Assembly (NCBI GenBank): GCA_903829075.1
Contig: CAIKOH010000067.1
Span: 1 to 38,745 of the forward strand
DNA from: Candidatus Uhrbacteria bacterium
Lineage (GTDB): Bacteria; Patescibacteriota; Patescibacteriia; 2-12-FULL-60-25
Direction of reading: 5' to 3'
DNA: 38,745 nt
The notes under the pieces are model-generated. The model was not told where the DNA came from and did no database searches. It worked only from the letters and a program-made list of their open reading frames with translations. Position numbers and translations under genes: made by a program. Below, piece by piece: positions 1-38,745 of the stretch (position 1 is the first letter of the stretch; every line of letters starts with the position of its first letter).

Positions 1-438
1 ACGATCGCCCGACTTGGTAAAAAGGTGCACAACATGAACCCCTCCAGACTTCGTATTCGCCTTCATTTCCTTCAAAAGACGCGTGGTGGCTTCTTCGTCC
101 AAAAATTGAAACAGGAGAACAACGACAAACGCATCATACGTTCTGTCAACGGAGTACGTTGCCGCATCTGCGATCTGCGTCTCAACGGCCAAACCACGTT
201 GCGCTGCAAATCGATGGAGTTTTTCAATCGCCGCTTCAGACAAATCAACTGCCTTCACATGAAAGCCTTTTTCTGCCAGATACAGTGTGTTCCGCCCATC
301 TCCCGAACCCAAGTCAAGCACCGTCCCACCAGACGGTATGAGCTCAGCAAGCCTTTCAACGGTTTTGACGGGTTCTCCGAATGAGGAGGCTTCAGACGCA
401 CGAAAAAAAGCGGTCAGGTTTTCTTGAGAAAATTTCAT
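1..438 (-). CDS. SAM-dependent methyltransferase, class I (C-terminus cut by window edge)
   Basis: I read this frame directly on the minus strand: ATG at 438, open to base 1, 146 codons, so the C-terminus lies outside the window. The SAM-binding motif I is clear around residues 39-47 (TVLDLGSGDGRN), followed by the acidic strand-2 end (VKAVDLS). The pattern resembles TehB-like and other small class I methyltransferases that act on small molecules; the substrate cannot be told. It lies 70 bp downstream of the MFS pump gene on the same strand, so it may be the last gene of the efflux operon. A purine run AGGAG sits only one base before the ATG, too close for a normal ribosome site. Confidence 0.8.
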   Translation of the reverse strand, partial: MKFSQENLTAFFRASEASSFGEPVKTVERLAELIPSGGTVLDLGSGDGRNTLYLAEKGFHVKAVDLSEAAIEKLHRFAAQRGLAVETQIADAATYSVDRTYDAFVVVLLFQFLDEEATTRLLKEMKANTKSGGVHVVHLFTKSGDR

Positions 439-508
439 ACTCCTGATCTTAGAATAAATTCGGACTATTTTCCAACTCCTCTCTTACAAATCCTCCTAAA
501 ACTCTAAA

Positions 509-2014
509 CTACTCCACAAACACTTCCACCCCCGTCACCTCTTTTTCAACCTTCGCGAACAGTGCTAGTACGGCTCCAATAAACACGATAACGCTCGCGG
601 TCACAAAGACGCTTGCATACGAAGAGATCTGCGCTTTCAGCATAATCAGCGCAACTCCAGCTTGAAATGCGACCGGATTCACACTGTGGATGGCGCTTGA
701 TTCTGAAATACTAAATAGATGAGAGGTGATACTGTTGCTTAAAATGGTACCGAACACGGAAATCCCAAATGCGCCCGCAATATTACGCGCTAACGCAAGA
801 ATAGATGAGGCGACACCGATCTCCTGTTCCGGAACGGCGGAGGCGACGATATTTGTACGTTGCGCCATACCAAACCCCAACCCAAATGCCATGACAGACA
901 GTGGGATCATGAGATCAATCGGTGTAGATTTTGCATCAAGGAATGAAAATAAATAGAGGCCAATCGCTGCGACAAAGGTACTTGCCGCAATCACATATCG
1001 CGAGGAAACTTTGCCGATCAACGCACCTCCTATGGGAGCGGCGAGCATGAGCGCGGCGGCCATGGGGATAAAAAGATAGCCTGTTTCTGTCGCGTTATAT
1101 CCCAAAAATGTTTGAGCGAAAACGGGCAACAAAAACATGCTCCCCATCATCCCCATAAACACGATAAAATTATTCGTTAACGCATTCACGAAGATACTAT
1201 TTTTAAAGAATTTCAGATCAATGATTGGCTCCGGATGGTTTCGTTCAATGAAGTAAAATACTGTACCGAATACAATAATAGCCACATACGTAAGAAGACT
1301 GTTCGTGGAAAGCCACCCCCAATCTAACCCCTGATCTAAGACCAACACCAACGAGGCAAGCGCCCCACCAAGAGTGAGCGCGCCCCACCAATCAAACTTG
1401 ACAGTCTTCTTTTCTGAAACAGATTCTTTGACAAATGCAAGCGCCATCAACAATCCAACAATTCCAACCGGCAAATTGATTAGAAACACGGAACGCCAAT
1501 TAAAATTATCGATCAGCGGACCTCCAATAAGCGGACCAAAGACAGCAGCGGCCGCAAAAGACGCTGACCATAAACCAAGCGCCTGAGCACGCTCTTTTCC
1601 TGCGGGAAAGGTCACGGCAAGGATCGCCATGGCCGTAGGATAGTCAGCCGAGCCCGCAATCGCCTGAATAATTCGGAAGACGATCATGGATGGCAAGTTC
1701 CAAGAAAAACCGGCCAAAACTGAACCTAAAATAAAAATGGAAAATCCAAGAACATAAACCTTCTTACGACCGATTGTGTCGCCAAGCTTGCCCCAAATCG
1801 GAACAAACACGGCATTCGCAAGAATATACGCTGTCGCAATCCATCCTGCAGAAGAGACCGTGATACCGAAATCTTGGATGATTTTTGGGAGCGCGAGATT
1901 CACGATGGTCTGATCCAGACGCCCAAGAAACGTCCCAACGATCACCGTCAACAAAACAAGCCAACGAAGTGTGCCATTCTCTTTTGTTGATTGTATGCGT
2001 ACGTTCTGCTCCAT
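509..2014 (-). CDS. DHA2-family MFS multidrug efflux transporter (EmrB/QacA-like)
   Basis: 501 residues with about 14 predicted membrane helices, the size and helix count of the drug:H+ antiporter-2 family. The N-terminal part carries the family motif A region (WGKLGDTIGRKKV, near residues 74-86) between helices 2 and 3, and the LDQTIVNLALP motif in helix 1 (residues 33-43) typical of EmrB-type proteins. It would export drugs or other amphiphiles using the proton gradient. The ATG comes two bases after the stop of the upstream HlyD-type adaptor gene, so the two are translationally close and belong to one operon headed by marR. The substrate is unknown. Confidence 0.9.
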   Translation of the reverse strand: MEQNVRIQSTKENGTLRWLVLLTVIVGTFLGRLDQTIVNLALPKIIQDFGITVSSAGWIATAYILANAVFVPIWGKLGDTIGRKKVYVLGFSIFILGSVLAGFSWNLPSMIVFRIIQAIAGSADYPTAMAILAVTFPAGKERAQALGLWSASFAAAAVFGPLIGGPLIDNFNWRSVFLINLPVGIVGLLMALAFVKESVSEKKTVKFDWWGALTLGGALASLVLVLDQGLDWGWLSTNSLLTYVAIIVFGTVFYFIERNHPEPIIDLKFFKNSIFVNALTNNFIVFMGMMGSMFLLPVFAQTFLGYNATETGYLFIPMAAALMLAAPIGGALIGKVSSRYVIAASTFVAAIGLYLFSFLDAKSTPIDLMIPLSVMAFGLGFGMAQRTNIVASAVPEQEIGVASSILALARNIAGAFGISVFGTILSNSITSHLFSISESSAIHSVNPVAFQAGVALIMLKAQISSYASVFVTASVIVFIGAVLALFAKVEKEVTGVEVFVE

Positions 2015-2016
2015 GC

Positions 2017-2733
2017 TTATTTTAAGATGGTGATCTTGGCTGACATGCCGTTCTTTAATTCAGGGTAGATCGCATTATCGAATCGAACCTTAATATCAAA
2101 ATTCTTCGTCTCCCGCTTATCCGAAATACTAAAAACGATTCCTGAGTCACGCGACGTTGGGCTTACGCTGTCCACAGTCCCGTAGAATGTTCTCGAACCA
2201 AACGCGTCTACCGTAAACGTCGCTTGTTGACCGACCTGAACATCTTTTAATCCTTTGTCCTCTGCCAATTGACCGACGACACGCAATTCTTGAGGATCGA
2301 TCATGGAAACGATCGCCTCCCCAGGATTAAATCGCTTGCCGATATCATTCTGAACAGCAACGACCAACCCCCCGATCTTTGCTTTAATCGAATCATTATC
2401 CACGCGAGCGACCACCGTATCAGGCAAAATAATATCACCAAGATGAACATCGACCTCCTGCAACACGCCCGGAGCAGAAGCGCCCAAATCCACGATGGGC
2501 GCCGAAATGGTCGCGTTATCGATAGTGATGCGCGTCGAAGAATAGTTCCAAAATGCCACTCCGCCAATACCAAGAAGGATCAAAAGTAAGACGCCGTACG
2601 CCATCAGCATAATCCGCCGTTCGGTTTTATGAATTTCTTTTTCCTCTTTTTTTATCTCCTTCAAGATCGCCTTCTCGGTCTGGAGTATCTCCTGTTCTTC
2701 TTTCAACACCTTGTGTTCATTTTTTTCAGACAT
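2017..2733 (-). CDS. HlyD/EmrA-family membrane adaptor (short form)
   Basis: 238 residues. A highly charged N-terminal stretch rich in Lys/Glu (residues 4-40, probable coiled coil, cytoplasmic) precedes one membrane helix (about 43-65). The extracytoplasmic part contains a lipoyl/biotinyl-like half motif and a beta-barrel region (VVGQLAEDKGLKDVQVGQ), ending in NGMSAKITILK as is usual in HlyD-family adaptors. The long alpha-hairpin of EmrA is absent: the lipoyl halves are joined almost directly. It lies between the large adaptor and the MFS pump and is probably the pump's partner. In a cell with a single membrane it cannot dock an outer-membrane channel, so its role may be to shape an external vestibule (inference). 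Confidence 0.8.
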   Translation of the reverse strand: MSEKNEHKVLKEEQEILQTEKAILKEIKKEEKEIHKTERRIMLMAYGVLLLILLGIGGVAFWNYSSTRITIDNATISAPIVDLGASAPGVLQEVDVHLGDIILPDTVVARVDNDSIKAKIGGLVVAVQNDIGKRFNPGEAIVSMIDPQELRVVGQLAEDKGLKDVQVGQQATFTVDAFGSRTFYGTVDSVSPTSRDSGIVFSISDKRETKNFDIKVRFDNAIYPELKNGMSAKITILK

Positions 2734-2748
2734 ATAATCACAGACTGA

Positions 2749-4473
2749 TTAATTACCAAAATCCTCGACGCGATCCCCTGCCTGGAGACCAGAAACGATT
2801 TCCCACCAACCATCAGAACCGCGCGCGCCCACCTCAACGGACCGCTCTTTGGTCTGACCATCATCCGTGGCGAGCAACACCTCAAACGTTCCGTTCTTCT
2901 GCAGGATAGAACGCTCAGGGAGCGCAACGGCCGCGTCCTTCTCTTGCGTCACGATCGTAGCATTTCCCGTCAATCCTGCTCTGATGCGGCTGTCGCTATG
3001 CAAGAATTGAATCGTGACCTTATACCCGCTGACACCATTCACCGTAGAGATATTCGGATCAATCTTCACCACCGTGGCCGGAAATACAACGCTTGCGCCA
3101 TACGCGTCTGTTGTAACATTCGCTGGATTTCCGATCTTGATTTTTGCAAGATCCGTTTCTGAGACAAAGGCTTCCAGCTGAAAGCTCGTCTCATCGATTA
3201 CAGAAAGAACCGGAACGTTTGGACTGATAATGGTTCCGATTTTTCCATTTTGCACACTCACAATCCCATCAATCGGCGATCTCAATATCGTCTTGCTGTA
3301 TGCCGCGTCCGCAGAATCAAGAGCGGCTTGCAGAGGAGCAAGATCTGTTTCACGAACAGGCTGAGCTTTACTAGCAAGATTTGCTAACGCCTGCTGATAC
3401 ACAGCCTCCTTCAACTGCACGAGACTCGCCGCTGAAACCTGCGCATTCACGAGATCCTGCTGCGCCTTGTTGTAAGCAATGGTGTACGCATTGAGACTGT
3501 TTTTGGCGTTTTCAATGGCCTGTGTTGTAGCAACGAGCTGGCTAGATTGCGCGCTCAACGCCGTGCGAGTCAACTCTATCGTCGCCTGCATCGCCGCAAG
3601 ATTCGCTTGATCAGCGGCGTTACTCGTGGGAGTCGCCTTGATCACATCTGCGGTGGAGCTAAGCAACTGATTCAATGTGAACAGCGTCATCTTTTCATTC
3701 GTAATCGCGCCATCGATTGAATCATGCGCTGTTGCGGATGCTAGAGCCGTGACCGTGTCATGCGTTGCCTGAAGTTGCATTTTTGCGGCGGCGTATTGGT
3801 TCGTTGCTAACGCGAGCTTAGATCCATCAAATCCAGAAATGCGATCGTTTATCAACACAGAAGTTCGATCTATGCCGAGCACTGAATCCGCTTGATCAAG
3901 AGCGCCGTCCATTTGCGGCAGCTCTGCCTGCACGGTAGCGAGCGCCGATTCGTAGGCCTGCCCCACGATCTGGCTTTGATCACCCCCGGCAGCAAATTTC
4001 AAATTATTTTGCGCCGTGTCGACCGCCGCTTGCGCTGTGTCGACGGAAGCCTGTGTGTCTGTTTTTGTTTTATCCAAATCAGCCCTTGCTGCATCTGCCG
4101 CCGCTTTATAGACGTCAATATCAGCTGCGCTTAAACCCGCACGCTTCTGCGCCAACAATGCGCGTGCCTGAGAGACCACGGTCCCCTCTGCCGCATTCTC
4201 AAGCTCTGCGAGTATGTCGCCCGCCTTTACCGAGTCACCCACATTCTTGTACAGACGCGCAATACGGCCCCCTCGTTCAAATGAGAGGTCCACGCTTTGC
4301 GCGGGCTGAATCACACCATCAACTCGAACAGCTTCAAGAATATGATGCTGTCCCGCTAAAATAGAGCGCTTCTCTATCGGTTTCTGTTTCAAAAGCGCAT
4401 AGGACAGCGCGATAGAACCACCGATTAAAACCATGGCCACGATACCGAAAAGAAGAATCTTTTGTGTTTTCAT
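2749..4473 (-). CDS. RND/MacA-type periplasmic adaptor with very long alpha-hairpin
   Basis: 574 residues. An N-terminal membrane anchor (about 5-27) is followed by the first lipoyl half (FERGGRIARLYKNVGDSVKAG region, about 65-90), a long alanine- and glutamine-rich helical hairpin (about 95-380, probable coiled coil), the second lipoyl half (SPIDGIVSVQNGKIGT), a beta-barrel and a C-terminal membrane-proximal domain ending GLQAGDRVEDFG. This domain order is that of HlyD/MacA/RND membrane fusion proteins; the hairpin is longer than in a typical 350-400-residue member. It is the second gene of the marR operon, with no Shine-Dalgarno sequence before its ATG. Having two adaptors and one MFS pump in one operon is unusual. 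Confidence 0.85.
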   Translation of the reverse strand: MKTQKILLFGIVAMVLIGGSIALSYALLKQKPIEKRSILAGQHHILEAVRVDGVIQPAQSVDLSFERGGRIARLYKNVGDSVKAGDILAELENAAEGTVVSQARALLAQKRAGLSAADIDVYKAAADAARADLDKTKTDTQASVDTAQAAVDTAQNNLKFAAGGDQSQIVGQAYESALATVQAELPQMDGALDQADSVLGIDRTSVLINDRISGFDGSKLALATNQYAAAKMQLQATHDTVTALASATAHDSIDGAITNEKMTLFTLNQLLSSTADVIKATPTSNAADQANLAAMQATIELTRTALSAQSSQLVATTQAIENAKNSLNAYTIAYNKAQQDLVNAQVSAASLVQLKEAVYQQALANLASKAQPVRETDLAPLQAALDSADAAYSKTILRSPIDGIVSVQNGKIGTIISPNVPVLSVIDETSFQLEAFVSETDLAKIKIGNPANVTTDAYGASVVFPATVVKIDPNISTVNGVSGYKVTIQFLHSDSRIRAGLTGNATIVTQEKDAAVALPERSILQKNGTFEVLLATDDGQTKERSVEVGARGSDGWWEIVSGLQAGDRVEDFGN

Positions 4474-4490
4474 ACAGGAGACGGTTTGGA

Positions 4491-4913
4491 TTAGGTATAG
4501 GAGCTGACCATTCGTTCCATCAATGCGATAAAGGTTCGGAGCTCATCTGCACGAAGAGCGCCAGTCGCCTCTTGCATACCCTCCGCGAGCATCCGTAGGC
4601 GATCCCGAAGAAGCTTTTTACCCTGTGGGGTAAGTTCGAGATGCAGTGTTCGCTTATCTCTCGGATCTTTCAAGCGTCTCACAAGGCTTGATTGAACGAG
4701 TCCATTCACCAAGGTTGTGGTAGAAGGGGGCGTAATTGTTAGACGATGAGCGAGATCATGCATGGATGGACGGCTCCGCTCAATCACGATCAGCGTGTGC
4801 AGCTGCATCAGAGAGAGCGGCCGTTTTGTCACTCGAAGCTTCATCTGCTCATGGAGAATACGGGTCAATCGCATCAGCAGATCTGTGAGATGTCTTGATT
4901 CTGCGCTAGGCAT
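4491..4913 (-). CDS. MarR-family transcriptional regulator
   Basis: 140 residues, the usual MarR length. The winged-helix DNA-binding part spans about 47-105: a recognition-helix segment (ITPPSTTTLVNGLVQ) followed by the wing with the family DxRDxR signature (KDPRDKRTLHLELT) and the TPQGKKLL helix. MarR proteins bind DNA as dimers and release it on binding phenolic or drug-like ligands. It is the first gene of a minus-strand operon encoding adaptors and an MFS pump, so it most likely represses that operon and itself. A purine-rich run (AGGGG, a few bases before the ATG) may serve as ribosome site; the transcript has a leader of about 40 bases. Confidence 0.9.
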   Translation of the reverse strand: MPSAESRHLTDLLMRLTRILHEQMKLRVTKRPLSLMQLHTLIVIERSRPSMHDLAHRLTITPPSTTTLVNGLVQSSLVRRLKDPRDKRTLHLELTPQGKKLLRDRLRMLAEGMQEATGALRADELRTFIALMERMVSSYT

Positions 4914-4950
4914 ATGAACCCCTATTTCCTTAGGTAATCAATGAATAATG

Positions 4951-4991
4951 TTAGTTCTTCTAAGTATAAATGATCGCACATTTTTTGTCGA
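4951..4991 (-). promoter_or_regulatory. Promoter and candidate MarR operator of the efflux operon
   Basis: On the minus strand a -35 element TCGACA (4986-4991) and a -10 element TATACT (4963-4968) are separated by exactly 17 bp; each matches the sigma-70 consensus at five of six positions. The 13-bp imperfect palindrome TTAGTTCTTCTAA (4951-4963) touches the -10 and covers the expected transcription start, as expected for a repressor site of the MarR protein encoded immediately downstream. The promoter is seen in the sequence; assigning the palindrome to MarR is inference. Confidence 0.65.
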
Positions 4992-5029
4992 CACGCGTCG
5001 TCGCTACCCCTCGATAATCGCTGCTCGCC

Positions 5030-5566
5030 TTACCTCATCAAATATAGGTTCGCCGAGGCAAACGTTGACCAGTGCATAAAAACAAACAGAATCAATCCCC
5101 ATACTCCAAGCAGGAAAAAGAGATCATCCCCGGCTGACCCAACACGAAATCGAAAGAATTTTGGAACAAATGTCAGATCTTTGCGTAAAGGGTAGAACCA
5201 TTGCATCCCTCCATTCCACGCATCAATAAAAAGGTGACTCGCGTAACCGGCGGTAAAAATCAACGGAAACAAGGGATCAATCATCCAAGCGAGCGGGATG
5301 AGAGCGCAAAACAACAAAACAATTGATAAAAACGAATGGAAAAACCCACGATGCCTAAACAGACCTTTAAAAATCCCAAACAATCCCCCAGCAATATAAT
5401 GAATCTTCGCGCCACGCGAACCCGTCCAACCCGCGTCTATATCCGGAAGGAGTGCGGCAAACGCGCCAACTGCCGTATACAAAATTGCCGTCTGCGTCGG
5501 TTCACCAAAAAGCACCGTCAACCAAACCGCATTCGCTCCAATCGCTGCATGCGTATACCACTTCAT
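5030..5566 (-). CDS. DUF457-type membrane-bound metal-dependent hydrolase (YdjM-like)
   Basis: 178 residues with about four membrane helices. The conserved His/Asp pattern of the DUF457/YdjM family is present: an N-terminal H6 (WYTHAAIG), LLPDID (D42, D44), HRGFFHS (H72, H77) and GYASHLFIDAW further on. These residues probably bind a metal at the membrane surface; the family is called a hydrolase by similarity and its substrate is not known. A TACACT element at 5576-5581 on the minus strand would start transcription only about three bases before the ATG. It is separated from the marR operon by an intergenic region carrying that operon's promoter. Confidence 0.8.
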   Translation of the reverse strand: MKWYTHAAIGANAVWLTVLFGEPTQTAILYTAVGAFAALLPDIDAGWTGSRGAKIHYIAGGLFGIFKGLFRHRGFFHSFLSIVLLFCALIPLAWMIDPLFPLIFTAGYASHLFIDAWNGGMQWFYPLRKDLTFVPKFFRFRVGSAGDDLFFLLGVWGLILFVFMHWSTFASANLYLMR

Positions 5567-5620
5567 ATCCTATGAAGTGTAGAGCAAAAGCCACTCATAA
5601 AGAAGACTGCGCACAAAAAA

Positions 5621-5648
5621 CGAAAAAACCACCGCTGGTGCGGAGGTT
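5621..5648 (-). terminator. Rho-independent terminator downstream of tRNA-His
   Basis: Read on the minus strand, AACCTCCGC pairs with GCGGTGGTT (plus-strand positions 5627-5648, one T-T mismatch, four-base loop) and is followed by a run of six T. It starts about ten bases after the encoded CCA end of tRNA-His. Confidence 0.75.
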
Positions 5649-5657
5649 TATTCTCGA

Positions 5658-5732
5658 TGGGGTGACCAGAGGGAGTTGAACCCTCGCTAGCGGAGCCACA
5701 ATCCGCTGTTCTACCGTTAAACTATGGCCACC
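5658..5732 (-). tRNA. tRNA-His (anticodon GTG), CCA encoded
   Basis: The minus strand folds into a full cloverleaf: acceptor GTGGCCA/TGGTCAC, anticodon stem GCGGA/TCCGC with the loop TTGTGGC giving anticodon GTG, and T-arm GAGGG/CCCTC with TTCAACT loop. The histidine-specific extra 5' base G-1 (plus position 5732) faces C73 (5661), and the CCA end is encoded at 5660-5658. Its own terminator follows directly. Confidence 0.95.
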
Positions 5733-5752
5733 ATGGATTGAGGAACATGGGT

Positions 5753-5781
5753 AAAGTACCCGAAGACTCGGAAGTTGGCAA
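5753..5781 (-). promoter_or_regulatory. Possible promoter of tRNA-His
   Basis: Minus strand: TTGCCA (5776-5781) and TACTTT (5753-5758) with a 17-bp spacer, upstream of tRNA-His. The -35 matches five of six consensus bases, the -10 only three, so this is a modest candidate; read-through from the pentapeptide gene is the alternative. Confidence 0.4.
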
Positions 5782-5792
5782 GGACACGCGTC

Positions 5793-6344
5793 CTACATGA
5801 CGATCCTCACGCCAAATCCTTGCAATAACCCCATCGCTTCAGGAAAAGAAAAGGATGCGCCCACGAGGCGATTTGACGTGGGATCAATCGAATAATTTCT
5901 CGCGCGAGTAAAATCAGCGCGTTCAAGATGACAGTCGCGAAACAATGTTCGTTCAAGATCCGTCTCCTGAAAGTTCGCCTCTACAAACTCACACCCAACA
6001 CATCGCACATCACGCAACGTGCTCTTTGCGAAAGAGGCGCGCCTCAACTTCAAGCCGGAAAGATTGCAGGTATCAAGTACGCAATTTTCAAAACGCATCT
6101 CAAGAAACTGCTGACGTAGATGGCTAAAATCCGCTCCGACCAACTTACAATCTTCAAACACCACATCACGCAGCATCGCGTCACGCAAATTCGCTAGATT
6201 GAATTCACACTTGGAGAACTTGCATTCGAACAACTCGACTCGCGAAAAATCAACGTTGCTAAAAACACGTTTTTCAAATAATGTGCTTGAAAATGTTTTA
6301 TCGGGGAATATGATTTCCACGGATGTGTCAAGTTGATACTTCAT
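5793..6344 (-). CDS. Pentapeptide-repeat protein
   Basis: 183 residues made largely of A(D/N)LxX pentapeptide units (for example FSRVELFECKFSKCEF, GADFSHL, EANFQETDLERTLF, ERADFTRA), predicted to fold as a right-handed quadrilateral beta-helix from about residue 20 to 150. The end (NRLVGASFSFPEAMGLLQGFG) matches the C-terminal helix seen in many stand-alone members, including Qnr/McbG-like proteins. Some of those protect DNA gyrase by mimicking DNA, but most family members have no known role, and the sequence does not decide this. No signal peptide is seen, so it should be cytoplasmic. It lies between tRNA-His and a slipin gene, on the same strand. Confidence 0.85.
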   Translation of the reverse strand: MKYQLDTSVEIIFPDKTFSSTLFEKRVFSNVDFSRVELFECKFSKCEFNLANLRDAMLRDVVFEDCKLVGADFSHLRQQFLEMRFENCVLDTCNLSGLKLRRASFAKSTLRDVRCVGCEFVEANFQETDLERTLFRDCHLERADFTRARNYSIDPTSNRLVGASFSFPEAMGLLQGFGVRIVM

Positions 6345-6357
6345 GTACTACCCCCGC

Positions 6358-6417
6358 CTCATTGCGAGGAGTGACGAGACAACAATTTTTATGATCGGCT
6401 CGTTCCTCGCAATGACG
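6358..6417. repeat. Inverted repeat of a dispersed intergenic family (CATTGCGAGGA type)
   Basis: CATTGCGAGGA (6360-6370) is perfectly complementary to TCCTCGCAATG (6404-6414), an 11-bp stem around a 33-base loop filling the gap between the slipin and pentapeptide genes. A related copy (GATTGCTTCGTCG...CTCGCAATGACG) lies at 34791-34817. Short repeats of this kind (GTCATTGCGAGGAGCGA...AAGCAATC) are known from intergenic regions of many bacteria. It could end the slipin transcript or stabilise RNA, but lacks a T-run. Confidence 0.6.
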
Positions 6418-6425
6418 CAGCTCAA

Positions 6426-7190
6426 TTAGCTCTTGTCCGAAAACTTTTCAAAGGCGCGCAAAATTTCAATTGGGGTGACAAATACGACGGTGTTTGAATC
6501 GTTGTCAGCCACATTCACTAATGCATTTAAGGTACGCAGATGCATCGCGACCGGGTTCACAGACAATAGATCAGCGGCCTTGCGGAGATTTTCTGCAGCG
6601 ACAATTTCTCCTTCTGAGGTGATGATGACGGCGCGGCGTTCGCGTTCTGCCTCGGCCTGTTTCGCAATCATGCGCTTCATTTCTTCAGGGAGAGAGATGT
6701 CCTTCAGCTCAACGCTCAACACCTCGATTCCCCATTCTGCCGTATGTTTTTCCAGCAGTTCCTTAATGCGCGCGGAGGCTTGATCACGTTCGCTTAACAA
6801 CTCGTCTAACGTCAATTCACCGCAAACATTGCGCATGGTTGTTTGCGCGAGTTGTGATGAGGCAGCCCAAACATTTTCGACAGCGATGACCGATCGGGCT
6901 GCGTCCACCACACGATAATACGTCACCGCATTGATCTTACAGGAGACGTTATCCTTGGTGATCGCATCCTGATATGGAACCTCGACCGCCTTGGTACGCA
7001 CATCAACCTTCACCATGGTTTGAATAACAGGAAACACCAACGTCAAACCCGGATCCGCGAGTCCCCCAAATTTTCCCAAGGTAAATTTCACCCCGCGTTG
7101 ATACTGCTGAATCTGTCGAACCGATGTGAATAGAAGAACGACCACGGCCCAAAAAAAGAGGGTGGCAAAGCTGCCGAAAATAAAAGACAT
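6426..7190 (-). CDS. SPFH/Band 7 protein of the slipin (stomatin-like) type
   Basis: 254 residues: one N-terminal membrane segment (about 3-22), then the SPFH domain starting with the typical QYQRGVKFTLGKFGG, through the slipin hallmark ELTLDELLSERDQ, to the helical EEMKRMIAKQAEAERERRA coiled-coil region and a C-terminal tail of about 60 residues. Slipins form oligomeric scaffolds at membrane microdomains and often occur with an NfeD-type protease; no nfeD gene is visible next to this one. The neighbour upstream is a secreted sedolisin-like protease, so a link to extracytoplasmic protein quality control is possible but unproven. Confidence 0.9.
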   Translation of the reverse strand: MSFIFGSFATLFFWAVVVLLFTSVRQIQQYQRGVKFTLGKFGGLADPGLTLVFPVIQTMVKVDVRTKAVEVPYQDAITKDNVSCKINAVTYYRVVDAARSVIAVENVWAASSQLAQTTMRNVCGELTLDELLSERDQASARIKELLEKHTAEWGIEVLSVELKDISLPEEMKRMIAKQAEAERERRAVIITSEGEIVAAENLRKAADLLSVNPVAMHLRTLNALVNVADNDSNTVVFVTPIEILRAFEKFSDKS

Positions 7191-7231
7191 AGTACAACAA
7201 GCCTAGCAACCAGAGCCGTGGTCGTCCAGCA

Positions 7232-8383
7232 TCAAAACTGCACTCCGAGCGGACTCCCCAAACCTGTCACAAAATCGTATTTTTTGCGCGCATCACAATA
7301 ATACCCGCAGACGCCGTTGGTCCCACTTTTGATATCACGAAAAAATGTCGCGTGGCTGGCCAAAGCTTTATCGTGGTACAAATGTTCATGCGAGGCGCTT
7401 AATCCTAGCGCCTGAATCGCAGCCCACTGTGGTGCGCCAGCGCTTGTACCACCTACAACATACCATCCATGACTACGCGAACCCGAACTCCAATAGATAG
7501 AAAAACCAGACACCGGATCGGCGTTGAATGAAACATCGGGTACGGCGCGCATCCCCTGCGATCTTGGGATACGAAAACTCTGCTGATACGCAGGCTGACT
7601 TTCAAACGTGCTCACGCCACCCCCGCTGCCACTCCAAGCCGTCTCCGAAACAACCGATCCGTCGGTCGACATGTTCAACGTTGTCCCACCGACCGCCACA
7701 ACATAAGGGGAAACAGCTGGCCAATTTACCCCGCTCCCTTGATCACCGGAGGAGGCAAAGAATACGGCCGAAGAATTCAAGAAATGCTCATCCAGTGAAA
7801 TCTCGTCAGCAAATTCAGGACCACCCCAACTCATGGACACGGCAACCACGTCCGTACGAGAACTCGCGTAATCGATCGCTTGCAATAAATCTGGTCCGGT
7901 TAAACTTTTTGCCTGCACAAGTAATATTTTGGCCTGCGGGGCTATGGCGTGAGCCCATTCCACATCAAGCGTCGTTTCCATACTCGCCTGAATGTTCTTA
8001 GAAATTTTTCCCATGGGGTGCTTTTCAAGACACCCGTTTTTTACGGTACACAAAGCAAGACCGAATTGCGCGCTGAATCCGTTCAGATCCGCTTCGATAG
8101 TTGGTGCCGCATATGCATCGATAATCGCGATCGTTCCCTGACCGCCCGTGTCAGGCAAATGGTAGGCGGCCTTCACTTGTTCCGGCGACAGTCCTTGCGG
8201 TTTCGCGGCTCGCTTCCGAAAAAGATGGAGCGGACTTTTCGCGCGAAAATTTCGAATAGGCGTCTGAATTTGCGCATACGAACCTAAAGGAACCATCGCG
8301 CCCAATACCAACACACTAAAAATCACGACCCGTAAACTCGCCCCAACCGCCGATCGAACAGCCTGAAACAAGCGTGGTCGCAT
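7232..8383 (-). CDS. Secreted S53 (sedolisin/kumamolisin-like) serine-carboxyl protease, no pro-domain
   Basis: 383 residues from the ATG at 8383, which directly begins a signal peptide (basic start, hydrophobic stretch, cleavage near GSYAQ); a GTG 66 bases upstream would add an unlikely 22-residue leader. All S53 catalytic elements are present: Glu136 and Asp140 in ETTLDVEW, the oxyanion Asp214 in ASSGDQGS, and the nucleophile Ser314 in GGTSAGAP. The calcium-site residues appear near the end (FRDIKSGTNG and YDFVTGLGSP). Family members are normally made with a 150-200-residue inhibitory pro-domain; here only about 40 residues separate the signal peptide from the catalytic domain. Expected to cleave proteins outside the cell, perhaps at low pH (family knowledge). 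It is followed by the slipin gene. Confidence 0.9.
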   Translation of the reverse strand: MRPRLFQAVRSAVGASLRVVIFSVLVLGAMVPLGSYAQIQTPIRNFRAKSPLHLFRKRAAKPQGLSPEQVKAAYHLPDTGGQGTIAIIDAYAAPTIEADLNGFSAQFGLALCTVKNGCLEKHPMGKISKNIQASMETTLDVEWAHAIAPQAKILLVQAKSLTGPDLLQAIDYASSRTDVVAVSMSWGGPEFADEISLDEHFLNSSAVFFASSGDQGSGVNWPAVSPYVVAVGGTTLNMSTDGSVVSETAWSGSGGGVSTFESQPAYQQSFRIPRSQGMRAVPDVSFNADPVSGFSIYWSSGSRSHGWYVVGGTSAGAPQWAAIQALGLSASHEHLYHDKALASHATFFRDIKSGTNGVCGYYCDARKKYDFVTGLGSPLGVQF

Positions 8384-8464
8384 AGAAGAGGGGGGTGGCC
8401 TCGAAAAAAAATAAGAGTCGCACAGAGGCTCCTCTCTACTCCGTTCCACGTTTTGGAGTTCTTG

Positions 8465-9280
8465 TCAATGTGGATAACGATCAACCTCAATGCTATTTGA
8501 GACCCCAAGGAGTGACGAAACAACTTCTTTATCAGATGAAAATCGCGCGACAAGTCCGGTTGATGGTCCCCCATCAAGATTCAGCACATCCCGCCAGGCA
8601 ACGGGAAGTTGCTGCAAAAATTTTGATAAAACAAATAGGGTTACCGGTGTTTGATCCACCACCCCCATGTACACACGACCTTGCTGATCAAGTCCAAAAA
8701 ACGTTCTGCGCGCAGCATGGCCCGTTTCCTGCGTGACCGCGAATTGACCATTTTTGATCAAGAACGGATAGGACTGCGCAGCCTCGGTCACACTCGATAA
8801 CGCATCTGATGACGTTGGCACGGATGTATCTAAAATACTTGGCTGCGGCGCAAGGATCAACACGCCAGATCGCTGCGGATCAAACTGCCGCGTTCCGATA
8901 CGCTGCTTGTTCGTCACAAATAAACCTGAGGGAGAAAAATCTGGTTGAAAATACACGCCGTTAGTCAAAAAAACGGCTTGCGGTTCTTGCGATGCCCACT
9001 CAGTAATGGTGAGCGCTGTGCTTGTCACAACAAACTTCCATGAAAACTGCGCTGGATCAAAACGATACAAGATCGCAGAAATTCCAGCTGCAGAAATCGC
9101 TGCACGCTCTGCGCCCGTGTCAATTGTTTTCCATTCTACGTTTGCAGTCGCTGCCGTCGAGGATGCTGTCGGCATTATCGCTGATCCATCGATCGAAGAG
9201 GACCAATTTGCCGAACATCCTGCGCCAAAAAAAATCGCACAGGCCGCGATCAGAAAAAAACGTGCGCTCGTTTTTGACAT
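8465..9280 (-). CDS. Phosphodiester glycosidase-family lipoprotein (NAGPA/DUF2233 domain)
   Basis: 271 residues. The start at 9280 gives a lipoprotein signal (basic residues, hydrophobic core, lipobox FGAGC with Cys21), and avoids overlap with mutM, which an upstream in-frame start would create. The mature part shows the marks of the NAGPA/DUF2233 family: LTNGVYF near the middle, a YPFLIKNGQ segment and the LDGGPSTGLV loop near the end. Human NAGPA uncovers mannose-6-phosphate and bacterial relatives such as YngK-associated domains remove GlcNAc phosphodiesters, so a role in trimming surface or exopolymer glycans is plausible. It is membrane-anchored on the outside and lies next to the secreted protease gene. 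Confidence 0.8.
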   Translation of the reverse strand: MSKTSARFFLIAACAIFFGAGCSANWSSSIDGSAIMPTASSTAATANVEWKTIDTGAERAAISAAGISAILYRFDPAQFSWKFVVTSTALTITEWASQEPQAVFLTNGVYFQPDFSPSGLFVTNKQRIGTRQFDPQRSGVLILAPQPSILDTSVPTSSDALSSVTEAAQSYPFLIKNGQFAVTQETGHAARRTFFGLDQQGRVYMGVVDQTPVTLFVLSKFLQQLPVAWRDVLNLDGGPSTGLVARFSSDKEVVSSLLGVSNSIEVDRYPH

Positions 9281-9318
9281 AGATATACGATAGCAAGCGA
9301 ACCTCTGTTTGACACGAG

Positions 9319-10131
9319 CTATGCCTGACACGTCGGACAGTAATGCGTCCCACGTTGCGCAAGCACAATGCGCTTGATGGGCGTACCACATGCGCGACAA
9401 GGATCCCCTTCACGACCATAAACACGTAATAACTCTAAGAATCCCCCACGTTCACCTTGCGTATCCACATAATCGTTGGCACTGGTTCCATTTTGATGAA
9501 TAGCCTCCCGTAACAATGATTGCAGCTGCTCAACGAGGCGCTGACGATCATTGGCGGACAACGAACCGAGTCGTCTCATTGGTCGCAATCCGGCACGATG
9601 ACAGGCTTCGTCCGCGTATATATTTCCCACACCTGCGATCACCGCCTGATCAAGCAACGCGCTCTTGAGCCGACGCGTCTTCGGTGCACGCAAACGCTCT
9701 GCCAAGACCGACGCCTCCGTCTCTAAAGGCTCTGGTCCGTAGGCGGCAAAAATCGTGCCAAGCTCTCCCTCTGATACGAGATGCAAAAATCCAAACTGTC
9801 GAACATCGGACCAGACCAATCGTTGACCATCATCAAACACAAAAAGTACACGATCATGCTTTCCTCTCAACGCATCCGGCTCAACAAACACAAACCGCCC
9901 AGTCATTTTCAGGTGAGCTGTGATCGCGCCTCCTGTCGAAAAACGCCAAATCAAGAGCTTGGCACGACGTTCAACCCGATCAATCCTCTGTCCTTCAAGT
10001 CGGCGGGTGAACGCTGCTCCAACCGGTTGCTCGCGTCCTGAGCGCCAAAGCTCCGTATGAACAATCGTTCTTCCGTGTAAGCGATCATGAAGCTGACGGC
10101 GGACCGTCTCCACTTCGGGTAGTTCTGGCAT
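9319..10131 (-). CDS. mutM: Formamidopyrimidine-DNA glycosylase (Fpg)
   Basis: 270 residues. The start at 10131 is fixed by chemistry: the protein must begin M-PELPEVE so that, after Met removal, Pro2 is the catalytic nucleophile and Glu3 the general acid. The beta-hairpin lysine lies in AHLKMTGRF, the helix-two-turns-helix in AVIAGVGNIYADEACHRAG, and the C-terminal zinc finger has CRACG...CPTC with the DNA-contacting Arg in between. It excises 8-oxoguanine and ring-opened purines and cleaves the abasic site. The ATG comes one base after the stop of the upstream membrane-protein gene, so translation is probably coupled. Confidence 0.96.
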   Translation of the reverse strand: MPELPEVETVRRQLHDRLHGRTIVHTELWRSGREQPVGAAFTRRLEGQRIDRVERRAKLLIWRFSTGGAITAHLKMTGRFVFVEPDALRGKHDRVLFVFDDGQRLVWSDVRQFGFLHLVSEGELGTIFAAYGPEPLETEASVLAERLRAPKTRRLKSALLDQAVIAGVGNIYADEACHRAGLRPMRRLGSLSANDRQRLVEQLQSLLREAIHQNGTSANDYVDTQGERGGFLELLRVYGREGDPCRACGTPIKRIVLAQRGTHYCPTCQA

Positions 10132-10132
10132 G

Positions 10133-12499
10133 TTAACGTCTTGGTCCACCTGGAGCTAAAGCTTTTGTCGTGGTTGCGGCTGTTGTGGTCTGCGCGGTCG
10201 GAATACTCAACGGATTCCCGTTTGGACCTTTCGCTTGAAGCATCTGCGCGTATACCTGAGTAACGGTTGGATCGATCTGTTTTCCGAGCGCCAAAATCTG
10301 ATCACGTTGATCTATCAACTTCTCTACCTGATACTTATAAGCGAGTTGCGCATACACATTTGCCGCATCTTGCGTCTGACCGATCAGAGAAAAATTATCC
10401 TGCAAAATAGCCACAGCGTTCTTCAATCCATCCATGTCCTTCAAGACGATATACGCATCCGCGAGCCCGATGAGTTCACGGACATTTTGAATATGATACG
10501 GATAGGAAACCGTTTGTGAGAGCTTGATTTCCTGTACCCCGTTTTGCACATCGCCCTTATCGTACATCAAAGCCAGACCGTAGTTCCAGTGACTTTCACC
10601 GTATTCAGGATCAAAACCAATCAACTCCTTGTCGATATTCAGCAAATCGGTCAAACGACCTTCCTGCGCATACAATTGTGCCAATCCCTGAAACAATTGT
10701 TGACGTTTTGGACTGCTCTGAATCGCTTGCTTGTAAATCTGCTCTGCCAGGGCGGCATCTTCCGGAACCAGCGTGTCCATCTCCTGCAGGAACCGTGCAT
10801 ACACAAAGGAGTTATGCGTATCCAATGGATGCGCGGCAAACTCCTGCTGATTGAGATCTCTTGCTAACGTGTAGAGATCTTTCCAATGGGCATATCCAGA
10901 CAATTGTCCATTGCCCTGCATGTCAATCAAATTGCGCCCTAGCAAAAAGGACTGCTCATCAATATACGGGGTCCAGATAGCGGCAGCTTGCTGTGCATAG
11001 GCAAGCATCGAGTCATAATCATGAACGCTATACGCATCGTTCGATAAAATAGACAGATGCGAGGCCTGAAACGGCAACACAGACGTACGCCAGACCAAAA
11101 TCACCCCCACCAACTGAAGAATTCCCAAAGCAACCCAGGGCACCGGACGTTTTTTAGGCGCCGTCTTTGGATCCACCTTTATATTCTTTGTGTCTGCCAC
11201 TATCTCTTCCGTCCGTCCCAAAAATTCTGGACGAGTGGCGGCGATAATCAGCCCATACATCAAAAAGCTCATGGAAAATCCGGCTGGATGATCAAACACG
11301 AACAAATTTTGTACGAAGTAGGCAACGGGCAACGAAACAGAGATAGCCATGAGGGGCACATCGATCCATCTCTTTTTATACGCATTCCACACATTCCAAA
11401 ACAACGCGACATAGATTCCACAGAAGGTAATGAACCCAATCAACCCGGTCATCGAAAGCACATCGAGCACGCTGTTGTGGGAACGATCAAACCACGTCTC
11501 ATATACGGTAAAGCGCAAGGATAGCGGATTGTACTTTTGATTAAACAGGATGTGAAAATCATCCAATCCCCAACCCGTAATCGGCCGTTCTAAGAACCCT
11601 TGCCAGGCAATATTCCAAGCAATAAAACGCGTATCCACAGACGAACTAAAATCCGTTAAACGGGCGAGCATCGAATTGTGCACGATTGAGGTATTTCGCA
11701 GAGCGAACAGCGTTCCATACGCAAGCACACACGCAGCCGCGAATCCAAACACCCCATATCGAATTTTTCGAATCTTGGTCGTAGCCGCAACACACAGAGT
11801 AAAGAGAGCGATCCCAACAAACAACCCAATCAACTCTCCACGCGATTGTGCGGCAAAAAAGGCCCACAAATCGATCAGCGCAAGCACCACATACCAGATT
11901 CGTGCGCGACGATCCGACGTGCGCATGAACAGCAACGCCAGAAAAAACAGATTGAACATCTGATACACCGCCTGATAAATTGGATTGTCCAACAACCCTC
12001 CGACACGATCACCCGCAGGAAACAACAAAATTTTTGGATCAATTTTTTGATACAACGCCACCAACGCCATGATTACGGACAGCACTACCTCAAATTGCAG
12101 CAAATATTTCCACTGTTTCCACGTTTTCAACAGACTCGTCGCCATCAGCAACCAGGCGAGAAAATGCAGCAAGGTAAATAATCCATTCATGCGCTCCTGA
12201 TTTCCCCACCAAGCACGCGAAGGATCGATGGCGGTGACCACGGATAAAGCCAGTGCGACAAAATAGGCGAACACAGCGATCAGAAGCCAATGCTTCTTTG
12301 GCCGCATCTCTGGTTCAAGCCAGATCAGAGCGAGATACGCGGGAAAGGTTAGGCCGATCAAGATCTGAAACGCGATCAACTTGGAAAAAACAAACGGGAA
12401 GATGACGACCGGAATAAACACCAACGGCATAAGCAAGCCACCATACACGCCAATCAAACTGATAATCCGAAACAGGGAGATGCTTTGTGATCGGTTCAT
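10133..12499 (-). CDS. O-antigen ligase/polymerase-family membrane protein with C-terminal TPR region
   Basis: 788 residues from the ATG at 12499, which opens the first membrane helix; earlier in-frame starts would overlap prmC. About ten to twelve helices occupy residues 10-440. The long external loop has the Wzy/WaaL signature (ERPITGWGLDDFHILFNQ and FDRSHNSVLDVLSMTG). The C-terminal 330 residues are soluble and helical with TPR-like pairs (QAAAIW, EQIYKQAIQSSPKRQQLF, EYGESHWNYGLALM). This fusion is widespread in Patescibacteria. The enzyme would polymerise or attach surface glycans; with no lipopolysaccharide expected in this lineage, the acceptor is unknown. It is followed one base later by mutM. 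Confidence 0.85.
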   Translation of the reverse strand: MNRSQSISLFRIISLIGVYGGLLMPLVFIPVVIFPFVFSKLIAFQILIGLTFPAYLALIWLEPEMRPKKHWLLIAVFAYFVALALSVVTAIDPSRAWWGNQERMNGLFTLLHFLAWLLMATSLLKTWKQWKYLLQFEVVLSVIMALVALYQKIDPKILLFPAGDRVGGLLDNPIYQAVYQMFNLFFLALLFMRTSDRRARIWYVVLALIDLWAFFAAQSRGELIGLFVGIALFTLCVAATTKIRKIRYGVFGFAAACVLAYGTLFALRNTSIVHNSMLARLTDFSSSVDTRFIAWNIAWQGFLERPITGWGLDDFHILFNQKYNPLSLRFTVYETWFDRSHNSVLDVLSMTGLIGFITFCGIYVALFWNVWNAYKKRWIDVPLMAISVSLPVAYFVQNLFVFDHPAGFSMSFLMYGLIIAATRPEFLGRTEEIVADTKNIKVDPKTAPKKRPVPWVALGILQLVGVILVWRTSVLPFQASHLSILSNDAYSVHDYDSMLAYAQQAAAIWTPYIDEQSFLLGRNLIDMQGNGQLSGYAHWKDLYTLARDLNQQEFAAHPLDTHNSFVYARFLQEMDTLVPEDAALAEQIYKQAIQSSPKRQQLFQGLAQLYAQEGRLTDLLNIDKELIGFDPEYGESHWNYGLALMYDKGDVQNGVQEIKLSQTVSYPYHIQNVRELIGLADAYIVLKDMDGLKNAVAILQDNFSLIGQTQDAANVYAQLAYKYQVEKLIDQRDQILALGKQIDPTVTQVYAQMLQAKGPNGNPLSIPTAQTTTAATTTKALAPGGPRR

Positions 12500-12533
12500 A
12501 ATGAACGAAGGGTAACAAAAACGAAAAGCACGG

Positions 12534-13454
12534 TCAACGAACCAAGCATTGAATATGTAGCAGGCGATCCCGCCCGCATTCATCCTGTTTGATTATGACA
12601 GTTGCCTCAGCGAATAATTCGCACGCCAATTTCAACAAAACTGCCGATTGAGGTGGATCAAATTCCAACAGCACGTCCATCGAACGACCATCCTGCACAA
12701 ACAAGCGTCGCATCTGAAGCAAAAATTTGCGAATCAATCTCAATCCATCTTCACCAGAAAATAAAGCGCTCGAGGGTTCATAGCGCGTCACGTCAGGCGA
12801 GAGAATTTTTTTATCTGAGCGCGGAAGATACGGGAGGTTCGCGCAAATCACCAGATGCGATTCAGACCGCACCATCAATCGATGCTTCAGAACCGAATCA
12901 ATCAACGAAGCTTGAAAAAAGGTGATGCGGGAAGATGGAACGAGTGCACGCGCATTTTTTCTTGCCACCTGCAGTGCAGCAGGGCTTGCGTCTGTCGCAA
13001 TGATCGGCATCGTTGGAAATCTATGACCGCACGAAATAGCGATCGTGCCCGAACCTGTTCCAATATCCACGAGCAAGCATGACTTTGATGAACTTGATAC
13101 AATACGTGCTGCCTCTTCCACGATGAGTTGCGTTTCCACACGAGGAATTAATACTCGCTTATCAACAAAAAAAGACAGGCCACAAAATTCCTGTCGCTGC
13201 ACGAGGTACGCTAACGGCTCATGTCGCGCTCGACGACCGATAAGATTTGCGTACATCCGCCGCTGCGTTGACGACAGCGCGTCCTGATCATGCGCTAATA
13301 ACCAGGCGCGATCACATTGCATCACATGCTCCAAAAGCTGTTCCGCTTCACGTCGCGCATACTGGATATCCCCTGTGATTGGCAGCATCTTCTCTGTAGC
13401 GTCGCGTAGGGTCCGCTGAATTGATTGAAGCGATGTCGTCATAGATACGGTCAT
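12534..13454 (-). CDS. prmC: Release-factor glutamine methyltransferase PrmC (HemK)
   Basis: 306 residues from the ATG at 13454 (a second ATG four codons later is also possible). The N-terminal helical domain recognises the release factor; the link to the catalytic domain has the family motif as IPRVETQ (usually IPRPETE). SAM motif I is LVDIGTGSGTIA, and the substrate-binding motif reads NLPY (206-209) where most bacteria have NPPY. PrmC methylates the Gln of the GGQ motif of RF1 and RF2; prfB is present in this window at 23874-25004. NLPY is the form also found in RsmA, but overall length, N-terminal domain and the IPRxET motif identify PrmC. Confidence 0.88.
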   Translation of the reverse strand: MTVSMTTSLQSIQRTLRDATEKMLPITGDIQYARREAEQLLEHVMQCDRAWLLAHDQDALSSTQRRMYANLIGRRARHEPLAYLVQRQEFCGLSFFVDKRVLIPRVETQLIVEEAARIVSSSSKSCLLVDIGTGSGTIAISCGHRFPTMPIIATDASPAALQVARKNARALVPSSRITFFQASLIDSVLKHRLMVRSESHLVICANLPYLPRSDKKILSPDVTRYEPSSALFSGEDGLRLIRKFLLQMRRLFVQDGRSMDVLLEFDPPQSAVLLKLACELFAEATVIIKQDECGRDRLLHIQCLVR

Positions 13455-13514
13455 TTCACCACGCCCGCCGCCGCATCCGCAAGCCACAGAACCAACACCC
13501 TACCATGAAAGATT

Positions 13515-13552
13515 CGTCAAGCATTGACGTGAAGCGAACTTTTTTCTATCAT
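13515..13552 (+). promoter_or_regulatory. Promoter of tRNA-Gln with palindromic -35
   Basis: TTGACG (13524-13529) and TATCAT (13547-13552) are 17 bp apart and would start transcription about 14 bases before tRNA-Gln. The -35 forms the right half of a perfect inverted repeat, CGTCAAGCATTGACG (13515-13529), so the same -35 hexamer is also present on the minus strand facing prmC. Confidence 0.75.
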
Positions 13553-13573
13553 AGGGACGTTATCCGCAATTAT

Positions 13574-13647
13574 TCCGGGATCGTCTAATGGTAGGACAAC
13601 GGCCTTTGAAGCCGTGTATCTTGGTTCGAATCCAAGTCCCGGAGCCA
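13574..13647 (+). tRNA. tRNA-Gln (anticodon TTG), CCA encoded
   Basis: Complete cloverleaf: acceptor TCCGGGA/TCCCGGA, anticodon stem ACGGC/GCCGT with loop CTTTGAA (anticodon TTG), T-arm CTTGG/CCAAG with TTCGAAT loop, discriminator G73 and encoded CCA (13645-13647). A promoter lies just upstream and a terminator just downstream. The last codons of the serine-recombinase relic on the opposite strand run through this gene. Confidence 0.96.
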
Positions 13648-14016
13648 TATTGGATGAACAGGGTTAACAGCCCTGTTTTCCATTTCCTGAATTGGAATTT
13701 TAAGCAATAAATCAAAGGGTTTTCTTAACTCAAAGGTCATTTTTCTACCTTCGACAGTGGAGTTCTGAAGTAGGAAACTAAGAATGTCATGTTTTCCTTG
13801 GACTTCAGAACTTTGAAAGAGTTCGAGTGCGTTCTTTGCGAGATGAAACACCCGTGAAATCGTGATGTAATAGTTTTCATCGGCTCGCGTGTGCTCTTCA
13901 AGCTGGAAATTAATTTCATGCTGGCGTTCTTTCAGGGATTTCAACTTCTTGTCATAGTCGTCCTTAGTAATCCGCCTCCTCGAAGCATGAGGATATTGAA
14001 ACTGAACCGATTTAGC
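13585..14016 (-). pseudogene. C-terminal remnant of a large serine recombinase next to tRNA-Gln
   Basis: An open minus-strand frame between an in-frame TGA at 14017-14019 and a stop at 13585 carries the recognisable end of a large serine recombinase: RITKDDYDKKLKSLKERQ, a coiled-coil segment, YYITISRVFHLAKNALELF and the final strand MTFELRKPFDLLL. The catalytic resolvase domain and zinc-ribbon are missing, so the protein is dead. The last 20 or so codons (WLRDLDSNQDTRLQRPLSYH) are simply the antisense of tRNA-Gln and continue from the recombinase frame, which places the old junction at the 3' end of the tRNA gene. The relic therefore marks an integrative element that used or abutted tRNA-Gln. 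Confidence 0.7.
13657..13680 (+). terminator. Terminator of tRNA-Gln
   Basis: AACAGGG (13657-13663) pairs with CCCTGTT (13671-13677) around a seven-base loop, followed by TT and a pyrimidine-rich stretch. It begins ten bases after the tRNA end. Confidence 0.7.
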
Positions 14017-14093
14017 TCAGACCCGTCTCTGGTCGCCCGCCTTTTAGGGCGGCTCCCGACGACGGGCTTCGCGTTTCGCTCAAAAATAGGAAT

Positions 14094-14258
14094 TCAACCT
14101 TTGACAAGCTCCGCGCGAATAAAATTGTTCGTGCTGATAAAAAGTCCTACCTCTTCCTTAATCTGTCTCCAATTTTGAGTTCTGAACTCATCCAACAGGG
14201 GGAGCCAGCACACAACGGCTCGAACTTCGTCACAGGAGTTTGCGTCATGAACCCCGCC
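14094..14258 (-). pseudogene. Unrecognised coding remnant in the integration relic
   Basis: A minus-strand frame closed by stops at both ends (TGA at 14094-14096, TAG near 14259) with no convincing start. Its translation has a protein-like composition (segments DEVRAVVCWLPLLDEFRT and NWRQIKEEVGLFIS) rather than the low-complexity look of a random frame. I do not recognise a family. It lies directly upstream of the recombinase fragment on the same strand, so both are probably leftovers of one element. Confidence 0.35.
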
Positions 14259-14272
14259 CTAGGCGGGGTTTG
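14250..14272. terminator. Strong GC-rich hairpin (terminator-like)
   Basis: AACCCCGCC (14250-14258) is perfectly complementary to GGCGGGGTT (14262-14270) around a three-base loop, followed by one more T. It has the shape of an intrinsic terminator, but the T-run is short. It stands at the upper edge of the element relic. Confidence 0.5.
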
Positions 14273-14576
14273 GGTATCTAGGGATAAAGAGGATGTTGTT
14301 TGATCTGAAAAAAGGAAGGAAAGGCTAATGGTTTTGGGAGAATAGGAGAGGGAGTGGAGAGACCGTTTGGCGAGCAGATTGCGTTCCAGACCTTTGGTGG
14401 TTTTGAGGGGGTGAAGGAAGGAGGAGAGGGTGTCTGTAATATCTGAACTGGAAAATGTCGGATATGATGCTGTTTGTTACCCAGCAGCTTGCATCTCCTA
14501 ACGCGACTAGCTTCGATGAATTAATCATTCAAATATCTAGCCCGGGTGGGGGTACAGAGGAGGGAGCCAACGAAAA
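14273..14576. other. Gene-free purine-rich stretch
   Basis: No credible reading frame on either strand. The first part (14300-14440) is strikingly purine-rich on the plus strand (runs such as GGAAGGAGGAGAGGG). No tRNA, rRNA or known small RNA was recognised. A plus-strand terminator follows at 14578 without a gene before it, so a short non-coding transcript is possible. A TATGAT element is present at 14463-14468 but without a good -35. Confidence 0.4.
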
Positions 14577-14577
14577 T

Positions 14578-14602
14578 CTCACGCATGTGCGTGGGTTTTT
14601 TG
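14578..14602 (+). terminator. Rho-independent terminator without an upstream gene
   Basis: CTCACGC (14578-14584) pairs with GCGTGGG (14589-14595, including one T-G pair) around a four-base loop and is followed by six T (14596-14601). The nearest plus-strand gene upstream is tRNA-Gln, nearly 1 kb away with its own terminator, so the transcript it ends is unknown. Confidence 0.65.
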
Positions 14603-14742
14603 TTTATCGCGACTAACTCTCTTTTATTGATTGACTTGCGTAGAAAAAAATTCGCCAATACCCCTACTCATAAAATTCTCAAGCACAACTGCAGAATTTT
14701 TATCTGGCCAAAACGAGGTTCGGACTGCTAAGATGCAGCTAT
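14603..14742 (+). promoter_or_regulatory. Upstream region of the SDR gene, -10 placed for leaderless start
   Basis: An AT-rich gap. An extended -10 element, TGC-TAAGAT, lies at 14726-14734, nine bases before the ATG at 14743, so transcription should start within two or three bases of the start codon. There is no Shine-Dalgarno sequence and only a weak -35 match (TGGCCA at 14705-14710). Confidence 0.5.
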
Positions 14743-15441
14743 ATGGAAATCAGCAACTTCAGCGTTATTATCGTCACCGGAGCATCTGAAGGTATTGGCC
14801 TCGCAACCGCGCGTCACCTCGCACAATTGGGCGCACACATCGTACTCGCCGCACGTAATATTGAAACGCTCAAATCGCTTGAACAAGAATTGCCGAACTC
14901 GCTTGCCGTATCAACCGACATGCGTAAACCAGAGGACATCAAAAACCTTATCCAAAAAACACTTGAGAAATACGGTCGTGTAGACGTACTCATCAACAAC
15001 GCCGGTCAAGGAATGTACGGATTGTTTGAACAGATCGACATTGATGAATATAAGCAGATCATGGAATTAAATGTGTTCGGCGTGCTGCGCGCGATGCAAG
15101 AAGTTATTCCCATCATGCGCAAACAAGGTGGCGGCACAATCGTAAACGTGAGTTCAGGTTTGACCAAAATGTATATTCCAAGTCTCTCCGCCTATGCTTC
15201 AACTAAATACGCCTTGAATGCGTTGTCATTCACTGCACGCAAAGAACTTGAACCAGATCACATTATCGTCAGCAGCGTCCTGCCAAACATGACGGCCACA
15301 AATTTCAACAAAAACGCGATCGGCACCCGTCCAAAATGGTCCGCCGGCCAAGGCGCTCCACAGATGGATGCGCCGGAAAAAGTTGCAGAAAAAATCGAGG
15401 AGATCATTCGCTCTGGCGCCGCAGAAATTTCACTGAACTAA
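14743..15441 (+). CDS. Short-chain dehydrogenase/reductase (classical SDR)
   Basis: 232 residues, classical SDR size. The nucleotide-binding motif is TGASEGIG (residues 11-18), the structural NNAG follows in VLINNAGQG, and the catalytic Ser (IVNVSSG) and YASTK (Tyr and Lys) are all present. An Arg (LAARN) after strand 2 suggests a preference for NADP. It would reduce or oxidise a carbonyl/alcohol pair on an unknown substrate; many such proteins act on lipids or sugars. It is the first gene of a plus-strand run whose next members follow within 10-13 bases. Confidence 0.92.
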   Translation: MEISNFSVIIVTGASEGIGLATARHLAQLGAHIVLAARNIETLKSLEQELPNSLAVSTDMRKPEDIKNLIQKTLEKYGRVDVLINNAGQGMYGLFEQIDIDEYKQIMELNVFGVLRAMQEVIPIMRKQGGGTIVNVSSGLTKMYIPSLSAYASTKYALNALSFTARKELEPDHIIVSSVLPNMTATNFNKNAIGTRPKWSAGQGAPQMDAPEKVAEKIEEIIRSGAAEISLN

Positions 15442-15451
15442 TTTTCCGCAT

Positions 15452-16024
15452 ATGAATCCTCTTCTCATCAATCCATCAACCACGGCACTGGTCGTGATTG
15501 ACCTGCAAAAAGGCATTGTCGGACGACAGGTCGCTCCTCATGCGTCATCCCTTGTCGTACAGAACGCAGCTGCGCTTGCAAAAGCATGCAGAAAAAACAA
15601 CATGCCGGTTTTTCTCGTACGCGTAACGCCTTCTGCGGACAGAAAAGATGCGCTCCACCCCCTCACTGAAGCCACGATGCCGACACAGACTTCTTCGCCG
15701 GATTGGGCTGAGATCGTCCCGGAACTTGGCCCGCAAGAACATGACTTCGTGATCACCAAACGCCAATGGGGCGGCTTCACCGGCACCGAACTCGATCTTC
15801 AACTTCGACGCCGTGGGATCAACACCATCATTCTGTGCGGCATCTCCACCAACATCGGCGTGGAAAGCACAGCGCGCTTCGCCTACGAATACGGCTACAA
15901 CCAAATTTTTGCCGAAGACGCAATGTCAGCCCTCTCCGCCGAAGAACACACGCTCGCAATCAGTAAAATTTTTCCGCGCATAGGGCTCGTAAAATCAACG
16001 AAAGAAATTTTAGAAAGCTTATAA
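15452..16024 (+). CDS. Isochorismatase-family hydrolase lacking the usual Cys nucleophile
   Basis: 190 residues with the isochorismatase-like fold pattern: Asp17 in VVIDLQKG, Lys103 in ITKRQWGGF and the later ILCGISTNIGVESTARFA. In the cysteine-hydrolase branch (nicotinamidase, N-carbamoylsarcosine amidase) the nucleophile stands in xxCVxxTA; here that position is Gly136. The same replacement is found in true isochorismatases and in a group of uncharacterised relatives, so amidase chemistry with a Cys here is unlikely. Cys129, seven residues earlier, is not at the catalytic position. It starts ten bases after the SDR gene and is probably cotranscribed with it. Confidence 0.85.
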   Translation: MNPLLINPSTTALVVIDLQKGIVGRQVAPHASSLVVQNAAALAKACRKNNMPVFLVRVTPSADRKDALHPLTEATMPTQTSSPDWAEIVPELGPQEHDFVITKRQWGGFTGTELDLQLRRRGINTIILCGISTNIGVESTARFAYEYGYNQIFAEDAMSALSAEEHTLAISKIFPRIGLVKSTKEILESL

Positions 16025-16037
16025 CAACGAATATTCT

Positions 16038-16667
16038 ATGGCTCTCGAGGCAACACATCTCCGTTTCGCTCATGATCTGAAAGAAAGGCTCCACGTGCAA
16101 CATCTTGACGAATATTTTTCTGGAGCGATCTATCCGGACAGTCGCTACATCACAAAACTTGAACGCAGGCTCACCCATCCACGCGATTTCTTGGAATGGA
16201 ATCTTGAGAGTATCAACGATTTTCGCAAAGGCTGGTTCACCCATCTCTTGTGCGATGAACTTCAACGAACGATCGTAAAAAATCGAATTCCTGCCGTAGA
16301 CGAAGGGACACCGGGTCAAGGCGGTGAGATTTGGATAAAGCATACCGCACTAAAAATCCTACAAGACATGGACGATGTAAAAAAATTCGATATCGCTTTC
16401 GTCCTTCCAAAACTCATCTACACCGAACAACCAAACCAAGAAAATCCAAATACACTTCTCGCGTATAATCAGCTCTTTCAAAACCTGTACGCAGTCCCAG
16501 CCATCATTGATACGGGAAGCTATTATCAACTATGGAAAGACTTCGGATTGAATGAAGATCCTATTCTACAACTTGGTCAACAAGTGTCCGTTTATCGTCA
16601 GGACAGAGCGATCATGGATCGCGTACAAGAAATATATCAAGAAACACTCTTGAATGTAGCGATATAA
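16038..16667 (+). CDS. Zn-dependent phospholipase C-like / HD-type helical protein
   Basis: 209 residues, no signal peptide or membrane helix. The first 80 residues have a His/Asp pattern reminiscent of the bacterial zinc-dependent phospholipase C fold: ATHLRFA (H7), GAIYPDSRYIT (D34) and WFTHLLCDEL (H69, D73). The rest is helical without clear motifs. In other bacteria such cytosolic relatives are uncharacterised and the metal and substrate are not known, so the name is only a fold guess. It follows the isochorismatase-like gene by 13 bases. Confidence 0.55.
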   Translation: MALEATHLRFAHDLKERLHVQHLDEYFSGAIYPDSRYITKLERRLTHPRDFLEWNLESINDFRKGWFTHLLCDELQRTIVKNRIPAVDEGTPGQGGEIWIKHTALKILQDMDDVKKFDIAFVLPKLIYTEQPNQENPNTLLAYNQLFQNLYAVPAIIDTGSYYQLWKDFGLNEDPILQLGQQVSVYRQDRAIMDRVQEIYQETLLNVAI

Positions 16668-16688
16668 ATCAACCAAACACTCACTACA

Positions 16689-16717
16689 TTGACACGATCT
16701 CTCTCATCCGTGATCAT
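16689..16717 (+). promoter_or_regulatory. Promoter of the ABC exporter genes
   Basis: A perfect TTGACA (16689-16694), 17-bp spacer, and GATCAT (16712-16717). The expected start of transcription is two to three bases before the ATG at 16727, so the mRNA would be nearly leaderless. Confidence 0.6.
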
Positions 16718-16726
16718 GCATTTTCT

Positions 16727-17626
16727 ATGCTCGCCCTCGAAGTCTCTCACATCAATAAAACCTTTCGCACCAAAAAAGGCGAAACCGTTATCGCGAACGA
16801 TGACGTGACCGTCAAAATTGAAGCTGGAAAGATTTACGGACTGCTTGGCCCAAATGGTGCCGGCAAAAGCACGCTCATCAGCATGATCAGCGGCATCATG
16901 ACGCCGACCTCTGGCTCGATTTCTGTGTTTGGCGTGGATGCACTTACGCGGACAGTCGAGGCAAAAAAGATGATGGGCATCGTCCCGCAAGAAATCGTCA
17001 CCGAACTCGCCTTCACGGTCGATGAGATTCTGCACTACATGGGTGGCATGTATGGCGTACCGCTCGCTGAACGCAAAGATCGCATCGGCGAGGTGTTACG
17101 CGACCTTGATCTCGAAGACAAGCGCTACGAACGCGCGCGCAGCCTCTCCGGCGGCATGAAACGACGACTCATGGTCGCCAAGGCCTTGATGCACAAACCC
17201 AAATTTCTCATTCTCGATGAACCAACTTCCGGTGTCGACGTGGCCTTGCGTCAAAAAATCTGGGAGCTGGTTCGACGCATGAACAAAGAGGGAGCGACGA
17301 TTCTCTTTACGACTCACTATCTTGAAGAGGCCGAACAGCTGTGCGATGAGATGACTTTTATCCATCACGGACGTGTCATCAAGCAAGGAAAACTGAGCGA
17401 CATTCAAAAGGAATTCTCAGAAAACGTTGTGGCCTTCGAGCTCTATAAACCAAACGTTCCGCATCTCCCAGGCGTTCACAAAGAAGGCACAGAATTTCAC
17501 TATCCCGTCACTCACCTTGATCAGGACATGTCTGCTGTGATCAAACACTACGGGGAAAATCTACGCAGCATCAAGAGCGCTGCCGCCTCCCTCGAAAATA
17601 TTTTTCTGAAACTTACGGCCAACTAA
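16727..17626 (+). CDS. ABC-2 type exporter, ATP-binding subunit (DrrA-like)
   Basis: 299 residues. Walker A is GPNGAGKST (41-49), the signature motif SLSGGMKRRL, Walker B FLILDEPTSGVD and the switch His in FTTHYLEEAEQ. The C-terminal 70 residues form the extra domain typical of DrrA/CcmA-type subunits that pair with an ABC-2 permease. It drives export of a drug, lipid or glycan by ATP hydrolysis at the inner face of the membrane. The permease gene begins two bases after its stop codon. Confidence 0.93.
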   Translation: MLALEVSHINKTFRTKKGETVIANDDVTVKIEAGKIYGLLGPNGAGKSTLISMISGIMTPTSGSISVFGVDALTRTVEAKKMMGIVPQEIVTELAFTVDEILHYMGGMYGVPLAERKDRIGEVLRDLDLEDKRYERARSLSGGMKRRLMVAKALMHKPKFLILDEPTSGVDVALRQKIWELVRRMNKEGATILFTTHYLEEAEQLCDEMTFIHHGRVIKQGKLSDIQKEFSENVVAFELYKPNVPHLPGVHKEGTEFHYPVTHLDQDMSAVIKHYGENLRSIKSAAASLENIFLKLTAN

Positions 17627-17628
17627 GT

Positions 17629-18384
17629 ATGACTGCTATCACCTACATGTGGGCCCTGTATGCCCGCGAAGTCAAACGTTTTCAGAAATTATGGCTTGAT
17701 ACGGTTGCCACACCGATCATGTCAACCGTGCTCTACCTCACGATCTTTGGCGTGATCGCCGGTGGTCGTGCCGTATCTGGAACCACCTATTCCGCGTTCG
17801 TCTATGCGGGGTTGCTCGGTATGATGATGGTGAATTCCAGTTTTTCAAATCCAACCTTTGCACTCATTCTCAGCAAGAACGTCGGCACAATCATCGATAT
17901 TCAGCTAGCACCGATCGCGCCCTGGCGCGTGGGGATCGCGTACGCGTTGGCCGGCTTTACACGTGGTGTGTACACGGTCGTTATCGCCTCACTCCTCACG
18001 ATCTGGTTCATTCCAGGGATCTCCATCCAACATCCACTCACGTTTCTTATCGCGCTTTTGTTGACAGGTTTGGAATTTGGAATGCTTGGCGTGATCTTTG
18101 GACTTATCATGAAAAATTTTGAGTCGCTGACCCTGGTGATGACCTTTGTCATGCAACCAATGATTTTTCTTGCCGGCGTCTTCTACCCTATTAGCACGCT
18201 TCCGGCACCATGGAATACCCTGAGTCAACTGAATCCTCTGCATCATAATATCAATCTGCTGCGCTACGGCATGATTGGATACACGGACATCTCGCCACTG
18301 ATCTCTTTAGGCGTTATCGTTGGTATTTCGCTCATTCTGTTCACGATCATGAACCAGGTCGCCTCAAAGAGCCTCAAACAATAA
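17629..18384 (+). CDS. ABC-2 type exporter, permease subunit
   Basis: 251 residues with six predicted membrane helices. The ABC-2 signature is seen in the fifth-helix region (FLAGVFYPISTLPAPWNTLSQLNPLHH). It forms the transmembrane half of an exporter with the ATPase encoded two bases upstream. DrrB/NodJ-type permeases move antibiotics or lipo-oligosaccharides; which applies here cannot be told. Downstream is a 68-bp gap before the GST-like gene. Confidence 0.9.
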   Translation: MTAITYMWALYAREVKRFQKLWLDTVATPIMSTVLYLTIFGVIAGGRAVSGTTYSAFVYAGLLGMMMVNSSFSNPTFALILSKNVGTIIDIQLAPIAPWRVGIAYALAGFTRGVYTVVIASLLTIWFIPGISIQHPLTFLIALLLTGLEFGMLGVIFGLIMKNFESLTLVMTFVMQPMIFLAGVFYPISTLPAPWNTLSQLNPLHHNINLLRYGMIGYTDISPLISLGVIVGISLILFTIMNQVASKSLKQ

Positions 18385-18439
18385 AGGCTCGTTGCAAAAA
18401 TCAGACCTAACAGGTAACGTCAAAGCTCACTCATTCACC

Positions 18440-18452
18440 TATCCTCATCTCT
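18440..18452 (+). promoter_or_regulatory. -10 element for leaderless GST mRNA
   Basis: TATCCT at 18440-18445 lies seven bases before the ATG at 18453, so the transcript would begin at or next to the start codon. The -35 region is poor (CGTCAA), so this is tentative. Confidence 0.35.
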
Positions 18453-19052
18453 ATGATTAAGATTTACGGCTCAATCATGTCCTCTGCAGGACGTTGCGTC
18501 TGGATGGCAGAAGAAACGGGTCAAGCGTGGGAAAATGTTCCTGTAGATTTTCAAAAAAGCGAACACAAATCCGAAGAATATCTCAAGCTCAATCCGAACG
18601 GCAAAGTCCCTGTGATGGTCGATGATGCGTTCGTCTTATGGGAATCATTGGCAATCAACGCGTACCTCGGGGAAAAATACAAGCCAGAAATGCTTGGATC
18701 AACCCTTGAACAGCATGCGCTGGTGAACCAATGGAATTTCTGGAACATCTCCAACCTTGCGCACCCAGTCGAAGTTCTCGCAATTCAAAAATGGCGCAAG
18801 ACACCGGACAATGATCAAACCACAACATCTCGCCAGTCGCTCGATCGCTTTTTGCCCATTCTCGAGAACGCTCTCGTAGGAAAAGAGTATCTTGTTGGTG
18901 ATACATTTACGACCGCGGATTTAAACCTGGTTTCAAACGTCTCGGCCCTGATGTTTATTGGCTTTGATATGACAGCGCTCCCAAACATTCAACGATGGTT
19001 CGGCACGATTTCGCAACGGCCAGCCTTTCAAAAAACTCTCGGCAAAAGATAA
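18453..19052 (+). CDS. Glutathione S-transferase-like protein
   Basis: 199 residues with the two-domain GST layout: a thioredoxin-fold N-terminal domain (1-77) with the cis-Pro motif NGKVPVMVDD and the glutathione gamma-Glu-binding ES pair (LWESLAINAYL), then an all-helical C-terminal domain with the N-capping region (FTTADLNLVSNV). Position 10-11 (MSSAG) offers Ser as in theta/beta-like GSTs. It would conjugate or bind thiols. Patescibacteria generally lack glutathione synthesis, and no such gene is in the window, so the thiol could come from a host or the protein may have another role. Confidence 0.88.
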   Translation: MIKIYGSIMSSAGRCVWMAEETGQAWENVPVDFQKSEHKSEEYLKLNPNGKVPVMVDDAFVLWESLAINAYLGEKYKPEMLGSTLEQHALVNQWNFWNISNLAHPVEVLAIQKWRKTPDNDQTTTSRQSLDRFLPILENALVGKEYLVGDTFTTADLNLVSNVSALMFIGFDMTALPNIQRWFGTISQRPAFQKTLGKR

Positions 19053-19060
19053 TCAGTCAT

Positions 19061-19103
19061 GAATCAAAACATCCACCACATTAGGCGGTGGATGTTTTGA
19101 TTC
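19061..19103. terminator. 17-bp bidirectional terminator
   Basis: GAATCAAAACATCCACC (19061-19077) is perfectly complementary to the bases 19087-19103, with a nine-base loop. The stem carries an AAAA/TTTT block so that both strands get a T-run near the base of the hairpin. It stands exactly between two convergent genes (stops at 19052 and 19109) and should end both. Confidence 0.85.
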
Positions 19104-19108
19104 AGATA

Positions 19109-21052
19109 TTATTTGTTCACGGTCTCTTCAAAACGGTACACGGTCATTCCATTTTGCGCAGAAAAAATAGATGAGGCCCGTTCATGGAGACGATCGTTCA
19201 AAAGAGACGAACTCCAATCCACTGGGACAACAACAAAGACGCTGCTGACACGGGTAAAATCAAACATCGCTTGCAGCGTAGAAGAAGTGCTTTGTATGGA
19301 AAAAAGTTGTACATATAACTTATACATCTCGCCGCCGGTCGGAATCGCATAAAAATAGCACGAACCAATCGGCGTTGACAACGAGCGCTCAAATCCAAAG
19401 CGTCTCAATGCGGCAGCGGACAACATTTGCGGAGAAAATACGGCGTACGTTTTTCCCTGGGCATCTTTCTCGATCTGATCAACGGTCACCAGATCATCAT
19501 GACTCACGCTAGACAGAACAAGGGGTGCGGCCGCATCAACCATTGGATAAGTTGCGTACCAGACTCCGGTCGATACAAGTCCAACCGCAGCAGCAAAAAA
19601 ACAGATCACAGACAAAGAAGGCCGATATCGATCGCTCACCCACTGCGACGCAAGCGCAACGCCGGGGAGCAACACCAACGGGGCCGCGTGCCACAAACGA
19701 TAGGCAAATTCAAACTGCTCAGCTGCAACGATATTTGAAAAACGCAACAAACTCGCAAGCACCACAGCTGAAGCAAGACATCCAAAAAATCCCCCAATCA
19801 ACGTCTGCGCAGATCGATCGCGCAACCCGCGAACATGAATAAGGCCAAACAGTCCGCACGCGGAACACACCCACGGCCACAGCTCTATCCATCCATCATA
19901 CGCACGCAACCACCACGCCACATTCTGTCGATACGGATTACTCGTCAGCATCCCCCAACCATCTGACAAGGCTCCCATGTTCAAAGGCAGCACCATGCCA
20001 CCCGTCTGTTTTGCGTACAGAAAAAAAGCCAGAAAAAGACTCAATGGAATCCCTGCCGCCAACACAAACCCCATCCATTGATCCTGTGATTTTGGCCACC
20101 AACAACGAATCACGATCATACACACCAACGGAATTCCAAGCAGCGGATGAATGCACATCGAGGCGATCGCAAGGCATATCAGCATCAAACGCACCGCGCG
20201 ATCCTCTGCGAATGGCAAGAAACATAGTACAACCAACATCAGTACTACATCCAAATTAAACGGAACCGTAAATGTGAATGGCATGATCGGTACAAAAAAT
20301 AACGCCATCATTCCAATCAACGGCATCCGTGTACTCAAAGACCGATCGTCCGTCTTAGGCCAAGCACGCAGACCAATCATCCAACACACCGGAAGAAAAA
20401 AAATAGACAAAACCGGAACCAACCACGTATCAACAAAAACAATCGATAACCGAGTCAGCTTCGCCACGCTTACCACGGAAACATACTGACCAAGATAGAG
20501 AAGAGATCGTGGTGCAATAAAACCATGGCGCAGAATATAGGTCTCGGCCGCTTGATGAACGAACGGATCAAATCCAAACCCTGATGCAAACATGACCGAC
20601 GATAAACCCCAGGTAACGGCAGCGTGCAGCATTAGTAGCGGTAGGATTCCCTGTGAACAGTCATCAGAGGAGATCAAACAAAAAAACATGGATGCAACTC
20701 CATAGGCAAAAAATACTAACAACGGTAGACGCTGCCAAGGTGAAACCAAGGATGTATCCGTTCGTGCGGATAGGCAGACAAACAACAATGCAAAATCAAG
20801 AAGAATGACGATCGCAAAAAAAATCCACCGTGAAAAATCATTTTTATTTTCTCGACCTTTCGGATGCTTCAATAAAAAAGAATCCCCTCGAACGATCAAC
20901 TGTGCAAAAAGAATTAACCCCATCATCAAGGCGCCTACTATCGTTAACCAAGAAATTCCCCAAACAAAATACATCCCACACAGCAGAATTAACGTGATCA
21001 ACCCTGCTGTAATGAGACGTATACCTGCCGCCATAATCGAATCGAATTTCAT
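19109..21052 (-). CDS. Large multi-pass membrane protein, possible GT-C-like
   Basis: 647 residues with about 13 membrane helices through residue 500, followed by a soluble C-terminal domain of about 150 residues that should lie outside. I recognise no family with certainty. The segment FGFDPFVHQAAETYI in the first large external loop, with an Asp and His followed further on by LYLGQYVSV, resembles the acidic first-loop region of GT-C glycosyltransferases, so a lipid-linked sugar transferase is one option. Its ATG is four bases downstream of the stop of the AAA+ ATPase gene; a six-Cys-repeat protein gene is first in the same operon. The C-terminal domain may handle the same exported partner. 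Confidence 0.7.
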   Translation of the reverse strand: MKFDSIMAAGIRLITAGLITLILLCGMYFVWGISWLTIVGALMMGLILFAQLIVRGDSFLLKHPKGRENKNDFSRWIFFAIVILLDFALLFVCLSARTDTSLVSPWQRLPLLVFFAYGVASMFFCLISSDDCSQGILPLLMLHAAVTWGLSSVMFASGFGFDPFVHQAAETYILRHGFIAPRSLLYLGQYVSVVSVAKLTRLSIVFVDTWLVPVLSIFFLPVCWMIGLRAWPKTDDRSLSTRMPLIGMMALFFVPIMPFTFTVPFNLDVVLMLVVLCFLPFAEDRAVRLMLICLAIASMCIHPLLGIPLVCMIVIRCWWPKSQDQWMGFVLAAGIPLSLFLAFFLYAKQTGGMVLPLNMGALSDGWGMLTSNPYRQNVAWWLRAYDGWIELWPWVCSACGLFGLIHVRGLRDRSAQTLIGGFFGCLASAVVLASLLRFSNIVAAEQFEFAYRLWHAAPLVLLPGVALASQWVSDRYRPSLSVICFFAAAVGLVSTGVWYATYPMVDAAAPLVLSSVSHDDLVTVDQIEKDAQGKTYAVFSPQMLSAAALRRFGFERSLSTPIGSCYFYAIPTGGEMYKLYVQLFSIQSTSSTLQAMFDFTRVSSVFVVVPVDWSSSLLNDRLHERASSIFSAQNGMTVYRFEETVNK

Positions 21053-21055
21053 GCG

Positions 21056-22057
21056 CTAAGCATGCACCGGCTGCGTGCGATGGATGTGCCACTGCTCAGC
21101 GATTCCGCGCACATCCGCGACACTCACCGTCGGAACACCTTGAGCAACAGCTGATTCACGCGCCTGCTGCGATGCGGCGTGCAGTATTCCCAAGGCAGCT
21201 CCGTGCGGATGCGCAGCTTCCAGAGAGACTTTCGCGCAGGCCTCATCGATCACATCAAACGCTTTATCAGGCAAAAAACGATCTTTGATGAAAGCGATGG
21301 ACTCATCCACTGCGGCTTGCACCGTAGCCTCAGGAATGCGTACGCCATGAAATTTCTCGTATGAATCTTTCACGCCTCGCAAAATCGCCACCGTAGTTTC
21401 ACGCGAAGGCTCTTCCACCAGAACCGGTTGAAAACGACGCTCGATCGCTGCATCCGGTTTCAGATATTTTTCATACTCGCGCCAGGTTGTTGCGCCGATC
21501 ACCTGAAGCTCTCCACGCGAAAGCGCTGGCTTCAACATATCCGCAAGATCAAGCGCGCCCTCACTTCCACGCATCTGCTCGATCATGTGGAGCTCATCGA
21601 TGAATAAAATAATCTCACGCGGATGCGCTTGTAGATTCTTCAATAACAACTGAAGACGATGTTCGAGCTCCCCGCGCAGATGCGTTCCAGACATCAGCTC
21701 ACCAAGATTCAAACTCAACACGCGCTTATTGAGAAATGATGCTGGTGCCGTTCCTTGAGCGATGCGCTGGGCCAACCCCTCGACAGCGGCCGTCTTTCCC
21801 ACGCCCGGTTCACCGATCAATAATGGATTATTTTTTGTTTTGCGCGCAGAAATCTGCAGAATCCGATTGATCGTCTCTTCCATGCCAACCACGGGCTCGA
21901 GCGTTCCTCGACGAGCGAGCTCTGTCAGATCCGTGGTAAAGGAAGCGTCATCCATTTTGACATCAGACCCCTGTTCAGAGGAACGCTTCCATATCAGATA
22001 TCCAAGACCGCCTACCAACACCAATAGAAAAACGGAAAGTGGCGAAGGAAGGGTCAT
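21056..22057 (-). CDS. Membrane-anchored single-module Clp-type AAA+ ATPase
   Basis: 333 residues: one N-terminal membrane helix (about 6-23), then a single AAA+ module most like the first module (D1) of ClpA/ClpB/ClpC. Walker A is GEPGVGKT (82-89), Walker B ILFIDE (150-155), sensor 1 IGATT, and the Arg-finger segment IERRFQ (205-210). The small C-domain is present (FLPDKAFDVIDEACAKV). The second AAA+ module, the N-domain and the ClpP-binding loop are missing. The pore loop reads GTHLRG (124-129) where Clp proteins have GxKYRG, so the substrate-gripping Tyr is replaced by Leu127. It would use ATP to remodel proteins at the membrane, without ClpP. It lies between the six-Cys-repeat gene and the large membrane-protein gene. 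Confidence 0.88.
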   Translation of the reverse strand: MTLPSPLSVFLLVLVGGLGYLIWKRSSEQGSDVKMDDASFTTDLTELARRGTLEPVVGMEETINRILQISARKTKNNPLLIGEPGVGKTAAVEGLAQRIAQGTAPASFLNKRVLSLNLGELMSGTHLRGELEHRLQLLLKNLQAHPREIILFIDELHMIEQMRGSEGALDLADMLKPALSRGELQVIGATTWREYEKYLKPDAAIERRFQPVLVEEPSRETTVAILRGVKDSYEKFHGVRIPEATVQAAVDESIAFIKDRFLPDKAFDVIDEACAKVSLEAAHPHGAALGILHAASQQARESAVAQGVPTVSVADVRGIAEQWHIHRTQPVHA

Positions 22058-22072
22058 AGGAAAAGACCGACG

Positions 22073-22927
22073 TTACTTTGAATACACGTAGGGCGGACAC
22101 GAATTCACGCAGGCGCTCTGCTTGCTGGTACAAAGTGAAAAGTTGTTTGCACCACTTCCACCTTTATTCATGCAGGCCGTAAAAGTCATTCCACATTTAT
22201 TGTAGCAGGCCTCCCATGAACCTGGTTTTGGAGATGAAGAAGGATGCACGCACGGAGACGGTGAAAGGCCAAGACACGAACTCGCACAATCCCCTCCTTT
22301 GCGCGCGCACACACGACTATCCACACCACTCGCTCCACACTGACTCACGACCTTGTCGCAATGATTGGTGTTAAAGTAGCAGTACTCATACGAACCCGGT
22401 GCTGGCGGAACCGGAAGACAGGTTGTTTGTCCTACCGCCCCCTGGTCCGTCAGCGCATTTGGATTGTTCTGATTATTTGTCGTCCCCGTACTCGTTACGT
22501 TGTTTGGATTAGTTGCATTCGCAACAGCTGAACCGGATCCAGGTGAACCGGATCCAGGCGGCGTATATCCTGGAGGAACCGGGTGACAATATGCCGTACA
22601 ATCCATGGCGTTGCCGAGACAAACGTTGTATGGACGACCGGCTGCATTGCATTGATCAAAGGCGATCTGACATTTATTGTCGCAATACGCGGCTGAGTCA
22701 GGCGCGTATCCGCCAGGAACACCACCCATGCTACCCGGCATTCCCGTTCGAGGTGAATAACCCGCGCTTAAATTCTTTACGATCAAATTGTATCCGATAG
22801 CCGCTGCCGCCGCTAATCCAATGACCCCAAGCAAAGCCATAGTTGTCTTTGTCCCGGTGGCCGTGCTCGTACTCGTGCGCGTGGAAGCTGCTTTTGAAGA
22901 AGAACGCTTGTTTGAACTGGTTGGCAT
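22073..22927 (-). CDS. Membrane-anchored protein with three six-cysteine repeats
   Basis: 284 residues from the ATG at 22927; an in-frame start further up would lie at or before the expected transcription start. A Ser/Thr/Lys-rich N-terminus (1-29) is followed by one membrane helix (30-49) and an extracytoplasmic part rich in Gly, Pro, Ser and Asn. This contains three repeats with Cys at 82/86/93/103/110/114, 183/190/197/207/214/218 and 241/245/252/266/273/277. The pattern is C-x3-C-x6-C-x9..13-C-x6-C-x3-C (x6 for the first gap in repeat 2), mirror-symmetric, as expected for a disulfide-locked helical hairpin. I know no family with this exact pattern. It is the first gene of an operon with the membrane AAA+ ATPase. 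Confidence 0.8.
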   Translation of the reverse strand: MPTSSNKRSSSKAASTRTSTSTATGTKTTMALLGVIGLAAAAAIGYNLIVKNLSAGYSPRTGMPGSMGGVPGGYAPDSAAYCDNKCQIAFDQCNAAGRPYNVCLGNAMDCTAYCHPVPPGYTPPGSGSPGSGSAVANATNPNNVTSTGTTNNQNNPNALTDQGAVGQTTCLPVPPAPGSYEYCYFNTNHCDKVVSQCGASGVDSRVCARKGGDCASSCLGLSPSPCVHPSSSPKPGSWEACYNKCGMTFTACMNKGGSGANNFSLCTSKQSACVNSCPPYVYSK

Positions 22928-22933
22928 AGAAAA

Positions 22934-22985
22934 TGAGAACTTGAACGCGTTCTCAAAAAAGAAATAAAGGACTGGCAACAGTGTA
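22934..22985 (-). promoter_or_regulatory. Promoter and leader hairpin of the six-Cys-repeat operon
   Basis: Minus strand: CTGACA followed 18 bp later by the extended -10 element TGA-TACACT (TACACT at 22980-22985). The leader of about 45 bases contains the inverted repeat TGAGAAC (22934-22940)/GTTCTCA (22949-22955) around GAACGCGTTC-like palindromic sequence, ending six bases before the ATG. It may be an operator or a hairpin controlling access to the start codon; no Shine-Dalgarno sequence is present. Confidence 0.55.
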
Positions 22986-23026
22986 TCACACCCGTCCAGC
23001 CCTTGTCAGACACACCTGTGGAAAAA

Positions 23027-23839
23027 CTATTCTGCGGGCCTTGCAAGCTCTACCCATTTTTCAAGCGAGACATCCTCTGCTCGCACCTGCGCGGATAACC
23101 CAACTCGCGTCACATCAACAGCAAGATTCGAGGCAAGAAATTTTCGTGGATGCGTGAACCCTTTTTTCGCGACTGCCATGATACGTTCCGGATCCATCCC
23201 CCATCTCGTTAAACGGTCTTTTTCAGACAGCGGAACAACCTTCAACACCGCCGACTCCACCTTTGGAGGCGGATCAAAGGCCTCGCGACCGACACGACAC
23301 ACGATCTCGGAACTTGAAGATGCGAGCGCGACCATCAATGATAAGAGGGAGTGCTTTTGATCTGCCGCGACAATACGCTCCGCTACCTCACGCTGAATCA
23401 AGGTGACGATCAATGACGGAGGACAGTCCCTCCACAACGCCACACGCAACGCTGCAGAGGTGATCTGATAGGGAAGATTGGAAATAAATTTCCACGGTGC
23501 CCGATCATCCTTCGAAAACCATTCCACATGCAATGCATCACCCAATAGCATCGTTAACTGTCCACTCGACAGCTCTTTTGCAAATCGCTTTTGTAACAAC
23601 GGGATAAACCGTCGATCACGCTCAATCACACGAACGCGCGCACCGCGCTTCATTAACGCGTCCGTCAACACACCAAGGCCAGGACCAATCTCAAGAACGC
23701 GGTCGCCTGTTCGAACGTCAGATGCGTCAACAATTTTTTCAAGCACCTCCTCGTCAACAAGAAAATGTTGGCCAAGATGGGTGTTGGCGCCACCAACCAG
23801 TCGTCGTGAGACCAGACCAGAATCGTGAGAAGCTTTCAT
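23027..23839 (-). CDS. rsmA: 16S rRNA dimethyladenosine transferase (KsgA)
   Basis: 270 residues from the ATG at 23839, chosen because earlier in-frame codons lie inside prfB. N-terminal GQHFLVD is the family start motif; SAM motif I is VLEIGPGLGVLT, and the adenine-binding motif is SNLPY. The C-terminal domain has the FDPPPKVESAV signature and the FTHPRK segment. RsmA dimethylates the two adjacent adenosines in helix 45 of 16S rRNA as a late check of small-subunit assembly. It follows prfB by 34 bases and is probably cotranscribed. Confidence 0.95.
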   Translation of the reverse strand: MKASHDSGLVSRRLVGGANTHLGQHFLVDEEVLEKIVDASDVRTGDRVLEIGPGLGVLTDALMKRGARVRVIERDRRFIPLLQKRFAKELSSGQLTMLLGDALHVEWFSKDDRAPWKFISNLPYQITSAALRVALWRDCPPSLIVTLIQREVAERIVAADQKHSLLSLMVALASSSSEIVCRVGREAFDPPPKVESAVLKVVPLSEKDRLTRWGMDPERIMAVAKKGFTHPRKFLASNLAVDVTRVGLSAQVRAEDVSLEKWVELARPAE

Positions 23840-23873
23840 AAAAAATAGTCTTGACAAAAAGAGGAGTGCTGGT

Positions 23874-25004
23874 CTACTCCTCATTCAACTCTGCCGCCAC
23901 ATCCCTTCCCCTCGCATTCCAGCGCAAATACCCTTCCACAAACAGATCAAGATCCCCATCAAGCACGCGATCCGGATCCGACGTTTCCACATTCGTGCGG
24001 TGATCTTTCACCATCTTGTAAGGATGCAGTACATACGATCGGATCTGACTCCCCCATTCTGCGCTTTGATATTCCCCGCGCAACTTTTGTTTTTCTTTTT
24101 GCAACTCCTGTTCACGCAGCAACATTAGCTTTGATTTCAACACGCGCATCGCCACCTCACGATTCTGCGTTTGCGAACGTTCATTTTGACACGAAACAAC
24201 AATATTTGTTGGCAAGTGTACGATACGCACCGCCGAGTACGTCGTGTTAACGGACTGCCCACCCTTGCCGCCGCTCATGAACGTATCGATACGTAACTCT
24301 TTTGGATCGATCTGCACATCGACCGTTTCATCGAACTCTGGGATCACTTCGATCAACGCAAACGAGGTTTGACGCAAGGCATCGGAATTAAATGGCGATT
24401 GACGGACCAATCGATGTACGCCATGTTCACTTTTCAAATTCCCATACGCATACCGCCCCTCCACTTCAAACGTCGCGGACTTGATACCGGCTTCCTGTCC
24501 ACGCGACTCGTCGAGCAAACGAACCTTCCAATTCTTGCGTTCTGCATATCGAAACAACATGCGCAATAACATTTCAGCCCAATCCTGTGCATCCGTTCCA
24601 CCGGCTCCGGCATGGACGGCCACGATCGCATTTTTTGCGTCATGTTCACCAGAGAACAGTAGGGAAAATTCAAGATCAAGGTATGTTTTTTCAAACAAGT
24701 CTAGCTGCTTCACGATATCATCCAGTAATTCTGGTTGATGGTCATCACGAGCAACTTCAACAAATTCCCGCAACTCTTCGACCGAACGACGGATCTCATG
24801 CCAAGCGTCAAACTCTTTTTTTAACTCAGCACATTTTTGTGATTCTTTTTTCGCGCGTTCCGGATCAGACCAAAAATCCGCTGCCGAAGCTTCGGCTTCA
24901 AGTGCAGCGATTTCGCGTCCAACCGCATCTAACCCCAGCACGCGCCAGGCTTCAGTAATTTTGATTTGCAGCGCCTCGAGACGCGCCAGACAGTCATCAA
25001 ACAT
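23874..25004 (-). CDS. prfB: Peptide chain release factor 2
   Basis: 376 residues. The catalytic GGQ (248-250, in GGKGGQSVN) and the SPF tripeptide (203-205) that reads the second and third bases of UAA/UGA identify RF2. The gene is a single frame: the programmed +1 frameshift found near codon 25 in many bacteria is absent, so that autoregulation does not operate. Its presence shows that UGA is used as stop, unlike in Gracilibacteria/Absconditabacteria. A TAGTCT -10 (25014-25019, minus strand) places the start of transcription about two bases before the ATG, so the mRNA is probably leaderless. The Gln of GGQ is the target of the PrmC enzyme encoded at 12534-13454. Confidence 0.96.
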   Translation of the reverse strand: MFDDCLARLEALQIKITEAWRVLGLDAVGREIAALEAEASAADFWSDPERAKKESQKCAELKKEFDAWHEIRRSVEELREFVEVARDDHQPELLDDIVKQLDLFEKTYLDLEFSLLFSGEHDAKNAIVAVHAGAGGTDAQDWAEMLLRMLFRYAERKNWKVRLLDESRGQEAGIKSATFEVEGRYAYGNLKSEHGVHRLVRQSPFNSDALRQTSFALIEVIPEFDETVDVQIDPKELRIDTFMSGGKGGQSVNTTYSAVRIVHLPTNIVVSCQNERSQTQNREVAMRVLKSKLMLLREQELQKEKQKLRGEYQSAEWGSQIRSYVLHPYKMVKDHRTNVETSDPDRVLDGDLDLFVEGYLRWNARGRDVAAELNEE

Positions 25005-25045
25005 AGCTCCATCAGACTAGCGGAAATGAGATCAGAGGACCAGGC

Positions 25046-25108
25046 TTGACAAAAGAGACAAAACGATCTAGGCTTCATTTACTCGCGTCATACAAGGAGG
25101 CGTATGCC
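25046..25108 (+). promoter_or_regulatory. Promoter and strong ribosome site of a small-protein gene
   Basis: A perfect -35 TTGACA (25046-25051), a 17-bp spacer and TAGGCT (25069-25074) are followed by the consensus ribosome site AAGGAGG (25094-25100), eight bases before the ATG at 25109. Such a site contrasts with neighbouring genes, which lack one. An in-frame TTG inside the -35 is not a credible start. Confidence 0.8.
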
Positions 25109-25411
25109 ATGTTGACTCGTGAAATTCTTCTAAAGATCCTCGAGGATAACCCGTACCCACGAATCGAGCAGGACGAAGTGACAAAGCGGTGGTTCCTCGT
25201 GATCAGCGAGACTTCAAAGATCGAGATACCCTCAATGGATGATCCTGCAAGGAACGGAAGGTTCTCCGGACAACTACCATCTGCCCTGCGCAAGGCCATG
25301 GCTATCGCTGCACTGCGCTACTACTGGCCAGACGTAGACACTAGCGCATTGGCCGAAGCCAACGAAATTCTGATGGAAACAGCACCTGCCGCCCGCTCAA
25401 CGTCAAACTGA
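25109..25411 (+). CDS. Small orphan protein, 100 aa
   Basis: 100 residues from the ATG served by AAGGAGG. Cytoplasmic, no signal peptide or membrane helix; predicted mixed alpha/beta (a helix LTREILLKILEDN, a short strand pair KRWFLVIS and SKIEIPS, then two helices rich in Ala). I recognise no family. The gene is a self-contained unit: own consensus promoter, strong ribosome site and an intrinsic terminator that includes the stop codon. This suggests strong expression. The promoter region overlaps the divergent prfB promoter. Confidence 0.75.
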   Translation: MLTREILLKILEDNPYPRIEQDEVTKRWFLVISETSKIEIPSMDDPARNGRFSGQLPSALRKAMAIAALRYYWPDVDTSALAEANEILMETAPAARSTSN

Positions 25412-25424
25412 GCGGGCGTTTTAT
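25391..25424. terminator. Terminator overlapping the stop codon
   Basis: GCCCGCTCA (25391-25399) pairs perfectly with TGAGCGGGC (25409-25417) around a nine-base loop, followed by GTTTTATTT. The TGA stop of the small gene is part of the stem. The convergent gene on the other strand ends at 25421, so it may serve both. Confidence 0.85.
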
Positions 25425-26578
25425 TTCGGAAGAAAAATTGTTGGAATCATTTGTTGCCACTCAGACAGCTCAGGAGGTATAGCGTTCAAAAAATTCTCCG
25501 GCCAAATCTGAGGACGTTTCTTCGCCCTGTTCTTCCTTTCTATATCCGCCTCCGCACCCCAAACTGCGAATAGAATATGACAGATACGCCGAACCGCTTG
25601 ATCATGCGGTCTTAGTTCTGCTGCATAATCGTCCAAGAGCTGCGCCAGCTCCTCTAGATCGCTGCGCAATTCTTGACGAAGATCAGTACATGTACGCCCT
25701 GAAGAAAGCGCCATCTCGCAAAACATCTTCATCCGAGGAGATAAATCAAATAGTTGACGCTGAAGCTCCGCGTCAATCTGAAGACGAACAAAGGCTCCGA
25801 GACTGGCCATCAACATGTCCGCATCAGCATCTGAAGTCTTGGGGTTATTAAACAACGTACAGACACCCGTCGGAATGTACACGGTGACTAAACTTGTCTG
25901 GATCAGTCCTTCCTTGGGCTCCAAGAAAGACTGTCCGGGCTCATCTGCATACACATCATACCAATAGGCCTCTGAACCCACTCTTCTTGAATGCGTCAGG
26001 CGCTCAAAGTCTGAACGAACCTTTTGCCTATATCCCTTCTTCCCATCTAAAGCCGTTGTTACATCAACTGCAAGAGGATGTACGATCTCTTCGTTCCTTT
26101 CATCTATAACCATTATCAAACCATCCGTGCGGTTCAAAACATCTTCTGCTAGATGCGGCATGTAGGATTTCGCACGACCCGCAAACCAATCATACGATGC
26201 TGAAGGACCGCGCAAACCAGCGAACGCGCCTCCATCCATATCAGAACCCTCCAACAACATATATTCCGCAAGGATCGTTTCTTCACCCCTCTCTTGCATA
26301 TGTGATGGGTCTCGCGCATATCGAGGCTCCTCATCTCTATTCCAACCACTCCTCGCTTCATGCATGGCTCTCAGGTGTTGTTGAGAGATTCCAGCTCGCC
26401 CTCGTTTCGCAAGCGTAACTCCTGATGACTTCAGCTTCAACTGCGCGGGCGTCAGATACTGATCGTCTCCCAAAATAGATCGAGCCTTCCAATACTCTCC
26501 AAGCAATGAAATTCGTTCACGCCGCTCATGAGACGGTGGATTGTTTGGCGCTCGATTACTATAAAAGTCCATTGACAT
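25421..26578 (-). CDS. Orphan soluble protein, 385 aa, weak nuclease-like pattern
   Basis: 385 residues from the ATG at 26578 (a second ATG two codons later is possible); an extended -10 TGG-TATACT (TATACT at 26609-26614, minus strand) gives a 24-base leader without ribosome site. No signal peptide or membrane helix. I recognise no family. The middle has RTDGLIMVIDERNEEIVHPL then AVDVTT and KKGYRQKV, an Asp/Glu-hydrophobic-Asp...Lys layout like that of PD-(D/E)XK nucleases, but this is only suggestive. The C-terminal 130 residues are helical and acidic (DLRQELRSDLEELAQLLDDY). Convergent with the small-protein unit and downstream of murJ. Confidence 0.65.
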   Translation of the reverse strand: MSMDFYSNRAPNNPPSHERRERISLLGEYWKARSILGDDQYLTPAQLKLKSSGVTLAKRGRAGISQQHLRAMHEARSGWNRDEEPRYARDPSHMQERGEETILAEYMLLEGSDMDGGAFAGLRGPSASYDWFAGRAKSYMPHLAEDVLNRTDGLIMVIDERNEEIVHPLAVDVTTALDGKKGYRQKVRSDFERLTHSRRVGSEAYWYDVYADEPGQSFLEPKEGLIQTSLVTVYIPTGVCTLFNNPKTSDADADMLMASLGAFVRLQIDAELQRQLFDLSPRMKMFCEMALSSGRTCTDLRQELRSDLEELAQLLDDYAAELRPHDQAVRRICHILFAVWGAEADIERKNRAKKRPQIWPENFLNAIPPELSEWQQMIPTIFLPK

Positions 26579-26636
26579 AGTTTTCAAATAAAGATCATTA
26601 TCGCACGCAGTATACCACACTCTCACGCCACCGACT

Positions 26637-28235
26637 CTACGCAATACGAAGACGTTTCTGCAAAGCGCTCGCAAACTCCGTCAACTCCGACGATCGCAAC
26701 ATCCACTGACATGCGATAAACACGCATGTTCCAGCTCCTCCGCTCAGACTCATTTCCAAAAATAGTTGCCAGGAACTCTGCGTTGTCAACACGCCGCTAC
26801 ACGCCTGCAAGACCACGTATCCGACCGCCACGGCCACCGCACTTGATGCAAAGCTCTTGGTAACTGATGAACGCATGGCGCGATACCCGTTGAATCCATA
26901 CTGTTGACCCAAGCGCATCCACAACCAGCACACCTCAAGAAATTCTCCCGCAGAAAACGCGATCGCTAATCCTACGATCCCAAATCTTGGGATCAGCATC
27001 AATGCAAAAACGACGTTCGCGATTTCCGTGGCCATAGCGATCACGACCGGCGTCCAGGTATCTTGTTGCGCATAAAATGCCCGAGCAAATAGCGGCGTCA
27101 AACATTGAAACGCGAGCGATACGGCCATCCATTGAAACACCAGAACAGTGCGTGCGGCTGCAGCTGCGTCAAACTGTCCGTGGCCGAGCACAAAGTGCAC
27201 AAGCGGCACACGCAAGATTAAACTCAACCCCGTAATCGGCAGGACAAAAAATAAAATCTTCCGCGCCGCATCTGCCAGCACCTCATGAAACTCAGCCATA
27301 TCCTTTCTTCCAGCAGAACGCGCGAGCGCAGAAAATGCGACCACGCCATAGGATACACCGACCAGTCCAAGCGGAACGCTCTGCAAATTTGTCGCCAGAT
27401 TAAATACAGCCACGTCTCCTGTTCGCAAGGAAGAAGCCAGGGCCAGCAACACCACAAGCTGAATCTGCGTGACGGCGAGGCCGGCGGTTCTTGGCAACAT
27501 CATTTTCATGATGCGTCGCACGCCTTCATGACGTCCATTTGGCATCGGGAGGCGCCGCACACCCAAACGTAACGCCACCGCCGCTTGCGCCAACAGATGC
27601 AGCAACGCTCCCAATACTACGCCCCAAGCCGCACCAGTAATCCCCCAATGCGGAACTAAAAAGAGAATCCCAAAAATAATTCCCAGATTATATAATACAG
27701 GCGCAAAGGCAAAGGCAAAAAAACGTCCGGTGGATTGTAGAATGCCGCCCATGATGCCAGATAATCCCAAAAGCAGCGGCGAAAAAAACATGATACGCGC
27801 CAACCCAACCGTGAGCGCGATCTTCTCGGGAGAAAATCCCGGTGCGATCAACGGCATAATCCAGGGCGCTCCTAAAGCCAGCACCATCCCTATGATCGAC
27901 ATGGTAAACGCCACCACCGAAAGCACCTCTTCCGCCAAACGCCAGGCCTCCTCTTCTCCACGACGCTCAAGGTATTCTGTAAACACGGGGATAAACGCCG
28001 CGCTCAACGCTCCAAGAATCAGGAGGTTATACATCAAGTCCGGCAAACGAAAGGCTGCGTAATAGGCATCAAGGGCATTCCCGGCACCAAATGTAGATGC
28101 AAGCAAACGATCACGCACCAACCCCAACAAACGCGACAAGAGTGACGCAAAGGCAACCAAAGCTGCCGCGGTGGTGAGTCCCTGCGTTTTCCCATGCCAC
28201 ACCTTCTTCCAAGAATCCCAGGAAAAAAAATTCAC
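26637..28235 (-). CDS. murJ: Lipid II flippase MurJ (MviN)
   Basis: 532 residues with about 14 membrane helices, the MOP-superfamily size. The N-terminal LLGLVRDRLLASTFGAG and DAYYAAFRLPDLMYNLLILGALSAAF segments are the family hallmark; the essential Arg residues in these segments are kept. It flips lipid-linked peptidoglycan precursors to the outer face, so the cell makes a peptidoglycan wall. The start codon is GTG at 28235 with no ATG or ribosome site nearby, 33 bases after the glycosyltransferase gene. The two probably form an operon. Confidence 0.93.
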   Translation of the reverse strand: MNFFSWDSWKKVWHGKTQGLTTAAALVAFASLLSRLLGLVRDRLLASTFGAGNALDAYYAAFRLPDLMYNLLILGALSAAFIPVFTEYLERRGEEEAWRLAEEVLSVVAFTMSIIGMVLALGAPWIMPLIAPGFSPEKIALTVGLARIMFFSPLLLGLSGIMGGILQSTGRFFAFAFAPVLYNLGIIFGILFLVPHWGITGAAWGVVLGALLHLLAQAAVALRLGVRRLPMPNGRHEGVRRIMKMMLPRTAGLAVTQIQLVVLLALASSLRTGDVAVFNLATNLQSVPLGLVGVSYGVVAFSALARSAGRKDMAEFHEVLADAARKILFFVLPITGLSLILRVPLVHFVLGHGQFDAAAAARTVLVFQWMAVSLAFQCLTPLFARAFYAQQDTWTPVVIAMATEIANVVFALMLIPRFGIVGLAIAFSAGEFLEVCWLWMRLGQQYGFNGYRAMRSSVTKSFASSAVAVAVGYVVLQACSGVLTTQSSWQLFLEMSLSGGAGTCVFIACQWMLRSSELTEFASALQKRLRIA

Positions 28236-28268
28236 ACGTATGAAGAAAAAAGAACAGCGCGCCCAATT

Positions 28269-29039
28269 TCAGACCTTCCCTGGTGGCCGTGCGTCCAACG
28301 AATCCACGCAACCCTCTTTTTCAGAGTACGATCCCATCTCGTAACTAAATGGCAGCGCCTCGCGAAACGGACCTTGGGTAAACAGGTGCCACTCCGCGTA
28401 CACATATTTCACGATCAAACGCGCGCGACCCTCCTTATCGAGACGGCGCATGGAAATAAACAACGGATGGGCGCGTAAAATTCCAAAACGACAACCTACA
28501 TCTGCCACACGACGAACGTATTCCATGTCTTCCGCAAAAACCAACCCTTCATCAAATCCTTTGGCTCGTTCATGCATGATACGGTCGACAAAAATACAAG
28601 AACCAACCGCGTGCGGCCAGCGACGCTCAAGGGAAACGGCGTACTGATTATAAAATGCGTACAACGTACGATCAATCAGACCAAGAAAACCCTGATTGTC
28701 CGGCTCAAGATAACAGGTCGCCAAAAGCAAATGACGTTCAGCAAGTTCGCGTAAATTATCCTCAAGAAACTTCGGGTGACGCATGACAGCATCCGCATCC
28801 AAGAATAACAGCATCTCCCCTTGAGCCGCCTGTGCACCACGATTTCTCCCGACGCTCGGCATCCCTCCATCAACCACACGGGCGCCAAAAGAAGCTGCGA
28901 CAGCGCGTGTTCGATCCGTGGAATTCGCATCTGCGACGATCACCTCGTACGGTTGAATTGTCTGCATTTTTAAGGATTCCAGTAATCGAGGAAGCCAGCG
29001 TTCTTCATTCTTCGTCGGAATAATCACCGAGAGACGCAT
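28269..29039 (-). CDS. Family 2 glycosyltransferase
   Basis: 256 residues from the ATG at 29039, which starts the first Rossmann strand (MRLSVIIPTKNEE). The GT-A fold is clear: nucleotide-binding ADANSTDRT, the metal-binding LFLDADAVM (DxD) and the acceptor-side GFDEGLVFAEDMEYVRR (catalytic ED). It would add a sugar from a nucleotide donor to a lipid, glycan or protein; the neighbour murJ suggests an envelope product. No membrane helix is obvious apart from a short hydrophobic stretch (FLGLIDRTLYAFY). Confidence 0.9.
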   Translation of the reverse strand: MRLSVIIPTKNEERWLPRLLESLKMQTIQPYEVIVADANSTDRTRAVAASFGARVVDGGMPSVGRNRGAQAAQGEMLLFLDADAVMRHPKFLEDNLRELAERHLLLATCYLEPDNQGFLGLIDRTLYAFYNQYAVSLERRWPHAVGSCIFVDRIMHERAKGFDEGLVFAEDMEYVRRVADVGCRFGILRAHPLFISMRRLDKEGRARLIVKYVYAEWHLFTQGPFREALPFSYEMGSYSEKEGCVDSLDARPPGKV

Positions 29040-29055
29040 AGGTTTTATATCAAAA

Positions 29056-29084
29056 AAGATACCACATTCTCTTTCTTTCCGCAA
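29056..29084 (-). promoter_or_regulatory. Promoter of the glycosyltransferase-murJ pair
   Basis: Minus strand: TTGCGG (29079-29084), 17-bp spacer, TATCTT (29056-29061). Transcription would begin about ten bases before the ATG at 29039. The 102-bp gap also holds the promoter of the divergent methyltransferase gene, which I cannot pinpoint (TATAGA near 29105 is possible). Confidence 0.5.
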
Positions 29085-29141
29085 CCCCCTCTCGGATTTT
29101 GTTTTATAGACATTCTTTCTTTCTTCACGTAGCATCTGCTC

Positions 29142-30497
29142 ATGAAATTCGGCGATATTCTGCATGGCATTATCCAAGACGTTGATGATCACGGTTGCGG
29201 CATCTGGCCGATTGTTCGCGAAGGGCAAAACGATGGATCATCGCTCAACGTGATCGTTCCTCATGCCACTCCGGGCGACGAGGTCGATGCAAGATTTATC
29301 AAGCGTGATCGCGGACGACGGGTCACGCAGCTCGAAACCGTCACGGTTCCAGGACCAGACCGCATCGCCGCCGCTTGTCCGCACGCCTCTGTCTGCGGCG
29401 GATGTTTATGGCAACACCTGGATTACCCCGCCCAACTTCGTCTCAAACTTCGCATGCTCAATCGAGCTTTTGAAAGCGCTCAACATGTGGAACGAATCGA
29501 TCAAATACAACCCGCAACAGATATCTGGCATTTTCGCAACCGTATGGACTATGTCATTGGCTGGCAAAGCGAAGTCGGGCTGAAAGCGTATGGAACGTGG
29601 AACAAATACCTCGATCTCCAAACCTGTCTCATTCTCGATGAAACGACGCCGACCATTTTGCAATGCGTACGCGACTTGATGCGCGAACTCGCACTCGAAC
29701 CCTGGGACAACCGTCGACACATCGGACTCATGCGCTACGTGGTGATCCGTGAAGGCAAACACATGCATGAACGCATGATCACACTCGTCGTTCATCAAGC
29801 GGATCAGATCAACGTGAAGGCACGCCAACGCATCATCGAACAACTCGCCCCACTCTGCACAACGTTATTCATTGGAGAAAATCCGGAACTCACAGATATC
29901 TCGATCTGCTCGCGTCTTGATCTGCTTCATGGCAAACCACTTCTCCAGGAAGAGGTGAACGGCCTGCATTACGACATCCATCCAAACTCTTTTTTTCAAA
30001 CGAATAGCGACATGGCGGCAGAATTGCAGAAGACCGTATTGGAATTTCTTGAATTAAACGTAAAAAAACAAAAAGTTCTCGATCTCTACTGCGGCTTAGG
30101 CTTCTTTGGTATCGCCTGCGCAAAAGAGGGCGCGACCGTCTATGGACATGAACTGGATGCACCGATGATTGAACTCGCAAAGCACAATGCCGAACTTAAT
30201 CAGGTCAAAACTTCGTGTACGTGGGGCAGCGGTCCTGTAGAAAAACTCGACTGGGCACACCTGCAACCTGACGCCGTGATCGTTGATCCACCGCGCAGCG
30301 GCCTCCATCCACGTGCACTCAAAACGCTTCTAGAAAATCCTGTTGCGACGCTCGTCTACGTTTCCTGCAACTATCATGCTTTCGTCAAAGAGCTTACCGC
30401 CCTCAAAACCGTCTATAACGTGACCGAAATGCGTGCGCTTGACCTCTTTCCGCATACACCACACCTCGAACTCGTCATAAAACTCACAAAAAAGTAA
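29142..30497 (+). CDS. 23S rRNA (uracil-C5) methyltransferase, RlmD/RumA-like
   Basis: 451 residues. An N-terminal TRAM-like domain (1-70) is followed by the 4Fe-4S cluster Cys residues C79, C85, C88 (CPHASVCGGC) and C162. The Rossmann domain has SAM motif VLDLYCGLGFFG, the VDPPRSG motif and the catalytic Cys409 in YVSCNYHAF; the base next to it is usually Pro (SCNP), here Tyr. The FFQTNSDMA segment is also typical. It methylates a uridine in 23S rRNA (m5U1939-type or m5U747-type). The presence of the cluster favours RlmD/RlmC over TrmA. Divergent from the glycosyltransferase gene. Confidence 0.9.
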   Translation: MKFGDILHGIIQDVDDHGCGIWPIVREGQNDGSSLNVIVPHATPGDEVDARFIKRDRGRRVTQLETVTVPGPDRIAAACPHASVCGGCLWQHLDYPAQLRLKLRMLNRAFESAQHVERIDQIQPATDIWHFRNRMDYVIGWQSEVGLKAYGTWNKYLDLQTCLILDETTPTILQCVRDLMRELALEPWDNRRHIGLMRYVVIREGKHMHERMITLVVHQADQINVKARQRIIEQLAPLCTTLFIGENPELTDISICSRLDLLHGKPLLQEEVNGLHYDIHPNSFFQTNSDMAAELQKTVLEFLELNVKKQKVLDLYCGLGFFGIACAKEGATVYGHELDAPMIELAKHNAELNQVKTSCTWGSGPVEKLDWAHLQPDAVIVDPPRSGLHPRALKTLLENPVATLVYVSCNYHAFVKELTALKTVYNVTEMRALDLFPHTPHLELVIKLTKK

Positions 30498-30545
30498 GTA
30501 AATCAATCATTTTAGCCATTTCTATTCATAAGTGTAAAGCAGCTC

Positions 30546-30574
30546 TTGACAATATTGGTTTTTTGTGATAGACT
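30546..30574 (+). promoter_or_regulatory. Consensus promoter of the zinc-ribbon gene
   Basis: A perfect TTGACA (30546-30551), 17-bp spacer and extended -10 TGA-TAGACT (TAGACT at 30569-30574). Transcription should start near 30581, giving a leader of about 97 bases. Confidence 0.8.
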
Positions 30575-30617
30575 ATTTCTTCAAGCTGCAATAACCGACG
30601 CAACTTGAAACCAGGAA

Positions 30618-30672
30618 GCCTCCTTCGATCGATACATCAAGAGAAAAGCCTTGAATATCGATCAAAGGAGGC
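30618..30672 (+). promoter_or_regulatory. Leader hairpin that buries the ribosome site
   Basis: The 16-base segment GCCTCCTTCGATCGAT (30618-30633) is complementary, with one C-A mismatch, to ATCGATCAAAGGAGGC (30657-30672), which contains the whole Shine-Dalgarno sequence AAAGGAGG. An inner stem TCAAG/CTTGA extends the hairpin. The 15 paired bases seen directly would block ribosome binding unless opened, as in RNA thermometers, riboswitch expression platforms or protein-controlled leaders. No known aptamer is recognised in the remaining leader. Confidence 0.7.
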
Positions 30673-30677
30673 CTCCC

Positions 30678-30884
30678 ATGACCAACACGATGGACAGTTC
30701 CGAGCCTCGCACCCTGTTCGGCCGCTGCAGGCGATGCCAGATGCCGCTGCTCAAGGGCCGGCCCTGCGGCGGCTGTGCAGGTGGACCGGGGCCTGGCCGC
30801 CCTGTGTCCGGGCGGCCCGTCCACCTGCACCCGGCCACCGAGGCCGTGGACCCGCAGGCGGCGGAGTTCTCCATCGCAGCCTAA
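30678..30884 (+). CDS. Small zinc-ribbon-like protein, 68 aa
   Basis: 68 residues from the ATG six bases after AAAGGAGG. Four Cys (C17, C20, C30, C33; C-x2-C-x9-C-x2-C) make a probable zinc ribbon, flanked by Arg/Lys and by a Gly/Pro-rich tail ending in an acidic stretch. GC content is far above that of neighbouring genes and codons are strongly GC-ending, which points to another origin or strong codon selection. No family is recognised; binding to RNA, DNA or ribosome is possible. No clear T-rich terminator follows. Confidence 0.65.
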   Translation: MTNTMDSSEPRTLFGRCRRCQMPLLKGRPCGGCAGGPGPGRPVSGRPVHLHPATEAVDPQAAEFSIAA

Positions 30885-31129
30885 CGAGCTGCCGGGCGTG
30901 GTCACCCGTAAAAAAACCACACCGTAATCATCATAAAGATGAAGTAGGGGTATCCTACAAATGCTCCGCCCTCACAAGCGGAACTCTTTCCAGAACCGTT
31001 CTCCCGCCGTGAAACGCGGACGGACGCTCTGGGTTCAGGACCCGTCTTCTCGACATCCTGAACGCCTTCACCGAACTTCCGACTCGCTCGGAACTTGAGA
31101 GAGGCAAACATCAATGAACATCGAAAGCC
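30885..31129. other. Gene-free stretch with several hairpins
   Basis: No credible gene. Perfect inverted repeats stand out: TTCAGGA/TCCTGAA (31034-31040/31056-31062) and TTCCGA/TCGGAA (31077-31082/31088-31093). They may belong to the 3' untranslated part of the zinc-ribbon mRNA or to a separate RNA. Confidence 0.4.
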
Positions 31130-31158
31130 TTGACAAAATCTCAAAAATCTGATAGAGT
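31130..31158 (+). promoter_or_regulatory. Consensus promoter of the structured RNA block
   Basis: TTGACA (31130-31135), 17-bp spacer, extended -10 TGA-TAGAGT (TAGAGT at 31153-31158). It is nearly the same as the promoter at 30546 (TTGACA-17-TAGACT). Transcription should start near 31165. Confidence 0.75.
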
Positions 31159-31180
31159 ATTTTTCTAACTGTGAGAAGGG

Positions 31181-31300
31181 ATGACGCATATCAACGATGC
31201 ATTCGTCGATCGAAGTCTGCAGGCAAGACCAGAAAATCTTGTCGGCAGACAGGCGCTCGACGAGCGAGAGGCGGGGGTCTCCATGTGGGATCTTCGGTGA
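31181..31300 (+). CDS. Possible 39-aa protein at the start of the RNA block
   Basis: ATG about 16 bases after the expected transcription start, with GAGAAGGG directly before it (too close for a normal ribosome site). The product (ending ALDEREAGVSMWDLR) has a natural composition. A second frame of 54 codons begins one base after its stop (31302-31466) and that one overlaps minigene 1 by ATGA. No family recognised. Confidence 0.3.
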   Translation: MTHINDAFVDRSLQARPENLVGRQALDEREAGVSMWDLR

Positions 31301-31301
31301 A

Positions 31302-31466
31302 ATGAGCGCGGTGCTTCCACTGCGACTCGCACCTACTCGCGCGCTAGAAGCCTGTGGGTTCCGATGTTTACAGGTCTGTTGTTTTCAACACCATCAACCC
31401 CTCCGCGTCATGGCAAACTCGATAACACGAGGACGCGGAATACATCGAGGAGAGGAGTCATCATGA
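31302..31466 (+). CDS. Possible 54-aa protein coupled to its neighbours
   Basis: ATG one base after the preceding TGA, with GGTGA just upstream; stop TGA (31464-31466) overlaps the ATG of minigene 1. The product is Cys/Arg-rich (GFRCLQVCCFQHHQP) without similarity known to me. The coding region runs through the strong hairpin at 31402-31439, so it may simply be chance. Confidence 0.2.
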   Translation: MSAVLPLRLAPTRALEACGFRCLQVCCFQHHQPLRVMANSITRGRGIHRGEESS

Positions 31467-31480
31467 GCTGGCCGAGTTAA
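31463..31480 (+). CDS. Minigene 1 (MSWPS)
   Basis: Five codons and a TAA stop, preceded at five bases by AGGAG inside the purine run GAGGAGAGGAG (31447-31457). It stands directly after the hairpin at 31402-31439. Confidence 0.3.
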   Translation: MSWPS

Positions 31481-32022
31481 GGCGCAGGCGCCGACGACGT
31501 GGCGAAAATCGGGATAAGAGCTGCTGATCGAACGTTCCCCGCGACGCGCCGTGCGCATCGCTAGACAGCAGAATCGCCGATCCGCCTCGTCGAGACCAAC
31601 CTTGGCGCCACAACGCCGCCGCGCCGGGACGAACTGAAGACGTCCCCGCCGCCGACGGTAAACGAAAGGCGCCAAGCCCCACCGCCTTCCAACCCGCCCC
31701 CGCACAAGGAACTACCTGCGCGCGCACCGAGCACCGAAACTCAGCGCGCCGGCCCACCTCCCTGTGCCCCGTCAACAATCCGCTAAAACCTACCTCGCGG
31801 AGCCAACGTTCACACGAACGCGCTCCGCATCCCCTCCGACCGCTTGATCGTGAAACATGATCGAGCTTTCAGAGAGGAGATCGCTTTCGTCACACATGGT
31901 CTGTACACCTTTTATCAGCAGGTGTCCGGACGGACGTGCGACGAACCGGCTCGACGAACGCGTCGACGCCACCCGTCACTCCGCTCCTACGGGAAAAAGC
32001 TGACCAGGGAAGGGAGGAACAG

Positions 32023-32061
32023 ATGAGAACGCGCATCACGCAGCACGCCAACTCGATGTAG
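32023..32061 (+). CDS. Minigene 2 (12 codons)
   Basis: ATG five bases after GGGAGG (32012-32017); product MRTRITQHANSM, stop TAG. Hairpins lie just upstream (31948-31970; CCCGT/ACGGG near 31972-31993). Confidence 0.3.
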   Translation: MRTRITQHANSM

Positions 32062-32101
32062 GGCCACGCCGGCGCCGCCCCGACCAAGGAAGGCAGGTCA
32101 C

Positions 32102-32119
32102 ATGAAAGCGTATCACTAG
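32102..32119 (+). CDS. Minigene 3 (MKAYH)
   Basis: ATG eight bases after AAGGAAGG (32086-32093); five codons, stop TAG. The stop runs into the left arm (GGGCCC) of a hairpin whose right arm lies near 32150. Confidence 0.3.
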   Translation: MKAYH

Positions 32120-32385
32120 GGCCCTCTACCGTGGCGATAAAATTACGGAGGGGCCCGAGGGGTGCCCAAAGAACGTTGTGCTCGGTGACGACGATTCAAC
32201 CCTACCTGAAACCTGGAGGCACGAAAATCCGCAAAGACGTAAGACTCTTGTGCGGTAGCGCCTTTATGCTAAGGCCATCCAAGATTCAGGGGGATGGAAT
32301 GCTGGGACTCCCAGCAACCCTGATGTCGACAGCGACTCGAATCAAGAGCCGCGGTCGGAAACTGAGTATGAAGGGAGAAGTAGAC

Positions 32386-32406
32386 ATGATCTGGCCCAGA
32401 CAGTAG
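32386..32406 (+). CDS. Minigene 4 (MIWPRQ)
   Basis: ATG eight bases after AGGGAG (32372-32377); six codons, stop TAG. Both peptide (M-x-W-P) and DNA (ATGANCTGGCC) resemble minigene 1. Confidence 0.3.
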   Translation: MIWPRQ

Positions 32407-32411
32407 CAAGG

Positions 32412-32528
32412 ATGAATCTGAACGGACTCGGAACCAAGGAGGTGAAAAGATCCAGGTATAAAAAAACGAAGCGCCAAAAGGCCAAGGCCGCGGCACCCTA
32501 CTCGGGCATAGAGTCGGTTTTTCCTTGA
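32412..32528 (+). CDS. Possible small basic protein, 38 aa
   Basis: ATG five bases after the stop of minigene 4. The middle of the product is very basic (VKRSRYKKTKRQKAKA), like small ribosomal or nucleic-acid-binding proteins. A perfect anti-SD complement AAGGAGGTGA (32438-32447) lies inside the frame, which argues that a different start, for example a GTG or ATC just after it, could be used instead. Confidence 0.35.
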   Translation: MNLNGLGTKEVKRSRYKKTKRQKAKAAAPYSGIESVFP

Positions 32529-32716
32529 ACCGTTGGTGTGGCGCACACCACAAGGAACTCTGGGGAGCGGCTGTTGAAAAAACACCCCGCTCCCCGCCCC
32601 TAACGCGTCGTTCAGAAAAGTCTGGACGCCGCTGAAAGGCAATCCCACCCGTCGACGTCCGATGGTTCCTGCGAAAAAGTTTTCACACGAACCATCGCTC
32701 GTCGAAACCCAGAGGA

Positions 32717-32740
32717 CTGACACGGTGTCAGCCCTTTTCT
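32717..32740 (+). terminator. Terminator-like end of the RNA block
   Basis: CTGACAC (32717-32723) and GTGTCAG (32725-32731) form a perfect inverted repeat, giving at least a five-pair stem, followed by CCC and TTTTCT. Moderate strength. Confidence 0.5.
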
Positions 32741-32770
32741 GTCTCACGGCGCGAACAATACAGGTGGATC

Positions 32771-33040
32771 TTGAAGAAGGAAGTTATTTCTCAGGCCTCG
32801 TGGACCATGTTCGTGGCTAGCATGCTCGCCCTGGCTATTGCGGGAGCCATCGCCTTCCACAACTACCTGTCCACAGAAAACATCGCGACCCTCCTCTTCG
32901 TGGTCATCACCATCCGCGTGATCGAGCTCGTGCGGATCGCGATGAAGCCCAGCGACGACGGCGCCCTGGCCGTCGCGACGATCGGTCAGACCACCTTCGA
33001 CGGATCGATGCTCCCCTATCGCGATCCGAACGCGCGATAA
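32771..33040 (+). CDS. Small membrane protein, 89 aa, GC-rich codons
   Basis: 89 residues from a TTG start six bases after AGGTGG; the first ATG (32807) lies inside the first membrane helix and would remove its beginning. Two membrane helices (about 10-30 and 38-56) are followed by a soluble tail with SDDGALAVATIGQTTFDG. Codons are strongly GC-ending (CTC, ATC, GTG, CGC), unlike the next gene. No family recognised. It has a strong terminator of its own; its promoter is not clear, so it may be read from the RNA block upstream. Confidence 0.6.
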   Translation: MKKEVISQASWTMFVASMLALAIAGAIAFHNYLSTENIATLLFVVITIRVIELVRIAMKPSDDGALAVATIGQTTFDGSMLPYRDPNAR

Positions 33041-33062
33041 AACCGAGCCGTCCCCGCCCTCA

Positions 33063-33118
33063 ACGCCCCCGATCGCATCCGAGTGAACTCACTCAAGTGC
33101 AATCGCGGGGCGTGTTTT
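33063..33118 (+). terminator. Strong terminator after the small membrane protein
   Basis: ACGCCCCCGATCGCA (from 33063) pairs with TGCAATCGCGGGGCGT (ending at 33113) with one bulge and small mismatches, enclosing a smaller GAGT/ACTC hairpin, and is followed by GTTTTCG. It lies 20-75 bases after the gene. Confidence 0.75.
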
Positions 33119-33130
33119 CGTGTATTTTTT

Positions 33131-33151
33131 ATGCTATACTTTTTTTCATCT
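33131..33151 (+). promoter_or_regulatory. Extended -10 promoter of the nucleotidyltransferase-like gene
   Basis: TGC-TATACT (TATACT at 33135-33140) is an extended -10 with five of six consensus bases. Transcription should begin near 33147, five bases before the ATG at 33152, leaving no room for a ribosome site. Confidence 0.6.
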
Positions 33152-34747
33152 ATGTACGATTCGTCCGCTCTTTCACACAACCGTCCGCCACAAAAACAAT
33201 CCATACGCCTTCAACCACCAACGCCCGAAGAGACCGCCGATCTTTTTTCTCTTGAAATGCGTCGACCAACGCACCGGCTCACCGAAATGGATGAATCGTT
33301 TCGCAGTAAAGAGCAGGCGCAGGAAATTTTTAACATTATTTTAGGTGAAATCGAGGGGATTCTTGAAGAACAACCGCTCGAAAAAATGTGGTTTTACGTG
33401 ACAAAATATTTGATACACTTACGACGCGAGCTCGAAAATTATCATCCAACAGTGCGCGTCTTTGTCGAAAATCATCTTGAGATGGTACTTGACGTGCTTC
33501 GCGATCAAGCGAATTGGAAGGGACAGTTGACAGCGGACTCAACTCCATCTGATCAAACACACATTCGTTCTATCGCCGCTGAAGAGGCGCTTCATCACAT
33601 CGCAAATGAATTAAAGGAAAAGAGACACGAGACCCAAGAGGTTCACGTTCTCCATCTTTCTTGGGATGAGATTCTCCATGACAAGGAACATTTTAGAATG
33701 GAGAAAAAAATGCTCCACGAGGGAGAGGCTGATGAAATTATCGTGAACACACTCTACGTTCGTACCGACACAGCAAGTCCCTGGAATGAGTTTATTGTAC
33801 CGCCAAACAGACACGTCATGCACAAGGGCGGTATTTCGCGCACGGTGCTCAAAATTTTCGCCGGTGCAGCTCCGGACATGATCGCAGCTGAACTTCCGCC
33901 GAATGACATTGATGTGGTTGCCTGCGGAAATAAAGTCGAGGCACAACGGCTTGGCCTGGCCATGGGCGCAGATACAGCCGGCATCGAAATGGTTGAAAAT
34001 TTTGATGATATAAAACACCTCCTCCGTACGCGCGACGTTGATTTAAACCAAGCATTTCTCACGCATGATGGCCTCGTGTTCAGCGAAGCGGCTCTGCGTT
34101 CAGCGCGCACCGGAAGAATCGAGATCAGCGCCGAGGATCGCGGCATCTACGGATCGGAAAATTTCCACTATCAAACCGTCAACCTCATCAAAAACCGTGG
34201 TCTCTTTCGTTTGATGAAAATGGTGATCGAGGGCAAAGCGCGAAGTTTTGACCTCGCACCGCTGAACTGTCAGGTAGATCTCGGCGTATACTGGCTTGTG
34301 CTCGCACGTAAACTCGCCAAGAAAAAACAGGGCGGGGAATTCTTGGAACGTGCCTTTGAACTCGGCAAACATCTGGGACAGGTTCGCGAAGGAGAACGCA
34401 CCATCTACGACGTTCTTGATCGTGTTCACGAAGAGTTTCCGTTCTTCAACTTTGACGCCGCCGAGATGGATGAAGCCGATCACATTCGTTGGCTGGCGCG
34501 CAAACTCTTTCGCGTCGTCCAACATGCCTTCCGTGTCGAACAGCGCATTCCTTCCGGACTCGAATTAACCCGTGAACCATTCGATACCGTGCCTTTTTCC
34601 GTCTCTCTATTTACCTATCAATCCGATCCAAGCCACGTCGCTGTTTTCCGAAATGAATGGCCAGCCTTTCTTGAACGCTGCCAACGACGAACGCAATTAC
34701 TCGGACGAAAAGAAACCCCGGAAGAACGTCTACGACTCGCCTCGTAA
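33152..34747 (+). CDS. Orphan protein with nucleotidyltransferase-like core
   Basis: 531 residues from the ATG at 33152; earlier in-frame starts lie upstream of the promoter. N-terminal 200 residues are helical and charged. The centre has HKGGISR (GG at 226-227), then PPNDIDVV (DID 252-254), TRDVD (D295, D297) and GLVFSEAALRSARTGRIEIS, in the order of the head domain of poly(A) polymerase/CCA-adding enzymes (GG, DxD, third Asp, the segment AL..R.G.I). The GG-to-DxD distance is about eight residues longer than usual, so activity is uncertain. The C-terminal part is helical, as in those enzymes. No second such gene in the window. Confidence 0.6.
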   Translation: MYDSSALSHNRPPQKQSIRLQPPTPEETADLFSLEMRRPTHRLTEMDESFRSKEQAQEIFNIILGEIEGILEEQPLEKMWFYVTKYLIHLRRELENYHPTVRVFVENHLEMVLDVLRDQANWKGQLTADSTPSDQTHIRSIAAEEALHHIANELKEKRHETQEVHVLHLSWDEILHDKEHFRMEKKMLHEGEADEIIVNTLYVRTDTASPWNEFIVPPNRHVMHKGGISRTVLKIFAGAAPDMIAAELPPNDIDVVACGNKVEAQRLGLAMGADTAGIEMVENFDDIKHLLRTRDVDLNQAFLTHDGLVFSEAALRSARTGRIEISAEDRGIYGSENFHYQTVNLIKNRGLFRLMKMVIEGKARSFDLAPLNCQVDLGVYWLVLARKLAKKKQGGEFLERAFELGKHLGQVREGERTIYDVLDRVHEEFPFFNFDAAEMDEADHIRWLARKLFRVVQHAFRVEQRIPSGLELTREPFDTVPFSVSLFTYQSDPSHVAVFRNEWPAFLERCQRRTQLLGRKETPEERLRLAS

Positions 34748-34757
34748 TCAATTCAAA

Positions 34758-34817
34758 ACCGATCGAATTAATCGGTCAGTCGATCGAATAGATTGCTTCG
34801 TCGAACTCGCAATGACG
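34758..34817. repeat. Hairpin plus copy of the dispersed repeat between convergent genes
   Basis: ACCGAT (34758-34763) and ATCGGT (34771-34776) form a six-pair hairpin. It is followed by GATTGCTTCGTCG (34791-34803) and CTCGCAATGACG (34806-34817), related to the repeat at 6358-6417 in opposite orientation. It lies between a plus-strand gene ending at 34747 and a minus-strand gene ending at 34839 and could end both transcripts. Confidence 0.6.
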
Positions 34818-34838
34818 ACCTTTTTAGACCGCATCTCA

Positions 34839-35435
34839 TCAACCTGTTGTCAGCGTCTTTTTCGCCGAACCAGCGGTCCCCTCGTCTTCCGCCATATCGA
34901 CCACATGAAGCCTCCGATCCTGCTCTGATAGTTCAAGAATACGTTTTGAAACCAAATTTGGATGCTTGATATCTTCAAACACGAAGTGCGTTTTTTCCGC
35001 GGCCGTTTCAATTTCTACATCTCCAAAATCAAGAAAAGTATGCAACGCACCATCCACCGTTGAGGTGACATCTTGAATACGATAGAGACGTAGCTCAGAC
35101 ACCGTACGCGCGAACATGCCGTGCTGTTCAATATTCAGAATACGACGCGTGGTCACGATCCACATGTCAAGATAGTAGTCGATAAAACTTTGAAACAAGA
35201 ACAACCAAGCGAACAAGAAAAATACCGAGACGGCCATGATAATCAGAGGAAATAAAACAGGATCACTCGTAATTTCTGGATGAACGGCCCACAAAATTCC
35301 CGCGCCAAATACGGGCAACAAAACCAACAAAATACCACTCAAAATCGTGCCACTGATGGTGATCGGATGGCGACGCAAAGAAAACACCAGCTGCTCATCT
35401 GGCAACGCGTCCGGCAAATGGTAAATATCAATCAT
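34839..35435 (-). CDS. Membrane protein with bacterial PH domain
   Basis: 198 residues from the ATG at 35435, which overlaps the stop of the upstream gene by ATGA. Two membrane helices (about 28-50 and 62-87) precede a bacterial pleckstrin-homology domain: WIVTTRRILNIEQHGMFARTVSELRLYRIQDV is the typical b-PH strand pattern (ITTRRI...R..G...R....I.L..I.dV). Such proteins sit at the membrane; their function is mostly unknown. It is the third gene of the operon ruvB - small membrane protein - PH protein. Confidence 0.8.
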   Translation of the reverse strand: MIDIYHLPDALPDEQLVFSLRRHPITISGTILSGILLVLLPVFGAGILWAVHPEITSDPVLFPLIIMAVSVFFLFAWLFLFQSFIDYYLDMWIVTTRRILNIEQHGMFARTVSELRLYRIQDVTSTVDGALHTFLDFGDVEIETAAEKTHFVFEDIKHPNLVSKRILELSEQDRRLHVVDMAEDEGTAGSAKKTLTTG

Positions 35436-35686
35436 AGGGGCGGAGAAAGTTGAACACCTAACTGCGGAACCACATTCACGGTCTGCGACCAGTTTATGTT
35501 CATGAAATATCCGCCACACACAAACAGGACAGCCGCAGTTACACCTAAAAACAAGGCTGTGACCACGTAGCTTCCGAGTGCAGAAAAACTAAACCGCAGC
35601 ATGATGGAGACGGTGATCAAAGCGATCACCCCAAATACGGCAAGACAGGCAAGCCAAGCAATAAAAAACCAAAAGAGAGGAATCAT
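35432..35686 (-). CDS. Small membrane protein, 84 aa
   Basis: 84 residues with two membrane helices (about 5-30 and 38-62) and a short external tail. No family recognised. The start overlaps the ruvB stop by four bases (ATGA) and its stop overlaps the start of the PH-domain gene in the same way, so the three are translated in a coupled manner. It may work with the PH-domain protein at the membrane. Confidence 0.7.
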   Translation of the reverse strand: MIPLFWFFIAWLACLAVFGVIALITVSIMLRFSFSALGSYVVTALFLGVTAAVLFVCGGYFMNINWSQTVNVVPQLGVQLSPPL

Positions 35687-36741
35687 GTTATAGACAGTGT
35701 AGCCTGTCGGAGCGGCGGAGAAAAGCCCAGGTGAAGATAGGCCGCATCCGTCGCGACTCGCCCGCGTGGCGTGCGTGCCAACAGCCCTTGCTGTAACAGA
35801 AACGGTTCAACCACCTCTTCAAGCGTTTCAATCTCCTCCGCGGTGGCCGCAGCGAGCGTACTCAGGCCAACCGGTCCACCTTGAAATTTTTCCATGATCA
35901 CCGTTAACGTTCGACGATCTGCCTCATCCAAGCCACGAGCATCAACCCCAAGAGCAGCCAACGCCGCCTCCGTCAATTCACTCGTCACACCACCATCGGA
36001 TTTGACCTCCGCATAATCGCGCACGCGTTTCAATAAACGATTACCGACGCGCGGAGTGGCGCGCGAACGTCCAGCAATCAAACGCAACGCCTGCGGATCA
36101 CACACGAGCTGCAACAGCTGCGCACTGCGTTGCAAAATTTTTTCCATCTCTTCAGGCGTGTAAAAATCGAGATGAAAACTGACCCCAAACCGATCGCGTA
36201 ACGGAGCAGACAGCAACGATAAACGCGTGGTCGCGCCAATAATCGTGAAGCGCTTCAAATCCAAACGCAATGTCCGCGCGGTCGGTCCTTTGCCGATCAC
36301 GATATCCAACGCAAAATCTTCCATGGCTGGATACAGCACCTCCTCAATCGAATGGTTCATCCGATGAATCTCATCGATAAACAGAATGTCCCCCTCATCC
36401 AAGTTCGTCAGAATCGCTGCCAGATCCCCAACGCGCTCGAGCGCCGGACCGCTCGTCACCCGGATGTTTGCCTGCATGTCGTGGCTGATCACATGCGCAA
36501 GCGAGGTCTTTCCTAATCCTGGTGGACCATAAAACAATACATGTTCACACGGCTGACCACGTTTTTTTGCAGCTTCAAGAAAAATGTGCAAATTATCCTT
36601 GACTTTTGTCTGGCCGATGAATTCATCGAGCGTCTTGGGACGCAATGCAAAATCAAATCCCCCTTCTCCGTCCTGAACTTCAGGCGTCGTGAGGCGAGCT
36701 TCGTCTAGGGCAAACGCAGACGGTTCGAGAGTCTCTTCCAT
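35683..36741 (-). CDS. ruvB: Holliday junction branch-migration ATPase RuvB
   Basis: 352 residues. Order of motifs: FIGQTKVKDNL, Walker A GPPGLGKT, Walker B ILFIDEIHRM, sensor 1 IIGATTR, Arg finger PLRDRFG, sensor 2 RATPRVGNRLL, and the C-terminal winged helix (QGLLARTPRGRVATDAAYLHLG). RuvB hexamers drive branch migration together with RuvA and RuvC; neither is in the window. Its minus-strand promoter puts the transcription start about two bases before the ATG, so the mRNA is probably leaderless. Confidence 0.97.
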   Translation of the reverse strand: MEETLEPSAFALDEARLTTPEVQDGEGGFDFALRPKTLDEFIGQTKVKDNLHIFLEAAKKRGQPCEHVLFYGPPGLGKTSLAHVISHDMQANIRVTSGPALERVGDLAAILTNLDEGDILFIDEIHRMNHSIEEVLYPAMEDFALDIVIGKGPTARTLRLDLKRFTIIGATTRLSLLSAPLRDRFGVSFHLDFYTPEEMEKILQRSAQLLQLVCDPQALRLIAGRSRATPRVGNRLLKRVRDYAEVKSDGGVTSELTEAALAALGVDARGLDEADRRTLTVIMEKFQGGPVGLSTLAAATAEEIETLEEVVEPFLLQQGLLARTPRGRVATDAAYLHLGFSPPLRQATLSIT

Positions 36742-36749
36742 ACAAGAAG

Positions 36750-36778
36750 AGCCTAGCAGGGAAAAAGCCGATTGACAA
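36750..36778 (-). promoter_or_regulatory. Promoter of ruvB
   Basis: Minus strand: TTGTCA (36773-36778), 17-bp spacer, extended -10 TGC-TAGGCT (TAGGCT at 36750-36755). The expected start is about 36743, two bases before the ATG. Confidence 0.65.
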
Positions 36779-36780
36779 AG

Positions 36781-36809
36781 TTGCCAAACTGCAAGAAACC
36801 TGCTAGATT
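36781..36809 (+). promoter_or_regulatory. Divergent promoter of the small-protein gene
   Basis: TTGCCA (36781-36786), 17-bp spacer, extended -10 TGC-TAGATT (TAGATT at 36804-36809). Its -35 lies two bases from the -35 of the ruvB promoter, so polymerases on the two would compete. A perfect TTGACA at 36772-36777 is too far (26 bp) from the -10. Confidence 0.65.
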
Positions 36810-36861
36810 CCTCCTATCGTTCGCACTCGAGATCCTCAACCAAGAAAGCACGCGGTGGAGC

Positions 36862-37023
36862 ATGGAAATCCTCGCTGATTTACTCCGCGCCTGCGGTGCA
36901 GCAATCCTCTTGAGCTACCCAGTCGGCTTCGGCCTCGCGATCTACCGCTGGACAGTTCCGGAACCGGAAACCCCTGCCAGCAGGCACTTCAATCGCTGGC
37001 ACCAACAGGACGACGACCGCTGA
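36862..37023 (+). CDS. Small single-helix membrane protein, 53 aa
   Basis: 53 residues from the ATG preceded by GGTGGAG. One membrane helix (about 9-27: CGAAILLSYPVGFGLAIY) is followed by a polar tail rich in Trp, His and acidic residues. No family recognised. Own promoter, leader of about 45 bases and a strong terminator make it a stand-alone unit between ruvB and era, like the units at 25109 and 30678. Confidence 0.6.
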   Translation: MEILADLLRACGAAILLSYPVGFGLAIYRWTVPEPETPASRHFNRWHQQDDDR

Positions 37024-37050
37024 TGCCTCGCGCGCATTCGTGCCCCTTCC

Positions 37051-37086
37051 CGACCGATGGCTCCTCAGCCGTCGGTCGATTCTTTT
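37051..37086 (+). terminator. Terminator of the small-protein unit
   Basis: A 12-pair stem: CGACCGA (37051-37057) with TCGGTCG (37072-37078), then one T-G pair and GGCT/AGCC inside around a four-base loop, followed by ATTC and five T. Confidence 0.85.
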
Positions 37087-37099
37087 TCGCCGCTATTCG

Positions 37100-37114
37100 T
37101 GATACACTTTCCCT
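37100..37114 (+). promoter_or_regulatory. -10 element for leaderless era mRNA
   Basis: Extended -10 TGA-TACACT (TACACT at 37103-37108) puts the start of transcription at the ATG of era (37115). The same nine bases occur before the six-Cys-repeat gene. No clear -35. Confidence 0.5.
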
Positions 37115-37990
37115 ATGGATGATCGACAAAAAAAATCCGGTTTCGTGATGCTGGCGGGCCGTTCTAACGTCGGGAAATCGACGCTTTTAAACGCGCTCGT
37201 CGGCTCAAAGGTCGCCAGCGTCTCCCCCAAACCTCAAACCACGCGCCGCCCGGTACGAGGGATTTTGCATGATGCGCGCGGACAAATCGTATTCGTGGAT
37301 ACGCCAGGAATTTTTCTTGGAAAAAAAGATCCTCTCTCTGAGCGGTTGAATAAATACGTCCAACAAGAAACCGAGGGCATCGACGCCATCGTCTATGTCG
37401 TTGACCCGACGCGCGCGCCCGGTGCGGAAGAGGAACATCTGCAAAAACTGTTACGCAAGCTTCCCACGCCAATCATTTTGGTCATCAACAAAATTGATTT
37501 AGATGCTGATAAAATTCCGTATCTTGAAACTGCAAAGCACATCGACGTCGGCCAAAAAACCACCTTAGAACTCTCTGCTCTTGATGCAAAACATCTTCCA
37601 CGACTGGTAAATGCGCTTTTTGATCTGTTGCCGATCGGTCCAGCGTACTACCCCGAAGGACAGCTCACGGATCTCGCGCATCTCGAATGGTTAAGCGAAC
37701 TAATTCGCGAAAAAGCTTTTTTTCACCTTGAAGAGGAGCTGCCCTACTCGATCATGGCAGAGGTTACGGATGTTCAAGAACGAAAAAACGGTGACCGCTT
37801 CATCGCGGCCAGCATCTTCACCACCGATGAACGTTACAAAAAAATGATTATCGGACACCGCGCGCAGATGATTAAAGCGATCGGCAGCGATGTCCGCAAA
37901 GAACTGGAGATCGCCCTGAATCAACGTGTCTTCCTTGATCTCAAAGTCGAAGTCGATCCAAGTTGGCCACAACGATTTTCTTCGAGATAA
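37115..37990 (+). CDS. era: GTPase Era
   Basis: 291 residues. G1 GRSNVGKST (16-24), G2 QTTR, G3 VDTPG, G4 NKID and G5 SAL are all present, followed by the C-terminal KH domain with IIGHRAQMIKAIGSDVRKELE. Era binds the 3' end of 16S rRNA near helix 45, the region modified by RsmA (encoded at 23027-23839), and checks small-subunit assembly. The downstream helical protein follows 18 bases later. Confidence 0.96.
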   Translation: MDDRQKKSGFVMLAGRSNVGKSTLLNALVGSKVASVSPKPQTTRRPVRGILHDARGQIVFVDTPGIFLGKKDPLSERLNKYVQQETEGIDAIVYVVDPTRAPGAEEEHLQKLLRKLPTPIILVINKIDLDADKIPYLETAKHIDVGQKTTLELSALDAKHLPRLVNALFDLLPIGPAYYPEGQLTDLAHLEWLSELIREKAFFHLEEELPYSIMAEVTDVQERKNGDRFIAASIFTTDERYKKMIIGHRAQMIKAIGSDVRKELEIALNQRVFLDLKVEVDPSWPQRFSSR

Positions 37991-38008
37991 GCATCACGCT
38001 CATTGACT

Positions 38009-38698
38009 ATGCCCTTTCCCTCATTCGCTGCCCGCGCAGAACAACCCCCTCAAACCCCCGCTGTACCGCATGTGACGAACATTGCGGAGGTCAACACCTG
38101 GCTGGAAAAACGCGGTGAACGGACTCGACTAAACGATAAAAACATAGGGCAATTCGGTCCACGTGTGGAAGCAGCGCTCGTTGATGAACTTGAAAAAAAC
38201 CTCAAAGAACGGGATGAAAAATCCATTGAACAGCTACGAAAATATATTCGCGCCGTGAGTTGCATGACCCATCCGCAGGAAACACCCGCGCAATTTGATC
38301 GCTCTCTAGGTCAGCTCTCCGCTCACATCGAGACACGACAACGCGAGCTGGAACGATCCAGCAGCATCGAAGAGGCCAGGGAACTCGATTCCGAACTTGC
38401 CGAAATCCAACGTGTTCGCGAGGCGATTGATCGTCGCCTCTTGCATGCAGATGCAGAAGAAGCCACACGTTGCATTGAAGAATTCGTATTTCACGCCTGG
38501 AAAACCTTTCGCCAAGTCATGGTTATACGAAAGGTGGATTGGGAAACCGCTCAAAAAAGTTCGCTCCTTCGCGAACCACGTGAACTACTTATTGCTGTTC
38601 GCCAACTTCGTGATCAGCTGTATTTTCAACGTCTGTATGGTGCCTGGATGGAGGTAGCAGCAACCACTCCAAGCACCTCTACGCGTAAAAAACTCTAA
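38009..38698 (+). CDS. Orphan helical cytoplasmic protein, 229 aa
   Basis: 229 residues from the ATG at 38009, 18 bases after era. No signal peptide or membrane helix. A Pro-rich start (about 1-25) is followed by long charged helices (EDELEKNLKERDEKSIEQLRK-like and QRELERSSSIEEARELDSEL-like), so a coiled coil is likely. No family recognised. Position after era suggests cotranscription but not a function. After its stop 47 bases remain to the window end with nothing recognisable. Confidence 0.65.
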   Translation: MPFPSFAARAEQPPQTPAVPHVTNIAEVNTWLEKRGERTRLNDKNIGQFGPRVEAALVDELEKNLKERDEKSIEQLRKYIRAVSCMTHPQETPAQFDRSLGQLSAHIETRQRELERSSSIEEARELDSELAEIQRVREAIDRRLLHADAEEATRCIEEFVFHAWKTFRQVMVIRKVDWETAQKSSLLREPRELLIAVRQLRDQLYFQRLYGAWMEVAATTPSTSTRKKL

Positions 38699-38745
38699 TG
38701 CGTAAATCCGCTGACGATTAAGTGATCGATCTGAAAATCAAACCA

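Follow-up and report, generated by a model that had tools for sequence, protein, structure and literature searches.

The segment 31160–32745 (plus strand) of contig C67 is a structured, noncoding region that is probably transcribed; it forms part of a probable operon and is unlike any described family. Throughout, the window denotes the whole stretch of 38,745 nt that was analysed, from a host genome of 1.04 Mb that is 98% complete. The locus is an extreme case of a genome-wide class of GC-rich orphan genes that are equipped with long folded untranslated regions. Its noncoding character is evident from codon periodicity: the period-3 signal-to-noise ratio for 31160–32760 is 0.23, below the shuffle mean of 0.94, and the corresponding values are 8.8–16.3 for P0003, P0001, P0002 and ruvB, and elsewhere in the window the median for 540-nt segments is 4.1. 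The first-pass annotation had recognised no protein-like frame here, which these values confirm; they also leave a decayed coding sequence unsupported. The GC-richness that it described is real as well (0.54–0.63, versus about 0.50).

The folding of this region is far more stable than that of shuffled sequence. The global minimum free energy of the plus strand is −625.5, as compared with −557.0 ± 7.4 for dinucleotide shuffles performed block-wise in 200-nt blocks (z = −9.3; the minus strand has a z of −7.6). The comparison with shuffles of the same dinucleotide content, which had been put forward as a check on the structured-RNA interpretation, is thus passed with one of the strongest signals in the window: most of the lowest 200-nt sliding-window z values across its 38.7 kb are contained in 30500–33100. 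An initial count of at least ten stems of 6–13 pairs holds up as to the enrichment and not as to its extent, which is less dramatic: there are nine perfect stems of at least 7 bp versus 5.3 ± 2.0 in shuffles, and three of at least 9 bp versus 0.33. Many shorter stems arise by chance, as had been suspected from the ease with which GC-rich DNA forms hairpins. In the fold of the region, 42% of the unpaired bases on the plus strand are A, a bias that fits a plus-strand RNA. A multi-hairpin segment at 32215–32336 (+) includes a possible pseudoknot (TAGC-GCCTT with GCTA-AGGC).

The promoter of this unit (31130–31158, +) has the consensus-like form TTGACA-17-TAGAGT that was originally proposed, plus a TG before the −10 element, and it fits a lineage-wide pattern, TTGACAAAAN6AAANNTGNTANANT. 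In 22 of the 41 family genomes, 37 instances of this pattern were found, as opposed to none in the reversed control, and strongly folding sequence follows most of them. In sequence terms, the region has the own promoter, and the lack of coding signal, that are expected of a stand-alone noncoding RNA gene. We also observed that the locus combines the TTGACAAAA promoter, the folded untranslated region and the GC3-rich orphan gene that define a class of transcription units in Uhrbacteria. In the G000 genome, where GC3 is typically near 0.52, about 77 genes have GC3 ≥ 0.68 (the genes were called from codon usage with a crude caller, which missed rlmD, for example). The gaps upstream of these 77 genes have a median of 198 nt, versus 64 nt for typical genes (p = 7e-13), and they fold better (mean z of −1.51 versus −0.87); the longest is that of the studied locus. 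Contigs C63, C27 and C19 display a similar layout, in which a folded noncoding stretch hundreds of bases long separates the promoter from a Shine-Dalgarno sequence and a GC-rich ORF. The C63 example is a strongly folding noncoding leader of about 1.1 kb (L088:4260–5360, −) that follows a TTGACAAA promoter and contains repeated CGAGGATACTACAAC; BLAST found no relatives of it. Many of the 77 genes are orphans whose products look like secreted proteins or lipoproteins and carry DTG-type linkers.

The 3′ boundary of the unit is less sharply drawn. A terminator-like hairpin had been placed at 32717–32740 (+), and it is present (hairpin 32717–32731, followed by CCCTTTTC), but its strength as a terminator is not borne out: four such sites are found in the region versus 4.7 expected from shuffles, and the U tract is partly paired in the local fold. 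This hairpin could end a share of the transcripts. Only 30 nt past the proposed end of the region begins P0003 (32771–33040, +), a GC-rich orphan gene for an 89-residue membrane protein, with a TTG start and a Shine-Dalgarno sequence; it has a clear period-3 coding signal, a GC3 of 0.83 and two matches at E = 0.002. No promoter-like site was found between the hairpin and P0003, and past the gene, at 33066–33131 (+; 7-bp site at 33104), a longer hairpin accompanied by a T tract is the probable terminator of the unit. Bearing in mind the weak 32717 hairpin, the promoterless P0003 and the later probable terminator, the simplest unit would extend from 31160 to about 33130. P0003 would then be its last cistron, probably on the same transcript as the structured region and reached by read-through. 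Neither P0003 nor P0002 has relatives that would provide synteny.

The neighbourhood of the region suggests how it came to be there. To its left lies a gene for an RlmD/TrmA-type methyltransferase (rlmD, 29142–30497), and to its right an orphan gene of 531–554 codons that starts at 33083 or 33152. The relatives of the studied genome by rpoB mostly bear the name Candidatus Uhrbacteria (Patescibacteria) in public records. In nearly all of the 29 relatives examined, era directly follows rlmD, whereas the two genes are 6.6 kb apart in the studied genome (30498–37114). This near-universal adjacency identifies the structured block 31160–32745 as an insertion at the rlmD–era junction that is specific to the lineage. 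Different orphan inserts occupy the same junction in several relatives and genera (L186, L195, L200, L206, L208 and L211); the L211 insert is REP-associated transposase-like by eye. Also of note is a shorter unit immediately upstream of ours (30546–30884), with the same promoter type as that at 31130. Its promoter-like site (30546–30574, +; TTGACA-17-TAGACT with TG) precedes a long hairpin (30614–30676, +; window z −5.5) that is predicted, from sequence and minimum free energy, to sequester the Shine-Dalgarno sequence of P0004 (30678–30884, +). The latter is a 68-residue ORF with a strong Shine-Dalgarno sequence and a zinc-ribbon-like CxxC-12-CxxC motif, no Pfam match, and an uncertain coding status (period-3 ratio 1.28).

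One part of the region recurs in other genera: two adjacent hairpins, HA and HB, at 31797–31883 (+). A covariance model built from 31797–31970 alone detected two copies in genome G018 and, in G016, a single credible one; further copies comprise a second in G016 and two in the studied genome, on C19 and C27. In the seven copies of HB, the upper stem is mostly invariant; the stem is CUUGAUC..GAUCGAG with a conserved G-U pair, and CUUYCAGAG or a similar sequence lies 3′ to it. The sequence of HA varies among the copies and its pairing is kept. The covariation in this element, given the few copies, is suggestive only, and the E-values of its matches are weak (0.0046 per genome at best). The copies are always associated with GC-rich genes, in whose spacers or 3′ UTRs they lie, in the latter case directly behind the stop codon; this ties the region to the untranslated parts of GC-rich orphan genes. 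One G016 copy is situated between the stop codon and a terminator of a lipoprotein gene that has the same promoter type.

BLAST searches of 96 relatives and 381 genomes of the taxonomic class yielded no credible DNA match to the region, except for one short true one: a BLASTN match in G016 (L006/L019) is a genuine HB copy. Most other BLASTN matches in relatives fall inside unrelated coding genes or cover the promoter alone. Outside the HA–HB element, which spans about 85 nt, BLAST detected no relative of the remaining 1.5 kb, and a single-sequence covariance model found none for 32215–32336; purifying selection on this 1.5 kb is therefore unsupported. Weak matches to the model R2 at G030, G011, G024, G005, L078 and L100 are probably due to chance. 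When 30500–33100 was submitted to cmscan against Rfam at E ≤ 10, just four chance-level matches were returned. This result agrees with the earlier view that no known consensus is recognisable, rules out membership of the OLE, GOLLD or ROOL families, and leaves the group I or group II intron that we had suspected from the sequence with no match.

Another structured RNA emerged from these searches, outside the window. It is a domain of 130–190 nt that recurs in leaders of other genera, in which a long P1 helix, with a near-invariant GGAGG/CCTCC, encloses three arms. The covariance model R1, which we built from ten copies, matches 42 of the 96 relatives in 26 genera, usually as a few tandem copies at one locus (L155–L184 and L215–L293). 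Over 53 copies (alignment A3), 88.8% of cells are paired versus 65.2% after shuffling, and the covariation score is 0.594, whereas shuffling lowers it to 0.199 and sliding to 0.111 or less; these counts are biased towards structure, A3 having been fitted to R1. Covariation of the outer P1 helix is, however, already apparent in a ten-copy MAFFT alignment, and Rfam contains no match. This three-arm RNA is a new, clearly conserved RNA family. Of 80 named loci, 29 carry it upstream of rpoB, encoded on the other strand; the gene that follows it differs from genome to genome, and its promoter is of the type found at 31130. The window region resembles it in promoter type, in the GC-rich orphan gene downstream and in its serial arrangement of several structured domains. 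On the other hand, R1 gives no match in the window (the best score, 7.1 bits, is to a plain hairpin that lacks the GGAGG/CCTCC P1 helix), so we rejected membership, and the copies of the studied genome are on C27 (21475–21810, that is L108:2476–2639 and 2642–2811, +). In L218, a record titled Alphaproteobacteria, an Uhrbacteria-type rpoB accompanies two copies of the three-arm RNA; this contig is probably mis-binned.

We hypothesize, with a probability of about 0.5, that the region is a structured and untranslated stretch of an operon with a GC-rich orphan gene, and that it acts in cis. There would be one plus-strand unit, starting near 31165 and probably ending near 33130, in which P0003 is the sole ordinary cistron. 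By its architecture, this unit belongs to a lineage-wide GC-rich orphan class whose members share the TTGACAAAA/TGnTAnAnT promoter and have leaders, spacers and 3′ UTRs dense with hairpins. The successive stable hairpins may fold co-transcriptionally and may protect or insulate the message; the hairpins might also meter ribosome access, possibly together with mini-ORFs that are led by Shine-Dalgarno sequences. What the analysis establishes is the absence of coding, the strong folding, the promoter, the place in the class by architecture, the element in common with other genera and the insertion; that the region is transcribed, that transcription continues into P0003 and what the region does are all inferred. 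A counterpoint is that 1.6 kb is long for the leader of an 89-residue protein. A less likely alternative is a large structured noncoding RNA that stands alone, is some 1.6 kb long and stops at 32740; it would act in trans or serve as a scaffold, and P0003 would simply be its 3′ neighbour. This is doubtful: the terminator is weak, P0003 is devoid of a promoter of its own, Rfam offers no match, most of the region is without a relative, and the shared element sits elsewhere in mRNA spacers and 3′ UTRs. These points are set against the strength of the fold, the A-richness of the unpaired bases, the dedicated promoter and the existence in the lineage of another conserved structured RNA with the same promoter type and a variable downstream gene. 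The first-pass interpretation of a large structured RNA thus survives in so far as the region is structured, noncoding and probably transcribed, while its stand-alone outline is questionable in view of the 3′ end.

We consider it unlikely that we are looking at the decayed or neutral remains of a horizontally acquired GC-rich operon, from which the genes were lost and spacers and truncated initiation sites were left with no present function. The promoter is intact, codon periodicity is absent, and folding so far beyond that of shuffles is unexpected of decayed coding DNA; such an origin would nevertheless be compatible with an insertion at a junction that takes different orphan inserts in relatives, with a shared element that is a spacer or 3′-UTR element elsewhere, and with mini-ORFs that could be truncated start sites. 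Those mini-ORFs, all on the plus strand, are MWDLR (31283–31300, Shine-Dalgarno-like sequence), MSWPS (31463–31480, strong Shine-Dalgarno), MRTRITQHANSM (32023–32061, strong), MKAYH (32102–32119, weak) and MIWPRQ (32386–32406, Shine-Dalgarno present). Five ATGs with a Shine-Dalgarno sequence compare with 1.6 ± 1.2 in shuffles and one on the minus strand, and two of the peptides start with M-x-W-P. Even so, a run of micro-cistrons whose products are these peptides of 5–12 residues, serving for example in stalling or attenuation, is highly improbable: the enrichment is modest, and other leaders of the class have only 0.67 such mini-ORFs per kb versus 0.33 expected.

The cis-acting reading invites comparison with riboswitch, attenuator and T-box leaders, which share the succession of promoter, long folded leader, Shine-Dalgarno sequence and gene; the region differs from them in being much longer, in having no known aptamer and no demonstrated terminator/antiterminator pair, and in the orphan status of the downstream gene. 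OLE, GOLLD and ROOL, which form homo-oligomeric complexes as visualised by cryo-EM (PMC12286853), resemble it in being long, structured and noncoding, with their own promoters and adjoining small orphan genes. In contrast to them, the region has no Rfam covariance match and is probably continuous with a downstream cistron. More tentatively, it is possible that the region is a lineage-specific member of an undescribed Uhrbacteria programme of large structured RNAs, which would be characterised by one promoter type, modular hairpin domains and an unrelated GC-rich orphan gene after each, with the rpoB-linked three-arm RNA as the core member.

Little work appears to exist on structured RNAs from the Candidate Phyla Radiation; in the open-access literature we found no paper devoted to them. 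If the region is transcribed, these reduced genomes devote kilobases to folded RNA that is untranslated and linked to a class of GC-rich orphan genes. The three-arm family, with its solid covariation and conserved position by rpoB, makes large RNAs of uncultured bacteria testable. Two other observations concern RNA features elsewhere. On C27 (L108, about 4118–4225), a spacer between GC-rich genes holds a tRNA-like sequence, GGCAGC...GGTTCAAATCC...GCTGCCA, for which ARAGORN makes no call, and at L103:17387–17646 a group I intron lies within a 23S rRNA gene.
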